This document shows, one piece after another, positions 1-64,000 of a stretch of DNA of 64,000 bases. The stretch is from assembly GCA_028871455.1 (NCBI GenBank), contig JAGWNF010000018.1, positions 1 through 64,000 of the forward strand. Direction: 5' to 3'. A program made the translations under genes and the position numbers. Source of the DNA: Alphaproteobacteria bacterium (GTDB lineage: Bacteria > Pseudomonadota > Alphaproteobacteria > ATCC43930 > CGMCC-115725). Numbering within the stretch: position 1 is the first letter of the stretch; each line of letters starts with the position of its first letter. Below the pieces are notes generated by a model, which saw only the letters and a program-made list of their open reading frames with translations, did no database searches and was not told the DNA's origin.

Positions 1-88
1 GGGCTGCCTGCACATACGACACCCCTCGGTCCTTGATCAGCTTCACAGCCTCAAGCTTGAACTCCCGCGTAAACTTCCGTCTCGCCAT
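1..88 (-). CDS. IS3-family transposase OrfA, N-terminal part (cut by window edge)
   Basis: Translation from the ATG at 88 starts MARRKFTREFKLEAVKLIKD and continues RGVSYVQA. This is the start of the IS3-type OrfA helix-turn-helix protein, which binds the element's ends and is usually joined to OrfB by programmed frameshifting. A GGAGGTGG ribosome site lies just upstream. Only about 29 residues fall inside the window, so whether the transposase is intact cannot be told. Confidence 0.85.
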   Translation of the reverse strand, partial: MARRKFTREFKLEAVKLIKDRGVSYVQAA

Positions 89-149
89 GATCCACCTCCG
101 GTTCCATCAAAACACCTAACTCGGTGTCCGTGGAACCGGCAGCAGGCCA
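1..149 (-). mobile_element. End of an IS3-family insertion sequence
   Basis: The window opens inside an insertion sequence that reads leftward. It comprises the first 29 codons of orfA (positions 1-88) and about 60 bases upstream, ending in GCTGCCGGTTCCACGGACAC read on the minus strand, which looks like a terminal inverted repeat. The outermost bases read TGGCC on the minus strand, so the edge is placed at 149 because IS3 elements normally begin with TG. The second end and any target duplication lie outside the window, so the boundary is inferred. The element abuts a gene that has lost its 5' end. Confidence 0.75.
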
Positions 150-693
150 TCTCTCCACTTTTAGTTCCAAAATCGCCGCAGGTTACGCCTTTGCATTATA
201 TGATGACGCTACCCGCAAAAATCTGGAAATAGTTCGCGATATTCGGAATGCGTTTGCGCACTCAAAGAAACTCATAGAGTTTGACAATGAACTGGTCATG
301 GTCCGCTTAGGAGAAATTGTGCTCCCAGCAGCAAAACATAGTTGGAGATACAAAAACCTATCATCTGCACTCAATGAAAAATTGGGGCCGCGTTTTTCCT
401 ACATCATTTTATGCACCACTCTTACACGACAATTCATTCAACGAACCACTCGCGGCCATACTGCGGCTTCTAGGAATGTGAGACGCGCAATGGTCAAGAA
501 ATACGGCCCGGCAATTCTTGATGTGTTGGAGATGGTTCTGAATCGGGAAAAAGGATTGAAAGCAGATGTCGTGCAAACGAGTCCGCACCATCAAAGCGCC
601 GATCCCACAACTCAAGTGCCTCAACAAACGCTATCCGCACCTCATTCTCGAACGGGCGCACACGGTGACCGCAATGAGGGCAACAAAAAGTAA
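150..693 (+). pseudogene. MltR/DUF4145-like protein, 5' end lost at the IS junction
   Basis: The open frame continues from the IS end without a native start. Its first residues, LSTFSSKIAAGYAFALYDD, followed by EIVRDIRNAFAHS, match the core pattern of the mannitol-repressor-like (MltR) family, in which a G-T-F-S-x-K-I-x-x-A-Y stretch precedes an IRNxFAH motif. In that family about 50-70 residues precede this point, so the protein is truncated. The nearest GTG (124) lies inside the IS repeat and could at best give a fusion. The C-terminal third is rich in Q, H, T and P. Base composition is clearly more AT-rich than the rest of the window, suggesting horizontal origin. Function of the family is poorly defined. 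Confidence 0.6.
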
Positions 694-730
694 TTACGTC
701 ATCCCTATCCACACCATAACGTCACAATTC

Positions 731-820
731 CGCTCCGCACGTTAGGTTAATACTCACCGGGAAAGTTCGCGCGGAGCGAAACCGGCCTGTCACGCAAACC
801 ACCATTAACGACGGTGGTTT
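731..820. repeat. Two perfect inverted repeats in the gene-free AT-rich stretch
   Basis: CGCTCCGC (731-738) pairs with GCGGAGCG (771-778) across 32 bases, and AAACCACC (796-803) pairs with GGTGGTTT (813-820) across a 9-base loop. Neither is followed by a T-run, so they do not look like ordinary terminators. The surrounding gene-free stretch (694-1065) has no convincing reading frame. It may be IS or island debris, or a regulatory region for the small gene downstream. Confidence 0.5.
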
Positions 821-1026
821 GGTACGTCAACCGGATACTTCCCTAATTTCCGGTAAGTATAGTTGCTCAAAAACCGCAGTCAAAACCGCGAAATTTCCCC
901 ACCTTCTGGGCAGCGGCCCAAATAACGATAAGGATTAGTAACCATGATATTTGCTTTATGGTTAAGTAATACTTGTATTTTATTCAATATTTCTTGTAGT
1001 TTTCGAGAAATCAGGTACTCCTAACG

Positions 1027-1060
1027 GGCCGCAACCAAAAAAGCGGCCAACAAAAGGAGT
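1027..1060 (+). promoter_or_regulatory. Leader hairpin and ribosome site of the PEP-CTERM gene
   Basis: GGCCGC (1027-1032) and GCGGCC (1043-1048) form a 6-bp stem around a 10-base A-rich loop, directly before AAAAGGAG (1052-1059), the strong ribosome site of the gene starting at 1066. The hairpin would sit just 5' of the Shine-Dalgarno sequence and might stabilise the transcript or modulate translation. No promoter could be assigned with confidence. Confidence 0.4.
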
Positions 1061-1065
1061 GTTCA

Positions 1066-1281
1066 ATGTCCGTCCGCCTCAAGTCTGTTGTTCGCTTCGC
1101 CGTCATGACCGCCGGCGTCGTCCTCACCGCTGCCCCCGCCTTCGCGTGGTACAGCGGTGGCGGTGGCGGCTGCTGGGGTTCGTGCGGTGGTGGGACGTCG
1201 GTTCCGGAACCGTCGACCCTCGCTCTGCTCGGCGTCGCCATTCCCGGCGCCGCCGCGTGGATCAAGCACAAGCTGTTCTAG
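1066..1281 (+). CDS. Minimal PEP-CTERM sorting-domain protein (71 aa)
   Basis: Residues 1-27 form a Sec signal peptide (basic start, hydrophobic core, AFA cleavage site). Residues 28-45 are a glycine-rich stretch with two cysteines (C36, C40). Residues 46-49 read VPEP, followed by a hydrophobic segment (about 52-66) and a short basic tail KHK. This is the PEP-CTERM tripartite signal, recognised and cleaved by exosortase/EpsH systems, which would release the protein to the surface or exopolysaccharide. The mature part would be only about 18-20 residues, far shorter than usual family members. The start has a strong AAAAGGAG site, and the gene is monocistronic with its own terminator. No exosortase gene is visible in this window. 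Confidence 0.75.
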   Translation: MSVRLKSVVRFAVMTAGVVLTAAPAFAWYSGGGGGCWGSCGGGTSVPEPSTLALLGVAIPGAAAWIKHKLF

Positions 1282-1332
1282 GCCGAACGGTTCTGGTTCG
1301 AACCGCTTGGTTCTCCTTCGGGTTCTTCGGTT

Positions 1333-1362
1333 GGGCGGCTCCGTCACGGAGCCGCCCTTTTT
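1333..1362 (+). terminator. Rho-independent terminator of the PEP-CTERM gene
   Basis: An 11-bp perfect stem, GGGCGGCTCCG with CGGAGCCGCCC around a TCA loop, is followed by five T. It lies about 50 bases after the stop codon. From here to 1659 I see no supportable gene. Confidence 0.9.
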
Positions 1363-1659
1363 ACGGGCGCTTCGCCGCCGCGCGCCAGCGCCGCCTCGAC
1401 GTCGAGCATCGCCTGGAGCCGCCATCTTCCGCTGCACGCGCTCAGCCTCGATCTGACGGGACTCTCGGTGCCGACCGTGCCGGAGTGTTAACATCCGATT
1501 CTGTCGCTCTGTCTTGCAAACTTTTAATGTCGACGGGCAGCCATCCGCCACTGACATCCATCGCCGAGACACGTTCTGCGCGGTAGATTTGGAGGACGGT
1601 CGAGCGCGTCGAACGCCTGATGCGCCGGCCGGGCACACGGTTTTCGAGCAGCAACGAGT

Positions 1660-1962
1660 ATGCCGGTGAATTCGGTACGGACCAGTCGTCGGATCGCCGT
1701 GATCGCGGCACTGGTCGCGATCCCCGTCGGAATTTGGGGCATTCGTTTCGTCGGTCGGCAGGACCAGCTTGCCGGCATCGCGCAAGCGAGCGCCGCCGCC
1801 GCCACGCACAACTGCAATCTCGGCAGTGCGGCGATCGGGCAATCGGTCTCCCAAGTGCGCAGCCAAAGCACCATCGGTTGGGCCGAAAGCGGCAGCGACG
1901 TCGCCAAAAGCCTCGACGACGGTTGTCGCAAACCGGTGACGCCAGTTCACGCGTCGTCCTAA
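1660..1962 (+). CDS. Hypothetical small protein with N-terminal membrane anchor
   Basis: This 100-residue frame starts MPVNSVRTSRRIAVIAALVA, giving a basic start and a hydrophobic segment (about residues 12-30) that could be a signal anchor or uncleaved signal peptide. The rest is alanine, serine and glutamine rich with two cysteines. No family is recognised and the ribosome site is weak. Long frames also exist on the opposite strand here, so this could be chance; it is preferred because a hydrophobic N-terminal segment is followed by a soluble tail of unbiased composition. Confidence 0.35.
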   Translation: MPVNSVRTSRRIAVIAALVAIPVGIWGIRFVGRQDQLAGIAQASAAAATHNCNLGSAAIGQSVSQVRSQSTIGWAESGSDVAKSLDDGCRKPVTPVHASS

Positions 1963-2073
1963 GCGTTCGGCGCGCCCGTTCGAACACAAAGCGGAGCGAT
2001 CGTCACGCGGGCAGCCGCCGCAGCAAACGCGTGGCTCGATCGCATCACGCACGACCAGCGCCGCCCGAGATCA

Positions 2074-2150
2074 TGGCGTCCCCGGGGTGACTCGAACACC
2101 CGACCCACAGTTTAGGAAACTGTTGCTCTATCCAGCTGAGCTACGGGGAC
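2074..2150 (-). tRNA. tRNA-Arg (anticodon CCT)
   Basis: On the minus strand the sequence begins GTCCCCGTAGCTCAGC and ends CGGGGAC-G-CCA, forming a 7-bp acceptor stem. The anticodon arm is ACAGT-TTCCTAA-ACTGT, giving anticodon CCT, which reads AGG. The T arm contains GTTCGAGTC. The terminal CCA is encoded. All arms are intact. Confidence 0.95.
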
Positions 2151-2390
2151 GCTGGTCGCCCTTATAGCAATCGCGCGGTGAGAACGCATCGGGCGGACGG
2201 CGTGGTGCCCACAGCAGGCCATGGCCGCCGGCCTAGGTCCTTGGCCAGAAACCGAAAAACCGGCCCGGCCCGCCGCGTTGCAGGAACCTTACAGACAGTT
2301 TAGATTTCTCGCATGAGCGGCGCGCGCGGGGGTGCATAAGCCGACAGCGGGCGGCAAGAGCCCGATTCACCAGCAAGGGGGTAAACGTCC

Positions 2391-3800
2391 ATGTCCGTCT
2401 CAGCACCTGCGTTGGGTCGCGGCACCGGCAAGAAGAAGAATCTGACATTCATCATCTCTGCCTCGTCGGTCGGGACCCTGATCGAGTGGTACGACTTTTA
2501 TCTCTACGGCGTGCTCGCGATTTTCTTCAGCAAGCACTTCTTCTCGCCGGAACTGAACCCGAGCGTCGCGTTCATCGCCAGCCTCTTCGTGTTCTGGACG
2601 GGGTTCCTGGTCCGGCCGTTCGGGGCGGTTGTGTTCGGCCACCTCGGCGATCTGATCGGCCGCAAGTTCACCTTCATGCTGACCCTTGTGCTGATGGGTA
2701 CGGCAACATTCCTGGTCGGTTGTCTGCCGGTCTACGACACCATCGGCGCGCTGGCGCCGGTGCTGTTGGTCGCCTGCCGTGTCGTGCAGGGCCTCGCGCT
2801 CGGCGGCGAGTACGGCGGTGCCGCGACGTACATCGCGGAGCACGCGCCCGACGGCAAGCGCGGGCTCTACACCAGCTGGATCCAGACCACAGCGACCATG
2901 GGCATCGTGATCTCGCTCCTCGTGATCATGGCCTTCCGGCTTGGCATGGGCGATGCCGCCTTCTCGGCCTATGGCTGGCGGTATCCGTTCCTGCTGTCGG
3001 CGGTGCTGGTCATCCTGTCCGGCTATCTCCGGCTCAGGCTCGAGGAGTCGCCGCTCTACGCCGAGCTCAAGAGCCAGGGCAAGAGCTCGCACAATCCGGT
3101 CAAGGAAACCTACAGCAACGCCAAGAATATCGGCTACATGGTGATCGCGTTGTTCGGCGCCACGGCGCCCGAGGGCGTGGTGTGGTACACGGGCCAGTTC
3201 TATGCCCTGTTCTACCTCATCGCCGTGCTGAAGATCCCGTACATCACAGCGTACTGGATGCTGATCGTGGCGTTGCTGATCGGTGCGACCGGTTTCATCT
3301 TCTTCGGCTGGCTATCCGACAAGATCGGCCGCAAGTGGATCATGGTCAGCGGCTTCTTCCTGGCCGTGGTGACCTACATCCCGGTGTACCAGACCATGCT
3401 GGCCAACAAGGACAACCTTCCGCTGTTGACCATCCTGGTCATCTACATGGTGATCCTGGTCACCATGGTGTACGGACCGATCGCCGCGTTCCTGGTCGAG
3501 TTCTTCCCGGCGCGGATCCGCTATAGCTCGATGTCGTTGCCGTACCATATCGGCAACGGCGTGTTCGGCGGCCTGGTGCCGGCCGCGGGCGCGTCGCTCG
3601 CCGCCGCTTATCCGGCGGCGACGCTGCCGATCTTCGGATCGGTCGGGCCGCTCGTCGGCTTGCTCTATCCGATGGGCATTGCCGCAATCGGCGTCGTGGT
3701 GGGCGTGTTCTTCATTCCCAACACGACCAGTCAAACACGGATCTGGGACGAGGTTAGCGGCCATCGCCGCAGGCCGCCGCTGGTGCCCGATCAGCCGTAA
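2391..3800 (+). CDS. MFS transporter, metabolite:H+ symporter (MHS/ShiA-like) family
   Basis: A 469-residue inner-membrane protein with about 12 hydrophobic segments. The N-terminal region has SVGTLIEWYDFYLYGVLA, the loop 2-3 motif GHLGDLIGRK, and RVVQGLALGGEYGGAATYIA, all characteristic of the MHS branch, whose members import organic acids, betaines or shikimate with protons. A second GWLSDKIGRK motif follows the central loop, as expected from the internal duplication. The start has AAGGGGG eight bases upstream. The gene stands alone between a tRNA and a terminator, so the substrate is not indicated by context. Confidence 0.85.
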   Translation: MSVSAPALGRGTGKKKNLTFIISASSVGTLIEWYDFYLYGVLAIFFSKHFFSPELNPSVAFIASLFVFWTGFLVRPFGAVVFGHLGDLIGRKFTFMLTLVLMGTATFLVGCLPVYDTIGALAPVLLVACRVVQGLALGGEYGGAATYIAEHAPDGKRGLYTSWIQTTATMGIVISLLVIMAFRLGMGDAAFSAYGWRYPFLLSAVLVILSGYLRLRLEESPLYAELKSQGKSSHNPVKETYSNAKNIGYMVIALFGATAPEGVVWYTGQFYALFYLIAVLKIPYITAYWMLIVALLIGATGFIFFGWLSDKIGRKWIMVSGFFLAVVTYIPVYQTMLANKDNLPLLTILVIYMVILVTMVYGPIAAFLVEFFPARIRYSSMSLPYHIGNGVFGGLVPAAGASLAAAYPAATLPIFGSVGPLVGLLYPMGIAAIGVVVGVFFIPNTTSQTRIWDEVSGHRRRPPLVPDQP

Positions 3801-3819
3801 GTCTGGCGGCTAAAATGGC

Positions 3820-3851
3820 GAGGTCCGGGGCGACCCGAGCCTCTTTTTTTT
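3820..3851 (+). terminator. Terminator after the MHS transporter
   Basis: GAGGTCCGGG pairs with CCCGAGCCTC with one mismatch around a short loop, followed by eight T. It sits 20 bases after the stop codon and also separates the transporter from the convergent gene ending at 3872. Confidence 0.8.
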
Positions 3852-3871
3852 CAGCGAAGCGGCGGGCGCGC

Positions 3872-4687
3872 TTACGCCGCGAGGCGATCCTGCACCGCGC
3901 CGTCGGCACCGAAACAGGCGGCGACCAGCTCGCGGTCCGGCCCGGCACCGCCGTCAACCAGCACGGCGTGCACGCCTTCGCTCAAGCCGCGGCGGGCCTT
4001 ATCGACACCGCAGACGACGCGCCTGAAACCGGCATAAGGCCGCGCCAGCGCCAGCATGTCGGCGCCGGCAGCGCCCCACCAGAACGCGTCGCGCTGCATC
4101 TCAAGCGGCTTCTCGGGATCGACGCCGGCATGGGTGAAGAGCAGCGCGCCGTCTTCGGTGAAGGCGGCGCGGCGCAGCGCACTGAGCCACTGGCGATGAC
4201 CGGGACGGGCATCGATTGCGTTGCGTAGGGCGCCGGTCCAGCGCGTGATCGCTATCGTGCCTTCGCGGCACGCCGCCTCACCCTGACGCAGATCGACGCC
4301 ATAGGACTGCAACGCCGGCGCCAGACCGCGACCCAGAATCCACGGCAGCACTTCGCGTGGATTGGGCGCGAACTGGAGTTCCTGCAGCTTCTGCCACATC
4401 GCTTCCTGCGCGCCGCGGAGGTAGGCGAGGTCGCAGGCGAAAGCGCGGCGCCGTGCCAGCGCCAGTGCCCGGAACCACAGCAAGGCATCGACGACCGCGA
4501 CGGCGCTGGCGCCGGGACCGAGATAATTGCCGAGATAGACGACGCGGTCGCCGGGCTCGAGCCGATCGACCAGCTGGTGATGGAGAGTGGACAGCCGCCG
4601 GGCCTCGCCGTTGATCGGCGCGACCGCCCAGACGCGGCGCGCGCGGTTGAAGCGGGCGTAGATTTCGCTGTCGCTCGAGAATGTCAC
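3872..4687 (-). CDS. Metallophosphoesterase-fold protein lacking the metal-binding motifs
   Basis: The 271-residue protein is laid out like a PPP-type calcineurin-like phosphatase, but its signature motifs are altered. The GDxHG position reads APINGE (residues 23-28), GDxxDRG reads GNYLGPG (53-59), and GNHE reads RGAQE (91-95). Only the later THAG histidine motif is kept (about 184-187). The family needs the lost Asp, His and Asn residues to hold two metals, so the protein is probably a non-catalytic relative with a binding or scaffold role. It lies 23 bp after carD on the same strand, so co-transcription is likely. As I recall, similar proteins sit beside CarD in other Rhodospirillales. Confidence 0.65.
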   Translation of the reverse strand: MTFSSDSEIYARFNRARRVWAVAPINGEARRLSTLHHQLVDRLEPGDRVVYLGNYLGPGASAVAVVDALLWFRALALARRRAFACDLAYLRGAQEAMWQKLQELQFAPNPREVLPWILGRGLAPALQSYGVDLRQGEAACREGTIAITRWTGALRNAIDARPGHRQWLSALRRAAFTEDGALLFTHAGVDPEKPLEMQRDAFWWGAAGADMLALARPYAGFRRVVCGVDKARRGLSEGVHAVLVDGGAGPDRELVAACFGADGAVQDRLAA

Positions 4688-4710
4688 CGGCGCCGATGCC
4701 GGGAAGCGGC

Positions 4711-5247
4711 TTAGGCCGCGCTCAACATCTGTTCCACGCGCTTGGCAGCCGCCGCCTCGTCGATGTTCTCGACGGCAGCGAATTCGCGCACCAGGCGATC
4801 GAGCGCCGCCTGGTAGATCTGGCGCTCGCTATAGGACTGCTCGGGTTGGCCGACGTTGCGATAGAGATCGCGCACCACCTCGGCGATCGAGGCGGGATCG
4901 CCGGAATTGATCTTGGCCTCGTATTCCTGGGCGCGGCGGCTCCACATCGTGCGCTTGGCGCGCGAGCGACCCTTGAGCTTCGACAGCGCGGCGTCCATCT
5001 CCTTGCGCGTCGACAGCCGGCGCAGCCCCGAATTCTTGGCCTTGGCCACGGGCACGCGCAGCGTCATGCGATCCTTGTCGAAGTGGACGACGAAGACCTT
5101 GAGTTGATAGCCGGCGATTTCCTGGTTCTCGATGCCGAGAATCTTGCCGACGCCGTGGGTCGGATAGACCACGAAATCGCCGGTCGAGAAGCCGAGCGTT
5201 TCCGCAAGGTTCTTGTCGTCCTTCTTGCGCGCGACAGCCATTTTCAC
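4711..5247 (-). CDS. carD: CarD family transcriptional regulator
   Basis: A 178-residue protein with an N-terminal CarD/CdnL/TRCF Tudor-like domain (about residues 15-80, containing GDFVVYPTHGVGKILGIE) and an all-helical basic C-terminal domain. CarD binds the RNA polymerase beta subunit and stabilises open promoter complexes, notably at ribosomal RNA promoters. Length and architecture match alphaproteobacterial CdnL. It lies downstream of fdxA on the same strand and upstream of the degenerate phosphatase. The ATG at 5247 or the internal one at 5241 could be the start. Confidence 0.93.
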   Translation of the reverse strand: MKMAVARKKDDKNLAETLGFSTGDFVVYPTHGVGKILGIENQEIAGYQLKVFVVHFDKDRMTLRVPVAKAKNSGLRRLSTRKEMDAALSKLKGRSRAKRTMWSRRAQEYEAKINSGDPASIAEVVRDLYRNVGQPEQSYSERQIYQAALDRLVREFAAVENIDEAAAAKRVEQMLSAA

Positions 5248-5443
5248 GAGCGCCCTCAGCCGAAAACGCGAGTTACCCCCGGCCGCTCAAAAGCCAGCGG
5301 CAACGGATTCCATTCCCCGGGAGAGACGCACCCATTGTGCATCTGGTGTCATAAATAACACAAATGCCTCGCGAAAGCCAGCGCCGGAGCTATGCAATAC
5401 CTGCAGGCCGCGTCGCAAGGCACGGAATTGTCTCGGTTTTTCG

Positions 5444-5779
<336 letters not shown>

Positions 5780-5839
5780 CGGCAAACTCGATCGCTGGGC
5801 TGGGGAGACGCCGCTCGTAGCATGCAGGCAAAGCGGGTT

Positions 5840-6847
5840 TCAACCCTTGCCGAATTGGGGGATTGGCGGCGCCGGTGGCATAACGCCGACATAGGTACCG
5901 CGCGCGCGGCAGGGCCGCCGGGCACCGCGCTCCTCGGCGACGTGCGCCATGAGCCCGATCACGCGGCCGATGCCATAGAGTGTAGCCGCACCGTCTGGCG
6001 GGAATCCGAGGGTTTCGCCGAGCTTCGCGACGGCCCGGGCGAGGCTGCGCGGTCCGCTGGACGGCGGCGGTAGCATCGCCAACAGCGCGCCGGCACGGTC
6101 GTCGCCGGTCTCGGCGTCATCGAAATCCAGCGCCGCCAGGCCGGCTGCGACCGAACGCCACGGCGGCAATCCGGCCGCGGCCGCGGCTCGTGCAGCGAGT
6201 GCTGCCGCATCGACGCCGTTGTCCGCCGCCAGGATGATCGCCGCCCGCAACAGCGGCCGCGCCTCGCGGCCGAGGTTCCAGGCGGCGGCCAGCACGGCTT
6301 CGACCGGTCGCGGCGACGGTCGTGCGCCCGCCGCGGCCGCCGCGAGAAACCGTAGCAACCGCGCGCCGGCATAGCCGTAAAACGCGTTGCCGGCATCGGG
6401 CCAGCGCGGCTCGCGCCTGATCGCCAGCTGGAGCAGGACCAGCATCCGGCTGAGCGGCGAGGCACCGCCGAGCGCGTCGCGGACTGCCGGGTCCGGCGGC
6501 GCCTCCGGAACGTTGTCGGCCTCGAAGCTCGACACCGGATCGCAATTCCAGATCAGTGCGGCCGCCTCGCGCACGGAAAGCCGGCGCGCGAGCTCGACCG
6601 CGTCGTGGCCGCGGAAGAAGACCTGGCCGCCGCGCCGCAGCGTGATGGCCGTCGCGACGACCGGGCCCTGCGGCCGGCCGCCGCGGCGCAAAGCGGCAAT
6701 ATCGGCGGCGAAATAGCGGTGGGCGCGGCCCGCGGCGCGTTCCGAGCGGATCAGGCCGCGGCTCACATAAGCGTAAAGCGTTGCCGGAATGACGCCGAGC
6801 AGCCGCGCCGCCTCGGCTGCCGATACCAGCTCATCGTCGCCATGCAT
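5840..6847 (-). CDS. HTH plus citrate-synthase-like protein, catalytically degenerate
   Basis: Residues 8-55 form a MerR-type helix-turn-helix (SAAEAARLLGVIPATLYAYV). The remainder follows the helix-turn-helix citrate synthase family seen in alphaproteobacteria. In active enzymes the first catalytic histidine sits in an ADHE motif; here that place reads ADNG (residues 208-211). The later GPRHGGA and GFGHPLY segments, with the second histidine, are missing, so the protein is about 335 residues rather than about 390. It probably binds DNA, perhaps with an acyl-CoA or dicarboxylate ligand, rather than making citrate. A leaderless promoter is predicted directly upstream. Confidence 0.7.
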   Translation of the reverse strand: MHGDDELVSAAEAARLLGVIPATLYAYVSRGLIRSERAAGRAHRYFAADIAALRRGGRPQGPVVATAITLRRGGQVFFRGHDAVELARRLSVREAAALIWNCDPVSSFEADNVPEAPPDPAVRDALGGASPLSRMLVLLQLAIRREPRWPDAGNAFYGYAGARLLRFLAAAAAGARPSPRPVEAVLAAAWNLGREARPLLRAAIILAADNGVDAAALAARAAAAAGLPPWRSVAAGLAALDFDDAETGDDRAGALLAMLPPPSSGPRSLARAVAKLGETLGFPPDGAATLYGIGRVIGLMAHVAEERGARRPCRARGTYVGVMPPAPPIPQFGKG

Positions 6848-6884
6848 TGATCAATATAATCAATATTATTTCCGGCACTGTCAA
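6845..6884 (-). promoter_or_regulatory. Predicted leaderless promoter with operator over the start codon
   Basis: On the minus strand a perfect TTGACA (6884-6879) is followed after 17 bases by GATTAT (6861-6856). The expected start of transcription, about seven bases on, coincides with the ATG at 6847, and no ribosome site is present. The palindrome ATTGATCAAT (6846-6855) and an ATTGAT direct repeat overlap this region and could be an autoregulatory operator for the HTH protein. Confidence 0.5.
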
Positions 6885-6995
6885 GGCGGCCGTGATTCGG
6901 CGGCGTGACGCGCCGTTGCCGGACACGTCTGCACGGTTTGCGGCGCGCCGGGCTCTGTTATTGTGCGCCGCTTGAGGAGGCAGAACGGTCGGGCG

Positions 6996-8156
6996 ATGGC
7001 CGCGCGGGCGCGGGTGGTGGTGATGCATTTCGCAGGGCAGATGCCGCTCGCCGGCATCGCGTGGCAGGCCCTGCATTATCTCGTTGGCTTGCGGCGGCTC
7101 GGCTACGACGTCTGGTACGTCGAGGACCACGGCACCAATCCGTACGATCCGCGCCTCAACAGCGTCGTCAACGACAACGCGCCGAGTGTTGCCTATCTCG
7201 CGCAGCTCATGACGCGGTTCGGCTTCGAAAACCGCTGGGCCTATTGGGACGCCATCCGCGACGACTACCATGGACTGACGCGCGAAACGGTGCACGCCCT
7301 CTTCCGCGAGAGCGACGCGCTGCTCAATCTCTGCGGCGCGACGCGGCTGCGCGATCACCATCTGGCGTGTCCGCGACGGCTGATGATCGACACCGATCCG
7401 GTCTACGAGCAGATCAAATACGCCGAAGCCGATCCGGCGGCGCGCGCCTATCTCGACGCCCACACACACTTCTTCACCTACGGCGAGAATGTCGGCGGCC
7501 CGGATTGGATCGTGCCGTTCTCCGGCATCGACTGGCGGCCGACACGGCCGCCGGTGGTACTCGAGTTCTGGCCGGCCGACGCCATCGGCGGCGCCTGCTA
7601 TTCGACCGTCGCGACCTGGGAGAACAAGGGCAAAGACATCGCCTTTCGCGGCGAGCGCTACATCTGGTCGAAGCACGTCAATTTCATGCGGTTCATCGAT
7701 CTGCCGCGGCAGCTCGACCGGTGCTTCACCGTCGCACTCAACTCGGCACCTGACGAGGCGCGACGCGAGATCGCCGCACACGGCTGGACCGTCATCGACG
7801 CCCGCGCCGTCTCGCTCGGTATCGACGCTTACCGCGAATTCATTCGCGGCTCGCGCGGCGAGTTCACCGTGGCCAAGGACATTTACGTCCGGCCGCGCAG
7901 CGGCTGGTTCAGCGACCGCAGCATCTGCTATCTCGCGGCCGGCCGGCCGGTGGTGACGATGAATACCGGTTTCTCGCGTTTCTACCCGGTTGGCGAAGGC
8001 CTATTCGAATACGCCGACGCGACCGAAGCGCGGGCGGCGATCGCGGCGATCGAAAGCGATTATCCGCGCCACGCGCGCGCGGCGCGCGATTTGGCGGCGG
8101 CCTATTTCGCCTCGGACCGCGTGCTGGCGACGCTCATGGCGGGCGTTGGGCTGTGA
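6996..8156 (+). CDS. Glycosyltransferase, GT-B type (putative)
   Basis: A 386-residue cytosolic protein. The N-terminus (RVVVMHFAGQMPLAGIAWQA, then LVGLRRLGYDVWYVEDHG) looks like a Rossmann nucleotide-sugar transferase half. The C-terminal half has DRSICYLAAGRPVVTMNTGF, resembling the donor-binding end of GT-B enzymes that share the pattern YLAxGxPV. The ATG at 6996 is chosen because the following sequence is the conserved-looking first strand; a GTG at 6963 is possible. First gene of a run of five overlapping genes ending at 11888. Substrate unknown. Confidence 0.7.
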   Translation: MAARARVVVMHFAGQMPLAGIAWQALHYLVGLRRLGYDVWYVEDHGTNPYDPRLNSVVNDNAPSVAYLAQLMTRFGFENRWAYWDAIRDDYHGLTRETVHALFRESDALLNLCGATRLRDHHLACPRRLMIDTDPVYEQIKYAEADPAARAYLDAHTHFFTYGENVGGPDWIVPFSGIDWRPTRPPVVLEFWPADAIGGACYSTVATWENKGKDIAFRGERYIWSKHVNFMRFIDLPRQLDRCFTVALNSAPDEARREIAAHGWTVIDARAVSLGIDAYREFIRGSRGEFTVAKDIYVRPRSGWFSDRSICYLAAGRPVVTMNTGFSRFYPVGEGLFEYADATEARAAIAAIESDYPRHARAARDLAAAYFASDRVLATLMAGVGL

Positions 8157-9844
8157 CGCACACGGAGCCCATCGCCGCCGACGGACAACCATCGGTCGCG
8201 GCGTCGCGGCCGCGCGCGCAGTCGCTCGACCGCGTCGGTTGGAACCGGTTGGCGCTGACGCTCTTCGGCGTGCTGCTGGTGCTGGTGCTGCTGACGTTCA
8301 GGGACTACGGCGTCACCTGGGACGAGGACGCGCAGAACTGGTACGGCATCGCCGTTCTCAATTATTACCTCTCCGGCTTCGCCGACCATTCCTACATGCA
8401 CCTCTACGACCTGTTCTATTACGGGTCGATCTTCGACACGATCGCCGCGGCGCTCAACCACGTCTCGCCCTTCGGCACCTACGAGACGCGCCATCTGCTC
8501 AACGCCCTGATCGGCATCGTCGGCATCGTCGGCACCTGGAAGCTGGGCCGCATGCTCGGCGGACCGCGCGCCGGATTCATCGCCGCGCTCTTCTTGGCGC
8601 TGACGCCCAACTACTACGGCCAGATGTTCAACAATCCGAAGGACGTGCCCTTCGCCGTCGGCATGACCTGGGCACTCTATTACCTCGTGCGAATGGTGCC
8701 GCAATTGCCACGACCGGATTGGCGGATCGTGGTCAAGTTCGGCGTCGCCGCCGGCCTGGGCCTCGCCGTCCGCGTCGGCGGCCTGCTCGTCTTCGGCTAT
8801 GCCGGCTTGGCGCTGCTGATCGTCATTGTCTGGCGCTTCCGCGAGAACCGAAGCCTCGCCGGCGCCGTCGGCGATGCCTGGGCGGGATTCCGGCGCGTGC
8901 TGCTTCCCGCGCTTGTCGCCGCCTATCCATTGATGCTGCTGTTCTGGCCCTGGGCGCAGCAGTCGCCCCTGCTCAACCCGATCCGCGCGCTGGTCTACTT
9001 CTCGCACGAGATCTTCCCCTACGGCACCTTGTTCGACGGCCGATACGTGCCGGCCAGCAACCTGCCGTGGGATTATCTGCCGACCTATATCGTTCTGGCG
9101 CTGCCCGAGCTGGTGCTGCTGCTGCTCGCCGCGGCGCCGGTGTTGGCGATCCGGCACATCCGGCAGACCGGTGCGGGCGTCGATCGCGCACGCGCCATCG
9201 GCGTCTTCGTCCTCGGCTTCGCTATCGTCTTTCCGGTCGCCTACGCGATTGCGATCAAGGCGGTGCTATTCGACGGCATGCGGCATTTCATCTTCGTACT
9301 GCCGCCGATCGCGGTGGCGGCCGCGCTCGCCGCCGACGCCGCGCTCGCGGCACTCGCCCGCCGCGCCTGGCGGCGGTGGATCTACGGCGCGCTCGCGCTC
9401 TATGGCGCCTATCACGTCGCGATCATGGTGATGCTGCATCCCGACGAGTACGTCTATTACAACGCCTTCATTGGCGGTCCACGCGGCGCGCAAGGGCTGT
9501 TCAAGCTCGACTATTGGGCTAATTCCTATGCCGAGGACGTGACGGCGCTCGAGGACTACCTGCGCGCCGAGTACGGCCACGATTTCACCGATCGCGATTT
9601 CACGGTCTATGTCTGCGGCCCACCCGTCTCCGCCGCCTATTACTTCCCGCCCAATTTCATCTTCACGCCCGACCGCAACAGCGCCGAGTTCGTGATCGCC
9701 TTCACCAAGGACAACTGCAACGACACGGTGACGGGGCGCGTGATCTACCGTGTCGAGCGTGTCGGTACCTTGCTGTCGGTCGTGCTCGACCGCCGGGCGA
9801 CGTTGCGGCACATGCGGCCCGCGATCACCTCCGCTGGCGACTGA
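8153..9844 (+). CDS. GT39/ArnT-like integral membrane glycosyltransferase
   Basis: A 563-residue polytopic protein with about 10-12 hydrophobic segments. The first periplasmic loop contains GVTWDEDAQNWYG (about residues 48-60), the position where GT39/GT83 polyprenyl-phosphate-sugar transferases carry their catalytic acidic pair. Such enzymes move a sugar from an undecaprenyl-phosphate carrier onto a periplasmic acceptor. Its C-terminus holds a soluble domain of about 120 residues. It overlaps the preceding gene by four bases (GTGA), and the GT2 and flippase-like genes downstream supply the expected partner activities. The acceptor is unknown. Confidence 0.75.
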   Translation: MTHTEPIAADGQPSVAASRPRAQSLDRVGWNRLALTLFGVLLVLVLLTFRDYGVTWDEDAQNWYGIAVLNYYLSGFADHSYMHLYDLFYYGSIFDTIAAALNHVSPFGTYETRHLLNALIGIVGIVGTWKLGRMLGGPRAGFIAALFLALTPNYYGQMFNNPKDVPFAVGMTWALYYLVRMVPQLPRPDWRIVVKFGVAAGLGLAVRVGGLLVFGYAGLALLIVIVWRFRENRSLAGAVGDAWAGFRRVLLPALVAAYPLMLLFWPWAQQSPLLNPIRALVYFSHEIFPYGTLFDGRYVPASNLPWDYLPTYIVLALPELVLLLLAAAPVLAIRHIRQTGAGVDRARAIGVFVLGFAIVFPVAYAIAIKAVLFDGMRHFIFVLPPIAVAAALAADAALAALARRAWRRWIYGALALYGAYHVAIMVMLHPDEYVYYNAFIGGPRGAQGLFKLDYWANSYAEDVTALEDYLRAEYGHDFTDRDFTVYVCGPPVSAAYYFPPNFIFTPDRNSAEFVIAFTKDNCNDTVTGRVIYRVERVGTLLSVVLDRRATLRHMRPAITSAGD

Positions 9845-9850
9845 GGTCGC

Positions 9851-10573
9851 GTGGAACGGGTCGAATACGAGCGTCTGGCCGCGGTTGAGGATCGCATGTG
9901 GTGGACCCGCGCCCTGCGCCGCAACCTGCTCATGGCCGCCGAGGGACACATGCGGCCCGGTGCGCGGATACTCGACGCCGGCTGCGGCACCGGCAGCCTG
10001 CTGGCGACGCTCGCCGCCGCCCGGCCGGCGACCCTGAGCTTCGGCGTCGATCGCGACGGCTTCGCGGCACAGCTCGCGCGCGGCAAGTCGCGGCGGCCCA
10101 CGGCGGGGGCCAGCGTCGACGATCTGCCGTTCTGCAATCGGACGTTCGACCTCATCTTCAGCGCCGACGTATTGTGCCATCGCGGCGTGCGCATCGAGCG
10201 TGCACTGGGTGAGATGCGCCGCTGCCTCAGGCCTGGCGGCGCGCTGATCATCAACCTGCCGGCCTATCGCTGGCTCTACTCGGCGCATGACCGCGCCGTC
10301 GACAACGTCCGGCGCTTCGGCCGGGGCGAGGTCGTGCGGCTGCTGGCCGGCGCCGGCTTCGCCGGAATCCGCGCCACCCACTGGAACGCGCTGCTCTTCC
10401 CGCTGATGCTGGTGCGCCGATTGTTGCCTGGCGGCAGTAGCGAGGTGGGCCTGCTGCCCGCGCCGGTCGAGCAGCTCTTCGGCGCGGCGGCAGCCTTTGA
10501 ATCGGGCCTGCTCAGATCGGGCTTGCGTCTGCCGTTCGGCGGCTCGATTCTGGCGGCCGGAACCCGACCATGA
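9851..10573 (+). CDS. Class I SAM-dependent methyltransferase
   Basis: A 240-residue protein with SAM-binding motif I ARILDAGCGTGSLLATLAAA (about residues 37-56) and an aspartate-containing motif II (FGVDRDG). The segment RPGGALIINLPAYRWLYSAH fits methyltransferase domain 11/25 proteins found in polysaccharide clusters. It starts with GTG six bases after the previous gene and overlaps the next by four, so it is co-translated with the glycosyltransferases and probably methylates the glycan or lipid intermediate. Confidence 0.8.
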   Translation: MERVEYERLAAVEDRMWWTRALRRNLLMAAEGHMRPGARILDAGCGTGSLLATLAAARPATLSFGVDRDGFAAQLARGKSRRPTAGASVDDLPFCNRTFDLIFSADVLCHRGVRIERALGEMRRCLRPGGALIINLPAYRWLYSAHDRAVDNVRRFGRGEVVRLLAGAGFAGIRATHWNALLFPLMLVRRLLPGGSSEVGLLPAPVEQLFGAAAAFESGLLRSGLRLPFGGSILAAGTRP

Positions 10574-11544
10574 CTGCGCCCGCGCTGAGCATCGTCATCC
10601 CCGTCTACAACGGCGCGCAGAGCATCGGCGCGCTGGTCGTAGCGCTCCAGGAGCTCGCGGTGCCAGGCGGCCACGAGATCGTGCTGGTCAACGACTGCAG
10701 CCCAGACAACAGCCTCGAAGTATGCCGGGGATTCTTGGTGCGGAGCCCGGTGCCGACCACCCTCATCGACCTGGCGCGCAATTTCGGCGAGCACAACGCC
10801 GTCGTCGCTGGGCTGCGCGAAGCACGCGGCGCGCACGTCATCACCATGGACGACGACCTGCAGAATCCGCCGGGCGAAGTAGTGCGCCTGCTGCAGCACG
10901 CGCATCGCACCGGCGCCGACGTGGTTTATGCCCGACCGATCGAGAAGCGGCACGCCGGCTGGCGCAACCTGGGCAGCCGCTTTGCCAACCGCATCGCCGA
11001 CCTCGTCCTCGACAAGCCGAAGGGGCTCTATCTTTCGAGCTTCCGCTGCCTCAGCGCCTTCGCGGTGCGTCAGGTCGTCGCCTACGAAGGGCCGTTTCCC
11101 TATGTCGACGGGCTGCTGCTGCAAGTGACGCAGCGGGTGGAGAGCCTCGCGGTCGAGCATCTGCCGCGCGCCCACGGCCGGAGCAACTACACGCCGCGCC
11201 GGCTGGTGCGGCTTTGGCTCAGCATGTTCGTCAACTTCTCGGTCATGCCGCTGCGGTTCTCGACCGTCACTGGCCTGGCGCTCAGCGCGCTCGGCATCGC
11301 CGGCGCGATCTGGGCCGCCGCGTCGGCACTTTTCTTCGAGAAGACGCCGCCCGGCTGGGCCTCGCTTACCGTCGCGGTAATGCTGCTGTCGGGCGTGCAG
11401 CTGCTGATCCTCGGGCTGCTCGGCGAATATCTCGGCCGGCTCTATCTCACGGTCAACCGCAAGCCGCAGACCGTCGTGCGCGAGGTGCTGCACAGTGAGG
11501 CGGCCGAGCGCGGCCAACAGCGCAGCGCGATACGGCGGGTCTGA
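10570..11544 (+). CDS. GT2 polyprenyl-phosphate glycosyltransferase (ArnC/GtrB-like)
   Basis: A 324-residue protein with a GT-A fold N-terminal domain: SIVIPVYNGA, VNDCSPDNSLEV, and the DxD-type metal site TMDDDLQNPPGEV (about residues 93-105). Two transmembrane helices occupy about residues 230-300. This architecture is that of ArnC, GtrB and DPM1-like enzymes, which charge undecaprenyl phosphate with a sugar on the cytosolic face. The start overlaps the methyltransferase stop (ATGA), and the stop abuts the flippase-like gene. Together with the GT39-like enzyme it forms a lipid-carrier glycosylation module. Confidence 0.88.
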   Translation: MTAPALSIVIPVYNGAQSIGALVVALQELAVPGGHEIVLVNDCSPDNSLEVCRGFLVRSPVPTTLIDLARNFGEHNAVVAGLREARGAHVITMDDDLQNPPGEVVRLLQHAHRTGADVVYARPIEKRHAGWRNLGSRFANRIADLVLDKPKGLYLSSFRCLSAFAVRQVVAYEGPFPYVDGLLLQVTQRVESLAVEHLPRAHGRSNYTPRRLVRLWLSMFVNFSVMPLRFSTVTGLALSALGIAGAIWAAASALFFEKTPPGWASLTVAVMLLSGVQLLILGLLGEYLGRLYLTVNRKPQTVVREVLHSEAAERGQQRSAIRRV

Positions 11545-11888
11545 TGCCGATTCTGTTTCCCTATTACGCGGCGCTGTTTGGCGGCATCCTGATCGCGGTC
11601 TGCGGCCAGCTCCTGCTCAAAGCCGGCGTGCAGGGCACACCCAGCCTGTTCGCGCAGATCACCAACGCATTCACCATCCTCGGCGTCGGCTTTTACGGCT
11701 GCGCAGCGTTCCTCTATCTCATCGCGCTGCGCAAGATTCCGCTGTCGGTCGCGTATCCGTCGGTCGCGGTCAGCTACATCGTCGTCGCCGTCGTGGCGCA
11801 TTTCTTCTGGGACGAGACCCTGACCGCCGGCAAGATCGCGGCGATCGCCCTCATCCTCGCCGGCGTCGCGCTGCTGCACCGCGCCTAG
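11544..11888 (+). CDS. Small DMT-family membrane protein (ArnE/EamA-like flippase subunit)
   Basis: A 114-residue protein with four transmembrane helices and the small multidrug resistance/EamA half-transporter layout. Proteins of this size next to an ArnC-like enzyme, such as ArnE and ArnF, flip the undecaprenyl-phosphate sugar across the inner membrane. It begins at the last base of the GT2 stop codon. The 3' end overlaps by 38 bases the convergent merR-like gene. Confidence 0.75.
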   Translation: MPILFPYYAALFGGILIAVCGQLLLKAGVQGTPSLFAQITNAFTILGVGFYGCAAFLYLIALRKIPLSVAYPSVAVSYIVVAVVAHFFWDETLTAGKIAAIALILAGVALLHRA

Positions 11889-12324
11889 ACCGCGCCGACC
11901 CGCGCTCGGCCGCCGGCGCGTCGGCGAGCGCTTCGATTACCGGGCAACCCGGCTCCTCGCCGGTCGCGCAGAGCGATACCGCGTCGCCGAGCAGCCGTTC
12001 CATCGCGCGAAGATCGGCGATTTTCGCCCGCACCGCCGCGAGGTGCGTGGCCGCCACTTGGCGCGCCTCGGCGCACGGACCGCCGCGCCGCTCGCGCGAG
12101 AGGGTCAGCAGCGTCCGCACGTCGTCGATCGCGAATCCCAGCGCGCGGGCGCGTCGCACGAAAGCCAGCCGCCGAACATCGGGCTCGCCGTAGAGGCGAT
12201 ACCGCCCGGCGCTGCGAGGCGCGGGCGGCATCAAGCCGATGCGCTCGTAATAGCGCACGGTCTCCACTTTGCAGCCCGTGCGCCGCGATAGTTCGCCGAT
12301 GGTCATCGGCCCGTGCCCGTGCAT
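11851..12324 (-). CDS. merR: MerR-type regulator with the mercury-sensing cysteine triad
   Basis: A 157-residue protein. Residues 7-75 form the MerR DNA-binding domain (MTIGELSRRTGC, VRYYERIGLM, YRLYGEPDVRRLAFVRRARA). Cysteines 84, 119 and 127 fall where MerR has its Hg(II)-binding Cys82, Cys117 and Cys126, including the C-x7-C spacing, so it most likely senses mercury. The C-terminus has an extra Arg/Ala-rich tail after residue 140. It is divergent from a MerT-like gene, across an operator with the unusual 19-bp spacer typical of MerR control. The start could also be the ATG at residue 7. Confidence 0.85.
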   Translation of the reverse strand: MHGHGPMTIGELSRRTGCKVETVRYYERIGLMPPAPRSAGRYRLYGEPDVRRLAFVRRARALGFAIDDVRTLLTLSRERRGGPCAEARQVAATHLAAVRAKIADLRAMERLLGDAVSLCATGEEPGCPVIEALADAPAAERGSARSRRGAAARRRRG

Positions 12325-12350
12325 CGCGCCTCCGGGGGAAAACTAATCCC

Positions 12351-12381
12351 TTGAGCCTGTAGCGACTACAGACCGTAACGT
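12351..12381 (+). promoter_or_regulatory. MerR-controlled promoter/operator
   Basis: TTGAGC (12351-12356) and TAACGT (12376-12381) act as -35 and -10 with a 19-bp spacer. The spacer holds the perfect dyad CTGTAG-CGA-CTACAG (12357-12371). Over-long spacers with a central dyad are the hallmark of promoters activated by MerR proteins through DNA untwisting; the -10 resembles the TAAGGT of Tn21/Tn501 mer. Transcription runs toward the MerT-like gene at 12411. Confidence 0.85.
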
Positions 12382-12410
12382 GTCGCCATGACGAATTCCA
12401 GGAGCCCGCG

Positions 12411-12779
12411 ATGTCCGATGACGTGAAGTCGACAGCCGCGCCGTTTTCGCGCCTGAGCCGGCTCCGCGCGATCGGACCGGTGGCGCTCGCGGCCAGCGGC
12501 GCGGCAGCGGCATTCGGCGCGGCTTCGTGCTGCGCCATACCGATGCTGCTCGGCGGCATCGGCTTGGGCGGCCTCGGATCGGCCATTTTCATGCCGGTTC
12601 TCGCGCCGTATCAGTCGTATCTGATCGCCGCCGCCGCGGTGTGCCTGGTCGCCGGCGGCGGATTGCTCTGGTGGCGCAACGCCTGCGCGTGCCGCGATGC
12701 GCGCGCCCTGACGGCGGTGACGCTCATCGGCTTGGTGCTGGGCGCCGCTCTGCTCGTGCTCGGCCTGAGTTACGGCTGA
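12411..12779 (+). CDS. merT: MerT-like mercuric ion transport protein
   Basis: A 122-residue inner-membrane protein with three predicted helices. The first helix carries a vicinal cysteine pair followed by a proline (ASCCAIPMLLGGIG, C40-C41), as in MerT, where it receives Hg(II) on the periplasmic side. A second cysteine pair (C92, C94) lies in the loop after helix 2, the MerT handover site to the cytosol. The N-terminus is about 15 residues longer than in classic MerT. First gene after the MerR-type promoter. No merA or merP is present nearby, so imported mercury would need another sink. Confidence 0.8.
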   Translation: MSDDVKSTAAPFSRLSRLRAIGPVALAASGAAAAFGAASCCAIPMLLGGIGLGGLGSAIFMPVLAPYQSYLIAAAAVCLVAGGGLLWWRNACACRDARALTAVTLIGLVLGAALLVLGLSYG

Positions 12780-12828
12780 CCGGCGCCGGCAATGAACCGT
12801 TCCCCGACCCGACAATAAGGAGACTTCC

Positions 12829-12999
12829 ATGGATCCGATCAAAGTCACGCTGTGCCCCGTCTGCGGCGGCTGCCCGAGCGTCGAAATTACCGACGACGCC
12901 GTCACCATCGGCGAAGACCGCAACACCGTGCGTCTCACACACGCCGAGTGGAACGACCTCGTCGCGCGCGTCCGGCGCGGCGAGTTGCACGAAGTGTGA
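12829..12999 (+). CDS. Small CxxCxxC protein in the mercury cassette (56 aa)
   Basis: A short gene with a strong AAGGAGA ribosome site. It starts MDPIKVTLCPVCGGCPSVEI, so its only cysteines form C-P-V-C-G-G-C at residues 9-15, a likely soft-metal or zinc site. The rest is a compact, acidic, strand-rich segment ending GELHEV. No named family is recognised. Its place between the MerT-like and the GDCCVxC-like genes suggests a cytosolic metal-binding partner that accepts mercury from the transporter. Its stop overlaps a possible GTG start of the next gene. Confidence 0.75.
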   Translation: MDPIKVTLCPVCGGCPSVEITDDAVTIGEDRNTVRLTHAEWNDLVARVRRGELHEV

Positions 13000-13007
13000 C
13001 CGCGCCG

Positions 13008-13208
13008 ATGCCGCTCATGGAATCGGTGGTCACCTGTCCGAGCTGCGGCGCTTCGCGGCGTGAAACCATGCCGACCACCGCCTGCATCGTGGTTTATCGC
13101 TGCACCGCCTGCGGTGCCGTGCTGCGGCCCAAAACTGGCATCTGCTGCGTCTTCTGCTCCTACGGCTCGGTGCCGTGTCCGCCGGTGCAGGCGGCGAACC
13201 GCGCCTAG
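13008..13208 (+). CDS. GDCCVxC-type cysteine-rich protein
   Basis: A 66-residue protein with four cysteine motifs: CPSC, CTAC, GICCVFCSYG and PCPP. The third matches the GDCCVxC domain (with I in place of D), a small family often encoded in mercury-resistance clusters, probably a metal-binding protein. Starts at 13008, 13017 (ATG) or 12996 (GTG, overlapping the previous stop) are all possible. The gene ends four bases inside the convergent aminotransferase gene. Last gene of the merT-like operon. Confidence 0.8.
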   Translation: MPLMESVVTCPSCGASRRETMPTTACIVVYRCTACGAVLRPKTGICCVFCSYGSVPCPPVQAANRA

Positions 13209-14326
13209 AGCGAAGCCTTTACCGCCGCGATCACGCGCGCCACGTCGGCGGCGGCAAGCTCCGGGAACATCGGCAGGCTCAGGATCTCGCGCGCGGCGCG
13301 CTCGCTTTCGCCGAGACCGCCGGGATCGAGCGCCAGCCGTTCGCGATAGGCCGGCTGCAGATGGATCGGCACCGGATAATGCACGGCGGTGCCGATGCCG
13401 GCGCGGCCAAGCGCCGCGCGAAGCCGGTCGCGCGCCGCGCTGCGCAGGACGTATTGATGGAAAACGTGCGTCGCGCCGGGCCGGCGCTGCGGCAGGCCGA
13501 GACCGGTGCGCGCCAGGCCCCGATCGTAGCGCGCGGCGATGGTATTGCGGCGCGCATTGGCACGATCGAGACCCGTGAGCTTGACGCGCAGCACCGCGGC
13601 CTGGAGCGGATCGAGTCGCGTGTTCATGCCCGGCAGGGCGCTGACATAGCGGTCGCGCCAGCCATACTCGCGCAGCTCACGCAGGCGCGTCGCAAGATTG
13701 TCGTCGTCGGTCAGCACCGCGCCGGCATCGCCGAAGGCGCCGAGATTCTTGGTCGGATAGAAGCTGAAGCAGGCGGCGTCGCCGAAGCCGCCGAGCCGCC
13801 GGCCATCGAGCGCCGCACCGTGGCATTGCGCGCAATCCTCGATCAGCTTCGCGCCGCATCGCCGCGCCAGCGGCAGCAGCGCCTCGAGATCGGCCGCTTG
13901 GCCATAGAGATGGACGACGATCACCGCCGCGATGCGGCGACCGCCGGCGAGCGCGCGCTCAAGTGCGGCCGGTGCGAGCGTGTAGCTGGCCGGATCGATG
14001 TCAAGCAGCAGCGGCTTCAGACCGGCGAGCTCGATCGCGGCGACGGTCGCGACGGCGGTATGCGCGGCGGTCGCCACCGTCGCACCCGTGGGCAGTTGCA
14101 ACGCGCGCAGCGCGAGCGTCAGCGCGTCGGTGCCCGAGGCGACGCCCACCGCGTGCCGACATCCGACATAGCCGGCGAACTCGCGCTCGAACGCTTCGAC
14201 CTCCGGACCGAGGATGTAGCTGCCGCCGGCCAGCACGCGTGCGACGGCGCGATCGATACGCGCGCGCACCGCGCGATAGGATGCGAGCGGCGCCGCCTGC
14301 GGAACGGATCGGCCGCGCGTCGGCAT
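13205..14326 (-). CDS. DegT/DnrJ/EryC1/StrS family sugar aminotransferase
   Basis: A 373-residue PLP enzyme. FSFYPTKNLGAFGDAGAVL (about residues 178-196) carries the Schiff-base lysine in the family's S-x-x-x-x-K-N-L-G pattern, and the N-terminal region has the YVGCRHAVGVASGTDALTLA substrate and phosphate loop. Such enzymes aminate nucleotide-linked keto-sugars. It follows the SDR gene by four bases, so the two are an operon and probably successive steps toward an aminosugar. They lie near the glycosyltransferase module (6996-11888), which could use the product. Confidence 0.9.
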   Translation of the reverse strand: MPTRGRSVPQAAPLASYRAVRARIDRAVARVLAGGSYILGPEVEAFEREFAGYVGCRHAVGVASGTDALTLALRALQLPTGATVATAAHTAVATVAAIELAGLKPLLLDIDPASYTLAPAALERALAGGRRIAAVIVVHLYGQAADLEALLPLARRCGAKLIEDCAQCHGAALDGRRLGGFGDAACFSFYPTKNLGAFGDAGAVLTDDDNLATRLRELREYGWRDRYVSALPGMNTRLDPLQAAVLRVKLTGLDRANARRNTIAARYDRGLARTGLGLPQRRPGATHVFHQYVLRSAARDRLRAALGRAGIGTAVHYPVPIHLQPAYRERLALDPGGLGESERAAREILSLPMFPELAAADVARVIAAVKASL

Positions 14327-14330
14327 GGCC

Positions 14331-15326
14331 TCAGAGATAGGCCGCGAGGTGATCGCGGTAATATTCGAGCGTCCGCGTCAGGCCGTCGTTCAGCGTGACA
14401 CGCGGCTTCCAGCCGGTGATGCGGCGAAACAGGCGATCGTCGGCATGATAATCGCCGATGTCGATCCGCTTGCGCGCGTCCGGAAACGGCTCGACGACGT
14501 AGTCGCCGCCGCCATTGGCCGCGACCAGCGCATCCGCCAGCCGCTTCAGCGCGATACGCCGGCCGCCGCCGATGTTGAAAGCGCCGCCTTCGGCCTCGGT
14601 GACGGCCGCCGCCAGAAGCAATGCCTCGACCGCATCGTCGACATAGGTGAGATCGCGCAGCTGCTCGCCTTCCCAGACCTCGAATGGCCGGCCTTCGAGC
14701 ACCGCGCGCAGCCAGGCGCCGAGGAACGTCTGCCGCGCATCCTTGATCCGCATGCGCGGTCCGTAGGTGTTGGTCAGGCGCAGCACCGCCGACTTGACAC
14801 CGTACACCTCGCGATAGAGCGCATGATAAGCCTCGGCCGCGAGCTTGTGGATGCCGTTGACGTCGACCGGCGCCAGCGGATGCTGCTCGTCGACCGGCAG
14901 ATAATGCGGCTTGCCGTAGACCTGCCGGGTCGAGGCGAAGACCACGAAGGCCTCCGGCGCCGCCTTGCGGCAGGCCTCGAGCAGGCGCAGCGCGACCCGG
15001 CAATTGAGGTCCAGATCGTCGAGCGGCGCGTCCATCGAGCCCTGGTGGCTGGTCTGGCCGGCTAGATTGAACAGGTATTCGCGGCCTTCGACGAACGGAA
15101 TGGCGTCCGCCTCGCGCAAATCAGCGACCTCGACGGCGAGGCGGCCGTGCGCGCCGTCGAGATTATGGCGGTTGCCGCCGAGACCGGGCAGCAGTGCGTC
15201 GACGACCAGGACCTCGGCGCCGAGATCGCCGAGCCGGCGCGCCAGGTTCGAGCCGATGAAGCCGAGGCCGCCGGCGATGGTCACGCGCGCGCCGGCAAAA
15301 GCGGCGCGCAGCGTCTCTTCGCTCAT
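14331..15326 (-). CDS. NAD-dependent epimerase/dehydratase (extended SDR)
   Basis: A 331-residue protein with the nucleotide-binding motif IAGGLGFIGSNLARRLGDLG (about residues 16-35). The middle carries FASTRQVYGKPHYLPVDEQH and later RLTNTYGPRMR, typical of sugar-nucleotide SDRs. The active-site YxxxK position appears as NGIHK (about residue 150), so the usual tyrosine is absent; I recall the same N-G-I-x-K pattern in a distinct subfamily, which suggests a specific rather than broken enzyme. First gene of a two-gene operon with the aminotransferase. Confidence 0.85.
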   Translation of the reverse strand: MSEETLRAAFAGARVTIAGGLGFIGSNLARRLGDLGAEVLVVDALLPGLGGNRHNLDGAHGRLAVEVADLREADAIPFVEGREYLFNLAGQTSHQGSMDAPLDDLDLNCRVALRLLEACRKAAPEAFVVFASTRQVYGKPHYLPVDEQHPLAPVDVNGIHKLAAEAYHALYREVYGVKSAVLRLTNTYGPRMRIKDARQTFLGAWLRAVLEGRPFEVWEGEQLRDLTYVDDAVEALLLAAAVTEAEGGAFNIGGGRRIALKRLADALVAANGGGDYVVEPFPDARKRIDIGDYHADDRLFRRITGWKPRVTLNDGLTRTLEYYRDHLAAYL

Positions 15327-15423
15327 CGGCGCGGCTGCCCGGCGACAGGAAACGGCGTCATGGCGGGCATGTTTGCCGAGTCGCGCTTGCCGCGCAAGGC
15401 ACGCCTGTGATTCCCTCGGATGG

Positions 15424-16041
15424 ATGCCGCCGCGGAGCCCATGGCTGCGGGATGCCTTGCTCGTCGTCGCGCTGGCCTTGGCCGGCTGCGTGCCGCACCA
15501 TCGGCCGCCGCCGGTCGTCCATCTGTCGCCCGAAATCTGCCTCGCCGATCTCGATCGTCTGCACGTGCAGTACGTCAGGGCGGAAGCCCCCGAAGGGCCG
15601 TGCCCGGTCTATGACGCGGTGCGCGTCAGCGCCGACGGCGTTCCGTGGAATCCACCCGGGCTCGTCACCTGCGATCTGGCGCTGCGCTTCAATCGATTCG
15701 TCACCGAAGTCGTGCAGCCTGCCGCGCAGCGGTATCTGCACGCCTCGGTGACCGAACTGCGCCAGTTCGGCACCTATTCATGCCGTGGCCAGCCCAACGG
15801 CGAATGGAGCGAGCACGCCAAGGGTGATGCGATCGACGTCGCGGGCTTCACGCTCGACAACGGCGACGTCGTGACGGTCGAGCGCGACTGGCGCGGCGAC
15901 GGGCCGAAGAGCGAATTCCTGCACGCGGTGGCGCGCGGTGCCTGCGGGCTCTTCAACATCGTGCTGACGCCGCACACCAACTACGACCACCGCAATCACG
16001 TCCATTTCGACATCGGTCCGTGGAAGGACTGCAGCGTGTGA
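15424..16041 (+). CDS. Extensin-family lipoprotein
   Basis: A 205-residue protein. The N-terminal hydrophobic stretch ends in LALAGC, a lipobox, so it is probably a lipoprotein of the cell envelope. The body matches the extensin-like C-terminal family: TCDLALRFNRFV, SCRGQPNGEWSEHAKGDAID and the final HRNHVHFDIG, whose histidines and aspartates resemble metal-binding peptidoglycan peptidases. Four or more cysteines suggest periplasmic disulfides. The ATG at 15424 places the signal at the start. It stands alone between divergent and convergent neighbours. Confidence 0.85.
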   Translation: MPPRSPWLRDALLVVALALAGCVPHHRPPPVVHLSPEICLADLDRLHVQYVRAEAPEGPCPVYDAVRVSADGVPWNPPGLVTCDLALRFNRFVTEVVQPAAQRYLHASVTELRQFGTYSCRGQPNGEWSEHAKGDAIDVAGFTLDNGDVVTVERDWRGDGPKSEFLHAVARGACGLFNIVLTPHTNYDHRNHVHFDIGPWKDCSV

Positions 16042-16050
16042 GCCGGTGCG

Positions 16051-16389
16051 TCAGGCGCTGGCTTCTTCCTCGAGCAGCGAAATCCACGGCTCGACCGGAA
16101 TCGGCTGCGGCGGTTCCGGCTCGAAATAGAGCTGCCGCGCCTCGGCCGCGCCGGTGCGCCGCTCGCCCAGCGTCATCACGCGCAGCCGTCGCCGCCAGCG
16201 TCCCTGCTCCATCGTGATCCAGTCGCCGACGTGAACCGCCTGATGCGGCTTGGACACCGGCACGCCGGCGATCGCGATCCGGCCTTCAATGCAGAGGCGC
16301 GCCGCCGCCGAGCGCGTGCGCGCCAGGCGGGCGAACCAGAGAAACTTATCGAGCCGCAAGGTCGGAACGCCGCCGCCGTCAGCGGACAA
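16051..16389 (-). CDS. RNA-binding S4 domain protein (Hsp15-like)
   Basis: A 112-residue protein with an S4 domain: LRLDKFLWFARLARTRSAAA, then IEGRIAIAGVPVSKPHQAVHVGD. Hsp15-type proteins recycle stalled 50S subunits that carry nascent chains. No ATG is available before the domain; a TTG at 16389, inside the end of the helicase gene (stop at 16381-16379), gives a natural coupled start MSADGGGV, with a second TTG just before RLDKF. Co-transcribed with the helicase, an arrangement common in alphaproteobacteria. Confidence 0.88.
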   Translation of the reverse strand: MSADGGGVPTLRLDKFLWFARLARTRSAAARLCIEGRIAIAGVPVSKPHQAVHVGDWITMEQGRWRRRLRVMTLGERRTGAAEARQLYFEPEPPQPIPVEPWISLLEEEASA

Positions 16390-18871
16390 GGCTGAGCTCC
16401 TTGAGCTTGGCGAAGGGGCTGTCGGCGGTCTCGGGCCGCGACGACCGCCGGCGACCGGCGCAGCGATGGCGCGTCGGATGGCGCCGCGCCGCGTACTGGG
16501 CGCCGCCGTCCTGCCGCGTCGCGCGATAGCCGAGTGTCGGCAGCACCGCCGACAGCTCGTCGACCGTGCAAAGCGCCAGGCGAGCGAGCTCGGGCGTGAT
16601 AGCGAAGCCGCCTTGGCGCGCCAGCTGGCGCAGCCGGACGGTGAAGTGTTCGACGCGGTCGACGCGCAGCACGCGCGGCCCCAGCACGCGGTAGCCCATG
16701 GCGGCGTAGGCGCCGGCGCCGATCGCGGCGTCGCGCGGCGCGCCAACCGCTTCCGGCGGCGTAGGCACCTTCTCGCGTTCGGCCACCGCCCAGAGCAGGC
16801 CGCGCAAGGCGACCGCCTCGGGCGCCAGCAGCGAGTCGTGATAGATGCTTTCGACGCCCAGGCGAATGCCGAGCCGGCCGAGCGCCTTGCGGTCGGCGCG
16901 CGAGAGGACGCGGAGCAGCGGCGCCGCCGTGTGCGCCGGCAGGCTGCCGAGCGCTTCGGCGAGCTGGAAGGCGAGGCCGCGCGCCGGCGCCGAAAGCTCG
17001 GCGTCACGGGCCCGGAACAGCGCGGCGAGCCGGCGGCGCAAATGCGCGGCGGCAAAGGCGGCGAGCCGGCGGCGCACAGTTTCGCGGTGATCGCCTTCGA
17101 AGTAATCGCTCGCCAGCGCCTCAACGCGCGGCTGGAGCGCATGCGCACCGGCGGTCAGGCGACCGACCGTGCCGCCGTTCCAGGCGATCGCGCCGCGGTC
17201 GTCGAGCGCGAAGGCGTCGTCCGGCGCGGCCGCCAGCCGCGCGACGCGCCGCGCGATCTCGCCGCGCAGCACGCGCTGCGCCGCCGCCAGCAGCGTCTTC
17301 GCCGAATCGCCGGAGGCCGAAAGGTCCGGCCGGAAGCGGAAGCCGTCGAGCCGGCCGACGAAATGGCCTTCGACCTTGACCTCACCGGCGGCGCTCACCG
17401 AGGCCAGCAACTCGCCGGGGTCAGCCAGGCGGCGCATCAGGTAGGCCGAGCGCTTGTCGACGAAGCGCTGGGTGATGCGATCGTGCAGCGCGTCCGACAG
17501 GCTGTCCTCAATCGCCCGCGCGCGTTCCTGCCAGGCGGCGGCGTCGGCCAGCCAGTCGGCGCGATGTGCGATGTAAGTCCAGGTGCGGATATGCGCGATC
17601 CGCATCATCAGCGTGTCGATGTCGCCCTCGGTGCGGTCGAGCCGGTCGACCTGCGCCGCGACCCAGTCGATCGGCAGCCGGCCGCGCGGACCCGCGAGAT
17701 GGCGATAGATCTGCGCCAGCAGCCGCGCATGCGTGTCGCTCAGCACCTTGCGGAAGTCGGGAATCTGGCAGACCTCCCACAGGAGGCGCACCGCCGCCGG
17801 ATGGGTCGCGAGTCCGGCGACATCGGACATCTGAGCCAGCGCGCGCAGCGCCGCGTGATCGTCGGCCGGCGGCGCCGGTGCCAGACCGGGAAGCGTCGGC
17901 CGCGTCTCGAGCGAGGCGATCAGGCCGCGCAGCGAGCGATAATCGAGCCGCGCGTTGCGCCAGAAGAGCCGCGACAGCGGATCGAAGCGATGGTTCTCGA
18001 CGGCCTCGACGATCTCCGGATCGAGCTCCCTGATCTCGTCGGTGACGCCGAAAGTGCCGTCGTTCATGTGCCGGCCGGCGCGACCGGCGATCTGCGCGAT
18101 CTCGGCCGGCGCGAGCCGGCGCGGCTGATGGCCGTCGAACTTGACGAGCCGCGCGAAGGCGACGTGATCGAGATCCATGTTGAGGCCCATACCGATCGCG
18201 TCGGTCGCGACCAGGTAGTCGACCTCGCCCGACTGGAAAAGACCGACCTGGGCGTTGCGCGCCCGCGGGCTGAGTGCGCCAAGCACGACCGCGGTGCCGC
18301 CCTGACGCCGGCGCATGATTTCGGCCAGCACAAAGACATCGGCGACGGCAAAGGCGACGACGGCGCTGCGCGGCGGCAGGCGCGTCAGCTTCTTGGCGCC
18401 GGTGTAGGACAGGGTCGAGAAGCGCGGCCGTGACGAAATCTCGGCGTCGGGCACCAGCCGACGCAGGAGCGGCGCGATGGTATCGGCGCCGAGGAACATG
18501 GTCTCGCTCAGGCCGCGCGCGTGCAGCAGCCGATCGGTGAAGACGTGGCCGCGCTCGCGATCGCCGCAGAGCTGGATCTCGTCGACGGCGAGGAAGTCGA
18601 CGACGCGATCGAGCGGCATCGATTCGACGGTGCAGACGAAGTAGCTCGGATTGGGCGGGACGATCTTCTCTTCGCCGGTGATCAGCGCCACGGCGCGCGC
18701 GCCCTTGAGCCGCACGACGCGGTCGTAGTTCTCGCGCGCCAGCAGGCGCAGCGGAAAGCCGATCATGCCGGTCTGATGACCGAGCATGCGTTCGATGGCG
18801 AGATGGGTCTTGCCGGTATTGGTCGGGCCGAGCACGGCCCGGATGCGCGACGGACGGGAAACCAGTCCCAT
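16379..18871 (-). CDS. SUV3-like superfamily 2 RNA helicase
   Basis: An 830-residue protein. Walker A is GPTNTGKTHLA (about residues 15-25), and the DEAD-box equivalent reads AVDEIQLCGD. Motif III-VI sequences include ATDAIGMGLNMDLDHV and QIAGRAGRH. This is the bacterial counterpart of mitochondrial SUV3, the RNA helicase of the degradosome. Length and the long helical C-terminal half match alphaproteobacterial members. It overlaps the S4 gene, which probably acts in the same RNA or ribosome process. Confidence 0.92.
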   Translation of the reverse strand: MGLVSRPSRIRAVLGPTNTGKTHLAIERMLGHQTGMIGFPLRLLARENYDRVVRLKGARAVALITGEEKIVPPNPSYFVCTVESMPLDRVVDFLAVDEIQLCGDRERGHVFTDRLLHARGLSETMFLGADTIAPLLRRLVPDAEISSRPRFSTLSYTGAKKLTRLPPRSAVVAFAVADVFVLAEIMRRRQGGTAVVLGALSPRARNAQVGLFQSGEVDYLVATDAIGMGLNMDLDHVAFARLVKFDGHQPRRLAPAEIAQIAGRAGRHMNDGTFGVTDEIRELDPEIVEAVENHRFDPLSRLFWRNARLDYRSLRGLIASLETRPTLPGLAPAPPADDHAALRALAQMSDVAGLATHPAAVRLLWEVCQIPDFRKVLSDTHARLLAQIYRHLAGPRGRLPIDWVAAQVDRLDRTEGDIDTLMMRIAHIRTWTYIAHRADWLADAAAWQERARAIEDSLSDALHDRITQRFVDKRSAYLMRRLADPGELLASVSAAGEVKVEGHFVGRLDGFRFRPDLSASGDSAKTLLAAAQRVLRGEIARRVARLAAAPDDAFALDDRGAIAWNGGTVGRLTAGAHALQPRVEALASDYFEGDHRETVRRRLAAFAAAHLRRRLAALFRARDAELSAPARGLAFQLAEALGSLPAHTAAPLLRVLSRADRKALGRLGIRLGVESIYHDSLLAPEAVALRGLLWAVAEREKVPTPPEAVGAPRDAAIGAGAYAAMGYRVLGPRVLRVDRVEHFTVRLRQLARQGGFAITPELARLALCTVDELSAVLPTLGYRATRQDGGAQYAARRHPTRHRCAGRRRSSRPETADSPFAKLKELSLVR

Positions 18872-18978
18872 GCCCGACGATCATGAGTCATCGCGCTGCG
18901 AAACGCAACCATCGGGGAATAGCCTTTTGGCCGCGGCGTTGTCATGATACGAGGCCGACACCGGTCGGGAGGACGGCG

Positions 18979-19389
18979 ATGACGGACATCTCGATTCACG
19001 CGCGGCTGCGGCGCACGGCGCTGGCCGCGTTGGCCGCCCTGGCGGCGGTAGCGGCCGTGCTGGCGATCGTGCCGGCGGCCGCGTTTCCGGGTCCGGGTCC
19101 CCAACCCTATTACGGCGTGCCGATCCCGCCGGCGCCGCCGTTCCTGGGCAATCCCTTCGCGCCCGCACCGGCGCCGTTGCCAGCGCCCACGCCGCAGACT
19201 TACGCGCGAGTCTGCGACGGCAGCGAGCCGATTTTCGGCGGCATCCTGGGTGCCGCGGCGGGCGGCCTGCTCGCCGCCGCGATCGGCGAGGATCACGGCC
19301 GAGTCGATCCGGGCCTCACGATGTTCGGCGTCATCACCGGCGCCACCGTCGGCGCCACCCTCGCGACCAGCCATTGCACGGACGACTGA
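18979..19389 (+). CDS. Exported glycine-zipper protein
   Basis: A 136-residue protein with an N-terminal signal peptide (residues 1-35, ending near PAAAFPG), a proline-rich linker (about 36-75, many P-A-P repeats) and a glycine-zipper hairpin (FGGILGAAAGGLLAAAIG and FGVITGATVGATLATS, about 83-130). Two cysteines could form a disulfide. Such zippers insert into membranes. A GGGAGGA site precedes the ATG. Specific function unknown. Divergent from the helicase gene. Confidence 0.7.
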   Translation: MTDISIHARLRRTALAALAALAAVAAVLAIVPAAAFPGPGPQPYYGVPIPPAPPFLGNPFAPAPAPLPAPTPQTYARVCDGSEPIFGGILGAAAGGLLAAAIGEDHGRVDPGLTMFGVITGATVGATLATSHCTDD

Positions 19390-19439
19390 CGCCGATTCGC
19401 GCCGACTCGCCATAACGCGGCCGCCGGCCACCTGACCTA

Positions 19440-19468
19440 TTGCAGGCCGGCATCGCCTTCCTCATATC
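19440..19468 (+). promoter_or_regulatory. Possible promoter of htpG
   Basis: TTGCAG (19440-19445) and CATATCT (from 19463) are separated by 17 bases. This loosely resembles alphaproteobacterial heat-shock (RpoH) promoters, which combine a CTTG-type -35 with a CYTATNT-type -10, though the first base of the -35 differs. It lies about 45 bases before the htpG start. Confidence 0.35.
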
Positions 19469-19513
19469 TGGCGCGGCCCATGCGGCGGGCCGGGCGGAGG
19501 GAAAAGAACGACA

Positions 19514-21376
19514 ATGACGGCGGAGAAACGCAGCTTCGAGGCGGAAGTTAGCCGCCTGCTCGAGATCGTGGCGCACTCGCTCTACAGCGAGCGCGAGGTT
19601 TTCCTGCGCGAACTGATCTCGAACGCCTCCGACGCCTGCGACCGCCTGCGTTATCTCACGCTCACCCAGCCCGAGCTGGTCGCCGGCGATGCCGCCTACC
19701 GCATCACGCTCACGCCGGACGCCGCCGCCCGCACGCTCACCGTCGCCGACAACGGCATCGGCATGAGCCGCGATGAGCTGATCGAGAATCTCGGCACCAT
19801 CGCGCGCTCCGGCACCTCGGCCTTCGTCAGGAATCTCTCGGGTGACCAGCGCAAGGACGTGGCGCTGATCGGCCAGTTCGGCGTCGGCTTCTATTCGGCG
19901 TTCATGGTCGCCGACAAGGTCGAGGTGTTGTCGCGCAAGGCCGGCGAGGAGATCGCGCATCTCTGGGTCTCGGACGGCAAGGGCGACTACACCGTCGACG
20001 CCGCTGAGAAAACGTCACGCGGTACGGTGGTGACGCTCCATCTCAAGGAAGACGCGGCCGAGTTCACCGATGCGGCGCGGCTGCGCGAGGTGGTCAAGCG
20101 CCATTCCGACCACATCGCCATCCCGATCGTGCTGCACGACAAGGACAAGGACGAGACCGTCAACGCCGCCTCGGCGCTGTGGCTCAGGCCCAAGAGCGAG
20201 ATCACGCCGGAGCAGTATCGCGAGTTCTATCATCACGCCGGCCACGCCTTCGACGAACCGTGGCTCACCATCCACAACCGCGCCGAAGGCACGCTCGAAT
20301 ACACCAGCCTGCTGTTCGTGCCGTCGTCGAAGCCCTTCGATCTCTTTGATCCCGAACGCAAGCATCGGGTGAAGCTCTATGTCAGGCGCGTCTTCGTCAC
20401 CGATGACTGCCAGCCGCTGCTGCCGGCCTATCTCCGCTTCCTCAAGGGCATCGTCGATTCGGAGGACCTGCCCTTGAACGTCAGCCGCGAGATGCTGCAG
20501 TCGAATCCGATGCTGGCGCGCATGCGGACGCAGATCGCCAAGCGCGTGCTCGGCGAGCTGGCGAAGAAGGCCAAGGACGCGCCCGAGGAATACGCCAGGT
20601 TCTGGGACAATTTCGGCGCCGTCTTGAAGGAAGGGCTCTACGAGGAACGCGACCAGCGCGACGAGCTGCTGGCGCTGGTGCGCTTCCGCTCGACGGCCGG
20701 CGACGGCCTGGTCTCGCTCGAGGAATACGTCGCGCGCATGAAGCCGAGCCAGAAGGCGATCTACACCATCAGCGGCGACGCGCCCGAGCGCGCCGCCAGG
20801 AGCCCGCAGCTCGAAGGCTTCCGCGCCCGCGACGTCGAGGTGCTGCTGCTGACCGATCCGGTCGACGAGTTCTGGCTGCCGGCGCTGGGCGCCTACAAGG
20901 AAACGCCGTTCAAGTCGGTGACGCGCGGCGCTGCCGAGCTCGATGCGATCGCGGCCGACGGCAAGGAAAAGGCCGAGCCGCCGCCCGTCGACGCCGCGAC
21001 TGGCAGCCTGATCGCGCTGGTGAAATTGTCGCTCGGCGACGCAGTGAAGGACGTGCGGGTGTCGACGCACCTGACCGACAGCGCCGTCTGCCTGGTCGCC
21101 GACGAGGGCGACCTCGACATACGGCTCGAGCGCCTGCTGCGGCAGCATAATCGCCTCGATCAGGCGGCCAAGCGCATCCTCGAAATCAATCCGAAGCATC
21201 CCCTGGTCGCACGGCTCGCCGCGCTTGCCGGCAAGGAGGGCGCCGCCGCGACGCTCGGAGATTTCGCCTGGGTGCTGCTGGACCAGGCGCGGATTCTCGA
21301 AGGCGAACAGTTGCCCGATCCGCCAGCCTTCGCGCGCCGGCTGTCCGATCTGCTGGCGAAGGGCCTCGCGGTCTGA
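19514..21376 (+). CDS. htpG: Molecular chaperone HtpG (Hsp90)
   Basis: A 620-residue cytosolic chaperone. The ATPase domain begins FEAEVSRLLEIVAHSLYSER and has FLRELISNASDACDRLRYL, VADNGIGMSRDELIENLGTI and GQFGVGFYSAFMVADKVEV, the GHKL nucleotide-binding motifs. The middle domain carries LKGIVDSEDLPLNVSREMLQ, and the dimerisation domain closes the protein. Full length for bacterial HtpG. It uses ATP to remodel client proteins under stress. A GGAGGGA ribosome site precedes the start; it converges on the DUF1223 gene. Confidence 0.98.
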   Translation: MTAEKRSFEAEVSRLLEIVAHSLYSEREVFLRELISNASDACDRLRYLTLTQPELVAGDAAYRITLTPDAAARTLTVADNGIGMSRDELIENLGTIARSGTSAFVRNLSGDQRKDVALIGQFGVGFYSAFMVADKVEVLSRKAGEEIAHLWVSDGKGDYTVDAAEKTSRGTVVTLHLKEDAAEFTDAARLREVVKRHSDHIAIPIVLHDKDKDETVNAASALWLRPKSEITPEQYREFYHHAGHAFDEPWLTIHNRAEGTLEYTSLLFVPSSKPFDLFDPERKHRVKLYVRRVFVTDDCQPLLPAYLRFLKGIVDSEDLPLNVSREMLQSNPMLARMRTQIAKRVLGELAKKAKDAPEEYARFWDNFGAVLKEGLYEERDQRDELLALVRFRSTAGDGLVSLEEYVARMKPSQKAIYTISGDAPERAARSPQLEGFRARDVEVLLLTDPVDEFWLPALGAYKETPFKSVTRGAAELDAIAADGKEKAEPPPVDAATGSLIALVKLSLGDAVKDVRVSTHLTDSAVCLVADEGDLDIRLERLLRQHNRLDQAAKRILEINPKHPLVARLAALAGKEGAAATLGDFAWVLLDQARILEGEQLPDPPAFARRLSDLLAKGLAV

Positions 21377-21380
21377 GGCG

Positions 21381-22148
21381 TCAGCGCTGCGCGATCTGCG
21401 CGGCGTTGAGGATCGGTCCGGTGCCGTCTTCCTGCAGCAGCACGGCGATGCCGCCGTCGCCGAGCGTCTTGACCTCGGCGGCCGGCACGACGAATTCAGC
21501 CGACCAGCCCGCCCATTTGCCGAGCCGCTGGTAACTGCGCACCGGGTGATAGTCGGTCAGCGTGCGGCCTTCGTTCTCGCCGCGCTGCACCTTGGTCGTG
21601 TGCTCGGAATCGTAGCCGACGAGCCACAGCGTCGCCGGCTGGCCCGGCGGCGACGCGCCTTCGCCGACATCGACGATCAACGCGCCGTCGGCGCGCCAGC
21701 GGAGCGCGACCGTCGGTCCGTGCGCGGCCTTCGCCTCGGCGGCGTCGATCAGCCGGTCGCACGCCGATTCATCCGAGCCGACGACTTGCGCCATGCCGTC
21801 GACCACGATCTGCGGCGTGTAGACGAACCGGGCCTTGAGGCTTTCGCGATAGGCGCGCTGGCGCGCGCTCGCCCACGGCTTGGCGAAGGGATCGGTCCAG
21901 CCGATGTAGTTCCAGTAATCGACGTGGAAGGCGAGCGCGATCACGTCCGGGCGCTTGACCAGCTCGCCGAAATAGGCGTCGGCCGGCGGACAGGAGCTGC
22001 AGCCCTGCGACGTGAACAGCTCGACCACCACCGGCGCACGATGCACCGGCGCAGTCGTCGGCGACGGCGTGTCGGCCGACAACGCCGGACCGGTGAGCAG
22101 CGCCGCCGGCACGAGCGCAACCAGGAGATGAAAACGCCGCGGAAACAT
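21381..22148 (-). CDS. DUF1223 thioredoxin-like exported protein
   Basis: A 255-residue protein with a Sec signal peptide (residues 1-24, ending near ALSA). The domain starts VVELFTSQGCSSCPPADAYF, a thioredoxin-fold active-site-like CSSCPP motif typical of DUF1223, followed by HVDYWNYIGWTDPFA. The family is periplasmic with no firmly known substrate. The start at 22148 is chosen because it gives the signal peptide. It ends four bases from htpG on the opposite strand. Confidence 0.88.
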   Translation of the reverse strand: MFPRRFHLLVALVPAALLTGPALSADTPSPTTAPVHRAPVVVELFTSQGCSSCPPADAYFGELVKRPDVIALAFHVDYWNYIGWTDPFAKPWASARQRAYRESLKARFVYTPQIVVDGMAQVVGSDESACDRLIDAAEAKAAHGPTVALRWRADGALIVDVGEGASPPGQPATLWLVGYDSEHTTKVQRGENEGRTLTDYHPVRSYQRLGKWAGWSAEFVVPAAEVKTLGDGGIAVLLQEDGTGPILNAAQIAQR

Positions 22149-22266
22149 GGCGGCATCTTGCGCCGCCGGCCGACGGCGCGCCAGTCGCGCCCTATCACAA
22201 CGCGGTGAGAGTCCTTGCGGCTTCCGTTGGGTCACCGGATCGGCTTTATTTCGGCCCGGGAGATCG

Positions 22267-23475
22267 ATGCGCCAGGACAACCGCGCCGCCGTGGCCCGCA
22301 AGAGCAGCGCCTTCGTGCCGCATGACCTGGCGCGACCGATCGCCGGCGCGGCGCGCGGGCCGCTGGCGGGGCTCACCGGCGCGGTTAAGGACATGTTCGA
22401 CCTCAAAGGCGAGCGCAGCGGCGGCGGCAATCCGACCTGGCTCGCGCAGGCCAAGCCGGCAAAGCGCCACGCCGACGCGGTGCGCCGCCTGCTCGGCGCC
22501 GGCGCCACCATCGTCGGCAAGACCGTCTGCGACGAGTTCTTCTTCAGCATCACCGGCGCCAACGCGCATTACGGTACGCCGGTCAATCCGCGAGCGCCCG
22601 ACCGTCTACCCGGCGGGTCGTCGTCCGGTTCAGCCGTAGCAGTCGCCGCCGGCGCCGTCGATTTTGCGCTCGGCAGCGACACCGGCGGCTCGGTGCGCGT
22701 GCCGGCGGCGCTCAACGGCGTCTACGGCATCCGGCCGAGTCATGACCGCGTCAACGCCGCGGGCGCGATGCCGATGGCACCGAGCTTCGACTGCATCGGC
22801 TGGTTCGCGTCGGCGCCCGCAATCTTCACCCGCGTCGGCCCGGTGCTGCTCGGCGGCAAGGCGAAGCGCGCGAAAATCGAACGCGTGCGGCTCGCGACCG
22901 ACTCCTGGGCGCAGGTCGATGCGGAGGTGGCGGAGGCGCTGCGCGCGTTCTTGACGCGCGCCGCGGCGGCGCTGCCGCCAACCGAGGATCTATTGGTCGC
23001 GCCCGCCGGCACCAGTGCTTGGCGCGAGGCCTTCCGCACCATCCAGGGCCGCGAGATCTGGGCGGCCTATGGCCAATGGATCGAGCGAAATCGTCCGGCG
23101 CTCGGTCCCGGCATCAAGGAGCGGCTCGCCTATGCCGCCACGGTCACCGCCGGGCAGACGCGCGACGCGCGATGCGTGATGACGGCCGCGCGCAAGACAA
23201 TCCGCGCGCTGGTGCCGCCCGGCACCGTGCTCTGCCTGCCGACCGTGCCCTGCGTCGCGCCCGAAACCGAGGCCGATGCGGCGACGCTCGACGATTTCCG
23301 CGCCCGCGTCATGGCGCTCACCTGCCTCGCCGGCATCTCCGGCCTGCCGCAGGTGACGATTCCAGCGAGCCAGGTCGAAGGCCTACCGGTCGGCTTGTCG
23401 TTCATCGGCTGGCACGGCGGCGACGAGACGCTGCTCGCGCTCGCGCTACGTCTCGCACCCTATTGCGGCGCTTGA
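22267..23475 (+). CDS. Amidase signature family protein
   Basis: A 402-residue enzyme. The catalytic lysine is K41 in LTGAVKDMFDLKG, and the serines lie in LPGGSSSGSAVAVAAG and GSDTGGSVRVPAALNG, the full Ser-cisSer-Lys signature. The protein is shorter than typical GatA or AtzF (about 450-480 residues), lacking a C-terminal extension. These enzymes hydrolyse amides; the substrate cannot be told here. It stands alone between the DUF1223 and aconitase genes. Confidence 0.88.
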   Translation: MRQDNRAAVARKSSAFVPHDLARPIAGAARGPLAGLTGAVKDMFDLKGERSGGGNPTWLAQAKPAKRHADAVRRLLGAGATIVGKTVCDEFFFSITGANAHYGTPVNPRAPDRLPGGSSSGSAVAVAAGAVDFALGSDTGGSVRVPAALNGVYGIRPSHDRVNAAGAMPMAPSFDCIGWFASAPAIFTRVGPVLLGGKAKRAKIERVRLATDSWAQVDAEVAEALRAFLTRAAAALPPTEDLLVAPAGTSAWREAFRTIQGREIWAAYGQWIERNRPALGPGIKERLAYAATVTAGQTRDARCVMTAARKTIRALVPPGTVLCLPTVPCVAPETEADAATLDDFRARVMALTCLAGISGLPQVTIPASQVEGLPVGLSFIGWHGGDETLLALALRLAPYCGA

Positions 23476-23511
23476 CCGCGTTCTCGCCGCTGAAGTGACC
23501 GCCTTCGGCGG

Positions 23512-26214
<2,703 letters not shown>

Positions 26215-26235
26215 GGGCTGCCTCGCTCTGTCTTG

Positions 26236-26279
26236 TCGTTAACGGGACGCGTCGTTAACGGTTGCTGCTAGCGCGTCCC
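26236..26279 (-). promoter_or_regulatory. Inverted and direct repeats in the acnA leader
   Basis: An 8-bp perfect inverted repeat, GGGACGCG (26244-26251) with CGCGTCCC (26272-26279), overlaps a 10-bp direct repeat TCGTTAACGG (26236-26245 and 26252-26261). They lie 22-65 bases before the acnA start, where an operator or a leader hairpin would act. No known regulator site is recognised. Confidence 0.4.
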
Positions 26280-26380
26280 GCGGGCGAGATCAAGCACAGC
26301 ACGGCGACCATGCGCGCCGCGCGGGTCGCCGCGGCGCCGGCCTGGTTAATTCGACGGACGGATTAACTCTACTGAAATTT

Positions 26381-26404
26381 GGCGATATCGCCGTAGCGTA
26401 TTAT
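26381..26404 (+). promoter_or_regulatory. Palindrome and -10-like box before the membrane protein gene
   Basis: GGCGATATCGCC (26381-26392) is a perfect 12-bp palindrome, followed by TATTAT (26399-26404), a good -10 element. They lie 43-66 bases before the ATG at 26447 in a notably AT-rich patch. This could be a promoter with an operator over its spacer. Confidence 0.35.
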
Positions 26405-26446
26405 TATCGAAGCACATCGAATACTCGAGCGAGGCGAATTCCGCCC

Positions 26447-27895
26447 ATGGCGTTGCTGGCCGACCGCGCGACCGCGCTCGCGGCGACGCGCGCCCTCACC
26501 TTACCCGCCGTGTTGCTGACGGCCGCCACCGGCGTCGTCTTCGCCGTTGTCATCGGACTTTGGCATTTCACCTGGCCGATCGCCGACGATTTCGTGCGCG
26601 CGGTCGAAGGCCGCGATTACGGCATTCTGGGCGGCGTCTGGATCGAATACACGACCTGGTCGTGTCGCTGGGCCGCCGGCCTCGTCCACTTCCTGCTCGC
26701 CGCCGCCGTGCCGCTGACGCGGTTCTACGGCGCGAGCCTGGCCGCGATCACGCTGCTGTCGCTGCTGATCCTGTCGCGGTTCATTGCCGGCACGCTCGAA
26801 CTGCATTGGCGTTCGCGGGCGACGCTCGTTGTCGTCGGCGTGTTTGCGGCGCTGTGGTGGTCCGGCTCGCCGAGCGTCAACGAGTTGTTCTTCTGGCGCG
26901 CCGCCGAAGTGGAGTATCAGCTCGGCTGGTCGGCTGCGATCGCCCTTGCCTTTGCCACCTGCCGGCTCGACTTCGCCGCGGCACCGGCGAACCGCGCAGG
27001 GCTTGTGGCACTGGCGACCACCGTGTTTTTCGTCAGCGGCCTGCACGAGCTCGCCGCCGCGCTTGAGGTCGGCTTGCTCGCGGCGATCGCGATCGCCGCC
27101 CGGCTGGCGTGCGGCCGGTGGCGGCCGGCATCGCTGGTCGCGTTCGCGGTGGCGATGGTTGGCCTCATCGTGGTGATCGCCGCACCGGGCAACGGCGCGC
27201 GGGAAGCCGCCGTCGGCGCGTCGCCGCCGCTGGGACGCGCGGCGGTCGCGGCGCTATTGCAGATCGCGCGCGACATTGGAATCTGGCTCGTCGACCCCAA
27301 GACGCTTGCCACCACCGCCGTGCTGATCGTCCTGCGCGCACGTGGCGACATCGCGCCGTCCTGGCCGGAACGTCTGACGGTCGGCGCGCGCTGGGCACTG
27401 ACCGGTCTATTCGCGGCCACGCTCGTCGCGCTCTACGTCGTGCCGGCGGTCGCACTCGGCGACGCGGTCCCCGCGCGCACGCTCGCTGGTATCCATCTCG
27501 CCTTCCTCTGCGGCGGCTTGGTGGTCGTCAGCGCCTGGGCGCCGCACGCCGTGCGCTGGATCGCCGCGCGCCGGCTCGACCCCGACAAGACCTTGCGCTG
27601 GGCGCTGATCGCGCTGGCGCTGACGCTACCAGCAAGCCGCAACGTCGCGGCCGGCATTGCCGACCTGCGCGGCCCGGCCGAATCGTTCCACAGCTTCATG
27701 GTCGCGCGCGATGCGACGCTGCGCCGCCTGCACGCGGCTGGCGTCGCCGAGGCGACGGTGCCGGTGATCGCCAAGGCGGCATTCCCGCGCTCCTATGTGT
27801 TCCATGCCGACATCCGCGGCGATGCCGCTTTCTGGATCAACCGCTGGACCGCCCACTATTACGGCCTCGCCGCAATCCGCGCGGCCGCGCGTTGA
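26447..27895 (+). CDS. Polytopic membrane protein, DUF6056-like
   Basis: A 482-residue protein with about 11 hydrophobic segments. The first periplasmic loop reads WPIADDFVRAVEGRDYG then WIEYTTWSCRWAAG, a pattern like the DUF6056/GtrII-type membrane proteins with an acidic pair after helix 1, as in lipid-linked sugar transferases. If that resemblance is real it may act on surface glycans. No neighbour gives context: aconitase lies divergent and the ccm operon begins 330 bp downstream. Confident as a membrane protein, less as to family. Confidence 0.6.
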   Translation: MALLADRATALAATRALTLPAVLLTAATGVVFAVVIGLWHFTWPIADDFVRAVEGRDYGILGGVWIEYTTWSCRWAAGLVHFLLAAAVPLTRFYGASLAAITLLSLLILSRFIAGTLELHWRSRATLVVVGVFAALWWSGSPSVNELFFWRAAEVEYQLGWSAAIALAFATCRLDFAAAPANRAGLVALATTVFFVSGLHELAAALEVGLLAAIAIAARLACGRWRPASLVAFAVAMVGLIVVIAAPGNGAREAAVGASPPLGRAAVAALLQIARDIGIWLVDPKTLATTAVLIVLRARGDIAPSWPERLTVGARWALTGLFAATLVALYVVPAVALGDAVPARTLAGIHLAFLCGGLVVVSAWAPHAVRWIAARRLDPDKTLRWALIALALTLPASRNVAAGIADLRGPAESFHSFMVARDATLRRLHAAGVAEATVPVIAKAAFPRSYVFHADIRGDAAFWINRWTAHYYGLAAIRAAAR

Positions 27896-27959
27896 CGCCA
27901 ACGTGATGGCGGCCGGGCCCGGCCCGAATGCCGCGTACAAACGGCGTTTTCCCGGAGCA

Positions 27960-28163
27960 AAACCGTGACCGCGGCGGCCGGGCCGACAAATCTTGCTTTC
28001 GCCACATTTCGATCCAAATCGGGTCTCAATCCCGGGCTTTGATCGCGGGTGGTGAGAGACATCTGGCTTTTGGCTTGTCTCGCATCTCCATGAAGCGGTC
28101 GCCCCCCGACCGCTCTTAATTGGGCGGCCTCGGTATCTCCCCCACCGAGGCCGTCACTTTTTT
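27960..28163 (+). ncRNA. Candidate small RNA or ccm leader (unrecognised)
   Basis: The gene-free stretch 27896-28224 contains structured sequence: a hairpin AGCGGTCG (28094-28101) with CGACCGCT (28107-28114), then a strong terminator at 28125-28163. Neither belongs closely to a gene: the upstream stop is 230 bases away and ccmA starts 60 bases after. This suggests a short transcript ending here. The 5' end is a guess. It matches no RNA family I can recognise, and attenuation of ccm is an alternative. Confidence 0.4.
28125..28163 (+). terminator. Rho-independent terminator upstream of ccmA
   Basis: CGGCCTCGGT (28125-28134) pairs perfectly with ACCGAGGCCG (28144-28153), with a 9-base loop, and is followed by TCAC and six T (28158-28163). 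It isolates the ccm operon from anything upstream. Confidence 0.8.
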
Positions 28164-28224
28164 AATCCGGTCCGCGGCGATTTGCCGAAGCGAGGGGCCG
28201 GTGCCCATGGCATAGTGCGCCGCG

Positions 28225-28872
28225 ATGGGGTGCGGGGAGCTGCAGAAATCGTTTGCAGGAGAAGGGCTTGCGTGCCGGCGCGGCGAGCGCCGCGTATTCG
28301 CGGATGTGGCCTTCGCGCTCGGACCAGGCGGCGCCCTGGTCCTCGGTGGGCCCAACGGCAGCGGCAAGACCAGCCTGCTGCGGCTGATGGCCGGACTGGC
28401 GCGACCCGAACAGGGCGACATCGCCTGGGACGGCACTTCGATCACCGAGGATCCGGCCGCCCATCGCGGCCGGCTGCATTACGTCGGCCACCAGGAAGCG
28501 GTGAAGCTGGCACTCACCGCCGAGGAGAATCTCGCGTTCTGGGCGCAGATGCGCGGCGCCACCGCCACCGCCGCGACGGCGCTGCGGCATTTCCGGCTCG
28601 AACATCGCACGACCTGGCCGGCGCGCTACCTGTCGGCCGGTGAGCGCAAGCGCCTGGGCTTGGCGCGGCTGCTGGCGTCGCCGGCAGCGCTGTGGCTGCT
28701 CGACGAGCCGACGACCAGCCTCGACACGGATTCGATCGAGATCCTGCTGGCGATGATCGCCGAGCATCGCCGCGGCGGCGGTTGCATCGCGGTCGCGACC
28801 CACACCGCGATGCCGTTGCCGAACGCGCAGACGATCACGCTGGCGCTGTCGGCAAGCGGGAGGCCGATGTGA
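28225..28872 (+). CDS. ccmA: Cytochrome c biogenesis ABC ATPase CcmA
   Basis: A 215-residue ATPase with Walker A LGGPNGSGKTSLLRLMAGLA, signature LSAGERKRLGLARLLASPA and Walker B LWLLDEPTTSLD. CcmA with CcmB powers release of holo-CcmE from the CcmC complex on the inner membrane. Length and the short C-terminus are typical. First of nine ccm genes in one operon; its stop overlaps the GTG start of ccmB. Confidence 0.95.
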   Translation: MGCGELQKSFAGEGLACRRGERRVFADVAFALGPGGALVLGGPNGSGKTSLLRLMAGLARPEQGDIAWDGTSITEDPAAHRGRLHYVGHQEAVKLALTAEENLAFWAQMRGATATAATALRHFRLEHRTTWPARYLSAGERKRLGLARLLASPAALWLLDEPTTSLDTDSIEILLAMIAEHRRGGGCIAVATHTAMPLPNAQTITLALSASGRPM

Positions 28873-29534
28873 GCGCTTTCACCGCCCTGCTCACGCGCGA
28901 TCTGCGCCTCGCCTTCCGCCAAGGCGGCGACGTGGCTAACGTCGTCGCCTTCTTCGCGCTCGCTGTCATCCTGTTTCCTTTCGGCGTCGGTCCCGATCCT
29001 GATCTGCTCGCGCGCATCTCCGCCGGCGTCCTGTGGGTGACGGCGTTGCTGGCGGCGCTACTGTCGCTCGAGCGGCTCTTTGATGCTGACTTCCAAGATG
29101 GAAGTCTTGAAGCGCTCGCTCTCATGCCGGTGCCGCTCGAGATCCAGGTCCTGGCGAAATGCGCGGCGCATTGGCTCACCACCGGCCTGCCGCTGACCAT
29201 CGTCGCGCCGGTGCTGGCGCTGGTGCTGCATTTCGACGCCGCCGGCTATCCGGCGCTGATCGCGGCGCTGCTGCTCGGCACGCCGGTGCTGAGCCTGATC
29301 GGCGCCATCGGCGCGGCGCTCACCTTGGGCGCACGGCGTGCCGGCGTCCTGCTGTCGCTGCTCGTGCTGCCGCTCTATATCCCGGTCCTGATTTTCGGCG
29401 TCGCCGCCAGTGAGGCCGCGGCGCTGGGACTCGAATCGCGGCCCCACCTTCTCCTGCTGGCGGCGCTGTTCGCGACATCGTTGGCGCTCGCGCCCTGGGC
29501 GGCGGCGGCGGCCTTGCGCCAGGCGCTCGAATAG
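28869..29534 (+). CDS. ccmB: Haem exporter permease CcmB
   Basis: A 221-residue protein with six transmembrane helices; it begins with GTG overlapping the ccmA stop (GTGA). The segment ERLFDADFQDGSLEALALMP is the conserved CcmB motif. It partners CcmA in the inner membrane. Confidence 0.95.
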   Translation: MSAFTALLTRDLRLAFRQGGDVANVVAFFALAVILFPFGVGPDPDLLARISAGVLWVTALLAALLSLERLFDADFQDGSLEALALMPVPLEIQVLAKCAAHWLTTGLPLTIVAPVLALVLHFDAAGYPALIAALLLGTPVLSLIGAIGAALTLGARRAGVLLSLLVLPLYIPVLIFGVAASEAAALGLESRPHLLLLAALFATSLALAPWAAAAALRQALE

Positions 29535-29548
29535 CCGAGAAAAGCGCC

Positions 29549-30259
29549 ATGCATCGCTTCGCCAATCCCGCCCGCTTCATGCGCCTGTCGGCGCGGCTCT
29601 TGCCGTGGTGCGCGGCGGCAGCGGCGGTGCTGATCGCGATCGGTTTCTACGGCGCGCTGTTCCTGGCGCCGCCCGATTACCAGCAGGGCGAGGCGGTGAA
29701 GATCATGTATGTTCACGTGCCGTCGGCCTGGATGGCGAGCTTCGTCTATGCCGTGATGGCGCTGGCCAGCGCGGTGGCGCTGATCTGGCGGCATCCGTTG
29801 GCGCATATCGCCGCCGAGAGTGCCGCGCCGATCGGCGCCGGCTTCACGCTGATCTGTCTCGTCAGCGGTTCGCTCTGGGGCGAGCCGATGTGGGGCACGT
29901 GGTGGGTATGGGACGCCCGGCTCACCTCCGTGCTGGTGCTGTTCTTTCTCTATCTGGGATTCATCGCGCTCGCCAATGCCTTCGACGACCGCACGCGCGG
30001 CTCGCGCGCGGCCGCGATCCTGGCGATCGTCGGCGTCATCAATCTGCCGATCATCAAGTTCTCGGTCGATTGGTGGAACACGCTGCACCAGAAGGCGAGC
30101 GTCTTCGTCATGGGCGGTCCGACGATCGCGGCCTCGATGCTCTGGCCGCTGCTGGTGATAGCCACCGGATTCGTGTTCCTGTTCGCGGTCATGCTGATGC
30201 TGCGGATGCGCGCGGCGCTACTGCGCGCCAAGGTGCGCGCGCTGCGTTTCGGCACGTGA
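29549..30259 (+). CDS. ccmC: Haem-handling protein CcmC
   Basis: A 236-residue protein with six transmembrane helices. The tryptophan-rich WWD motif, WGTWWVWDARLTSVL, and flanking histidines (VKIMYVHVPSAW and WWNTLHQ) present haem to CcmE in the periplasm. The last base overlaps the ccmD ATG. Confidence 0.96.
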   Translation: MHRFANPARFMRLSARLLPWCAAAAAVLIAIGFYGALFLAPPDYQQGEAVKIMYVHVPSAWMASFVYAVMALASAVALIWRHPLAHIAAESAAPIGAGFTLICLVSGSLWGEPMWGTWWVWDARLTSVLVLFFLYLGFIALANAFDDRTRGSRAAAILAIVGVINLPIIKFSVDWWNTLHQKASVFVMGGPTIAASMLWPLLVIATGFVFLFAVMLMLRMRAALLRAKVRALRFGT

Positions 30260-30408
30260 TGGAAAAATTCTTCGCGATGGGCGGCTACGCCCGCTTCGTC
30301 TGGCCGGCCTACGGCGTGGCGGTGACCGTGCTGGTCGGCTTGCTGGTGCACAGCCTAGCGAGCTATCGCCGCGCGCAGCGTGAGCTCGACGCCGAGGAGC
30401 GGCGATGA
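30259..30408 (+). CDS. ccmD: Small ccm membrane protein CcmD
   Basis: A 49-residue protein: MEKFFAMGGYARFVWPAYGV followed by one transmembrane helix and a charged tail AQRELDAEERR. CcmD supports release of holo-CcmE from the CcmABC complex. The start overlaps the ccmC stop (TGATG), and the end overlaps the ccmE start (ATGA), confirming this small gene. Confidence 0.93.
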   Translation: MEKFFAMGGYARFVWPAYGVAVTVLVGLLVHSLASYRRAQRELDAEERR

Positions 30409-30896
30409 CGCGCAAGCGGCGGCGACTTTATTTCGTGATCGGCGGCGTGGCGCTGCTCGGCCTGGCGGTCGGCCTGACACTGTCGGCGCTCAAGGACAAC
30501 CTGGTGTTCTTCTACAGTCCGACCGAGCTCTACGCTAGGCACGTCCATCCGGGACAGCTGGTGCGGATCGGCGGCCTGGTCGCCGCCGGCAGCTACAAGC
30601 GGGAAGTCAACGGCTCGACCATCGATTTCACCGTCACCGACGGCAAGAAGTCAGTGCCGGTGACCTACAGCGGCACGGTTCCCGATCTCTTCCGCGAAGG
30701 CCAGGGCGTCGTCGTCGAAGGCCGGCTCGCCGCGAACGGGCTCTTCGATGCGACCACGCTGCTGGCCAAGCACGACGCGCGCTACATGCCGCCCGAAGTG
30801 GTCGAAGCGCTGAAGAAGGAAGGCCGCTGGAAAGAAGGCCAGGGTGCGCCGGCGCCGCCCGTGCCGCCGGCCGCCGCGGCACAGACGCCGCGGTGA
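30405..30896 (+). CDS. ccmE: Haem chaperone CcmE
   Basis: A 163-residue protein with one N-terminal transmembrane anchor (about residues 9-28) and an OB-fold domain in the periplasm. The segment LLAKHDARYMPPE contains the histidine that binds haem covalently and the nearby tyrosine. The C-terminus is Pro/Ala rich. Followed by a 160-bp gap before ccmF, in which I see nothing clear. Confidence 0.96.
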   Translation: MTRKRRRLYFVIGGVALLGLAVGLTLSALKDNLVFFYSPTELYARHVHPGQLVRIGGLVAAGSYKREVNGSTIDFTVTDGKKSVPVTYSGTVPDLFREGQGVVVEGRLAANGLFDATTLLAKHDARYMPPEVVEALKKEGRWKEGQGAPAPPVPPAAAAQTPR

Positions 30897-31056
30897 GCCG
30901 GCGCCCGGTGTCGACGCGGACCGGCCGGCCGCGAGGCGCGATTTCGCGGCTGCGACACACCGCCGCCGCCAGTGGTCAAGCCGCAACCGGATGCGGTAGA
31001 ACGAGGCCGCCGGGCGCCTGCGTGCCCCGCCGAACCGCACCGAGCCGCCGCGTATC

Positions 31057-33045
31057 ATGATTATCGAGCTGGGCCATTTCGCGCTCATCCTGGCGCTTCC
31101 CGTGGCCGTGCTGCAGGCCGGCCTGGGCCTTGCCGGCGCGGCGCGCGGCGACTGGAACGCGATGGCGGCGGCGCGCACGGCAGCGCTGGCGCAGTTCATC
31201 CTCATTGCCCTCGCCTTCGCGACGCTGGTGCACGCCTACGTGGTCTCGGACTTCTCGGTGCTGAACGTCGCCGAGAACAGCAGCCTGCAGAAGCCGCTCT
31301 TCTACAAGCTGACGTCGGTGTGGGGAAATCACGAAGGCTCGATGGTGCTGTGGGTGCTGATCCTGTCGCTCTACGGCGCCGCGGTCGCCTGGTTCGGCGA
31401 CGCCATGCCGCCGCGGCTCTGCGCCCGCGTGCTCGGCGTCAAGGGGCTCGTCGCCATCGGCTTCCTGCTGTTCATCCTGTTCACGTCCAACCCGTTCCTG
31501 CGCCTCGACCCCGCGCCGGCGAACGGCCAGGGCCTCAATCCGATCCTGCAGGATCCGGGCCTCGCCTTCCATCCGCCGTTCCTCTATCTGGGCTATGTCG
31601 GCAATGCCGTCGCGTTCGCTTTCGCGGTGGCGGCGCTGATCGAGGGCCGGGTCGACGCTACCTGGGCGCGCTGGGTGCGGCCCTGGACGCTGGCGTCGTG
31701 GTGCTTCCTCACGGTCGGCATCGCCATGGGCAGCTGGTGGGCCTATTACACGCTCGGCTGGGGCGGCTGGTGGTTCTGGGATCCGGTCGAGAACGCGTCG
31801 CTGATGCCATGGCTCGCCGGCACCGCGCTGATCCACTCGTCGATCGTGGTCGAGCGGCGCGACACGCTGAAGAGCTGGACGGTGCTGCTGGCGATCCTGA
31901 CCTTCTCGCTGTCGCTGGTCGGCACGTTCCTGGTGCGCTCGGGCGTGCTGACCTCGGTCCACGCCTTCGCCCTTGATCCGCGTCGCGGCGTGTTCATCCT
32001 GGCGCTGCTGGTTGTCGCCATCGGCGGCTCGCTCACGCTTTACGCGATGCGCGCGCCCCGTCTCCAGCCCGGCGGACTGTTCGCGCCGATCTCGCGCGAG
32101 GGCGCGCTGGTACTCAACAACGTCGTGCTCGCCGCCTGTTGCGCCACGGTGTTCATCGGCACACTCTATCCGCTCTTCCTCGACGCGGTCGGCGGCCCCA
32201 AGCTCTCGGTCGGCTACCCCTTCTTCGACCGGACTTTCGTGCCGCTGGTGATTCCGCTGCTGCTCGCGGTCGGCATCGGACCGTTGCTGGCATGGAAGCG
32301 CGGCGACCTGCTGGGCGCCTTGCAGCGGCTCTGGGCAGCGTTCGCGGTCGCCATCGTGGTGGTGCTGATCGGCCTCTATGTCGAGCGCGGCGGGCCGGTG
32401 CTGGCAGTGCTCGGTCTCGGTCTTGCCGCCTGGATGGCGATGGCGGCGGCGGTCGAGGTCGCCGATCGCGTGCGCCTGTTCCGCGCACCGTGGCCCGAGG
32501 TCTGGCGGCGCGCGATCAACCAGCCGCGCGCCTCTTACGGCATGAGCCTGGCGCATTTCGGTCTGGCGGTGACCGTCGCCGGCATCTCCGCCTCGGCCTT
32601 CCAGCAACAGCGCATCGTGATGATGCACCTGGGCGACCAAACCCAGCTTGCCGGCTATACCTTGCGCTTCGACGGCATCGGCAAGCACGACGGCAACAAC
32701 TACACCGCCGACGTCGCGGAATTCACGCTGCTCGACGGCAGCCGCGTCATCGCCCACCTTGCGCCGCAGCGGCGCTTCTTCCCGCTGCAGCAGCAAACGG
32801 TCAGCAAGACCTCGATCCACACCAACCTGCTCGCCGACTTCTACCTCGCGCTCGGCGATCCGGACGGCAAGGGCGGTTGGGCGGTGCGCGCCTATTGGAA
32901 GCCGCTGGTGCCGTTCATCTGGATCGGCGGCGTGATCATGGCGTTTGGCGGCGCCGTCAGCCTGAGCGATCGGCGCTGGCGCGTCGGCGTCGCGGCGCGG
33001 CGGGCCGCGAGGGCTGCGCTGCCGGCGCGCGGGAGCGGCGCGTGA
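31057..33045 (+). CDS. ccmF: Haem lyase subunit CcmF
   Basis: A 662-residue polytopic protein, full length. It has GNHEGSMVLWVLILSLYGA, the WWD domain GWGGWWFWDPVENASLMPWL, and a large periplasmic loop near the C-terminus. CcmF takes haem from CcmE and attaches it to the CxxCH of apocytochromes c. It overlaps ccmG by four bases. Confidence 0.97.
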   Translation: MIIELGHFALILALPVAVLQAGLGLAGAARGDWNAMAAARTAALAQFILIALAFATLVHAYVVSDFSVLNVAENSSLQKPLFYKLTSVWGNHEGSMVLWVLILSLYGAAVAWFGDAMPPRLCARVLGVKGLVAIGFLLFILFTSNPFLRLDPAPANGQGLNPILQDPGLAFHPPFLYLGYVGNAVAFAFAVAALIEGRVDATWARWVRPWTLASWCFLTVGIAMGSWWAYYTLGWGGWWFWDPVENASLMPWLAGTALIHSSIVVERRDTLKSWTVLLAILTFSLSLVGTFLVRSGVLTSVHAFALDPRRGVFILALLVVAIGGSLTLYAMRAPRLQPGGLFAPISREGALVLNNVVLAACCATVFIGTLYPLFLDAVGGPKLSVGYPFFDRTFVPLVIPLLLAVGIGPLLAWKRGDLLGALQRLWAAFAVAIVVVLIGLYVERGGPVLAVLGLGLAAWMAMAAAVEVADRVRLFRAPWPEVWRRAINQPRASYGMSLAHFGLAVTVAGISASAFQQQRIVMMHLGDQTQLAGYTLRFDGIGKHDGNNYTADVAEFTLLDGSRVIAHLAPQRRFFPLQQQTVSKTSIHTNLLADFYLALGDPDGKGGWAVRAYWKPLVPFIWIGGVIMAFGGAVSLSDRRWRVGVAARRAARAALPARGSGA

Positions 33046-33584
33046 CCTGGCGACGGGCGCTTTATCTGTTGCCGCTCGTCGGCTTTGTCGCGCTGGCCGC
33101 CTATTTCTTCTATGGGTTGTCCTCGGGCTACAATCCGGAGCTGCTGCCCTCGGCATTGATCGATAAGCCGGCGCCCCAGTTCCAGCTCGCCGGCCTCAAC
33201 GGCGCCGTGCCTCTGACCAATCAGGATTTCACCGGGCAGGTCGTGTTCGTGAATTTCTTCGCCTCGTGGTGCGCGCCCTGCCGCGAGGAAAGCCCGATAT
33301 TGATGGATCTGGCGCGGCGCAACGTGATCCAGCTCTACGGCATCGCCTACAAGGACAAGCCGGCGGACGCGACTAAGTACCTCAAGGAGTATGGCGATCC
33401 CTACCGCCGCGTCGGCGTCGACGAGACCGGTCGCACCGCCATCAATTTCGGCGTCTACGGCGTGCCCGAGACCTATGCGATCGACCGGAACGGCCACATC
33501 CGCTGGCGTTTCGTCGGGCCGCTGACGCCGCAGGCCGTGCAGAGCCAGCTCATGCCGTTGCTGAAGAAGCTGGGGGCCTCTTGA
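33042..33584 (+). CDS. ccmG: Thiol:disulfide oxidoreductase CcmG/DsbE
   Basis: A 180-residue protein with one N-terminal membrane anchor and a periplasmic thioredoxin domain. The active site is FFASWCAPCREESP, and GVYGVPETYAIDRNG holds the cis-proline. It keeps apocytochrome cysteines reduced and needs electrons from CcdA or DsbD. GTG start overlapping ccmF. Confidence 0.96.
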   Translation: MTWRRALYLLPLVGFVALAAYFFYGLSSGYNPELLPSALIDKPAPQFQLAGLNGAVPLTNQDFTGQVVFVNFFASWCAPCREESPILMDLARRNVIQLYGIAYKDKPADATKYLKEYGDPYRRVGVDETGRTAINFGVYGVPETYAIDRNGHIRWRFVGPLTPQAVQSQLMPLLKKLGAS

Positions 33585-34042
33585 TCCGCGCGGTCGTTGT
33601 CGCGGCGCTGCTGCTCGGCTTCGTGCCGGCCGCGCTGGCGGTCGAGCCGGGTGAGATGCTCGCCAACCCGCAGCTCGAGGCGCGCGCCGAGGCGATCGGC
33701 AAGCAGCTGCGCTGCCTCGTCTGCCAGAACGAATCGATCGAGGACTCGAACGCCGATCTTGCCCACGATCTGCGGGTCCTCATCCGAAACCGGCTGACGG
33801 CGGGCGACACCGACGCGCAGGCGATCAAGTTCGTGACCGACCGCTACGGCGACTTCGTGCTTTTGAAGCCGCCGGTCGAACCGGCGACCTATGTCCTCTG
33901 GTTCTCGCCGTTCGCGATCCTGACGATTGGCGCTCTCGGCGCCTGGCTTTATATCCGTCACCGCCGGCCGGTACCGCCGGACGAGCCACTCGATTTGAAC
34001 CAGCGCCGCAAGCTCGAGCGCCTGCTGCTCGAGGATCAATGA
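33581..34042 (+). CDS. ccmH: Cytochrome c maturation protein CcmH (CycL)
   Basis: A 153-residue protein with a signal peptide (about residues 1-20), the redox motif LRCLVCQNESIEDSNADLA and a C-terminal transmembrane helix (about 105-122). It reduces the apocytochrome disulfide with CcmG. TTG start overlapping ccmG. Confidence 0.95.
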   Translation: MIRAVVVAALLLGFVPAALAVEPGEMLANPQLEARAEAIGKQLRCLVCQNESIEDSNADLAHDLRVLIRNRLTAGDTDAQAIKFVTDRYGDFVLLKPPVEPATYVLWFSPFAILTIGALGAWLYIRHRRPVPPDEPLDLNQRRKLERLLLEDQ

Positions 34043-34866
34043 TCCTCGCGCTCGTCTTGCTGTTCGTGACGCTCGCCGTGCTCGGCACCGTGCTGTCGCC
34101 GCTGTGGCAGCGCGCCGGCGGCCGATTGCTGACGCGGGCGCGCTACGATCGCGCGGTCTATCGCGACCAACTGGCGGAGGTCGAGCGCGACCTGGCGCGC
34201 GGCATCGTGCGGCCCGACGATGCGGCGGCCGCGCGGCGCGAGATCGAGCGGCGCATCCTCGCGGCGGCGGACGAGAGCGAGGCGCCGGCGGTGATCGCAT
34301 CGAAGCCGGCGCTGGCGGCGATCCTCGGCGTCGTCGCCGCCGCCTTTGCGTTCGTCCTCTATCTGGCGCTCGGCTCGCCCAACATGCCCGAGGTGCCGAT
34401 GGCCAAGGGCGGCCCGCCGCCGGCACAGGATGCGGCAATCGAGAACATGGTGGCCGGCCTCGCGACCCAGCTGCGCGACAATCCCAAGAATCTGCAGGGC
34501 TGGCTGATGCTCGGCCGCTCTTATGCGGTGCTGGGGGAAAACGCCAAGGCGGCGGACGCCTATGATCACGCGCTTCAGCTCAAGCCTGACGATTCCGACA
34601 TCGCGCTGTCCGAGGCGGCGGCGCTGCTCGCCGGGCTCAAGATCGGCGATCCGGTGCCGACGCGCGCGGTCGCGCTGCTCAGGACAGTGATGACGAAGGA
34701 GCCCGATCAGCCCATGGCGCTTTGGTTCCTGGGCCTCGCCGCGGCACAGCAACGCAACTTCGTCGACGCGCGCGATTATTGGCATCATCTCTTGCGCGTC
34801 ATTCCGGCCGACGCGCCGGAGCGCACCACCATCACGGAAGCGCTGAACGCGATTCAGTCGAAATAG
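34039..34866 (+). CDS. ccmI: Cytochrome c maturation protein CcmI (CycH)
   Basis: A 275-residue protein with two transmembrane helices (about residues 2-20 and 93-112) separated by a basic cytosolic loop, then TPR repeats (GWLMLGRSYAVLGENAKAAD) in the periplasm. It chaperones apocytochromes to the haem lyase. Last gene of the ccm operon, overlapping ccmH by four bases. Confidence 0.92.
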   Translation: MILALVLLFVTLAVLGTVLSPLWQRAGGRLLTRARYDRAVYRDQLAEVERDLARGIVRPDDAAAARREIERRILAAADESEAPAVIASKPALAAILGVVAAAFAFVLYLALGSPNMPEVPMAKGGPPPAQDAAIENMVAGLATQLRDNPKNLQGWLMLGRSYAVLGENAKAADAYDHALQLKPDDSDIALSEAAALLAGLKIGDPVPTRAVALLRTVMTKEPDQPMALWFLGLAAAQQRNFVDARDYWHHLLRVIPADAPERTTITEALNAIQSK

Positions 34867-34932
34867 CGGCGGCGCAGGCGGACTGGCCGCAACTTGGCCG
34901 CCGCGCTAAAGTTTCCCGCAGGGAGGAGCACC

Positions 34933-36897
34933 ATGGACGCGCGCCAGGACGCGCCGCTCTGGGAGCCGTCGCCGGAGCGCATCGCGGCGACCAATCTGCG
35001 CCGCTTCATGGACGAGGCCGGCCGCCGCAGCGGGCGCCGCTTCACCGATTTCGCCAGCCTGCATCGCTGGTCGATCGAAGATCGCGCGGCGTTCTGGCGC
35101 CTCGTGTGGGAATGGGGCGAGGTGATTGGCGAGCCGGGCGCAACGGCGCTGGCCGACGGCGACCGCATGCCGGGCGCGCGCTTCTTTCCGGCGGCGCGGC
35201 TGAACTACGCCGAGAACCTGCTGCGCCGGCGCGGCGGCGGCGACGCGCTGGTGTTCCGCGGCGAGGACCATGTGCGCCGGCGGCTGTCCTGGGCCGAGCT
35301 CTACGACCAAGTCTCGCGCCTGGCGCAGGCGATGAAAGCGGACGGCATCGGCGCCGGCGATCGTGTCGGCGGCATCGTCGCCAACATGCCCGAGGCGATC
35401 ATCGGCATGCTGGCGGCGGCGAGCCTGGGCGCGGCGTGGTCGTCCTGCTCGCCCGATTTCGGCGTCAAGGGCGTGCTCGACCGCCTCGGCCAGATCGAGC
35501 CTAAGCTGATGATCGCGGTCGACGGCTATTACTACAACGGCAAGGCGTTCGATTGTGCCGACAAGACGCGCGAGATCGCCGCCGCGCTGCCGTCGCTCCG
35601 GCGCACGGTGATCGTGCCGTATATCAACAGCAAGACGCCGGTCGACACGATCCCGAACGCCACGAGCCTCGCCGCCTATACGGCGCCCTACAAGCCGCGC
35701 GACATCGAATTCGCGCGGCTGCCATTCGGCCATCCGCTCTACATCATGTATTCGTCGGGCACCACCGGCGTGCCGAAATGCATCATCCACGGCGCCGGCG
35801 GCACGCTGTTGAAGCACGTCGTCGAGCAGCGGCTCCATTGTGACCTCAAGACCGGCGACCGGCTGTTCTATTTCACGACCTGCGGTTGGATGATGTGGAA
35901 CTGGCTCGCCTCGGGCCTCGCCGCCGGCGCGACGCTGCTGCTCTACGACGGCTCGCCATTCCATCCGTCGGGCAACGCGCTGTTCGATTACGCCGACGAC
36001 GAGCGCATGACGCATTTCGGCACTTCGGCCAAATACATCGACTCGGTACTGAAAGCGGGGCTCGAGCCGATCAAGACGCACAAGCTGGCGAGCGTGCGCT
36101 ATCTCAGCTCGACCGGATCGCCGCTGTCGCCCGAGGGCTTCGACTTCGTTTATCGCGGCATCAAGCGCGACCTGTTCATGGCGTCGATCTCGGGCGGCAC
36201 CGACATCATGGGCTGCTTCGTCATGGGCAATCCGGCTGGTCCGGTGTGGCGCGGCGAGATCGCGGCGCCGGTTCTCGGTATGGCGGTCGACATATTCCGC
36301 GACGACGGCAGCCGCGCCGACGACGACGAGAAAGGCGAACTGGTCTGTACCAAGGCGTTTCCGTCGATGCCATTGGGATTTTGGAACGATCCCGGCGACG
36401 TCAAGTACCGCGCCGCCTATTTCGAGCGTTTCGCGAACATCTGGTGCCACGGCGACTATGCCGCGCGCACGCGTCACGGCGGCTTCGTCATCTACGGCCG
36501 CTCCGACGCCGTGCTCAATCCCGGCGGCGTGCGCATCGGCACCTCTGAGATCTACCGCCAGGTCGAGCAGATTCCCGAAGTGCTGGAATCGCTGGTCATC
36601 GCCCAGGACTGGCAGAACGACGTGCGCGTCGTGCTGTTCGTCAAGTTACGGGAAGACGTGACGCTCGACGAGGCGCTGATCAAGCGCATCAACCAGCAGA
36701 TCCGCGCCAACGCCAGTCCGCGTCACGTGCCAGCGCGCACCGTGCAGGTCGTCGACATTCCGCGCACCAAGAGCGGCAAGATCGTCGAACTCGCGGTGCG
36801 CGAGGTAGTGCACGGCCGGCCGGTCAAGAACGTCGAGGCGCTGGCCAATCCCGAAGCGCTCGCGCATTTCCGCGACCGGCCGGAGCTGCGCGCCTAG
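34933..36897 (+). CDS. Acetoacetyl-CoA synthetase
   Basis: A 654-residue ATP-dependent acid-CoA ligase that activates acetoacetate in the cytosol. Adenylate motifs are [20 protein letters not shown] and [20 protein letters not shown], with the C-terminal lysine in [13 protein letters not shown]. The segment [17 protein letters not shown] is typical of acetoacetate rather than acetate ligases. The start follows GGGAGGA. It may support polyhydroxybutyrate or ketone use. Its stop overlaps the convergent phhB gene. Confidence 0.92.
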
Positions 36898-37184
36898 ACC
36901 ACGAGTTTGTCGATCACCTTCGCCAAGTCGACGTCGCGACGCGAGAGACCGCCGACATCGTGCGTCGACAGCGTGATCTCGACCTTGTTATAGACGTTGA
37001 ACCACTCGGGGTGGTGGTCCATCTTCTCCGCCGCCAGCGCGACCTTGCTCATGAACCCCCAGGCCTCGGCGAAGGTGCGGAATTGAAAGCTCTTCTTGAT
37101 GGCGTCGCGGCCGGCCGCCTCCGTCCAGCCGGCGAGCCCCTTGAGCGCCTCGCTGCGCGCCGCCCCCGTCAGTTTCTCGACCAT
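36894..37184 (-). CDS. phhB: Pterin-4a-carbinolamine dehydratase
   Basis: A 96-residue protein with the PCD signature: [20 protein letters not shown] followed by [12 protein letters not shown]. The two histidines and the aspartate dehydrate 4a-hydroxytetrahydrobiopterin. The ATG at 37184 has a GGAGG site; divergent from the zincin gene by 23 bases. Confidence 0.94.
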
Positions 37185-37207
37185 CCATCGCCTCCGTTGC
37201 TGCCGCA

Positions 37208-37606
37208 ATGACTGCCCACTCGACGGCGCCGACCCTCGCCGACATCGAGGCGCTGGCGCAGCGCGCGCTCGCCACCATTCCCGAACGGCTCAAGCGCCAT
37301 GTCGGCGCCGTCGTCATCCGCGTCGACGAGTTTCCCGACGAGGATACCGAGCGCGACATGGAGCTCGAAAGCCCTTTCGACATCCTCGGCCTCTATCGCG
37401 GCGTCGGCATGCCGTACAAGAGCGTCAGCGACCCGCGGCCCAATATCGACATGATCTTCCTCTACCGCCGGCCGATCCTCGATTATTGGTGCGAAACCGG
37501 CGACGATCTCTACCGCGTCGTGCGCCACGTGCTGATCCATGAGATCGGCCATCATTTCGGCTTCTCCGACGCCGACATGGGACGGATCGAAGCGGAAGGC
37601 GGATGA
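37208..37606 (+). CDS. Metallopeptidase family (DUF1025-like zincin)
   Basis: A 132-residue protein with [20 protein letters not shown] at the C-terminal end, where HExxH plus a later Asp/His forms a zinc site. Family members are small minimal zincins of unknown substrate. The stop overlaps the start of a truncated methyltransferase, ATGA. Confidence 0.9.
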
Positions 37607-37770
37607 GCCAAGTCGGCAGGCCGGACATCGCCTATTGGACCGGGCCCGGCGGAAACCATTGGGCGCGGCACCACGATGTCACCGAGCGCATGTTCGCGCC
37701 AGTGGCGGCGGCGCTCTTGGCCGCCACGAACGTCCGAACCGGCGAGCATGTCCTCGACGCTGGATCGTGA
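37603..37770 (+). pseudogene. Truncated SAM-dependent methyltransferase
   Basis: The 55-residue frame reads [20 protein letters not shown], continues with a helix, and ends TGEHVLDAGS then stop. This is the start of a UbiE/Coq5-like methyltransferase up to the middle of SAM motif I (LDAGCGxG). The remaining 200 or so residues are absent; after the stop only 13 bases remain before the end of the opposite-strand UDG gene. The start still overlaps the zincin stop, so this was once the second gene of that operon. Confidence 0.75.
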
Positions 37771-37783
37771 CCGCGCGCAATCC

Positions 37784-38392
37784 CTAGAGCAGCGCGGCGA
37801 TACGACGGCGCAGAGCGGGAACCAGCTTGCGTTGGAACCAGGGATTCTTCTTTTCCCACGCTGTCGTGCGCCAGGACGGATGCGGCAGCGGCAGAATGCC
37901 GTCCGGCGCCTCGCGCCAAGCTTTGACCGTCTCGGTCATGCTCTGCCGTTTCGTCTGTGGCAGGTAGTAGTCGATGGCATAGGAGCCGACCAGCAGCGTC
38001 AGTGCGACCGCCGGCCAGTGCGCCCGCACACGCGTGTGCCAGAGCGGCGCGCATTCCGGCCGCGGCGGCAGGTCGCCGCCCTTGGCGTCGCGACCGGGAT
38101 AGCAAAAGCCCATCGGCAGGATCGCGATGCGGCGCTCGTCGTAGAACGTCGCGCGGTCGATGCCGAGCCATGTGCGCAGGCGGTCACCGCTGCGGTCGTT
38201 GAACGACAAGCCGGTCTCATGCACCCGCGTGCCCGGCGCCTGGCTGATGATGAGCAGCCGCGCCGACGGCAGACCGCGCACCACCGGCCGCGGGCCCAAC
38301 GGCAGATGCGCGGCGCAGACGCGGCAGGCGCGCAGCTCGGCGAGCAATTGATCGATCGTCTCGGCTTTGGGTTTGAGTGCGGCGCGGGTCAC
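37784..38392 (-). CDS. Uracil-DNA glycosylase family protein
   Basis: A 202-residue protein of the UDG superfamily. RACRVCAAHLPLGPRPVV has a CxxC pair; LLIISQAPGTRVHETGLSFN matches motif A (GxxPGxxE-like, with SQAPGTRVHETG); and LPLPHPSWRTTAW matches motif B (HPS). These proteins excise uracil or related bases. It belongs to the branch seen in many proteobacteria as a UDG-like protein; the acidic water-activating residue is not obvious. Confidence 0.82.
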   Translation of the reverse strand: MTRAALKPKAETIDQLLAELRACRVCAAHLPLGPRPVVRGLPSARLLIISQAPGTRVHETGLSFNDRSGDRLRTWLGIDRATFYDERRIAILPMGFCYPGRDAKGGDLPPRPECAPLWHTRVRAHWPAVALTLLVGSYAIDYYLPQTKRQSMTETVKAWREAPDGILPLPHPSWRTTAWEKKNPWFQRKLVPALRRRIAALL

Positions 38393-38424
38393 GGAACGAT
38401 TTTAACCGAGGGCACAAAAGAAAG

Positions 38425-38451
38425 CGGCGCCTCTTGGCGGGCGCCGTCTTT
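38425..38451 (-). terminator. Probable terminator of the aldolase/SDR gene
   Basis: CGGCGCC (38425-38431) pairs with GGCGCCG (38440-38446). On the minus strand it is followed by a T-rich run (CTTTCTTTTG), so it probably stops transcripts from the gene ending at 38601. T-rich on both sides, it may work both ways. Confidence 0.6.
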
Positions 38452-38600
38452 CCGTCCTCGGGCCGCCCAAACCGGGTTTTAAAGCTGTGGGGCGAGACCT
38501 CCCTGCCTAAAGAGCAAAGGTCGTGCCGCACGAAAAATGCGTGTTATTCCAGTGCGTTAGGTTTGCGGTCGGCCGGCGTCTGTAAGGCTTTGCGACGGTG

Positions 38601-40658
38601 CTAACGCAACGCCGCGGCGATGTTGCCGCCATCGACCGTGGTGACGTCACCGGTCGTCTTGAGCGCGGTCGCGTGATAGAGGAACGCCGCCGCGACGTCC
38701 TCGGCGGTCACTTCGCGGCCCAGCAGATTGCCGCGCATATAGTCGTGTTCGCTGACACCGCGGGCGAGCGCCCGCGACGCGATCATGTCCGTGGTCAGCA
38801 GGCCGCCGCGCACGCGATCAGCGTTGACCGCGTTGGCGCGGATGCCGTCCTTGCCGTATTCCAGGGCATACTGGCGAACCAGCAGCAGCGTCGCCGCCTT
38901 GGGCAGACCATAGGGGCCGAAATCGAGGCCGGGGTTGATCGCCTGCTTCGAGACGTTGAACAATAGCGCGCCGCCGAAGCCCTGCGCGCGCATCACCTTG
39001 ACGGCGGCACGCGCCACCCGCTGGTGGGCGAAGAAGTTGAGCTCGAAGCTCTGGCGCAGCACCTGGTCGTCGACCTCGCCGACCGCGCCCTGCCATGCCG
39101 CGCCGGCGTTCGATACCACGATATCCACGCCACCAAAACGCGCGCAGCACGCGGCAAAGGCGGCGTGCACCGCGCCGTCGTCGGTTACGTCGCATTCGAT
39201 CCCGAGCGCGTCGAGCGATTGGACCAGCGGCTCGAGCGCCTTGCGGTCCTTGTCGAGCAGCGCGAGCTCGGCCCCCGCCGCGCGGAACGCGCGCGCGGTC
39301 GCCGCGCCGATGGCGCCGGCGGCGCCGGTGATCACCGCGATCTGGCCGACGAGCGGCTTCTCGACGGCCTTGCCGAGCTTGGCCTGTTCGAGCGACCAGT
39401 ATTCCATCTCGAACAGCTTGTCCTCGGGCAGCGATTCGAAGCGGCCGACCGCTTCCGCGTCGGTGATTACCGCGATCGCGTTCTCGGCAATGTCGGCGGC
39501 GACGATCGCTTCGCGCCGGCTGCGGCCCATGCCGAACAGGCCGAGACCCGGCACTAGGGCGACACGCGGCAGCGGATCGAGCGCGTGTTTGGGCGGATCG
39601 CAGCGCGCGTTATTGCGCGCGAAATAGGCGCGATAGCGCTCGACGAAGCCCTTGGCCGCGGTGACCGCGTCCCTGTGAAATTGCGCCAGGTTGGCGGCGT
39701 CGGGCGGCGGCACAAGCAGCGGCACGTTCTTGGTGCGGATGGTGTGGTCGGGCGTGACTACGCCGGCCTGGGAATAGCGCACGATTTCGCGGCCGTTGGC
39801 ATAGGCCAGGATCGCCGGCGAGGCACGGAACTCGAGAATCAGGCGGCGATAGGCGCCTTCGACCTTGTCGTCCTTGACGGCGCAGGTACCGCGCAGGATG
39901 GGCGCGACCTCGGCGACGCCGGCGAGGCGCGACGGCAAGTCGATCGCCGGAAAGATGCGGCGTGTGCCTTTCTTCCGGATATGCGCTTCGGCGGCGCCGA
40001 CCGCGGCGATCATCCGCTCGTACGCCTCGCGCGCGTCGGCGCCGAAGGTGAAGATGCCGTGCTTCACCAAGATGAGCCCTTCGATGCGAGGATCGTGCTC
40101 GAAGACACGCGCTGCCTTCTTGGCGAGGTCGAAGCCCGGCATGACGTAAGGCACGATACCGAAGCGGCCGTCGTAGACGTCGCGGCAGATTTTCTCGCCG
40201 TCCGGCTGATCCACGAGACTCAGCACCGCGTTGGCGTGGGTATGATCGACGAACCTGGCCGGCAGGAAGGCATGCAGCAGCGTCTCGACCGACGGATTGG
40301 GCGCGCCGGGATCGAGCAGGTTGGCCCGTTGGACGCGCACCATGTCCTCGTCGGCGAGACGGTCGAGCGCGCGCAGCTTGAGGAGCGGCGCGAGGCGCAC
40401 CGCCGGCAAGCCGGCGGGCTCGATATTCGCCATGTCCCAGCCGCTGCCCTTGACGCAGAGCGCGTCGACCTCCTCGCCGAGCAGATCGAGCACGCGCAGC
40501 TTGACCGAGGTATTGCCGCCGCCGTGCAGCACCAGCCGCGGATCGCGACCCAGGAGACGCGATGTATAGACGCGTAGCGCCAAATCCGGCGCGACTCCCT
40601 GTTGGGCGTAGCGCGTGACCATGGCTTCGGCTTCGGCGTCGTTCCAGCGGCTTTGCAT
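38601..40658 (-). CDS. Bifunctional class II aldolase/short-chain dehydrogenase
   Basis: A 685-residue fusion. The N-terminal half is a class II (zinc) aldolase: LVLHGGGNTSVKLR, KGSGWDMANIEPAG and the metal site DHTHANAVLSLVD. The C-terminal half (about residues 425-685) is an SDR: ITGAAGAIGAATARAF and the active-site YGLPKAA. The family is known from rhamnose-type pathways, where it splits rhamnulose 1-phosphate and oxidises the lactaldehyde; the substrate here is not shown. The ATG at 40658 is preferred, with a GGAG site. Divergent from a DapA-like lyase gene, which could be functionally linked. Confidence 0.88.
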   Translation of the reverse strand: MQSRWNDAEAEAMVTRYAQQGVAPDLALRVYTSRLLGRDPRLVLHGGGNTSVKLRVLDLLGEEVDALCVKGSGWDMANIEPAGLPAVRLAPLLKLRALDRLADEDMVRVQRANLLDPGAPNPSVETLLHAFLPARFVDHTHANAVLSLVDQPDGEKICRDVYDGRFGIVPYVMPGFDLAKKAARVFEHDPRIEGLILVKHGIFTFGADAREAYERMIAAVGAAEAHIRKKGTRRIFPAIDLPSRLAGVAEVAPILRGTCAVKDDKVEGAYRRLILEFRASPAILAYANGREIVRYSQAGVVTPDHTIRTKNVPLLVPPPDAANLAQFHRDAVTAAKGFVERYRAYFARNNARCDPPKHALDPLPRVALVPGLGLFGMGRSRREAIVAADIAENAIAVITDAEAVGRFESLPEDKLFEMEYWSLEQAKLGKAVEKPLVGQIAVITGAAGAIGAATARAFRAAGAELALLDKDRKALEPLVQSLDALGIECDVTDDGAVHAAFAACCARFGGVDIVVSNAGAAWQGAVGEVDDQVLRQSFELNFFAHQRVARAAVKVMRAQGFGGALLFNVSKQAINPGLDFGPYGLPKAATLLLVRQYALEYGKDGIRANAVNADRVRGGLLTTDMIASRALARGVSEHDYMRGNLLGREVTAEDVAAAFLYHATALKTTGDVTTVDGGNIAAALR

Positions 40659-40764
40659 CACTCGGCTCCGGCTGGCAGCATAGAACAACGATTCCGGAGC
40701 TGCGAGGGGTGGGATTTATTTCCACCGGCCTGCCGCCTAGAATGCGGCCAACCCGCGAGGAACC

Positions 40765-41688
40765 ATGGCCGATGCCCCGCGCGGCGTTTATGCCGCGATC
40801 CTGACGCCGTTCAACGCCAGTCTCGAGCCCGACCTCGGCGCCTTCGTCAATCACGGTCGCTGGCTCTTGGCCAATGGCTGCGACGGGTTGGTGCCGCTCG
40901 GCACCGCCGGCGAAGCGAACTCGCTGTCGCTGAAGCAGCGCATGCGCATCATCGAGACGGCACTGACCAAACTGCCGATCGGCCGCTGCATCATCGGCGC
41001 CGGCTCCTGCGCGCTCGCCGATGCGGTGCAGCTCGCGCGCGAGGCCACCAATGCCGGCGCGGCCGGCGTGCTGATGCTGCCGCCGTTCTACTACAAGGCG
41101 CCGAGCGAGGACGGAATCTACGCCTTCTTCGCCGGCGTGATCGAGCGCGTCGCCAATCCGCGGCTCAGGCTCTATCTCTATCACTTCCCGCGGCTCTCGG
41201 CGGTGCCGATCACCCCGACGCTGATCCGCCGCCTGCGGCGCAGCTTCGGCGACATCGTCGCCGGCCTCAAGGACAGCGGCGGCGACTGGAATTTCTCCGC
41301 CGCGCTGCTCGAGGAGTTTCCCGGCTTTGGCGTGTTCTCCGGCAGCGATCAGTATTTTCTTGCCAACCTGCGCGCCGGCGGCCCCGGCGCGATCTCGGCG
41401 TCGGTCAACGTCACCGCGCCCTTGGCGGCGCCGGTTTACCGGAACTGGCAGCAGCGCGACGCCGACACGCTCCAGGCGACGCTCACCGCCGTGCGCACGC
41501 TGTTCCGGGATTATCCGTTGGTCGCCGGCCTCAAGGAAACGCTGGCGTTCATCACCGGCAATCCGGCGTGGCGCAACATGCTGCCGCCCAACGTGCCGCT
41601 CGGACCGGCCGACGCCGCCAAGCTCAAGGCGAAGCTCGCCGAGCTGCCGGCGATGCAGCCGGTGATTGCCGCCGCCCGCGCGGCCTGA
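40765..41688 (+). CDS. Dihydrodipicolinate synthase (DapA) family aldolase/lyase
   Basis: A 307-residue TIM-barrel protein. PLGTAGEANSLSLKQRM is the pyruvate-carboxylate-binding loop, LYLYHFPRL has the catalytic tyrosine, and IVAGLKDSGGDWNF the Schiff-base lysine. Loop details differ from true DapA, so it may act on sugar acids or aldols. A GAGGA site precedes the ATG. Divergent from the aldolase/SDR gene. Confidence 0.88.
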   Translation: MADAPRGVYAAILTPFNASLEPDLGAFVNHGRWLLANGCDGLVPLGTAGEANSLSLKQRMRIIETALTKLPIGRCIIGAGSCALADAVQLAREATNAGAAGVLMLPPFYYKAPSEDGIYAFFAGVIERVANPRLRLYLYHFPRLSAVPITPTLIRRLRRSFGDIVAGLKDSGGDWNFSAALLEEFPGFGVFSGSDQYFLANLRAGGPGAISASVNVTAPLAAPVYRNWQQRDADTLQATLTAVRTLFRDYPLVAGLKETLAFITGNPAWRNMLPPNVPLGPADAAKLKAKLAELPAMQPVIAAARAA

Positions 41689-41697
41689 TCTGCGAGG

Positions 41698-44595
41698 CTA
41701 GTGCGCCTCGTCCCAGTGGCGCGCCATGCCGGTGTCGACCACCAACGGCACCGACAGTTCGACCGCCGGAAGGTGGGCGTTCTCCATGATCTCCTTCGCC
41801 ACGGCGGCAGTTTTCTCGGCTTCTTTCTCCGGCGCCTCGAACACCAGCTCATCGTGCACCTGGAGCAGCATCTTGGCCTTGAGGCCGGCGCGCTCGAGCG
41901 CCGGCGGAATCCGCCGCATCGCGCGCTTGATGATGTCGGCGGCGGCGCCCTGCAGCGGCGCGTTGATCGCCGCCCGCTCCGAGAAGCCCCGCCGCGCCGG
42001 AATCGGGTCCTTGATCCCCGGCACGTAGCAGCGCCGGCCGAACAGGGTCTCGACATAGCCGTTCTCGCGCGCGAACTCCTTGGTGCGGTCCATGTAGTTG
42101 CGGATGCCGGGGAAGCGGTCGAAATAGGCCTTGATGAACTTCGCCGCCTCGGCTTGCGGCACGTCGATCTGACGACCGAGACCGAAAGCGCTGATGCCGT
42201 AGAGGATGCCGAAATTGATCGCCTTGGCGCGGCGCCGCAGCATCGGATCCATGCCCTCGATCGGCACGCCGAAAACTTGGCTTGCGGTCATGGCATGGAT
42301 GTCGAGGCCCTCGTGGAACGCCTCTTTCAAAGGACCGATGTCCCCGACATGCGCCGCAAGGCGCAACTCGATCTGGCTGTAATCGGCCGAGATCAATAGG
42401 CAGCCCGGCGCGGCGATGAAGGCATGGCGAATCTTGCGGCCTTCCTCGGTGCGGATCGGGATGTTCTGCAGGTTGGGATCGCTCGAGGCGAGGCGGCCGG
42501 TCGCGGCGCCGGTCAGCGAATAGCTGGTATGGACGCGGCCGGTCGCCGAGTTGATCTCCTGCATCAGGGCGTCGGCATAGGTCGATTTGAGCTTCGCCAG
42601 CTCGCGCCATTCCAGCACCTTGGCCGGCAGCGGATGCGCCTCGGCCAGCTCCTCGAGCACGGCGGCGTCGGTCGAATGTGCGCCCGACTTGGTCTTGCGG
42701 CCGAACCGCTCGAGCTTGAGCTCGTCGAACAGCACCTTGCCCAGCTGCTGCGGCGAGCCGATATTGAACGGATGGCCGGCGAGCCTGTGGATTTCGGCTT
42801 CGTACTCGGCGATGCGGTGGGCGAAATCCTCGCTCAACCGCTTGAGCTCGTCGCGGTCGACCGTGATGCCGGCGCGCTCCATGCCGGCGACGACCGCCGG
42901 CAAAGGCCGTTCCACCGTCTCGTAGAAGGCGCAGCGATGCTCGGCGACGAGCCGCGGCTTCAGCAGACGATGGAGCCGCAGCGTGTAATCCGCATCCTCG
43001 GCGGCATAATCGCACGCGCGGTCGAGCGGTACGGCGGCGAAGCCGGTGTGATTCTTGCCGCTGCCGGCGACGTCTTTGTACTTGATCATGTCGTGGCCGA
43101 AATGGAGCTTGGCGAGCTCGTCGAGGCCATGGCCGTGCAGGCCGGCCTCGAGCACGAACGAGATCAGCATCGTGCAGTCGATCGGCGCGACGGCGATGCC
43201 GTAGCGACCGAAGACCTGCATGTCGTATTTGATGTTCTGGCCGATCTTGAGCACACCCGGATCCTCGAGCAGCGGCTTCAGGCGCTTCAGCGCCTGGTCG
43301 CGGACGATCTGCTTAGGCGCGGCGCCAGCACCAGCGAGGTCGAGCGCGCCCGGCGCCGCCGCGGTATGGCCGACCGGGATGTAGCAGGCTTCGCCCGGCT
43401 CGATCGCCAGCGAGATGCCGACGAGATCGGCGGCGACCGCATCGAGCGAGCTGGTCTCGGTGTCGACGGCGACCGCGCCCTTGGCGAAAGCGCGGGCGAT
43501 CCAGCCGTCGAGCACTGCGACGTCCTGCACCAGTACGTAATTCGGCTTGGCCGCCGCGAGCTGCGCGGCATCCACCGTCGCCGCCGGCATCGCTTCGTGA
43601 CTCGCGGACGGCCGCGGACCGTGGTCATCCGCCTTGCCCGGCGCCGGCGGCGCTTTTTCGCTGACGCCGAGCTTGCTCTGAACCCGCGCCAGCAGGGCGC
43701 GGAACCCCTGCTCCTGAAGGAATGACGTCACCTTGGCGGGATCGAGCGGCTGGACCGCCAGCGCGGACAACGGACAAGGCAGCGGCACGGCGTGGTCGAG
43801 TGTCACCAGCTTCTTCGATAGCCGCGCGTCGGCGGCGTGTTCGACAAGCGTGGCGCGGCGCTTCTCCTGCTTGATCTCGGAAGCGCGCTTGAGCAGCGTC
43901 TCGAGATCGCCGTACTGGTTGATGAGCTCGGCCGCCGTCTTGGCGCCGATGCCGGGCACGCCGGGCACGTTGTCGGAACTGTCACCCCAGAGCGCCAGCA
44001 CGTCCACGACCTTGTCGGGACCGACGCCGAATTTCTCGACCACTTCGGGCGCGCGGATCGGCCGGTCGCGCATCGCGTCGTAGAGCTCGACCTTGTCGGA
44101 GACGAGCTGCATCAGATCCTTGTCGGACGACACGACGGTGACGCGCGCGCCTTCGCGCACCGCCTCGTCGGCATAGGTCGCGATCAGATCGTCGGCCTCG
44201 TAGTCCGGCTGCTCGATGCGGCACAGGCTGAAGGCGTCGGTCGCGTCGCGCACCAGCTGGAACTGCGGCACGAGATCGTCGGGCGGCTCGGGCCGATGCG
44301 CCTTGTAATCCTCGTAGAGACGGTTGCGGAAGGTGGTGCGCGCCACGTCGAATACCACGGCGATGTGATCGGCATCGGTCTCGCTGACGAGCTTCAGGAT
44401 CATGTTGCAGAATCCCAACACGGCGCCGACTGGCGTCTTGTCCGGCCGCGTCAGCTTGGGCATGGCGAAATAGGCGCGGAAAATGAAGCCCGAGCCGTCG
44501 ATCAGGTAGACGTGCTGCGGCTTCGCCGCGACGGACGCAGGACTCGCTTTCTTGTTGTTGGCCTTGGGAACCGGCTTGGCGCGGGTGTTAGGCAT
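41698..44595 (-). CDS. polA: DNA polymerase I
   Basis: A 965-residue protein with a 5'-3' nuclease domain (HVYLIDGSGFIFRAYFAMPK at the start, EADDLIATYADEA), a 3'-5' exonuclease domain with intact VAVDTETSSLDAV and IGQNIKYDMQVF, and the polymerase domain (SADYSQIELRLAAHVG, RRAKAINFGILYGISAFGLG, QVHDELVFEAP). All three activities look intact. It fills gaps in replication and repair. Confidence 0.98.
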   Translation of the reverse strand: MPNTRAKPVPKANNKKASPASVAAKPQHVYLIDGSGFIFRAYFAMPKLTRPDKTPVGAVLGFCNMILKLVSETDADHIAVVFDVARTTFRNRLYEDYKAHRPEPPDDLVPQFQLVRDATDAFSLCRIEQPDYEADDLIATYADEAVREGARVTVVSSDKDLMQLVSDKVELYDAMRDRPIRAPEVVEKFGVGPDKVVDVLALWGDSSDNVPGVPGIGAKTAAELINQYGDLETLLKRASEIKQEKRRATLVEHAADARLSKKLVTLDHAVPLPCPLSALAVQPLDPAKVTSFLQEQGFRALLARVQSKLGVSEKAPPAPGKADDHGPRPSASHEAMPAATVDAAQLAAAKPNYVLVQDVAVLDGWIARAFAKGAVAVDTETSSLDAVAADLVGISLAIEPGEACYIPVGHTAAAPGALDLAGAGAAPKQIVRDQALKRLKPLLEDPGVLKIGQNIKYDMQVFGRYGIAVAPIDCTMLISFVLEAGLHGHGLDELAKLHFGHDMIKYKDVAGSGKNHTGFAAVPLDRACDYAAEDADYTLRLHRLLKPRLVAEHRCAFYETVERPLPAVVAGMERAGITVDRDELKRLSEDFAHRIAEYEAEIHRLAGHPFNIGSPQQLGKVLFDELKLERFGRKTKSGAHSTDAAVLEELAEAHPLPAKVLEWRELAKLKSTYADALMQEINSATGRVHTSYSLTGAATGRLASSDPNLQNIPIRTEEGRKIRHAFIAAPGCLLISADYSQIELRLAAHVGDIGPLKEAFHEGLDIHAMTASQVFGVPIEGMDPMLRRRAKAINFGILYGISAFGLGRQIDVPQAEAAKFIKAYFDRFPGIRNYMDRTKEFARENGYVETLFGRRCYVPGIKDPIPARRGFSERAAINAPLQGAAADIIKRAMRRIPPALERAGLKAKMLLQVHDELVFEAPEKEAEKTAAVAKEIMENAHLPAVELSVPLVVDTGMARHWDEAH

Positions 44596-44691
44596 CTCTC
44601 GATCCGGTTGCGCAACTCGAACGAATTGTCGCGCTCAGACCCCCGGCGGTCCAGCGCGGCCTCTTTTGGGGCGACGACGATGACGAGGACG

Positions 44692-44904
44692 CTACGCCGT
44701 CTTGCTGGTCTGGTTCGGCGGATATTCCGCCGGCACGCCGCGTTTGACAAAGAGGCGCGAGCAGTACGGGCATTCGACGCGGCCGGCCGGACCGAGGTTG
44801 AGATAGACCTTGGGATGGCCGCCGACCAGCCCGCCGCCCGCGCCGGCGCAGGCGACCCTGTCGGTCTCCACGGTGATGGTCTCGAAAGGCTTGATCTCCG
44901 CCAT
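44692..44904 (-). CDS. NDUFS6-like zinc finger protein (zf-CHCC)
   Basis: A 70-residue protein. The pattern C-x8-GHP-x(14)-CPYCSR places zinc ligands at a cysteine, a histidine and two cysteines (VACAGAGGGLVGGHPKVYLN, then ECPYCSRLFV). This is the alphaproteobacterial relative of mitochondrial complex I subunit NDUFS6. Divergent from the ABC ATPase gene by about 60 bases. Confidence 0.9.
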   Translation of the reverse strand: MAEIKPFETITVETDRVACAGAGGGLVGGHPKVYLNLGPAGRVECPYCSRLFVKRGVPAEYPPNQTSKTA

Positions 44905-44966
44905 GGCGCCGTCGCTCGATTGACCCGATTGCAGTGCCGATGATACGGATTACGCCGGTACAATCA

Positions 44967-45932
44967 ATGACCAGCCGCAACGCGTTCGCGAGCGTACCGC
45001 CCGGCCAGGCGGTCGAAATCAAGGGCCTGACCAAGTTCTACGGCAGCAACGGCCGCGGCAAGGCCGCGCTCGATCACGTTGACCTGACGATCCCGCGCGG
45101 CGTCATTTTCGGCCTGCTCGGGCCCAATGGCGCCGGCAAGTCGACGCTGATCAACATCCTGGCCGGTCTCGTGATCAAGACGGCGGGCAGCGCGAAGGTC
45201 TGGGGCATCGATATCGACGAGGATCCGCGCAACGCCCGTGCCGCGATCGGCGTGGTGCCGCAGGAACTCAATCTCGACTCGTTCTTCGCGCCGCGCGAGC
45301 TCCTGGACGTGCAGGCTGGCCTTTATGGCGTGCCGAAGAACGAGCGCCGCACCGGCGAGCTGCTCGAGCTCGTAGGATTGACCGACAAGGCCGACGCGCC
45401 GGCGCGTACGCTCTCTGGCGGTATGCGGCGGCGGCTGATGATGGCCAAGGCGATGGTGCATTCGCCGCCGGTGCTGGTGCTGGACGAGCCGACGGCCGGC
45501 GTCGATGTCGAGCTGCGGCTGCAGCTCTGGGCGACGGTGCGCGAGCTGGCCGCGGCCGGCACGACGGTGCTGCTGACGACGCATTACCTCGAAGAGGCCG
45601 AGGAGCTGTGCCGCGCCATTGCGATCATCGATTCCGGCCGCTTGGTCGCCTGCGACGAGACCCAGGCGCTGGTGCGCAAGGTCGATGAAAAGAAGCTCTG
45701 CCTGACCCTGACGACGCCGGTGAGCGAGCTGCCGCCGGCGCTGCGGACGATGGGGCTGGTGCTCGAAGCGCCCGACCGCGTGGTCTTCCACTACAAGCCG
45801 AGCCACGCGCAGGTCGGCGAGGTGCTGGCCGCGGTCGCCGCCGCCGGACTTGCCATCCGCGACGTTTCGAGCGAGGAAACCGATCTCGAGGACATCTTCC
45901 TGCGCCTCATCCGGCCGGGAACGGCGTCGTGA
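44967..45932 (+). CDS. ABC transporter ATP-binding protein (ABC-2 type), orphan
   Basis: A 321-residue ATPase with Walker A GLLGPNGAGKSTLINILAGL, signature TLSGGMRRRLMMAKAM, Walker B VLVLDEPTAGVD and a C-terminal regulatory extension. It resembles the ATPases of ABC-2 exporters (NodI/DrrA/YadG-like). Its permease normally follows directly, but the next gene is a hydrolase overlapping by four bases, so no partner is visible here. Confidence 0.88.
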   Translation: MTSRNAFASVPPGQAVEIKGLTKFYGSNGRGKAALDHVDLTIPRGVIFGLLGPNGAGKSTLINILAGLVIKTAGSAKVWGIDIDEDPRNARAAIGVVPQELNLDSFFAPRELLDVQAGLYGVPKNERRTGELLELVGLTDKADAPARTLSGGMRRRLMMAKAMVHSPPVLVLDEPTAGVDVELRLQLWATVRELAAAGTTVLLTTHYLEEAEELCRAIAIIDSGRLVACDETQALVRKVDEKKLCLTLTTPVSELPPALRTMGLVLEAPDRVVFHYKPSHAQVGEVLAAVAAAGLAIRDVSSEETDLEDIFLRLIRPGTAS

Positions 45933-46948
45933 CGCTGCGTTCCGGCTGCGTCGCGGCCCTAGCACTGGCGATGTCCATGACGGGTTGCGCTGGAGTGCCT
46001 GACGTGCCGCCGCATGCTCCCGACATCGTGACGCCCGCGCTGCACGGCGATTTCCTGCGCGCCGACGACGACGTTCAGCTGCCGCTCTACACATGGCTGC
46101 CGGCGGGAAAACCGATCGCGGTGATGCTCTACGTTCACGGCTTCAACGATTACGCGCACGGCGTCGAAGAGTCGGCCAAAGCCTTCGCCAAGGACGGCAT
46201 CGCCACCTTCGCCTACGACCAGCGCGGCTTTGGCCGCACGCCGGACCGCGGCGGCTGGGCTGGCGCTTGGCGCATGACGCAGGACATGGCGGAGGCGAGC
46301 CGGCTGGTGCACGCGCGTTATCCCGGCGTGCCGCTGTTCATCCTCGGCGAGAGCATGGGTGCCGCCGTCGCCATCGTCGGCGCCACCGGCGCGGCGGGGG
46401 CGGAGAAGCCAATCGCCGACGGCTACATCCTGCTGGCGCCGGCGGTGTGGGGTCGCGGTGAGATGAACATCTTTGAGCGCGGCGCCCTCTGGTTTGCCGA
46501 TACGTTCATGCCGGCCGCGACCTTCACCGGCCAGAGCCTCCACATCATGGCGTCGGACAACATCGAGATGCTGCGCCAGCTGGCGCGCGATCCGCTGTTC
46601 ATCAAGGCGACACGCGCCGGCACCATCGAAGGCCTGGTCAATTTGATGACGCTGGCGCAGAACGCCGCGCCGGTATTCGACGAGCGGGCGCTCATCATGT
46701 ACGGCGCGCACGACGAGCTGATTCCGCCGCGTGCGGTGAAGCGCTTCCTGGCGCGGCTGCCGTTCGTGCCGCCCGGCCGCCGCCGCATCGCCTACTACCG
46801 CAATGGCTGGCACATGCTGGCGCGCGACCTCGAGGCGCCGCTGGTGATCCGCGACATGGAGAGCTGGATGGCCGATCCGGCGGTGCCGCTGCCATCGGGC
46901 GCCGACCGGGATCTCCCGCCGGGATTCGGCGACCAGGCCTGGGGCTGA
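45929..46948 (+). CDS. Lipoprotein alpha/beta hydrolase (monoacylglycerol lipase-like)
   Basis: A 339-residue protein with a signal peptide ending in a lipobox (MSMTGC, C20), so probably tethered in the envelope. The nucleophile elbow is ILGESMGAAVAI, and the later GAHDELIPP and NGWHMLARD supply the acid and histidine. The lid region and FNDYAHGVEESAKAF match the lysophospholipase/monoglyceride lipase family. GTG start overlapping the ABC ATPase stop. Confidence 0.85.
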   Translation: MTLRSGCVAALALAMSMTGCAGVPDVPPHAPDIVTPALHGDFLRADDDVQLPLYTWLPAGKPIAVMLYVHGFNDYAHGVEESAKAFAKDGIATFAYDQRGFGRTPDRGGWAGAWRMTQDMAEASRLVHARYPGVPLFILGESMGAAVAIVGATGAAGAEKPIADGYILLAPAVWGRGEMNIFERGALWFADTFMPAATFTGQSLHIMASDNIEMLRQLARDPLFIKATRAGTIEGLVNLMTLAQNAAPVFDERALIMYGAHDELIPPRAVKRFLARLPFVPPGRRRIAYYRNGWHMLARDLEAPLVIRDMESWMADPAVPLPSGADRDLPPGFGDQAWG

Positions 46949-46970
46949 GCGTCGGCGCGGCCCAGCCGGC

Positions 46971-48851
46971 TCAGGGATGCCGATCGCGATCACCGCCGCC
47001 GCCGGACGGCGGCGCCGGATGCTGAACTGACGCCGGCGGATGCGCGTGTGCGGGGTGCGCGGGCGCCAGATGTGCCGCCGCCGGTTGGACCGGCGCGCGC
47101 TGCCAGCCCTTGGGCGTCGGCGTGATGTGCGTCGTCTGCACCGGCCGCTGGACCGACGCCGGCGGCAGCGGATGGGCCGGTACGCGGCGCGACGGCGCTG
47201 TGAAGGGATGTGGAATCGGCGGCGGCCTCACCTGGGCTTGGCGCGTCGGCGTTGGCGGATGCACGGTCGCAGTCGGCGTCGGCGGCCGGGGCGCGACGGC
47301 GGTTGCCGGCGGATGCAGCGCGGGAGCCGGTGGACGCGCCTCGGGCGCGGCCGACGCGTGCTCGGGTGGGCGCATCGCAGTCGCCGGCGGCGGCGCGGCA
47401 TGCATCGGCGGCACGCTGGCCGGCCGTGCGGGTGGCACCGGCCCGCGATTGACCGTCGTCGCGGACGACGGCCGATTCGGCGTATGCGCTTCAGGCCGGG
47501 CAGTCGCATTCACGGCTTCGGGATGCGCCGCTGCACCGCGCGCTTCGCGCGTCGGCCGGACATGCGTGAGGCTGGTCATGGTCCGCGCCCGATCGAGATG
47601 CTGCGGATCGACGTGCAGCGCGGCATGCTGCACCGGCGCCGCGCCGGCGAAGGCGTGCGCCGGCACCACGGTCACGGCGCGCGCGTTGCGGAACTGCCCG
47701 GCCTGCGCGGAGCTGTAGCGATTGTTGATCACGACGTTGTTGGTGACGTGCGTGCTGTAGCGCACGTAGTTGACCTGCCGCACGTAAGTCGGCCCGGCGT
47801 GATACCACGGATGGAAGCGCTCGCCCGGTGCCAGCGGCACCCAGCCGACCGGCTCGCCGACCGAAATCGCAATGCCGAAACTGCCGCCGCCGATGAAGGC
47901 GACCAGCGCCGGTGCATAGACCGGCCGCGCGACATAAGCGCCTGGACACCATGCCCAGCGATCGCGGATGAAGGCCCAGCGGCCGTAGTGGAACGGCGCG
48001 AAGCCCCACGGCGCGTCGTCGATCCAGGTCCAGCCCCAGGGCGGGATCCAGACCCAGTGGCCGTAGCGGTAGGGCGCCCAACCGACCGGCACGGCCATCG
48101 GATACCAAACCTCGCCGTAGACCGGATCGGCGACCCACCGGCCGTAGCGATCGAGGTCCTCGTGGCCGGTCATGGTCGGCGGCACGAACCACGCGCTCGC
48201 CGTGGGTTGCAGCTCGCGGCGCTCGCGCTCGAGCGCCCAGTCGTCGAACGGCGTGGGCTCGGCCTCGACGAGCTGGAAGCCCGGCGGATTGCCGGTGACG
48301 ATGGCGCTTTCGCCGGCATCGACGGTTAGCGTCGCGCGCGGTCCGGCGACGCGCGCACGGCCCTGCAGCACGGTCACCGTCGCCTGATTGGCCGGCGCGC
48401 CGCCGGGACCGGGCTCGCCGGCGTCGACGTGGTAGCTGCCGGCGGCGAGCAGGTCGACCTCGCCCAGCGGCGTCAGCACCAGGATGCCGCCGGGCGGCAT
48501 CGCGATGACGTGGAGATTGACGGTGCCCTGATCGACGCGCAGCTGCGTCGCGGCGTCGTCCAGGCGCAGGATGTCGGCTTCGGTCGCCTGGTCGAGGCGC
48601 AGCTCGACCGCGCCGATCTGGATCTCGGCGCGCGATTGCGGCTCGGTCCAGAAACCCTCGCCGGTGGTGACCGGATAGTTCACCATCGCCCGCAACCATT
48701 GGTCCTCGCCGGCCGCGTGCAGCGAGACGGTGCCTTCGATGTAGCTCAGCCGGCCGACGCGGGCGGGCGGATCTGCCAAGCCTTGCGCGGCGAGCGGCGG
48801 CGTCAGCAGTAGCACCGCGCCGAGCGCGGCGGCGATGGCGGTGGTCCTCAT
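46971..48851 (-). CDS. FecR-domain / DUF6600 exported protein with Pro-Ala-His-rich tail
   Basis: A 626-residue protein. It begins with a signal peptide (cleavage near LAAQG), a FecR-like domain (about residues 30-180), and a DUF6600 core (about 220-400) rich in tryptophan and tyrosine: YGRWVADPVYGEVWYPMAVP, YGHWVWIPPWGWTWIDDAPW. The last 180 residues are low-complexity, rich in P, A, H, T and R. Likely a secreted or surface structural protein; function unknown. Confidence 0.82.
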   Translation of the reverse strand: MRTTAIAAALGAVLLLTPPLAAQGLADPPARVGRLSYIEGTVSLHAAGEDQWLRAMVNYPVTTGEGFWTEPQSRAEIQIGAVELRLDQATEADILRLDDAATQLRVDQGTVNLHVIAMPPGGILVLTPLGEVDLLAAGSYHVDAGEPGPGGAPANQATVTVLQGRARVAGPRATLTVDAGESAIVTGNPPGFQLVEAEPTPFDDWALERERRELQPTASAWFVPPTMTGHEDLDRYGRWVADPVYGEVWYPMAVPVGWAPYRYGHWVWIPPWGWTWIDDAPWGFAPFHYGRWAFIRDRWAWCPGAYVARPVYAPALVAFIGGGSFGIAISVGEPVGWVPLAPGERFHPWYHAGPTYVRQVNYVRYSTHVTNNVVINNRYSSAQAGQFRNARAVTVVPAHAFAGAAPVQHAALHVDPQHLDRARTMTSLTHVRPTREARGAAAHPEAVNATARPEAHTPNRPSSATTVNRGPVPPARPASVPPMHAAPPPATAMRPPEHASAAPEARPPAPALHPPATAVAPRPPTPTATVHPPTPTRQAQVRPPPIPHPFTAPSRRVPAHPLPPASVQRPVQTTHITPTPKGWQRAPVQPAAAHLAPAHPAHAHPPASVQHPAPPSGGGGDRDRHP

Positions 48852-48984
48852 CGGGTCCTCGTCTGTCTTATGCCCGGGCCGGCGATATCGTCCCTACGGC
48901 GAATGGGCGAAGTATGGCTGCGGCGTGGCGGAACTGCGACCGAAATGACGGCGGCCGCCCGCGCGGGGCGGTTGTCGGAACGAC

Positions 48985-49161
48985 GCGGCGCCGCAGGGCC
49001 GCGATCTGGGCGAGGTCGCGACGACGATGCCGGCCTTCGCGCTCGGCGCGGTCGCCGGCCTTATCGGCGTGCTCATCGTCACCGGCCTCGACCGGCCGAT
49101 CGAGGCGTTTCTGGTCAACGCCTCGCCGCTCTGGCTGACGCAGCTGACGACGCGATTCTGA
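48985..49161 (+). pseudogene. 3' remnant of a ccdA-like cytochrome c biogenesis gene
   Basis: In one frame the sequence reads QGRDLGEVATTMPAFALGAV and continues AGLIGVLIVTGLDRPIEAFL, then VNASPLWLTQLTTRF and stop. The first part matches the late periplasmic loop and helix of CcdA/DsbD-type proteins, and the last part their final helix and C-terminus. Roughly 60 residues between them are deleted, and everything before is missing. An ATG at 49027 would give only 44 residues. Not expected to be functional. Confidence 0.65.
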
Positions 49162-49222
49162 CCGATGCGGACCGCCTGCCCGGCTTGTCCGCGACGGCCG
49201 CCTGCCCTATGGTCCGGCTCAC

Positions 49223-49299
<77 letters not shown>

Positions 49300-49490
49300 G
49301 CTTGCCCGCCCGACCACCTCGGAATCCCCCGCGCTTCGGCCCGATTTCCGCCGGTCCGTAACGTTGCCGTGATCCGCCGCCAAGCCTCTATGTTGCCGGC
49401 AGCCGACCTCCTACACTCGCCACGATTTGCGCCGGGTCGCCGTTCCCGGACCGACACCGCGCGAATGAACTCAATCGAAGGAGGGGCGTG

Positions 49491-49943
49491 ATGGGTGGGG
49501 GATTGTCTCGGCGGGCCGTCGTCGCGTTCGCGGCCCTGATTTGTGTCGCATGGATGGGATCGGCGCACGCGGCGTCGATGAAATTCAAGGTGCCGCTGAT
49601 GGGCTCGGAGGAAGTTCCGGCGGTGATGAGCAAAGCCAAAGCCACGGCATACCTGACGTGGAATCCGAGCACGCGGATCGTCACTTGGCACATCGTCTAT
49701 AGCAAACTGTCGAGCCCGGCGACCATGGCGCATTTCCATAACGGCGCCATGGGCAAGGACGGACCGGTCATGATCTGGCTCACCAAGAAGGGCGAGCCGG
49801 TGAAGAGCCCGATCAACGGCAAGGCGACGCTGTCGCCGGAGCAAGCGCAGCAATTCGAGGCCGGCGACTGGTACATCAACGTCCACAGCAAGGATCATCC
49901 GGCAGGCGAGATTCGCGGCCAGGTGACTCCGCCGAAGGGCTGA
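49491..49943 (+). CDS. CHRD-domain exported protein
   Basis: A 150-residue protein with a signal peptide (cleavage near SAHAAS) and a CHRD domain: FKVPLMGSEEVPAV, LTWNPSTRIVTWHIVYSKL, MAHFHNGAMGKDG and DWYINVHSKDHPAGEIRGQV. CHRD domains occur in secreted proteins and may bind metals through the histidines. A GAAGGAGG site precedes the ATG. Confidence 0.9.
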   Translation: MGGGLSRRAVVAFAALICVAWMGSAHAASMKFKVPLMGSEEVPAVMSKAKATAYLTWNPSTRIVTWHIVYSKLSSPATMAHFHNGAMGKDGPVMIWLTKKGEPVKSPINGKATLSPEQAQQFEAGDWYINVHSKDHPAGEIRGQVTPPKG

Positions 49944-49950
49944 CGGTCAG

Positions 49951-50601
49951 TTAAAGGAAGTTCACCAGCGCCGCGGTCACGGCGACGCTGACGCCGAAGA
50001 CGACGAGCGCGCGGAGCGGTCCGACCAGGGTCGGCGCCCGCGCGCTTGTCGGCAGTGTCTTGCGGCCAGTGATCATCGGCAGCACCAGGTTCTGCCGCTT
50101 CACCGCCCAGTAGACGGCGACTGCGAGAACGTGCAACGCGATCGCCACCACCAAGATGTCCCAAAACACGGCGTGCAGCGCGTCGATGAGATTGGCGATC
50201 GGCGCCGGCACGATCGGGGTCAACGGTCCCGAATCGGCGATGTCGTTGCTGTCATAAAGGCCCGTCAGTGTCTCGCCGAGCAGCAGCGCGACGAGCAGGA
50301 CGACCATCAAGCTGCCGGCGGGATTGTGGCCGAGCTGGCGGTCGGGCTCGCGCCGGAAGACGTGACGCAAATGCGTCAGGGCGGCGCGCGGCGTGGCGAC
50401 GAAGCGGGCGAAACGTGCCGTCTCGCTGCCGACAAACCCCCACATGACGCGGAAGAGCACGAGCGCCAGCAGCGCATAGCCGGCACGCAGGTGCCAGTCC
50501 ATCAGATCGAACCGCCACGTCGCATAGGCGGCGGCGACCAGCATCGCTGCAAGCCAGTGGAAGAAACGCGTCGGCGCATCCCAGATCGGGATTTTCCGCA
50601 A
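49951..50601 (-). CDS. b-type cytochrome (cytochrome b561/Ni-Fe hydrogenase cytb-like)
   Basis: A 216-residue inner-membrane protein with four to five helices. DAPTRFFHWLAAMLVAAAYA, WHLRAGYALLALVLFRVMWG and the later ALHVLAVAVYW supply the haem-ligand histidines of the bacterial cytochrome b561 family. It passes electrons between quinols and periplasmic partners. Converges on the CHRD gene, 8 bp apart. Confidence 0.88.
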   Translation of the reverse strand: MRKIPIWDAPTRFFHWLAAMLVAAAYATWRFDLMDWHLRAGYALLALVLFRVMWGFVGSETARFARFVATPRAALTHLRHVFRREPDRQLGHNPAGSLMVVLLVALLLGETLTGLYDSNDIADSGPLTPIVPAPIANLIDALHAVFWDILVVAIALHVLAVAVYWAVKRQNLVLPMITGRKTLPTSARAPTLVGPLRALVVFGVSVAVTAALVNFL

Positions 50602-50709
50602 GAGCCGCCTGCCTGCCGACGATCTTAGCGCCGGCGGCGCGACCGCGCCGCAACGCCGTCGAATGCCCGCGCCGACCGCAGCCGAAGGCGGGAGGCGTCC
50701 CGGGCCGGC

Positions 50710-51315
50710 CTAGAACTTGACCTGCGGGCAGCCGGGCACCGGCGGGCCACGGTAATCGACGCCGCCCGGCAGCGTCGGATGGAGGATGTCGCCGCAGCGC
50801 ACATGTGTGTGGGCCACGGCGACGTGCCGGTCGGCCGCCATCGAGCGTTTGGCGTAATAGTCCACCCGGCGCAGCTCGGCGACGCATTGCGCATCCGAGG
50901 CGGCGTGCTGCGCCGCTTCGAGGTGGCGCTTGGCGGCGTCGGTGTTGGGTCCGGGTTTGAGCTTGGTGTTGACGAACTCCGCCGCCTTGGGCAATTGCGC
51001 GCAGGTGATCCGGGATTTCGATTTTGCCGGTGCCGCCGGCCGTGCCTGCGCATTCGCCGCCGCGCGCCGATCGGCCGCCATCGAGCGCTTGGTGTAGTAG
51101 TCGACCTTGCGCAATTCGGCGACGCATTGCGCGTCGGAAGTGGCGTGCTGCGCTGCTTCGAGATGGCGTTTGGCGGCGTCGGTGTTGGGACCCGGCCTGA
51201 GCTTAGTGTTGACGAACGCGGCCGCCTTGGGCAGTTGCGCACAAGTGATCTGTGCCTGCGCCATACCGGGCGCCACCAGCAATCCGATGACCAGCATCGC
51301 CAGACGGATGCGCAT
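50710..51315 (-). CDS. Exported protein with two near-identical repeats
   Basis: A 201-residue protein. Residues 1-21 form a signal peptide (APGMAQA). Residues 23-84 and 103-164 are copies of one 62-residue unit, starting ITCAQLPKAA and ending KRSMAADR, differing at six positions. Each copy has two cysteines. The linker is A/P/K rich. The C-terminus (CGDILHPTLPGGVDYRGPPV) is unique. No family recognised. The ATG at 51315 places the signal sequence. Confidence 0.75.
   Translation of the reverse strand: MRIRLAMLVIGLLVAPGMAQAQITCAQLPKAAAFVNTKLRPGPNTDAAKRHLEAAQHATSDAQCVAELRKVDYYTKRSMAADRRAAANAQARPAAPAKSKSRITCAQLPKAAEFVNTKLKPGPNTDAAKRHLEAAQHAASDAQCVAELRRVDYYAKRSMAADRHVAVAHTHVRCGDILHPTLPGGVDYRGPPVPGCPQVKF
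50824..51249 (-). repeat. Tandem 186-bp duplication within the exported protein gene
   Basis: Two copies, at 51249-51064 and 51009-50824, have highly similar DNA as well as protein sequence, separated by a 54-bp linker. The similarity of the DNA suggests a recent duplication or gene conversion. Confidence 0.85.
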
Positions 51316-51399
51316 TCCGGTTTCTCCTTCGGTCGCTTCAACGCGCGGACTGCGCTGCGATAGCGCCGAATCGCGGCGTAATTGCGGCAAGGTGCGGCG

Positions 51400-51504
51400 C
51401 TAATCCGCCGCCCGCGGCAAGATACGCTTGTCGATCTCGTCCAGCGTGGCACCGAGCCGCGCGTCGTCGGGATCGGCGAGGGCCGCAGCGCGCGCATTCG
51501 CCAC
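51400..51504 (-). CDS. Possible 34-residue small ORF after the sirtuin gene
   Basis: From a GTG at 51504 the frame reads MANARAAALADPDDARLGAT, then LDEIDKRILPRAAD and stop. The helical, acidic composition looks protein-like. In frame it extends back into the end of the sirtuin gene, so it may be a coupled small gene or the tail of a lost one. No clear ribosome site. Confidence 0.25.
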   Translation of the reverse strand: MANARAAALADPDDARLGATLDEIDKRILPRAAD

Positions 51505-51515
51505 GGCATCTACCG

Positions 51516-52226
51516 TCAGTGCGTAGCCAGGACCTCGGCGACGAACGCCGGTACGATCTCGGTCGCCTTGCCATAACGCGTCTCGGCGAAATGGCTGCGG
51601 GCGAGCGACGGTTCGAGGTTAAGTTCGACAGTGCGCGCACCCGCGGCATTGGCTTCAGCGACGAAACTGGCCGCCGGGTAGACGTTGCCTGAGGTGCCGA
51701 TCGACACGAACAGGTCGCATCCGCTCAGGGCCTCGCCGATGCGCGCCATCTCGAGCGGCATCTCGCCGAACCAGACGACGTGCGGCCGCAGCCCGCCGGC
51801 CTTGGCACAGGCGTCGCACGCGGCGTCAACCGACAGGTCGGTGTCGTTCGGCACGACCGCGCCGCAAGCGGTACAGCGCACCTTGCGCATCTCGCCGTGC
51901 ATGTGAATGAGTCGCGTCGAGCCGGCGCGCTCGTGCAGATCGTCGATGTTCTGCGTCACCAGCAGGAATTCGCCCGGCCAGCGCCGCTCGAGCTCTGCCA
52001 GCGCCGCGTGCGCCGCATTGGGCTTGACGTGACCCGCCAGTAGGTTGCGCCGACGCATATTGTAGAACGCGTGTACCTTGCACGGATCGCGCGCGAAGGC
52101 CTCCGGCGTCGCCACGTCCTCGACGCGGTACTTCGACCAGATGCCATTCGGATCGCGGAAGGTATCAAGGCCGGATTCCTGCGATATGCCGGCGCCAGTG
52201 AGGACGACGAGAGCGGCTGCGCTCAT
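51516..52226 (-). CDS. cobB: NAD-dependent protein deacylase (Sir2/CobB)
   Basis: A 236-residue sirtuin: LVVLTGAGISQESGLDTFRD, the TQNIDDLHERAG motif with catalytic HMHGE, and a zinc site C-x2-C and C-x2-C (VRCTACG, DAACDAC). HAFYNMRRRNLL carries the Tyr and Arg that mark class III deacylases, so desuccinylation is likely besides deacetylation. Probably co-transcribed with the MOSC gene four bases upstream. Confidence 0.93.
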   Translation of the reverse strand: MSAAALVVLTGAGISQESGLDTFRDPNGIWSKYRVEDVATPEAFARDPCKVHAFYNMRRRNLLAGHVKPNAAHAALAELERRWPGEFLLVTQNIDDLHERAGSTRLIHMHGEMRKVRCTACGAVVPNDTDLSVDAACDACAKAGGLRPHVVWFGEMPLEMARIGEALSGCDLFVSIGTSGNVYPAASFVAEANAAGARTVELNLEPSLARSHFAETRYGKATEIVPAFVAEVLATH

Positions 52227-52230
52227 CCTC

Positions 52231-52971
52231 CTATAATAGCCGGATCTCCTGCCCCCGCGTGATGGTCTCCGTGCCCAACGGCGTCGCCAGGAACCCCATG
52301 ACCTCGAACACGCCGCGCTGCGGCGAACCGCCATAACCGCGTTTCTTGAGCAGCGCCGCTAACGCCTCCAGCACCGGCAGGTCGCGCTGGCCGGTCGCCG
52401 GATTGGCCTCGATCGCCTGGCACCGCTCGCAGGCGTCCTGAACCCGCAGCCGCAGATGGCCGACCATGAACTCGCGCGTGCCGGGATAAGCGTCCGCCCA
52501 AGCCAATTCGGAGAATGGCTTGCCGTCGTCGTACCAGATGTTCATCCGGAACCGGTCGGGATCGATCGTCCAGCCGGTTTCGGCCGCAAGCGCGCGCACC
52601 GACGCCAGGTTGAGGAACGAGATCGTCGGACCGAACTCGTGCGGATCGGTATCGACCATGTTGAACCGGTTCTTGGTATCGACCGTCGTGACCTCCGTCT
52701 CGCCGATCGCGGTCGCGACCGTCTTCAACCAGGCCGAGTCCGGCGCGCCGCCCGAGAATTCCGGCGTCTGCATGGCCATCGCGGGCGTGTTCATGCAGAC
52801 CCGAAAATGGATTTTCGGCGCCCAGCCCTCGCCCTGGCGGCCGTTGCGTTTGATGGCGAAGCGGCGATCGCCGACGACGCCGACGGCCGGATTGACGTCC
52901 AGTGAGTCCGGACGCTGGCCGCGCGCGCCCTTCACCGGGAACCTGCAGATCTCTTCGACTTTTGGTGGCAT
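52231..52971 (-). CDS. MOSC-domain protein
   Basis: A 246-residue protein with an N-terminal MOSC beta-barrel segment (EICRFPVKGARGQRPDSLDV, VVGDRRFAIKR) and a C-terminal MOSC domain holding the conserved cysteine in LRVQDACERCQAIEANPATG. Such proteins bind the molybdenum cofactor and transfer sulfur or reduce N-hydroxylated compounds. The ATG at 52971 aligns with the family start. First gene of the pair with cobB. Confidence 0.85.
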   Translation of the reverse strand: MPPKVEEICRFPVKGARGQRPDSLDVNPAVGVVGDRRFAIKRNGRQGEGWAPKIHFRVCMNTPAMAMQTPEFSGGAPDSAWLKTVATAIGETEVTTVDTKNRFNMVDTDPHEFGPTISFLNLASVRALAAETGWTIDPDRFRMNIWYDDGKPFSELAWADAYPGTREFMVGHLRLRVQDACERCQAIEANPATGQRDLPVLEALAALLKKRGYGGSPQRGVFEVMGFLATPLGTETITRGQEIRLL

Positions 52972-53068
52972 CGTGACAATACCCTCGACTTGAAAGAACG
53001 GACCGCCGATTGCGCCCGACACCGGTTGCGCCGGCGCCGAGCGGCAATCAGCGGCGGCTACGCCGGCT

Positions 53069-54475
53069 TCACGCGACCGCGTCCTCGAAGTGGGCGTGGA
53101 TGCGCTCGAGATCGGCCTGGACCTGCTCGATCGCCGTCGGCTTGCGGCGGTAGCAGTAGAAGATCCAGGTGATGCCGATCGCGAGATAGACCAGGAAGCC
53201 GTACGGGAAGTACTTCACCGGCGGATCGGGGATCGGATAGACGCTGCCAACCGCCGGAATCGCCAGCAGCACGAGCGCCGCGGCGCAGCCAACGACGTCC
53301 TTGGTCTTCAGCTCACCGATGCGCTTCAGATAGACCGGTGCGGCGACCGTGATCAACGCATAGGCCACCATAAAGCCGAATGCCGCGCACGTGCCGACGT
53401 AGTTGAACCCGTCGAGCGGTGCGATGCCGCCGAGATGCATCGCCGTCGGAATGCCGAAGGCGAGCGCCGCCATCAGACCGATGGCGACGTGCGGCGTCTC
53501 GTTCTTCTCGTGCGCGCCGGCCGTCGCCGCGTGAAACAGGCCGTGGCGACCCATCGCGTAGATGACGCGGCCACCGGCGTTGATGCACGACAGGCAGAGC
53601 GCGAAGAAGCTCAGCATGGCGCCGATCGAGAGGGGGATCTGCAACAACGGCACGTGCGACAGTGTGGCGAGCACGTTGAGCGGTGCGTCGATCTTGTCGA
53701 GCGTGTCCTTGTAGCTGTGCGTGCCCAAGACCTCGACATAAGTGACGACGACGAAGAACAGGCCCGAGATCAGAAGGCTCCAGTACACGGAGCGCGGAAT
53801 CGTCTTGAGCGGGTTCTTGGCTTCATCGCCGAAGGCGGTCGCCGATTCGAATCCGACCAGGCTGAAGATCGCCACTACCACGCCAAGGCCGATGCTCGAC
53901 CACGGCAATGTGCCGACGTTGAACTGCGTGCTGTCGAACGCAAACTGATGATGGAACAGCACGATGGCGCACAGTAGCAGAATGAAAGACATGGATATGC
54001 CTTCGAGCGCCAGGGTGAGGATCAGGGACATCGTGACGTTCTTCCACGCGCAGTACCATCCGATGCCGACGCAGGCGGCGAAGAGCACGATGTACGGCAC
54101 GTGGACGCCGGCCATGCCGAGCAGCGTGTCGGCGAAGATCGAAAATCCATGGACGCCGGCCATCGAGATGCCGAGATAGGCCCAGATCAGTGCCCAGCCG
54201 CTGATGCCGCCGGCCGCGAGGCCGAGGCCGCGGCAGGTATAGGCGTACATCGAACCGGACGTCGTCGATCGCCGCGCGAACTGGTTGAGATTGTAGCCGA
54301 CGAACAGGAGCATGATCGTGCCTAGAGCGTAGGACAGCCAACTCCAGTCGCCGGTGTTCGAGTACATCACCGGCACGATGAGCGCCGCGGTCATGGTCGG
54401 TGAGATCAGCGCCACGTTCTGCGCCAACAGCTCATAGAAATTCAGGCAATTCGGCCTCAATCGAGAAACAGACAT
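53069..54475 (-). CDS. APC-family amino acid/amine permease
   Basis: A 468-residue protein with 12 predicted helices. ARRSTTSGSMYAYTCRGLG is the APC substrate-binding helix 1b region, and LVGFESATAFGDEAKNP the conserved helix 6-loop motif. Such permeases import amino acids or polyamines. Divergent from a MocR regulator 150 bp away, which likely controls it. Confidence 0.88.
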   Translation of the reverse strand: MSVSRLRPNCLNFYELLAQNVALISPTMTAALIVPVMYSNTGDWSWLSYALGTIMLLFVGYNLNQFARRSTTSGSMYAYTCRGLGLAAGGISGWALIWAYLGISMAGVHGFSIFADTLLGMAGVHVPYIVLFAACVGIGWYCAWKNVTMSLILTLALEGISMSFILLLCAIVLFHHQFAFDSTQFNVGTLPWSSIGLGVVVAIFSLVGFESATAFGDEAKNPLKTIPRSVYWSLLISGLFFVVVTYVEVLGTHSYKDTLDKIDAPLNVLATLSHVPLLQIPLSIGAMLSFFALCLSCINAGGRVIYAMGRHGLFHAATAGAHEKNETPHVAIGLMAALAFGIPTAMHLGGIAPLDGFNYVGTCAAFGFMVAYALITVAAPVYLKRIGELKTKDVVGCAAALVLLAIPAVGSVYPIPDPPVKYFPYGFLVYLAIGITWIFYCYRRKPTAIEQVQADLERIHAHFEDAVA

Positions 54476-54581
54476 GGGTCAAACCCCTTTTGCGACTGGC
54501 GACCACCCGCGCCACGTCGGGGCCCGACCTCCCTTGCGCGATCGTTTTTGCTCGACCGTCGCCAAAGGCTATGCACGTAAT

Positions 54582-54624
54582 GGACCAGCCTAAACATCCA
54601 GTTTTTAAAACCTGAGGGGTCCAG
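54582..54624. promoter_or_regulatory. Putative MocR operator between permease and regulator
   Basis: Three CTGG boxes lie in the same orientation (minus strand): CTGGACC (54624-54618), CTGGAT (54601-54596) and CTGGTCC (54588-54582). Together they also form an inverted TGGACC/GGTCCA pair. Multiple spaced half-sites between a MocR gene and its target are expected for these dimeric regulators. The TTG start at 54625 abuts the last box. Confidence 0.45.
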
Positions 54625-56103
54625 TTGCTGCGCCCATGGCCGTTCAAGATCACGATCCGCCGGCGCGGTCGCCTGCCGGTCTATCTGCAGATCGCCTACG
54701 CCCTGATCGAGGAAATCCGCCGCGGCCGGCTGGCGCCCGGCAGTGCCCTGCCGGGCACGCGCGAACTGGCGGAAGACTTGGGACTCAACCGCAAGACCGT
54801 GATCGACGCCTACGACGAGCTGCGCGCGCAGGGTTGGGTCAAAAGCGACCGCACGCGCGGCACCTTCGTCTCCGCTGAGCTTCCGACCGTCGAAGAGAAC
54901 GGCGGCCGATCCGGGTCGCCGGCGCGACACATGCCGGATCAGCCCGACTTCCGTCTGGTGGGCACCGCGCCCAATATTTCGGCATTCCTGCCTGAAAAAA
55001 ATCTCCTGGTGTTCGACGATGGCGCGCCCGACACGCGGCAAGTACCGGTGGTGGCGCTCGCCCGCGCCTACCGCTCGGCGCTGAGCCGCGCGGCGCAGCA
55101 TAACGCGCTGGGCTACGGCGATCCGCGTGGCTCTTTGGCGCTGCGCGAGGCGGTGTCGACCATGCTCAACATCGACCGCGGCCTCAGCACCACGCCCGAC
55201 AACATCTGCCTGACGCGCGGCAGCCAGATGGCGATCTACCTCGCCACCCGCATCCTTGCCGGACCGCGCGATCCGGTCGTCATGGAAGAGCTCAGCTATC
55301 CACCGGCGCGCGAGGCGTTTCGCGCGGTGGGCGCCGAGGTGCTGTCTGTCGGTCTCGACGGCTCCGGCATGCGCCTCGACGAGCTCGAATCGACCTGCCG
55401 CAAGACGCGCGTGCGCGCGGTCTACGTCACGCCGCATCACCAGTTTCCGACGACGGTGCTGCTGAAACCGGACCGTCGGCTCCGCCTGCTCGCACTCGCC
55501 GACCAATTCGGTTTCGCCATCGTCGAGGACGATTACGATCACGAATTTCACTTCGTCCATCGGCCAATGTGGCCGCTGGCGAGCGTCGATCCTTGGGGCA
55601 AGGTCGTCTATATCGGCTCGATGTCGAAGTTGCTCACGCCGAGCCTGCGGTTGGGCTATATCGCGGCGCCAAAGGCATTCATCGACCGCGCGGCTGCCGA
55701 GATCATGATGATCGACCGGCAGGGCGACCCGGCGACCGAGCACGCGGTCGCCGAGCTGATCGCCGACGGCGAGCTGCACCGTCACACGCGCAAGACGATG
55801 CGGCTTTATGCCGAGCGCCGCCTGCTGATGGCCAAGCTTCTGACTGAACGCTTCGCGGGCCGTGTTGAATTCGGCCTGCCCGACGGCGGACTCGCCGTGT
55901 GGGTAAAATTCACCGACAAGATCGATATGAGTGCGCTGGCCGAGGCGGCCCACGCCAAGGGCGTCAAGATCCAGCCGGGCGGCGCCTTCGCCATATCCGG
56001 CAAGCCCATCCGTGCGACGCGGCTCGGCTTCGCCAGCATGAATGCGACCGAGCTCAGCACGGCGACGCGCCGGCTGTGCCAGGCGCTGGACGCGGTCGCG
56101 TGA
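54625..56103 (+). CDS. MocR-type regulator (GntR HTH fused to aminotransferase-like domain)
   Basis: A 492-residue protein. Residues 18-80 form a GntR winged helix (PVYLQIAYALIEEIRRGRLA, LGLNRKTVIDAYDELRAQGW). The rest is a fold-type I PLP domain with VYIGSMSKLLTPSLRLGYIA carrying the PLP lysine. MocR proteins sense an amine or amino acid through PLP and usually regulate the neighbouring transporter or transaminase. Starts with TTG after an AGGGG site; an in-frame ATG is not available before the HTH. Confidence 0.88.
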   Translation: MLRPWPFKITIRRRGRLPVYLQIAYALIEEIRRGRLAPGSALPGTRELAEDLGLNRKTVIDAYDELRAQGWVKSDRTRGTFVSAELPTVEENGGRSGSPARHMPDQPDFRLVGTAPNISAFLPEKNLLVFDDGAPDTRQVPVVALARAYRSALSRAAQHNALGYGDPRGSLALREAVSTMLNIDRGLSTTPDNICLTRGSQMAIYLATRILAGPRDPVVMEELSYPPAREAFRAVGAEVLSVGLDGSGMRLDELESTCRKTRVRAVYVTPHHQFPTTVLLKPDRRLRLLALADQFGFAIVEDDYDHEFHFVHRPMWPLASVDPWGKVVYIGSMSKLLTPSLRLGYIAAPKAFIDRAAAEIMMIDRQGDPATEHAVAELIADGELHRHTRKTMRLYAERRLLMAKLLTERFAGRVEFGLPDGGLAVWVKFTDKIDMSALAEAAHAKGVKIQPGGAFAISGKPIRATRLGFASMNATELSTATRRLCQALDAVA

Positions 56104-56110
56104 GGCGGCG

Positions 56111-56350
56111 ATGACGCTCGATCTGCTGACGCTCTTCGGTCTGTTCGCCGTCACCGCGATGCTGGTGACCTATGCGCTGGAAGCTCGCCATCCACACTTC
56201 ATCCTGGCTTTCGCCGCCGCCTGCCTGCTCGGCTCGGTCTATGGCTTCCTGCAGGGCGCATGGCCCTTCGGCCTGGTCGAGGCGATCTGGGCCGCCGTCG
56301 CCGCGCACCGTTGGTGGCGGGCGGGCATTCGGCGCGGTGCGGTCGATTGA
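56111..56350 (+). CDS. Small membrane protein (79 aa)
   Basis: Two to three hydrophobic helices (MTLDLLTLFGLFAVTAMLVT, then FILAFAAACLLGSVYGFL and GLVEAIWAAVAAHRWW) and a basic tail. Similar short proteins are found in alphaproteobacteria without known role. Starts 7 bp after the MocR gene, so possibly co-transcribed. Confidence 0.65.
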   Translation: MTLDLLTLFGLFAVTAMLVTYALEARHPHFILAFAAACLLGSVYGFLQGAWPFGLVEAIWAAVAAHRWWRAGIRRGAVD

Positions 56351-56351
56351 T

Positions 56352-57059
56352 TCAGCCGTTCACGCCGTCGAGCCAGGCGTCGAGGACGGCGCGACCCTGC
56401 GGCACGGTCTCGCCGGCGAACTTGGCGGCATCGGCCCGGAGCCGCGGCACCGTCACGCGCGGCGTAGTGCCGATCTCGACAGCGTGACCGACGAGCCAGC
56501 GCTCGAGGCCTGCTGCGGTCACTTCGAGATGGAACTGCAGCGCCAGCCCGTGACCGCCGACGGCAAAGGCCTGGTTCGGCGTGCGCGGCGTCGACGCAAG
56601 ATGCGTCGCGCCTGACGGCAGATCGAAAGTGTCACCGTGCCAGTGCAGCACGCGGGTGCCGGGCGCGAGCCTGGCCAGGGGCGAGGCGCGGCCGGCGGCA
56701 CTCAGGCTGATGCCGGACCAGCCGATCTCCTTGAAGCCGGCAGGATAGACTTTAGCGCCCAGGGCGCGCGCCATGAGCTGAGCGCCGAGACAGAGACCGA
56801 GCACCGGCTTGCCGGTCTTGAGTCGTTTCTCGATCGCGGCGATTTCGGCCTTGAGGAATGGATAGCGATCCTCCTCGTAGGCGCCGATCGGCCCGCCGAG
56901 CGTCACCAACAGATCGCAACCGGCGAGGTCGCCGCCGGCGAGATCGTCGATCGGCGCGTCGCGATAGCTCACCTTATATCCGCACGCGGCCAGCGCCGGC
57001 GCAAAGGCGTCGAGGTCCTCGAAAGCGACGTGGCGGATCGCGACGGCGCTCCGCATCAC
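56352..57059 (-). CDS. Class I glutamine amidotransferase-like protein
   Basis: A 235-residue protein with the nucleophile in PVLGLCLGAQLMARALG and the histidine-glutamate pair in LQFHLEVT. The N-terminus has LLVTLGGPIGAYEEDRYPFL. It resembles GuaA-like stand-alone GATases whose acceptor is unknown. The start overlaps the gpsA stop by four bases (ATGA). Confidence 0.88.
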   Translation of the reverse strand: MMRSAVAIRHVAFEDLDAFAPALAACGYKVSYRDAPIDDLAGGDLAGCDLLVTLGGPIGAYEEDRYPFLKAEIAAIEKRLKTGKPVLGLCLGAQLMARALGAKVYPAGFKEIGWSGISLSAAGRASPLARLAPGTRVLHWHGDTFDLPSGATHLASTPRTPNQAFAVGGHGLALQFHLEVTAAGLERWLVGHAVEIGTTPRVTVPRLRADAAKFAGETVPQGRAVLDAWLDGVNG

Positions 57060-58060
57060 GTCGTGCCCGGCGTCAGCTCGGCCTTGAACGGCCGCGCCAG
57101 CAGCGCCTCGATCTCGCGGTCGACTGCCGCGCCTTTGTGCAGGATCGCGTCCACCGCCTGGGCGATCGGCATCTCGATGCCGAGCTGCTTCGCCAACGCG
57201 ACGCAGGCGCCGGACGACGTGACGCCTTCGGCGACCGAGCGTCGGGCCACCAGAATGGATTGGAGCGCCTGACCCTGGCCGAGGGCGACACCGAGCGACA
57301 GGTTGCGCGACTGGAGGCCGGTGCAGGTCAGCGTCAGGTCGCCGAGACCCGACAGTCCCATCAAAGTCTCGGCCCGGCCGCCCTTGGCGACGGCGAGACG
57401 CACCATCTCGGCGAGGCCGCGGGTGATCAGCGCGGCGCGCGCATTATCGCCGAAGCGTTTTCCCATGACGATGCCGCAAGCGATCGCCAGCACGTTCTTG
57501 ACCGCGCCGCCGACCTGCGCACCGACTGGATCCGCCGACAGATAGGGCCGGAAGCTGCGGCCGCCGAGCGCAGCAACGAGTTTCGCACCGAGCGCCGCAT
57601 CGGTCGCGGCGAGCGTCACCGCGGTCGGCAACCCGTGCGCCACCTCCTGGGCGAAGGTCGGGCCCGAGAGCACGGCGAGCGGCGCACGCGGCGCGACGGC
57701 GGCGGCGACTTCGCTCATCAGCGCGCCGCTGTTCTCCTCGATGCCCTTGGTGCAGAGCACCAGCGGTGCGCCGACGGCGAGATGCGGTGCCAGCCGCGTC
57801 GCGATCTCGCGCAGATGCTGCGCCGGCGTCGCCAACAGCACGGCGTCGGCTCGCGCCGCGACCGAGAGATCCCCGGTGGCACGGATGCCAGCGGCGAGTT
57901 TGACGCCGGGGAGGAACGGCGCATTCTCACCACTGTCATTGATGGCGGCGACGACCTCGGCCTCGCGCGCCCACAGCGCGACGTCGTGGCCGGCGCGGCG
58001 CAGAACCTGCGCCAGCGCGGTGCCCCAAGCGCCGCCGCCGATGATGCCGAAAGTCTGCAT
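57056..58060 (-). CDS. gpsA: Glycerol-3-phosphate dehydrogenase [NAD(P)+]
   Basis: A 334-residue enzyme for phospholipid precursor supply. FGIIGGGAWGTALAQVLRRA is the NAD site; GGAVKNVLAIACGI carries the catalytic lysine; GLGDLTLTCTGLQSRN is conserved. The ATG at 58060 aligns with the family start. Downstream of tsaD and likely in one operon, a common arrangement. Confidence 0.96.
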   Translation of the reverse strand: MQTFGIIGGGAWGTALAQVLRRAGHDVALWAREAEVVAAINDSGENAPFLPGVKLAAGIRATGDLSVAARADAVLLATPAQHLREIATRLAPHLAVGAPLVLCTKGIEENSGALMSEVAAAVAPRAPLAVLSGPTFAQEVAHGLPTAVTLAATDAALGAKLVAALGGRSFRPYLSADPVGAQVGGAVKNVLAIACGIVMGKRFGDNARAALITRGLAEMVRLAVAKGGRAETLMGLSGLGDLTLTCTGLQSRNLSLGVALGQGQALQSILVARRSVAEGVTSSGACVALAKQLGIEMPIAQAVDAILHKGAAVDREIEALLARPFKAELTPGTT

Positions 58061-58191
58061 GAAAGCTAACGCCTCCCGCGCTCCATCACGGCGATGAAGC
58101 ACGGAAGGCGTTTCTGATCAAGCGCGCGCGGAATTAGGCCCGGCGATAGGCCGAACCGTTCTGCCGCAGCCCCGGATCAGGGTCCGCTCCC

Positions 58192-59256
58192 TCACGGTGC
58201 CGCGCCGGCAAGGCCGGCCGGTTGCGCTAATTCGTCCAGCGGCCAGCGCGGTCGCGGCGCGAAGTCGAGTGAATCAACGAGACCGAGCTTGAGCCGCTCG
58301 ACGCCGGCCCAGGCAATCATCGCCGCGTTGTCGGTGCAGAGCGCCGGCGGCGGCGCCACGAAGCGCAGGCCCCAGTCCGCGGCGAGTTGCGCCAAGCGCG
58401 GTCGCAGCACCGAATTCGCGGCAACGCCGCCGGCCGCGACCACCGCATGACCATCACCGTGCCGCGCGGTGAATTGCGCCGCCGCGTGCGCCGCACGATC
58501 GAGCAGACAATCCAAAATTGCCGATTGCAGCGCCGCCGCCAGATCGCAGCGCGTGCGCTCGTCGAGCGTCCCCTGGCGACGCACCGTCTCGGCCAGCGCC
58601 GTCTTCAGGCCGGAGAACGAAAAGTCGCAGCCCGGTCGGCCGACCAACGGCCGTGGCAACGGAAAGCGCTTGGCATCGCCGGCGCACGCGGCGTACTCGA
58701 TCGCCGGTCCGCCGGGATAGCCAAGGCCCAACAGCTTCGCGCCCTTGTCGAAGCATTCGCCGGCCGCATCGTCGAACGTCGTGCCGAGCCGGCGATAGGC
58801 GCCGACGCCCTCGACCGCCACCAGCTGGCAATGGCCGCCCGACACCAGCAGCAGCAGATAGGGAAACGCCACGTCGTCGGTGAGCCGGGCCGAGAGCGCG
58901 TGGCCTTCGAGATGATTGACCGCGACCAAGGGAACGCCGCGCACATAGGCGATCGCCTTCGCCTCCATCACGCCGACCATGACGCCGCCAATCAGGCCCG
59001 GACCGCCGGTGGCGGCGATGCCAGCGAGATCGTCGAAACTGCAGCCCGCGGTATCGAGCGCGCGCGCGATCAGGCCGTCGAGATGCTCCAGGTGCGCGCG
59101 CGCCGCGATCTCGGGCACGACGCCGCCGTACGGCTGATGCTCGACGAGCTGCGACAGCACCAGATTGGCGCAGATGCGCATCGCCGGCGCCCCCACATCG
59201 TCGACGACGGCGGCGGCGGTCTCGTCGCAACTGGTCTCGATGCCAAGGACGCGCAT
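58192..59256 (-). CDS. tsaD: tRNA threonylcarbamoyladenosine biosynthesis protein TsaD
   Basis: A 354-residue ASKHA-fold protein: [20 protein letters not shown], the metal motif [12 protein letters not shown] and [20 protein letters not shown]. It makes t6A37 of ANN-decoding tRNAs with TsaB, TsaC and TsaE. Divergent from hemC, as in many alphaproteobacteria. Confidence 0.97.
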
Positions 59257-59310
59257 GGCGGGGACCATAGCATCCTTCCCTTGTCGCCGCCTTCCGCCTA
59301 AGACATCGCC

Positions 59311-60237
59311 ATGGCCCCACCGCTTCTGCGCATCGGCACGCGCGGCAGTCCCCTGGCGCTGGCGCAGGCCGACGAGCTCAAGCGTCGCCTCGCCGCTGCG
59401 CATGCGGCGCTCGCCGCGCCCGGCGCGGTCGAGATCGTCGCCATCCGCACCAGCGGCGACCGTGCCGGCGAGCGGCCGCTGGCCGCAGAAGGCGGCAAGG
59501 GCCTGTTCACCAAAGAGATCGAGGAAGCGCTGCTCGATCGCCGCGTCGATCTGGCGATCCATTCGATGAAGGACATGATGGCGACCTTGCCGCAGGATCT
59601 TGCGGTCGCCGCCTGCCTGCCGCGCGAGGACCCACGCGACGCGTTGCTGTCCCCGCGTGCGGCGTCGCTCGCGGCGCTGCCCCGGGGCGCGCGGCTCGGC
59701 ACCGCGTCGCTGCGGCGTCAGGCCTTGGCGCTCCATGCGCGACCCGATCTCGCGATCGTACCGCTGCGCGGCAACGTCGGAACGCGGCTTGCCAAGCTCG
59801 AAGCCGGCGACGCCGACGCGACGATCCTGGCGGTTGCCGGCCTCCGGCGGCTCGGCCTCGCGCACAAGATAACGGCGGTGCTGGCGGCCGACGACATGCT
59901 GCCAGCGCCGGCGCAGGGTGTGCTGGCGGTCGAGATCCGCGCCGACGACACACGCGCCCGTGACTTGTTGACACCGCTCGACCATGCCGAGACGGCTTGT
60001 TGCGCGACGGCCGAGCGCGCCTTTCTCGCCGCACTCGACGGCTCGTGTCGCACGCCGATCGCGGCACTGGCGACGATCGCCGGCGGCGGGCTTCGTCTCG
60101 ACGCCGTCATCGTGCGACCCGACGGCAGCGCGCTGTACCGCGCACAACGCACTGGCGCGGTCGCTGACGCGGTCGTGCTCGGCCGCGACGCCGGGGCCGA
60201 ACTCAAGGCGCGCGGCGGACCCGACTTCTTCGCATGA
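59311..60237 (+). CDS. hemC: Porphobilinogen deaminase HemC
   Basis: A 308-residue enzyme joining four porphobilinogens into hydroxymethylbilane. [31 protein letters not shown] and [13 protein letters not shown], the last with the dipyrromethane-cofactor cysteine, are intact. Four-base overlap with hemD. Confidence 0.97.
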
Positions 60238-60983
60238 GGGCGCTGGTGACGCGGCCGCGCGAGGACGCGGCGGGCCTGATGGCGGCACTGACGGCGCGCG
60301 GCATCGAGCCGTTGCTCGAGCCGCTGCTGCGAATCGCGCTGGCGCCCGACGGACGCGAGGCGCTCGCCGGTGCGCTGCCCGGCGCGCAGGCGGTGCTGTT
60401 CACCAGCGCCAATGGCGCGCGCGCTTTCGCCACCAGCTCGGTCCGGCGCGACCTGCCTGCTTTCGCGGTCGGCGACGCAACGGCGCGCGCAGCGCGCGAC
60501 GCGGGCTTCGCCCGTGTCGAAAGCGCCGGCGGCGACGTCCACGCGCTGGCCGTGCTCGTCGCGCAGCGATTGAAGCCGGAGGCCGGCCCGCTGGTCCACG
60601 CCGCCGCGAGCGCCGTCGCCGGCGATCTCGGCAGCGACCTCGCGCGCGCCGGCTTCGTCGTACGGCGGGTGCGGCTCTACGACGCCGTCGCGGCAACCAG
60701 CCTTGGCGCCGAGTCGCACGCCGCCCTCGCCGCCGACGTGATCGATTACGCGATCTTTTTCTCTCCCCGCACCGCCGAGACCTTTGTTACGCTCACGCAC
60801 GCGGCCGGAGTCGGTGATCGAACGGCGGCTATCTCGGCCGTCGTTTTGAGCCCGGCAGTCGCGGCAGCGCTGCGGCCGTTGAATTGGCGCCGCATCGAGA
60901 TCGCCACGGCGCCGAACGAGACGGCACTGCTCGACGCGCTCGATCGAGCAGTGGCGGCACGGGGAGGAAATAGGAGAGAATGA
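60234..60983 (+). CDS. hemD: Uroporphyrinogen-III synthase HemD
   Basis: A 249-residue two-domain protein: [33 protein letters not shown], and the late [16 protein letters not shown]. Sequence is weakly conserved in this family but order after hemC is diagnostic. It closes the tetrapyrrole ring. Confidence 0.92.
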
Positions 60984-60999
60984 CGATGAAAGCGTCGCC

Positions 61000-62019
61000 A
61001 TGAACGAGGCGCCGGTGATCGAGGCCAGCACCGATCTTAATGCACAGCGTCGCAAGCGCCGCCGCCTCGCGGTCATCGGTGGACTCGGCGGTGCGCTGGC
61101 GCTGGTCCTGGCGCTCACCGGCACATCGCCGTTCTGGGCGCCGTCGTTGGCGCGCGTGCTGCCGTGGAACACGCCGCCCGACAACACTGCGCGCACGATC
61201 TTCGCGAGCCAGCTGGCGTCGGTCGAAACCGAGATTCAGGCGCTGCGTGACGCGCAAAGCGCCGACGCGCAGATCTTTGTGCGGCTGGACGCGATCGAGA
61301 AGCAGGTGCATCAAGCCGCACCCGACGTCAGCCAGTTCGCCGACGCGATCAAGCGGCTCGACGATACGGTGCGGCAGCTGCAATCCGCTGTGAGCGGCAA
61401 CGCTGAGCGCATCGCCGCGCTGCAGGCGCGGTTCTCGCGCGCCGGCGACAACCCTGATCGCATGCTGTTCCTGGCCTTGAGCCAGCTCTCGGCGGTAGTC
61501 GCGACCTCGCAGCCGTTCCCCAACGAGCTCAAAGCCGTCGAGACCCTGGCGCCGCATGCGCTTGCCGCGAAGCTACTCGCCCTCGAACCGTTGGCGCCGA
61601 CGGGGATTCCGAGCACGGCGGCGCTGGCCGCGCGGTTCAGTGCCGCGACCGCGCTGGACATGTTGTTGGCGGCGCCGAGTGAGCCCGCGGACCAAAGCTG
61701 GACCCAGCGGTTCTGGGCCAAGCTGGCGAGTCTGGTCGTGGTGCGACGGGTCGGTGGTGGCACCACGCCGCCGGATCCGACCATCGCCGCGATCGACGCC
61801 GCGCGCAGTGAGCTTGCCCAAGGTGATCTTTCCGGCGCCGTCAGCGCGATCGAGGCGGCGCCGGCGCCGGCACACAAGGCGGCGCAAGCCTGGCTCAAAG
61901 TCGCGCATCAGCGGCTCGACGCCGAAGCCGCGATCGCCGCCGCGATGCGGGATGTCGTGCCGGCGCTGGCGGCCTCGGCCGCCACGCCAAGCGCGAAGTC
62001 GACGCCGCAAACGCCGTGA
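61000..62019 (+). CDS. Mitofilin/Mic60-like membrane protein
   Basis: A 339-residue protein with one N-terminal transmembrane helix (about residues 25-44), a coiled-coil stretch (about 65-140), and an alpha-helical C-terminal part ending with a Pro/Thr/Ala tail. Alphaproteobacterial Mic60, the ancestor of the mitochondrial crista-junction protein, lies between hemD and the HemY-like gene, the location here. Sequence signals are weak, so the call rests on layout and position. Confidence 0.78.
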   Translation: MNEAPVIEASTDLNAQRRKRRRLAVIGGLGGALALVLALTGTSPFWAPSLARVLPWNTPPDNTARTIFASQLASVETEIQALRDAQSADAQIFVRLDAIEKQVHQAAPDVSQFADAIKRLDDTVRQLQSAVSGNAERIAALQARFSRAGDNPDRMLFLALSQLSAVVATSQPFPNELKAVETLAPHALAAKLLALEPLAPTGIPSTAALAARFSAATALDMLLAAPSEPADQSWTQRFWAKLASLVVVRRVGGGTTPPDPTIAAIDAARSELAQGDLSGAVSAIEAAPAPAHKAAQAWLKVAHQRLDAEAAIAAAMRDVVPALAASAATPSAKSTPQTP

Positions 62020-63437
62020 GGCGGATTCTCGTCGCGCTCGTCGCGATCGCCGCCGCCGTTACCGCCGCCGTCTATCTTGCCGACCGGCCGGGTGCGGTCA
62101 CCATCGTCTGGCAAGGTTGGCGCATCGACACTTCGGTTGCGGCGCTGGCGCTGGTAACGGCGCTGGTCGTCTTCGGACTGGGATGGATCGTGGCGATGCT
62201 GCGCCGGCTGATCGCGGCGCCGCGCAACTTCGTCCGGGCACGGCGCGAGCGGCGGCGACGCGAGGGCTATCGCGCGTTGACCTACGGCATGGCGGCGGTT
62301 GCCGCCGGCGATCCCGACGAGGCGGAGCGCCACGCGCGGCGCGCCAATTCACTCTTGAACGAGCCGCCGCTGACGCGGCTGCTGGCGGCCCAGGCGGCGC
62401 AGCTCAAAGGCGATGCCGCCGCGGCGCGCGATTATTTCACCGCCATGCTGGCCGAGCCCGAGACCGAGTTTCTCGGCTTGCGCGGCTTGATCATGCAGGC
62501 GCTGGCGCGCGGCGAAGACGGCGTCGCACTCAAGCTCGTCGAGCGCGCCCGCGAGTTGCGACCGCGCGCCGGCTGGGTGCAGCGCACGCTGGTCGAGCTC
62601 GAGGCGCGCGCGGGTCGCTGGGAAACCGCCGAGGCACGCTTGGCCGAAGCCACCCGGCGCACGGCGATTCCGCCCGACGAGAGCCGGCACCATCGTGCCG
62701 CCATCCTCTACGAGCGCGGCCGCGCGGCGCAGGCAGCGGGCCGCGCCGGCGAGGCGCTGAAGCTCGCCGGCCAGGCGCACCATGCCGATCCCGGATTCGC
62801 GCCGGTGACGGCGTGGTACGCGACGTTGCTCGCGGCGGACGGTAGCGCGCGGCGCGCTCGCAAGGCCATCGAAACTGGTTGGCGCGTGGCGCCGCATCCG
62901 CTGCTTGCCGCCGCCTACGGCGAGCTGCACGCCGACGAACCGCCGCTGGCGCGCGTCAAGCGCTTCGAGCGGCTGCACGACCTCAAGCCCGATCACGTCG
63001 AAGGCCGGGTGGCGCTGGCCGAGGCAGCGCTGAAGGCGCGGCTCTGGGGCGAGGCGCGCCGACATCTGACCGAGGCCGGTATCGACCGCGACGACGCCGC
63101 GCCGCGACTCTATCGACTGATGGCGGCGCTCGAGGACGCCGAGCACGGCGAATCCAGCCGCGGCCGCCGGTGGCTCGAGCGCGCGGCGCAGGCGCGCGTG
63201 CCGGATCCCGGCTATGCCTGCAACGTCTGCGGCTTCGAGACCGCGACCTGGACCGCGCTCTGTCCGCGCTGCCACAGCTTCGACCAGCTGGTCTGGCGGC
63301 TCAGGCCCGGCTCCGGTGACGTGGCGACCGCGGGATTGCCGCCAGTCATGGCCGGGCCGTCGATTGACGCTCCGCGGCGCGCGGTTGTAGGTTCGGCCGC
63401 CTTGCCGCCCCTTGATGCCGACGTAGCTCAGCGGTAG
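62016..63437 (+). CDS. hemY: HemY-like TPR membrane protein
   Basis: A 473-residue protein: two N-terminal transmembrane helices (about 3-20, 40-60), then TPR repeats in the cytosol, and a terminal zinc-ribbon-like CNVC/CPRC motif (about 403-425). It matches the HemY N-terminal family encoded after hemD, not the protoporphyrinogen oxidase also called HemY. GTG start overlapping the Mic60-like stop. The last six codons lie inside a tRNA-like sequence. Confidence 0.87.
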   Translation: MRRILVALVAIAAAVTAAVYLADRPGAVTIVWQGWRIDTSVAALALVTALVVFGLGWIVAMLRRLIAAPRNFVRARRERRRREGYRALTYGMAAVAAGDPDEAERHARRANSLLNEPPLTRLLAAQAAQLKGDAAAARDYFTAMLAEPETEFLGLRGLIMQALARGEDGVALKLVERARELRPRAGWVQRTLVELEARAGRWETAEARLAEATRRTAIPPDESRHHRAAILYERGRAAQAAGRAGEALKLAGQAHHADPGFAPVTAWYATLLAADGSARRARKAIETGWRVAPHPLLAAAYGELHADEPPLARVKRFERLHDLKPDHVEGRVALAEAALKARLWGEARRHLTEAGIDRDDAAPRLYRLMAALEDAEHGESSRGRRWLERAAQARVPDPGYACNVCGFETATWTALCPRCHSFDQLVWRLRPGSGDVATAGLPPVMAGPSIDAPRRAVVGSAALPPLDADVAQR

Positions 63438-63475
63438 AGCAAGTGATTCGTAAGTCGAACTGGATGTCGGCTCGC
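63417..63475 (+). pseudogene. tRNA-Thr-like sequence lacking the T arm
   Basis: The first 37 bases match the intact tRNA-Thr(CGT) downstream at 63744 with only two differences, from the acceptor strand through the D arm to the end of the anticodon loop. After the anticodon loop the sequence diverges, and the T arm is missing, but GTCGGC (63466-63471) can still pair with the 5' GCCGAC. The anticodon stem is broken. Not expected to act as a normal tRNA. It overlaps the end of the HemY-like frame. Confidence 0.7.
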
Positions 63476-63743
63476 CGGCGACGGCCTGTTGTTCGAGGTC
63501 GAGGCGATCGCTGTCCTGCCTCTTTAATTAGGACATGAGCAGTTTTGATTCGAGCGAAGCCAGCATCAGCTGACATGTCGGGCGGCGCCGGTCTGTAACC
63601 GCGCCACCGTACGTGCCAAATCGCCTTGCGAACCGCTATTGCCTATGCTTCAAACGCCCTGGCATGGCGTTGCCGATGCGCAGCGCCCATGCGGAGCCAA
63701 GCCCGAGCGTAGGGGGTGCTCGGTCGTTGAAGCAGGCACGGTT

Positions 63744-63818
<75 letters not shown>

Positions 63819-64000
63819 GTTTAATGATTATCTTTCAAAGTCTTCGATGATGGGGGCCGCTAGACTGTCCAATTGTCTAGCTCCGTATGGAAGCACTGTG
63901 GAAGCAGCGGAACGGTTATTCAAACCGCTACAGCTCGCGCATTTTTGTCGTGCTTGAACAGTTTGCCATTTCGTCCTGTGATCAATGAACGGTCACGCCG

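Follow-up and report, generated by a model that had tools for sequence, protein, structure and literature searches.

A merA-less mer-like cassette with two small cysteine proteins in an alphaproteobacterial genome

Mercury importers that are not accompanied by a mercuric reductase should poison the cell, yet 20 genomes in a sample of the Alphaproteobacteria carry such importers beside a gene for a small protein of the GDCCVxC family without any mercuric reductase (MerA) scoring over the family cut-off. The stretch of DNA analyzed here (the window; 64,000 nucleotides, nearly the whole of the 64,435 bp contig C43 in a 3.0 Mb genome of 51 contigs) contains a cassette that raises the same question, namely what might become of mercuric ions imported by a mer-type locus that has no merA. 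The classical mer operon of the Tn21/Tn501 type combines MerR and a divergent promoter with a long spacer with MerT, merP, merA and merD. The cassette in the window shares the MerR-family regulator, the divergent long-spacer promoter and a MerT-like carrier with this arrangement, but is devoid of merP, merA and merD. Mer cassettes without merA are already known (Tn5563); what is new in the present one is an extra, lineage-restricted cysteine protein.

The initial annotation, which was made from the sequence alone, had described four open reading frames here, two of them coding for small cysteine proteins after MerT, with neither merP nor merA in the cassette, and all four are present as described. 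The regulator is encoded on the minus strand (11851-12324, with a possible alternative start at Met7), divergently from three genes on the plus strand. The first of these codes for a MerT-like protein of 122 residues (12411-12779), which is preceded by ccaggag and by eye is a membrane protein. The second (12829-12999), preceded by aaggag, codes for a 56-residue protein with a CPxCxxCP motif and, by eye, no signal peptide. It occupies the usual place of merP, but its product shows no match to the heavy-metal-associated domain in Pfam or NCBIfam, and there is no merP in the cassette. The third gene (13008-13208) starts 8 bp past the stop of the second, with another ATG at 13017, and codes for a 66-residue protein of the GDCCVxC family. 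There is likewise no merA in the cassette, and contig C43 as a whole yields no match to MerA.

The same four genes are found at the same site and with the same upstream neighbor in three congeners, and their order is kept in three species. This neighbor (11544-11888) has counterparts in both of the other congeneric loci, L020 and L021, with identity at 97 and 98 of 114 residues. On the downstream side, L021 also has the gene that ends at 16041 in the window (153 of 195 residues), and there it directly follows the cassette; in the window it is separated from the cassette by two genes which by eye code for a DegT-type aminotransferase and an epimerase. The L020 contig stops 151 bases past the cassette. 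Since both flanks are thus common to L021 and C43 lacks a MerA match, we rejected the notion of an ordinary mer operon that had been split by the assembly. A mobile element was likewise rejected, as the neighboring reading frames that were read show no sign of a transposase or of any such element.

The regulator contains four cysteines (C18, C84, C119 and C127), and the cysteine triad attributed to it earlier is borne out as Cys84/119/127, with a spacing (35/8) equal to that in the genome's merA-linked MerR, which is divergent from a merA operon on contig C14. Its best NCBIfam match, also among the metal-sensor models, is TIGR02051 (111.4 bits), below the curated cut-off of 150.85; it is followed by CueR (103.7 bits), a Zn-regulator model (99.1), CadR-PbrR (97.8) and ZntR (89.8). 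The merA-linked MerR of C14 also remains below the TIGR02051 cut-off (118.3 bits), and therefore this cut-off does not discriminate, within this group, between MerRs with and without a linked merA. A tree of 36 MerR proteins, with good support for 9 of its 33 inner branches, places the regulator from the window in a supported clade of eight (98/90) that unites the three congeners with L022, L027, L028, L095 and L148. None of these has a merA within the 3-10 kb that were read around each, and the MerR of L022 adjoins a gene for the 56-residue protein only. The MerRs of L009, L036 and L139, all three linked to merA, are placed outside this clade.

The predicted MerR-type promoter of the MerT operon (12351-12381, plus strand) lies in the 86 bp between the two divergent genes and comprises the hexamers TTGAGC (12351-12356) and TAACGT (12376-12381), with the dyad CTGTAG-CGA-CTACAG (12357-12371) placed between them. 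A 19-bp spacer with a perfect dyad had been claimed for this region; both are present and the dyad is conserved, but by consensus alone a 17-bp spacer (TTGAGC, then CGTAAC) is an equally good reading in the window and a better one in L020, so that our choice of 19 bp derives from the likeness to MerR promoters. A dyad of equal size arose somewhere in the intergenic stretch in 197 of 2000 single-base shuffles; a dyad with 6-bp arms is thus not rare by itself, and it is the position between the hexamers and the conservation in two congeners, rather than the size, that lead us to regard the dyad as a real element. Among the nine regions scanned, L020 and L021 have the same promoter site and a dyad with 7-bp arms, while L027 and L028 combine a 19-bp spacer with arms of 9 and 8 bp. 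L037 and L032 have spacers of 19 and 20 bp, both with other dyads, and L018 shows the same promoter spacing with arms of only 4 bp. The scan found no such promoter in L026.

The identification of the first plus-strand product as MerT stands in part. It shares 45% identity with its MerT-like counterpart in L095 across 108 residues, and displays an adjacent cysteine pair (Cys40-Cys41, in ASCCAIP) near the N-terminus that is kept in both congeners. We take this SCC pair to lie in the first membrane helix. However, the protein scores only 16.7 bits with the Pfam MerT profile (PF02411), below the gathering cut-off of 32.9; its congeneric counterparts score 16 and 15.1 bits, and the related protein of L028 is above the cut-off with 37. 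Accordingly, we call it MerT-like. A second cysteine pair, Cys92 and Cys94, varies within the genus (C-A-C, C-A-C-C or a single cysteine). As both the regulator and the carrier score below the cut-offs of their families, specificity for Hg(II) is a property that we infer.

The next product is indeed a small CPVCGGC protein, with its cysteines at positions 9, 12 and 15. Identity reaches 86% in the two congeners and 53% in a genome of another genus (G011), and none of the other three cassette proteins is as well conserved. Between the congeners the gene for the 56-residue protein shows a dN of 0.09-0.10 against a dS of 0.68-1.06 (about 0.10 against 0.97-1.06 when the window's copy is compared with the other two), which together with this conservation rules out a chance reading frame. 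Purifying selection is also evident in the MerT-like and GDCCVxC genes, and in the MerR gene in the one pair that was measured. The 56-residue protein scores over no Pfam or NCBIfam cut-off and has no match in PHROG, where a single family matches one of four relatives at E = 0.065. In the PDB its alignment hit a subunit of formylmethanofuran dehydrogenase (E = 0.0041), which was judged to be due to chance. Structures of the two small proteins were predicted with low confidence only (mean pLDDT 60 and 57).

A search of 43 genomes of the order recovered the 56-residue protein in three congeners (G000, G038 and G039) and in G011; a fifth, weak match of 23 residues in G006 (E = 3.9e-4) was dropped, as it answers to no comparable reading frame. 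In the class sample it is matched in 5 of 385 genomes at E <=0.01, the window's own included, with four partial matches (E 0.004-0.009) not being counted, and in the phylum sample in the window's own genome only (1 of 398 at E <=0.001). There are no relatives in the plasmids, phages and viral contigs that were searched. These genome-level searches cover the window's phylum alone and may miss distant relatives. Among the genomes searched, a protein of this type in the place of MerP is thus a trait particular to one lineage. Its co-occurrence with GDCCVxC proteins, which the initial annotation had suggested checking, was recovered: the latter are found in 8 of the 43 order genomes, including all four with a clear 56-residue protein (hypergeometric chance 0.0006, uncorrected for kinship, three of the four being congeners). 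G006, with the discarded match, has no GDCCVxC protein.

The last product was correctly assigned to the GDCCVxC type, as it matches the NCBIfam model NF041374 with 94.5 bits, well above the curated cut-off of 40. It displays two CxxC pairs, Cys26, the motif G-I-CCVFC and Cys57; its motif is therefore GICCVFC instead of the literal GDCCVxC, and its congeneric counterparts have GSCC and GTCC. In a set of 91 distinct loci (L153 being the same place as L100) the motif could be located in 86, three of them from the genus, and among the 83 relatives outside the genus 79 show GDCCV[FY]C and 58 a terminal CC. The protein from the cassette has neither the aspartate nor the terminal CC. In the available text of one article the NF041374 family appears under the name hypothetical protein GOS_B, with no function attached to it (PMC13188914); according to the accessible part of another, GOS_B was discovered in metagenomes from the ocean, as a selenoprotein (PMC2398784). 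In the accessible portions of the literature we found no paper that ties this family to mercury, nor any remark on a wider link between GOS_B and mercury importers.

A merA gene elsewhere in the genome had been named in the initial annotation as the thing to look for and, if nearby, as a ground for refuting its reading; two full MerA genes scoring over the cut-off are in fact present on other contigs (C14:79029-80414 and C41:10234-11616), each accompanied by further mer genes, so that part of this refuting condition applies. The cell thus has mercury systems besides the cassette, and import by the latter could feed MerA in trans in this strain. The reading as a merA-less system nevertheless holds for the cassette itself and for two genomes of the genus, G038 (completeness 100%, contamination 5%) and G039 (85%, 7%), in which the cassette is present and no MerA scores over the cut-off; we take L021 and L020 to belong to these two genomes, respectively. 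The best MerA hit in G038 has a CLNIGCIPSK site and no CC at its C-terminus, and the window's genome contains a counterpart of it; for these reasons we read it as probably of the dihydrolipoyl-dehydrogenase type. G011 (87% complete) likewise has no MerA over the cut-off; there the 56-residue protein gene is divergent from a MerR gene on one contig, and a MerT-GDCCVxC pair is found on another.

To place the cassette among its relatives we read 63 of the 65 GDCCVxC loci over the cut-off in the class sample, the two exceptions being that of the window and one lying at the edge of a contig, and scored MerT, MerF, MerR and MerP in their vicinity with profiles built in this analysis. MerT or MerF is encoded within 1.5 kb upstream on the same strand in 23 of the 63 loci; MerR occurs within 2 kb in 18, MerR together with MerT or MerF in 13, and MerP in 6. 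The MerF profile was built from four of these very loci (L076, L084, L086 and L089), which hence match it by construction; all four match the MerT profile too, and L086, the single one sent to Pfam, is over the Pfam MerF cut-off. MerA over the cut-off is present in three of the 23 genomes with such units, a share close to that of the whole sample (35 of 385), and absent from 20, of which 18 are at least 90% complete, though a MerA scoring under the cut-off through divergence would escape this count. A MerA-type oxidoreductase is encoded within 4 kb in only one of the 23 loci. Units combining MerT or MerF with GDCCVxC are thus a recurrent kind in the class, and their independence from merA is supported in most of the genomes that carry them but not in the window's own strain.

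Similar units are found on plasmids, where a GDCCVxC protein was matched in 349 of 72,556 records. Sixteen regions were read, a non-random choice from lists of the best and of spread matches. Three have the order MerR-MerT-GDCCVxC (L026, L027 and L028) and four the order MerR-MerT-MerP-GDCCVxC (L029, L032, L037 and L041). In L033 an insertion sequence lies between merR and merP and no merT is annotated, in L036 a MerT-GDCCVxC pair lies beside a separate merA operon, and in L035 and L038 an oxidoreductase gene precedes that for GDCCVxC. The MerT-like protein of L027 is annotated as 'mercuric reductase' though it has 122 residues. In viral contigs MerT is encoded upstream of GDCCVxC in four of five loci. 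Among the closest known parallels to the cassette are the alphaproteobacterial loci L026, L027, L028, L095 and L148, which have the same gene order, a divergent MerR and no merA in the cassette but, unlike the window, no 56-residue protein gene between MerT and GDCCVxC; the GDCCVxC proteins of the first four show GDCC and the terminal CC, and that of L148 has GHCC and no terminal CC.

Taken with the anatomy of the cassette, these features are best fitted by a merA-independent unit that imports mercury and holds it, a reading to which we give about an even chance. The regulator would sense Hg(II) via its cysteine triad and switch on the divergent promoter, and the MerT-like protein would import Hg(II). 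The 56-residue and GDCCVxC proteins, in place of MerP and MerA, would accept the ion from MerT, and would either buffer it or hand it on. When MerA is present, as in this strain, Hg(II) could go to MerA; when it is absent, as in the two congeneric genomes, the ion may end up sequestered on the small proteins or on small thiols. The shared site and upstream neighbor in the three congeners, the conserved dyad, the purifying selection, the lack of MerA over the cut-off in G038, G039 and 20 of the 23 genomes with MerT/MerF-GDCCVxC units, and the placement of the regulator apart from the three merA-linked MerRs all favor such a unit. A precedent for regulation comes from Pseudomonas pseudoalcaligenes, where, according to the accessible text, the merA-less merP1T1R5 cluster is strongly induced by Hg, with merP1 and merT1 above the genes of the merA cluster (PMC10433974). 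Against it stand the two MerA genes in the genome, the scores of MerR and MerT under their cut-offs, the variable second cysteine pair of the carrier, the altered motif and lost terminal CC of the GDCCVxC protein, and the GDCCVxC loci that have no MerT or MerF upstream or lie in plasmid settings other than mer.

A further point against it comes from Tn5563 and Tn5563a of Pseudomonas (merR-merT-merP), which resemble the cassette in having MerR and MerT without merA, but differ in that Tn5563 is a Tn3-family transposon with merP, whereas the cassette has the 56-residue protein instead and a site shared by three congeners. In the part of the report that is accessible, Tn5563a lowered the MIC of Hg in six strains, which is unlike efficient sequestration, and raised it in two, a rise for which the authors suggest a possible chromosomal merA (PMC4447125). 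The GDCCVxC gene is missing from the description of Tn5563a as a three-gene element in this text, and from the gene list of Tn5563 (tnpR, orf2, pilT, tnpA, merP, merT and merR) in the available text of another article (PMC4785139). The latter states that pUM505 holds a truncated Tn5563; in the pUM505 record (L032) a GDCCVxC gene directly follows merP, with a separate merA operon about 5 kb away. A GDCCVxC gene also occurs in the record NZ_KU578314 (38,939 bp). The chief doubts about the import-and-hold reading are the identity of the metal, the MerA of this strain and the more often sensitizing effect of the related cassette.

Alternatively, the cassette might be a scattered component of an otherwise ordinary mer system that adds import and relay of Hg(II), with MerA from the two other operons carrying out the detoxification. 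This is what the two MerA genes and the suggested role of chromosomal merA in the two strains with raised tolerance would lead one to expect; moreover, GDCCVxC (60 of 385 genomes) and MerA co-occur in 12 genomes of the class sample, which is above chance (Fisher p 0.005, uncorrected for kinship). However, the two congeneric genomes and G011 retain these genes without MerA over the cut-off, MerA is about as frequent in the genomes with the units as in the whole sample, and one congener (G040, 99% complete) has MerA and neither of the small genes. We therefore view this explanation as unlikely.

It is comparably improbable that a MerR-like sensor and a MerT-like carrier serve here for a thiophilic metal or metalloid other than Hg (Cd, Pb, Cu/Ag or As). 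The sub-threshold scores of both proteins, with CueR and the other sensor models not far below the 111.4 bits for TIGR02051, leave room for this, and GDCCVxC genes adjoin arsenic and copper genes at some loci. Of the 63 GDCCVxC loci, 40 have no MerT or MerF upstream, and five plasmid copies (L030, L031, L034, L039 and L040) adjoin an arsenic operon or no mer gene, from which it follows that the family is not confined to mercury. Yet the merA-linked MerR of C14 has the same triad spacing and is also under the cut-off, and it is MerT, MerF and MerP that are repeatedly encoded directly upstream of GDCCVxC. The cassette might also be what is left of a decaying mer locus, with merP and merA already gone and the rest being lost, as the altered loop cysteines of MerT and the missing aspartate and terminal CC of the GDCCVxC protein might suggest, and as the term 'defective mer locus' for the Tn5563 copy of p10265-KPC (38,939 bp) in the accessible text of PMC4785139 might recall. 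This is very improbable in view of the purifying selection on three of the genes, the dyad and gene order kept in three species, and the 23 class genomes with MerT/MerF-GDCCVxC units.

Extending the import-and-hold reading beyond this locus, we would tentatively conjecture, with more doubt than belief, that MerT or MerF together with GDCCVxC constitutes a widespread MerA-independent route for Hg(II) with a small cysteine- or selenocysteine-containing protein as the terminal acceptor, and that in the present lineage the CPxCxxCP protein is a new cytosolic Hg(II) carrier that replaces MerP. If this were true, the latter would rank as a lineage-specific metal carrier of very small size. If it is the attached GDCCVxC protein that makes import safe, a hypothetical selenoprotein family would gain a role, and the puzzle of the merA-less mer cassettes would become a question for the bench. 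In this context, three of the GDCCVxC relatives have an in-frame TGA at the position of a conserved cysteine, twice in TDxC and once in what would then read GDC-U.

Two loci carrying genes for the GDCCVxC family of small cysteine proteins (L084 and L089) display the gene order MerT->MerF->GDCCVxC, with MerF occupying the position held in the window by the 56-residue protein. In the plasmid regions L030 and L040, GDCCVxC genes occur next to genes for DUF2182 and DUF1326 and within an arsenic operon (ACR3, ArsC), and these settings point to roles for the family beyond mercury. Examination of the GDCCVxC genes of three further loci (L122, L130 and L134) revealed an in-frame TGA, which falls at two different cysteine positions among them; hence, the family may have selenocysteine at more than one position.

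Each MerA of the window's genome is adjoined by another protein resembling a disulfide oxidoreductase, whose site reads CALRGCDPKK (5535-7067 of region L009, contig C14; 6638-8029 of region L010, contig C41), and both these proteins score below the MerA cut-off.

Within the window, a DegT-type aminotransferase and an epimerase, both assigned by eye (13205-15326), separate the cassette from a downstream gene; in the congener contig L021, this gene comes immediately after the cassette.
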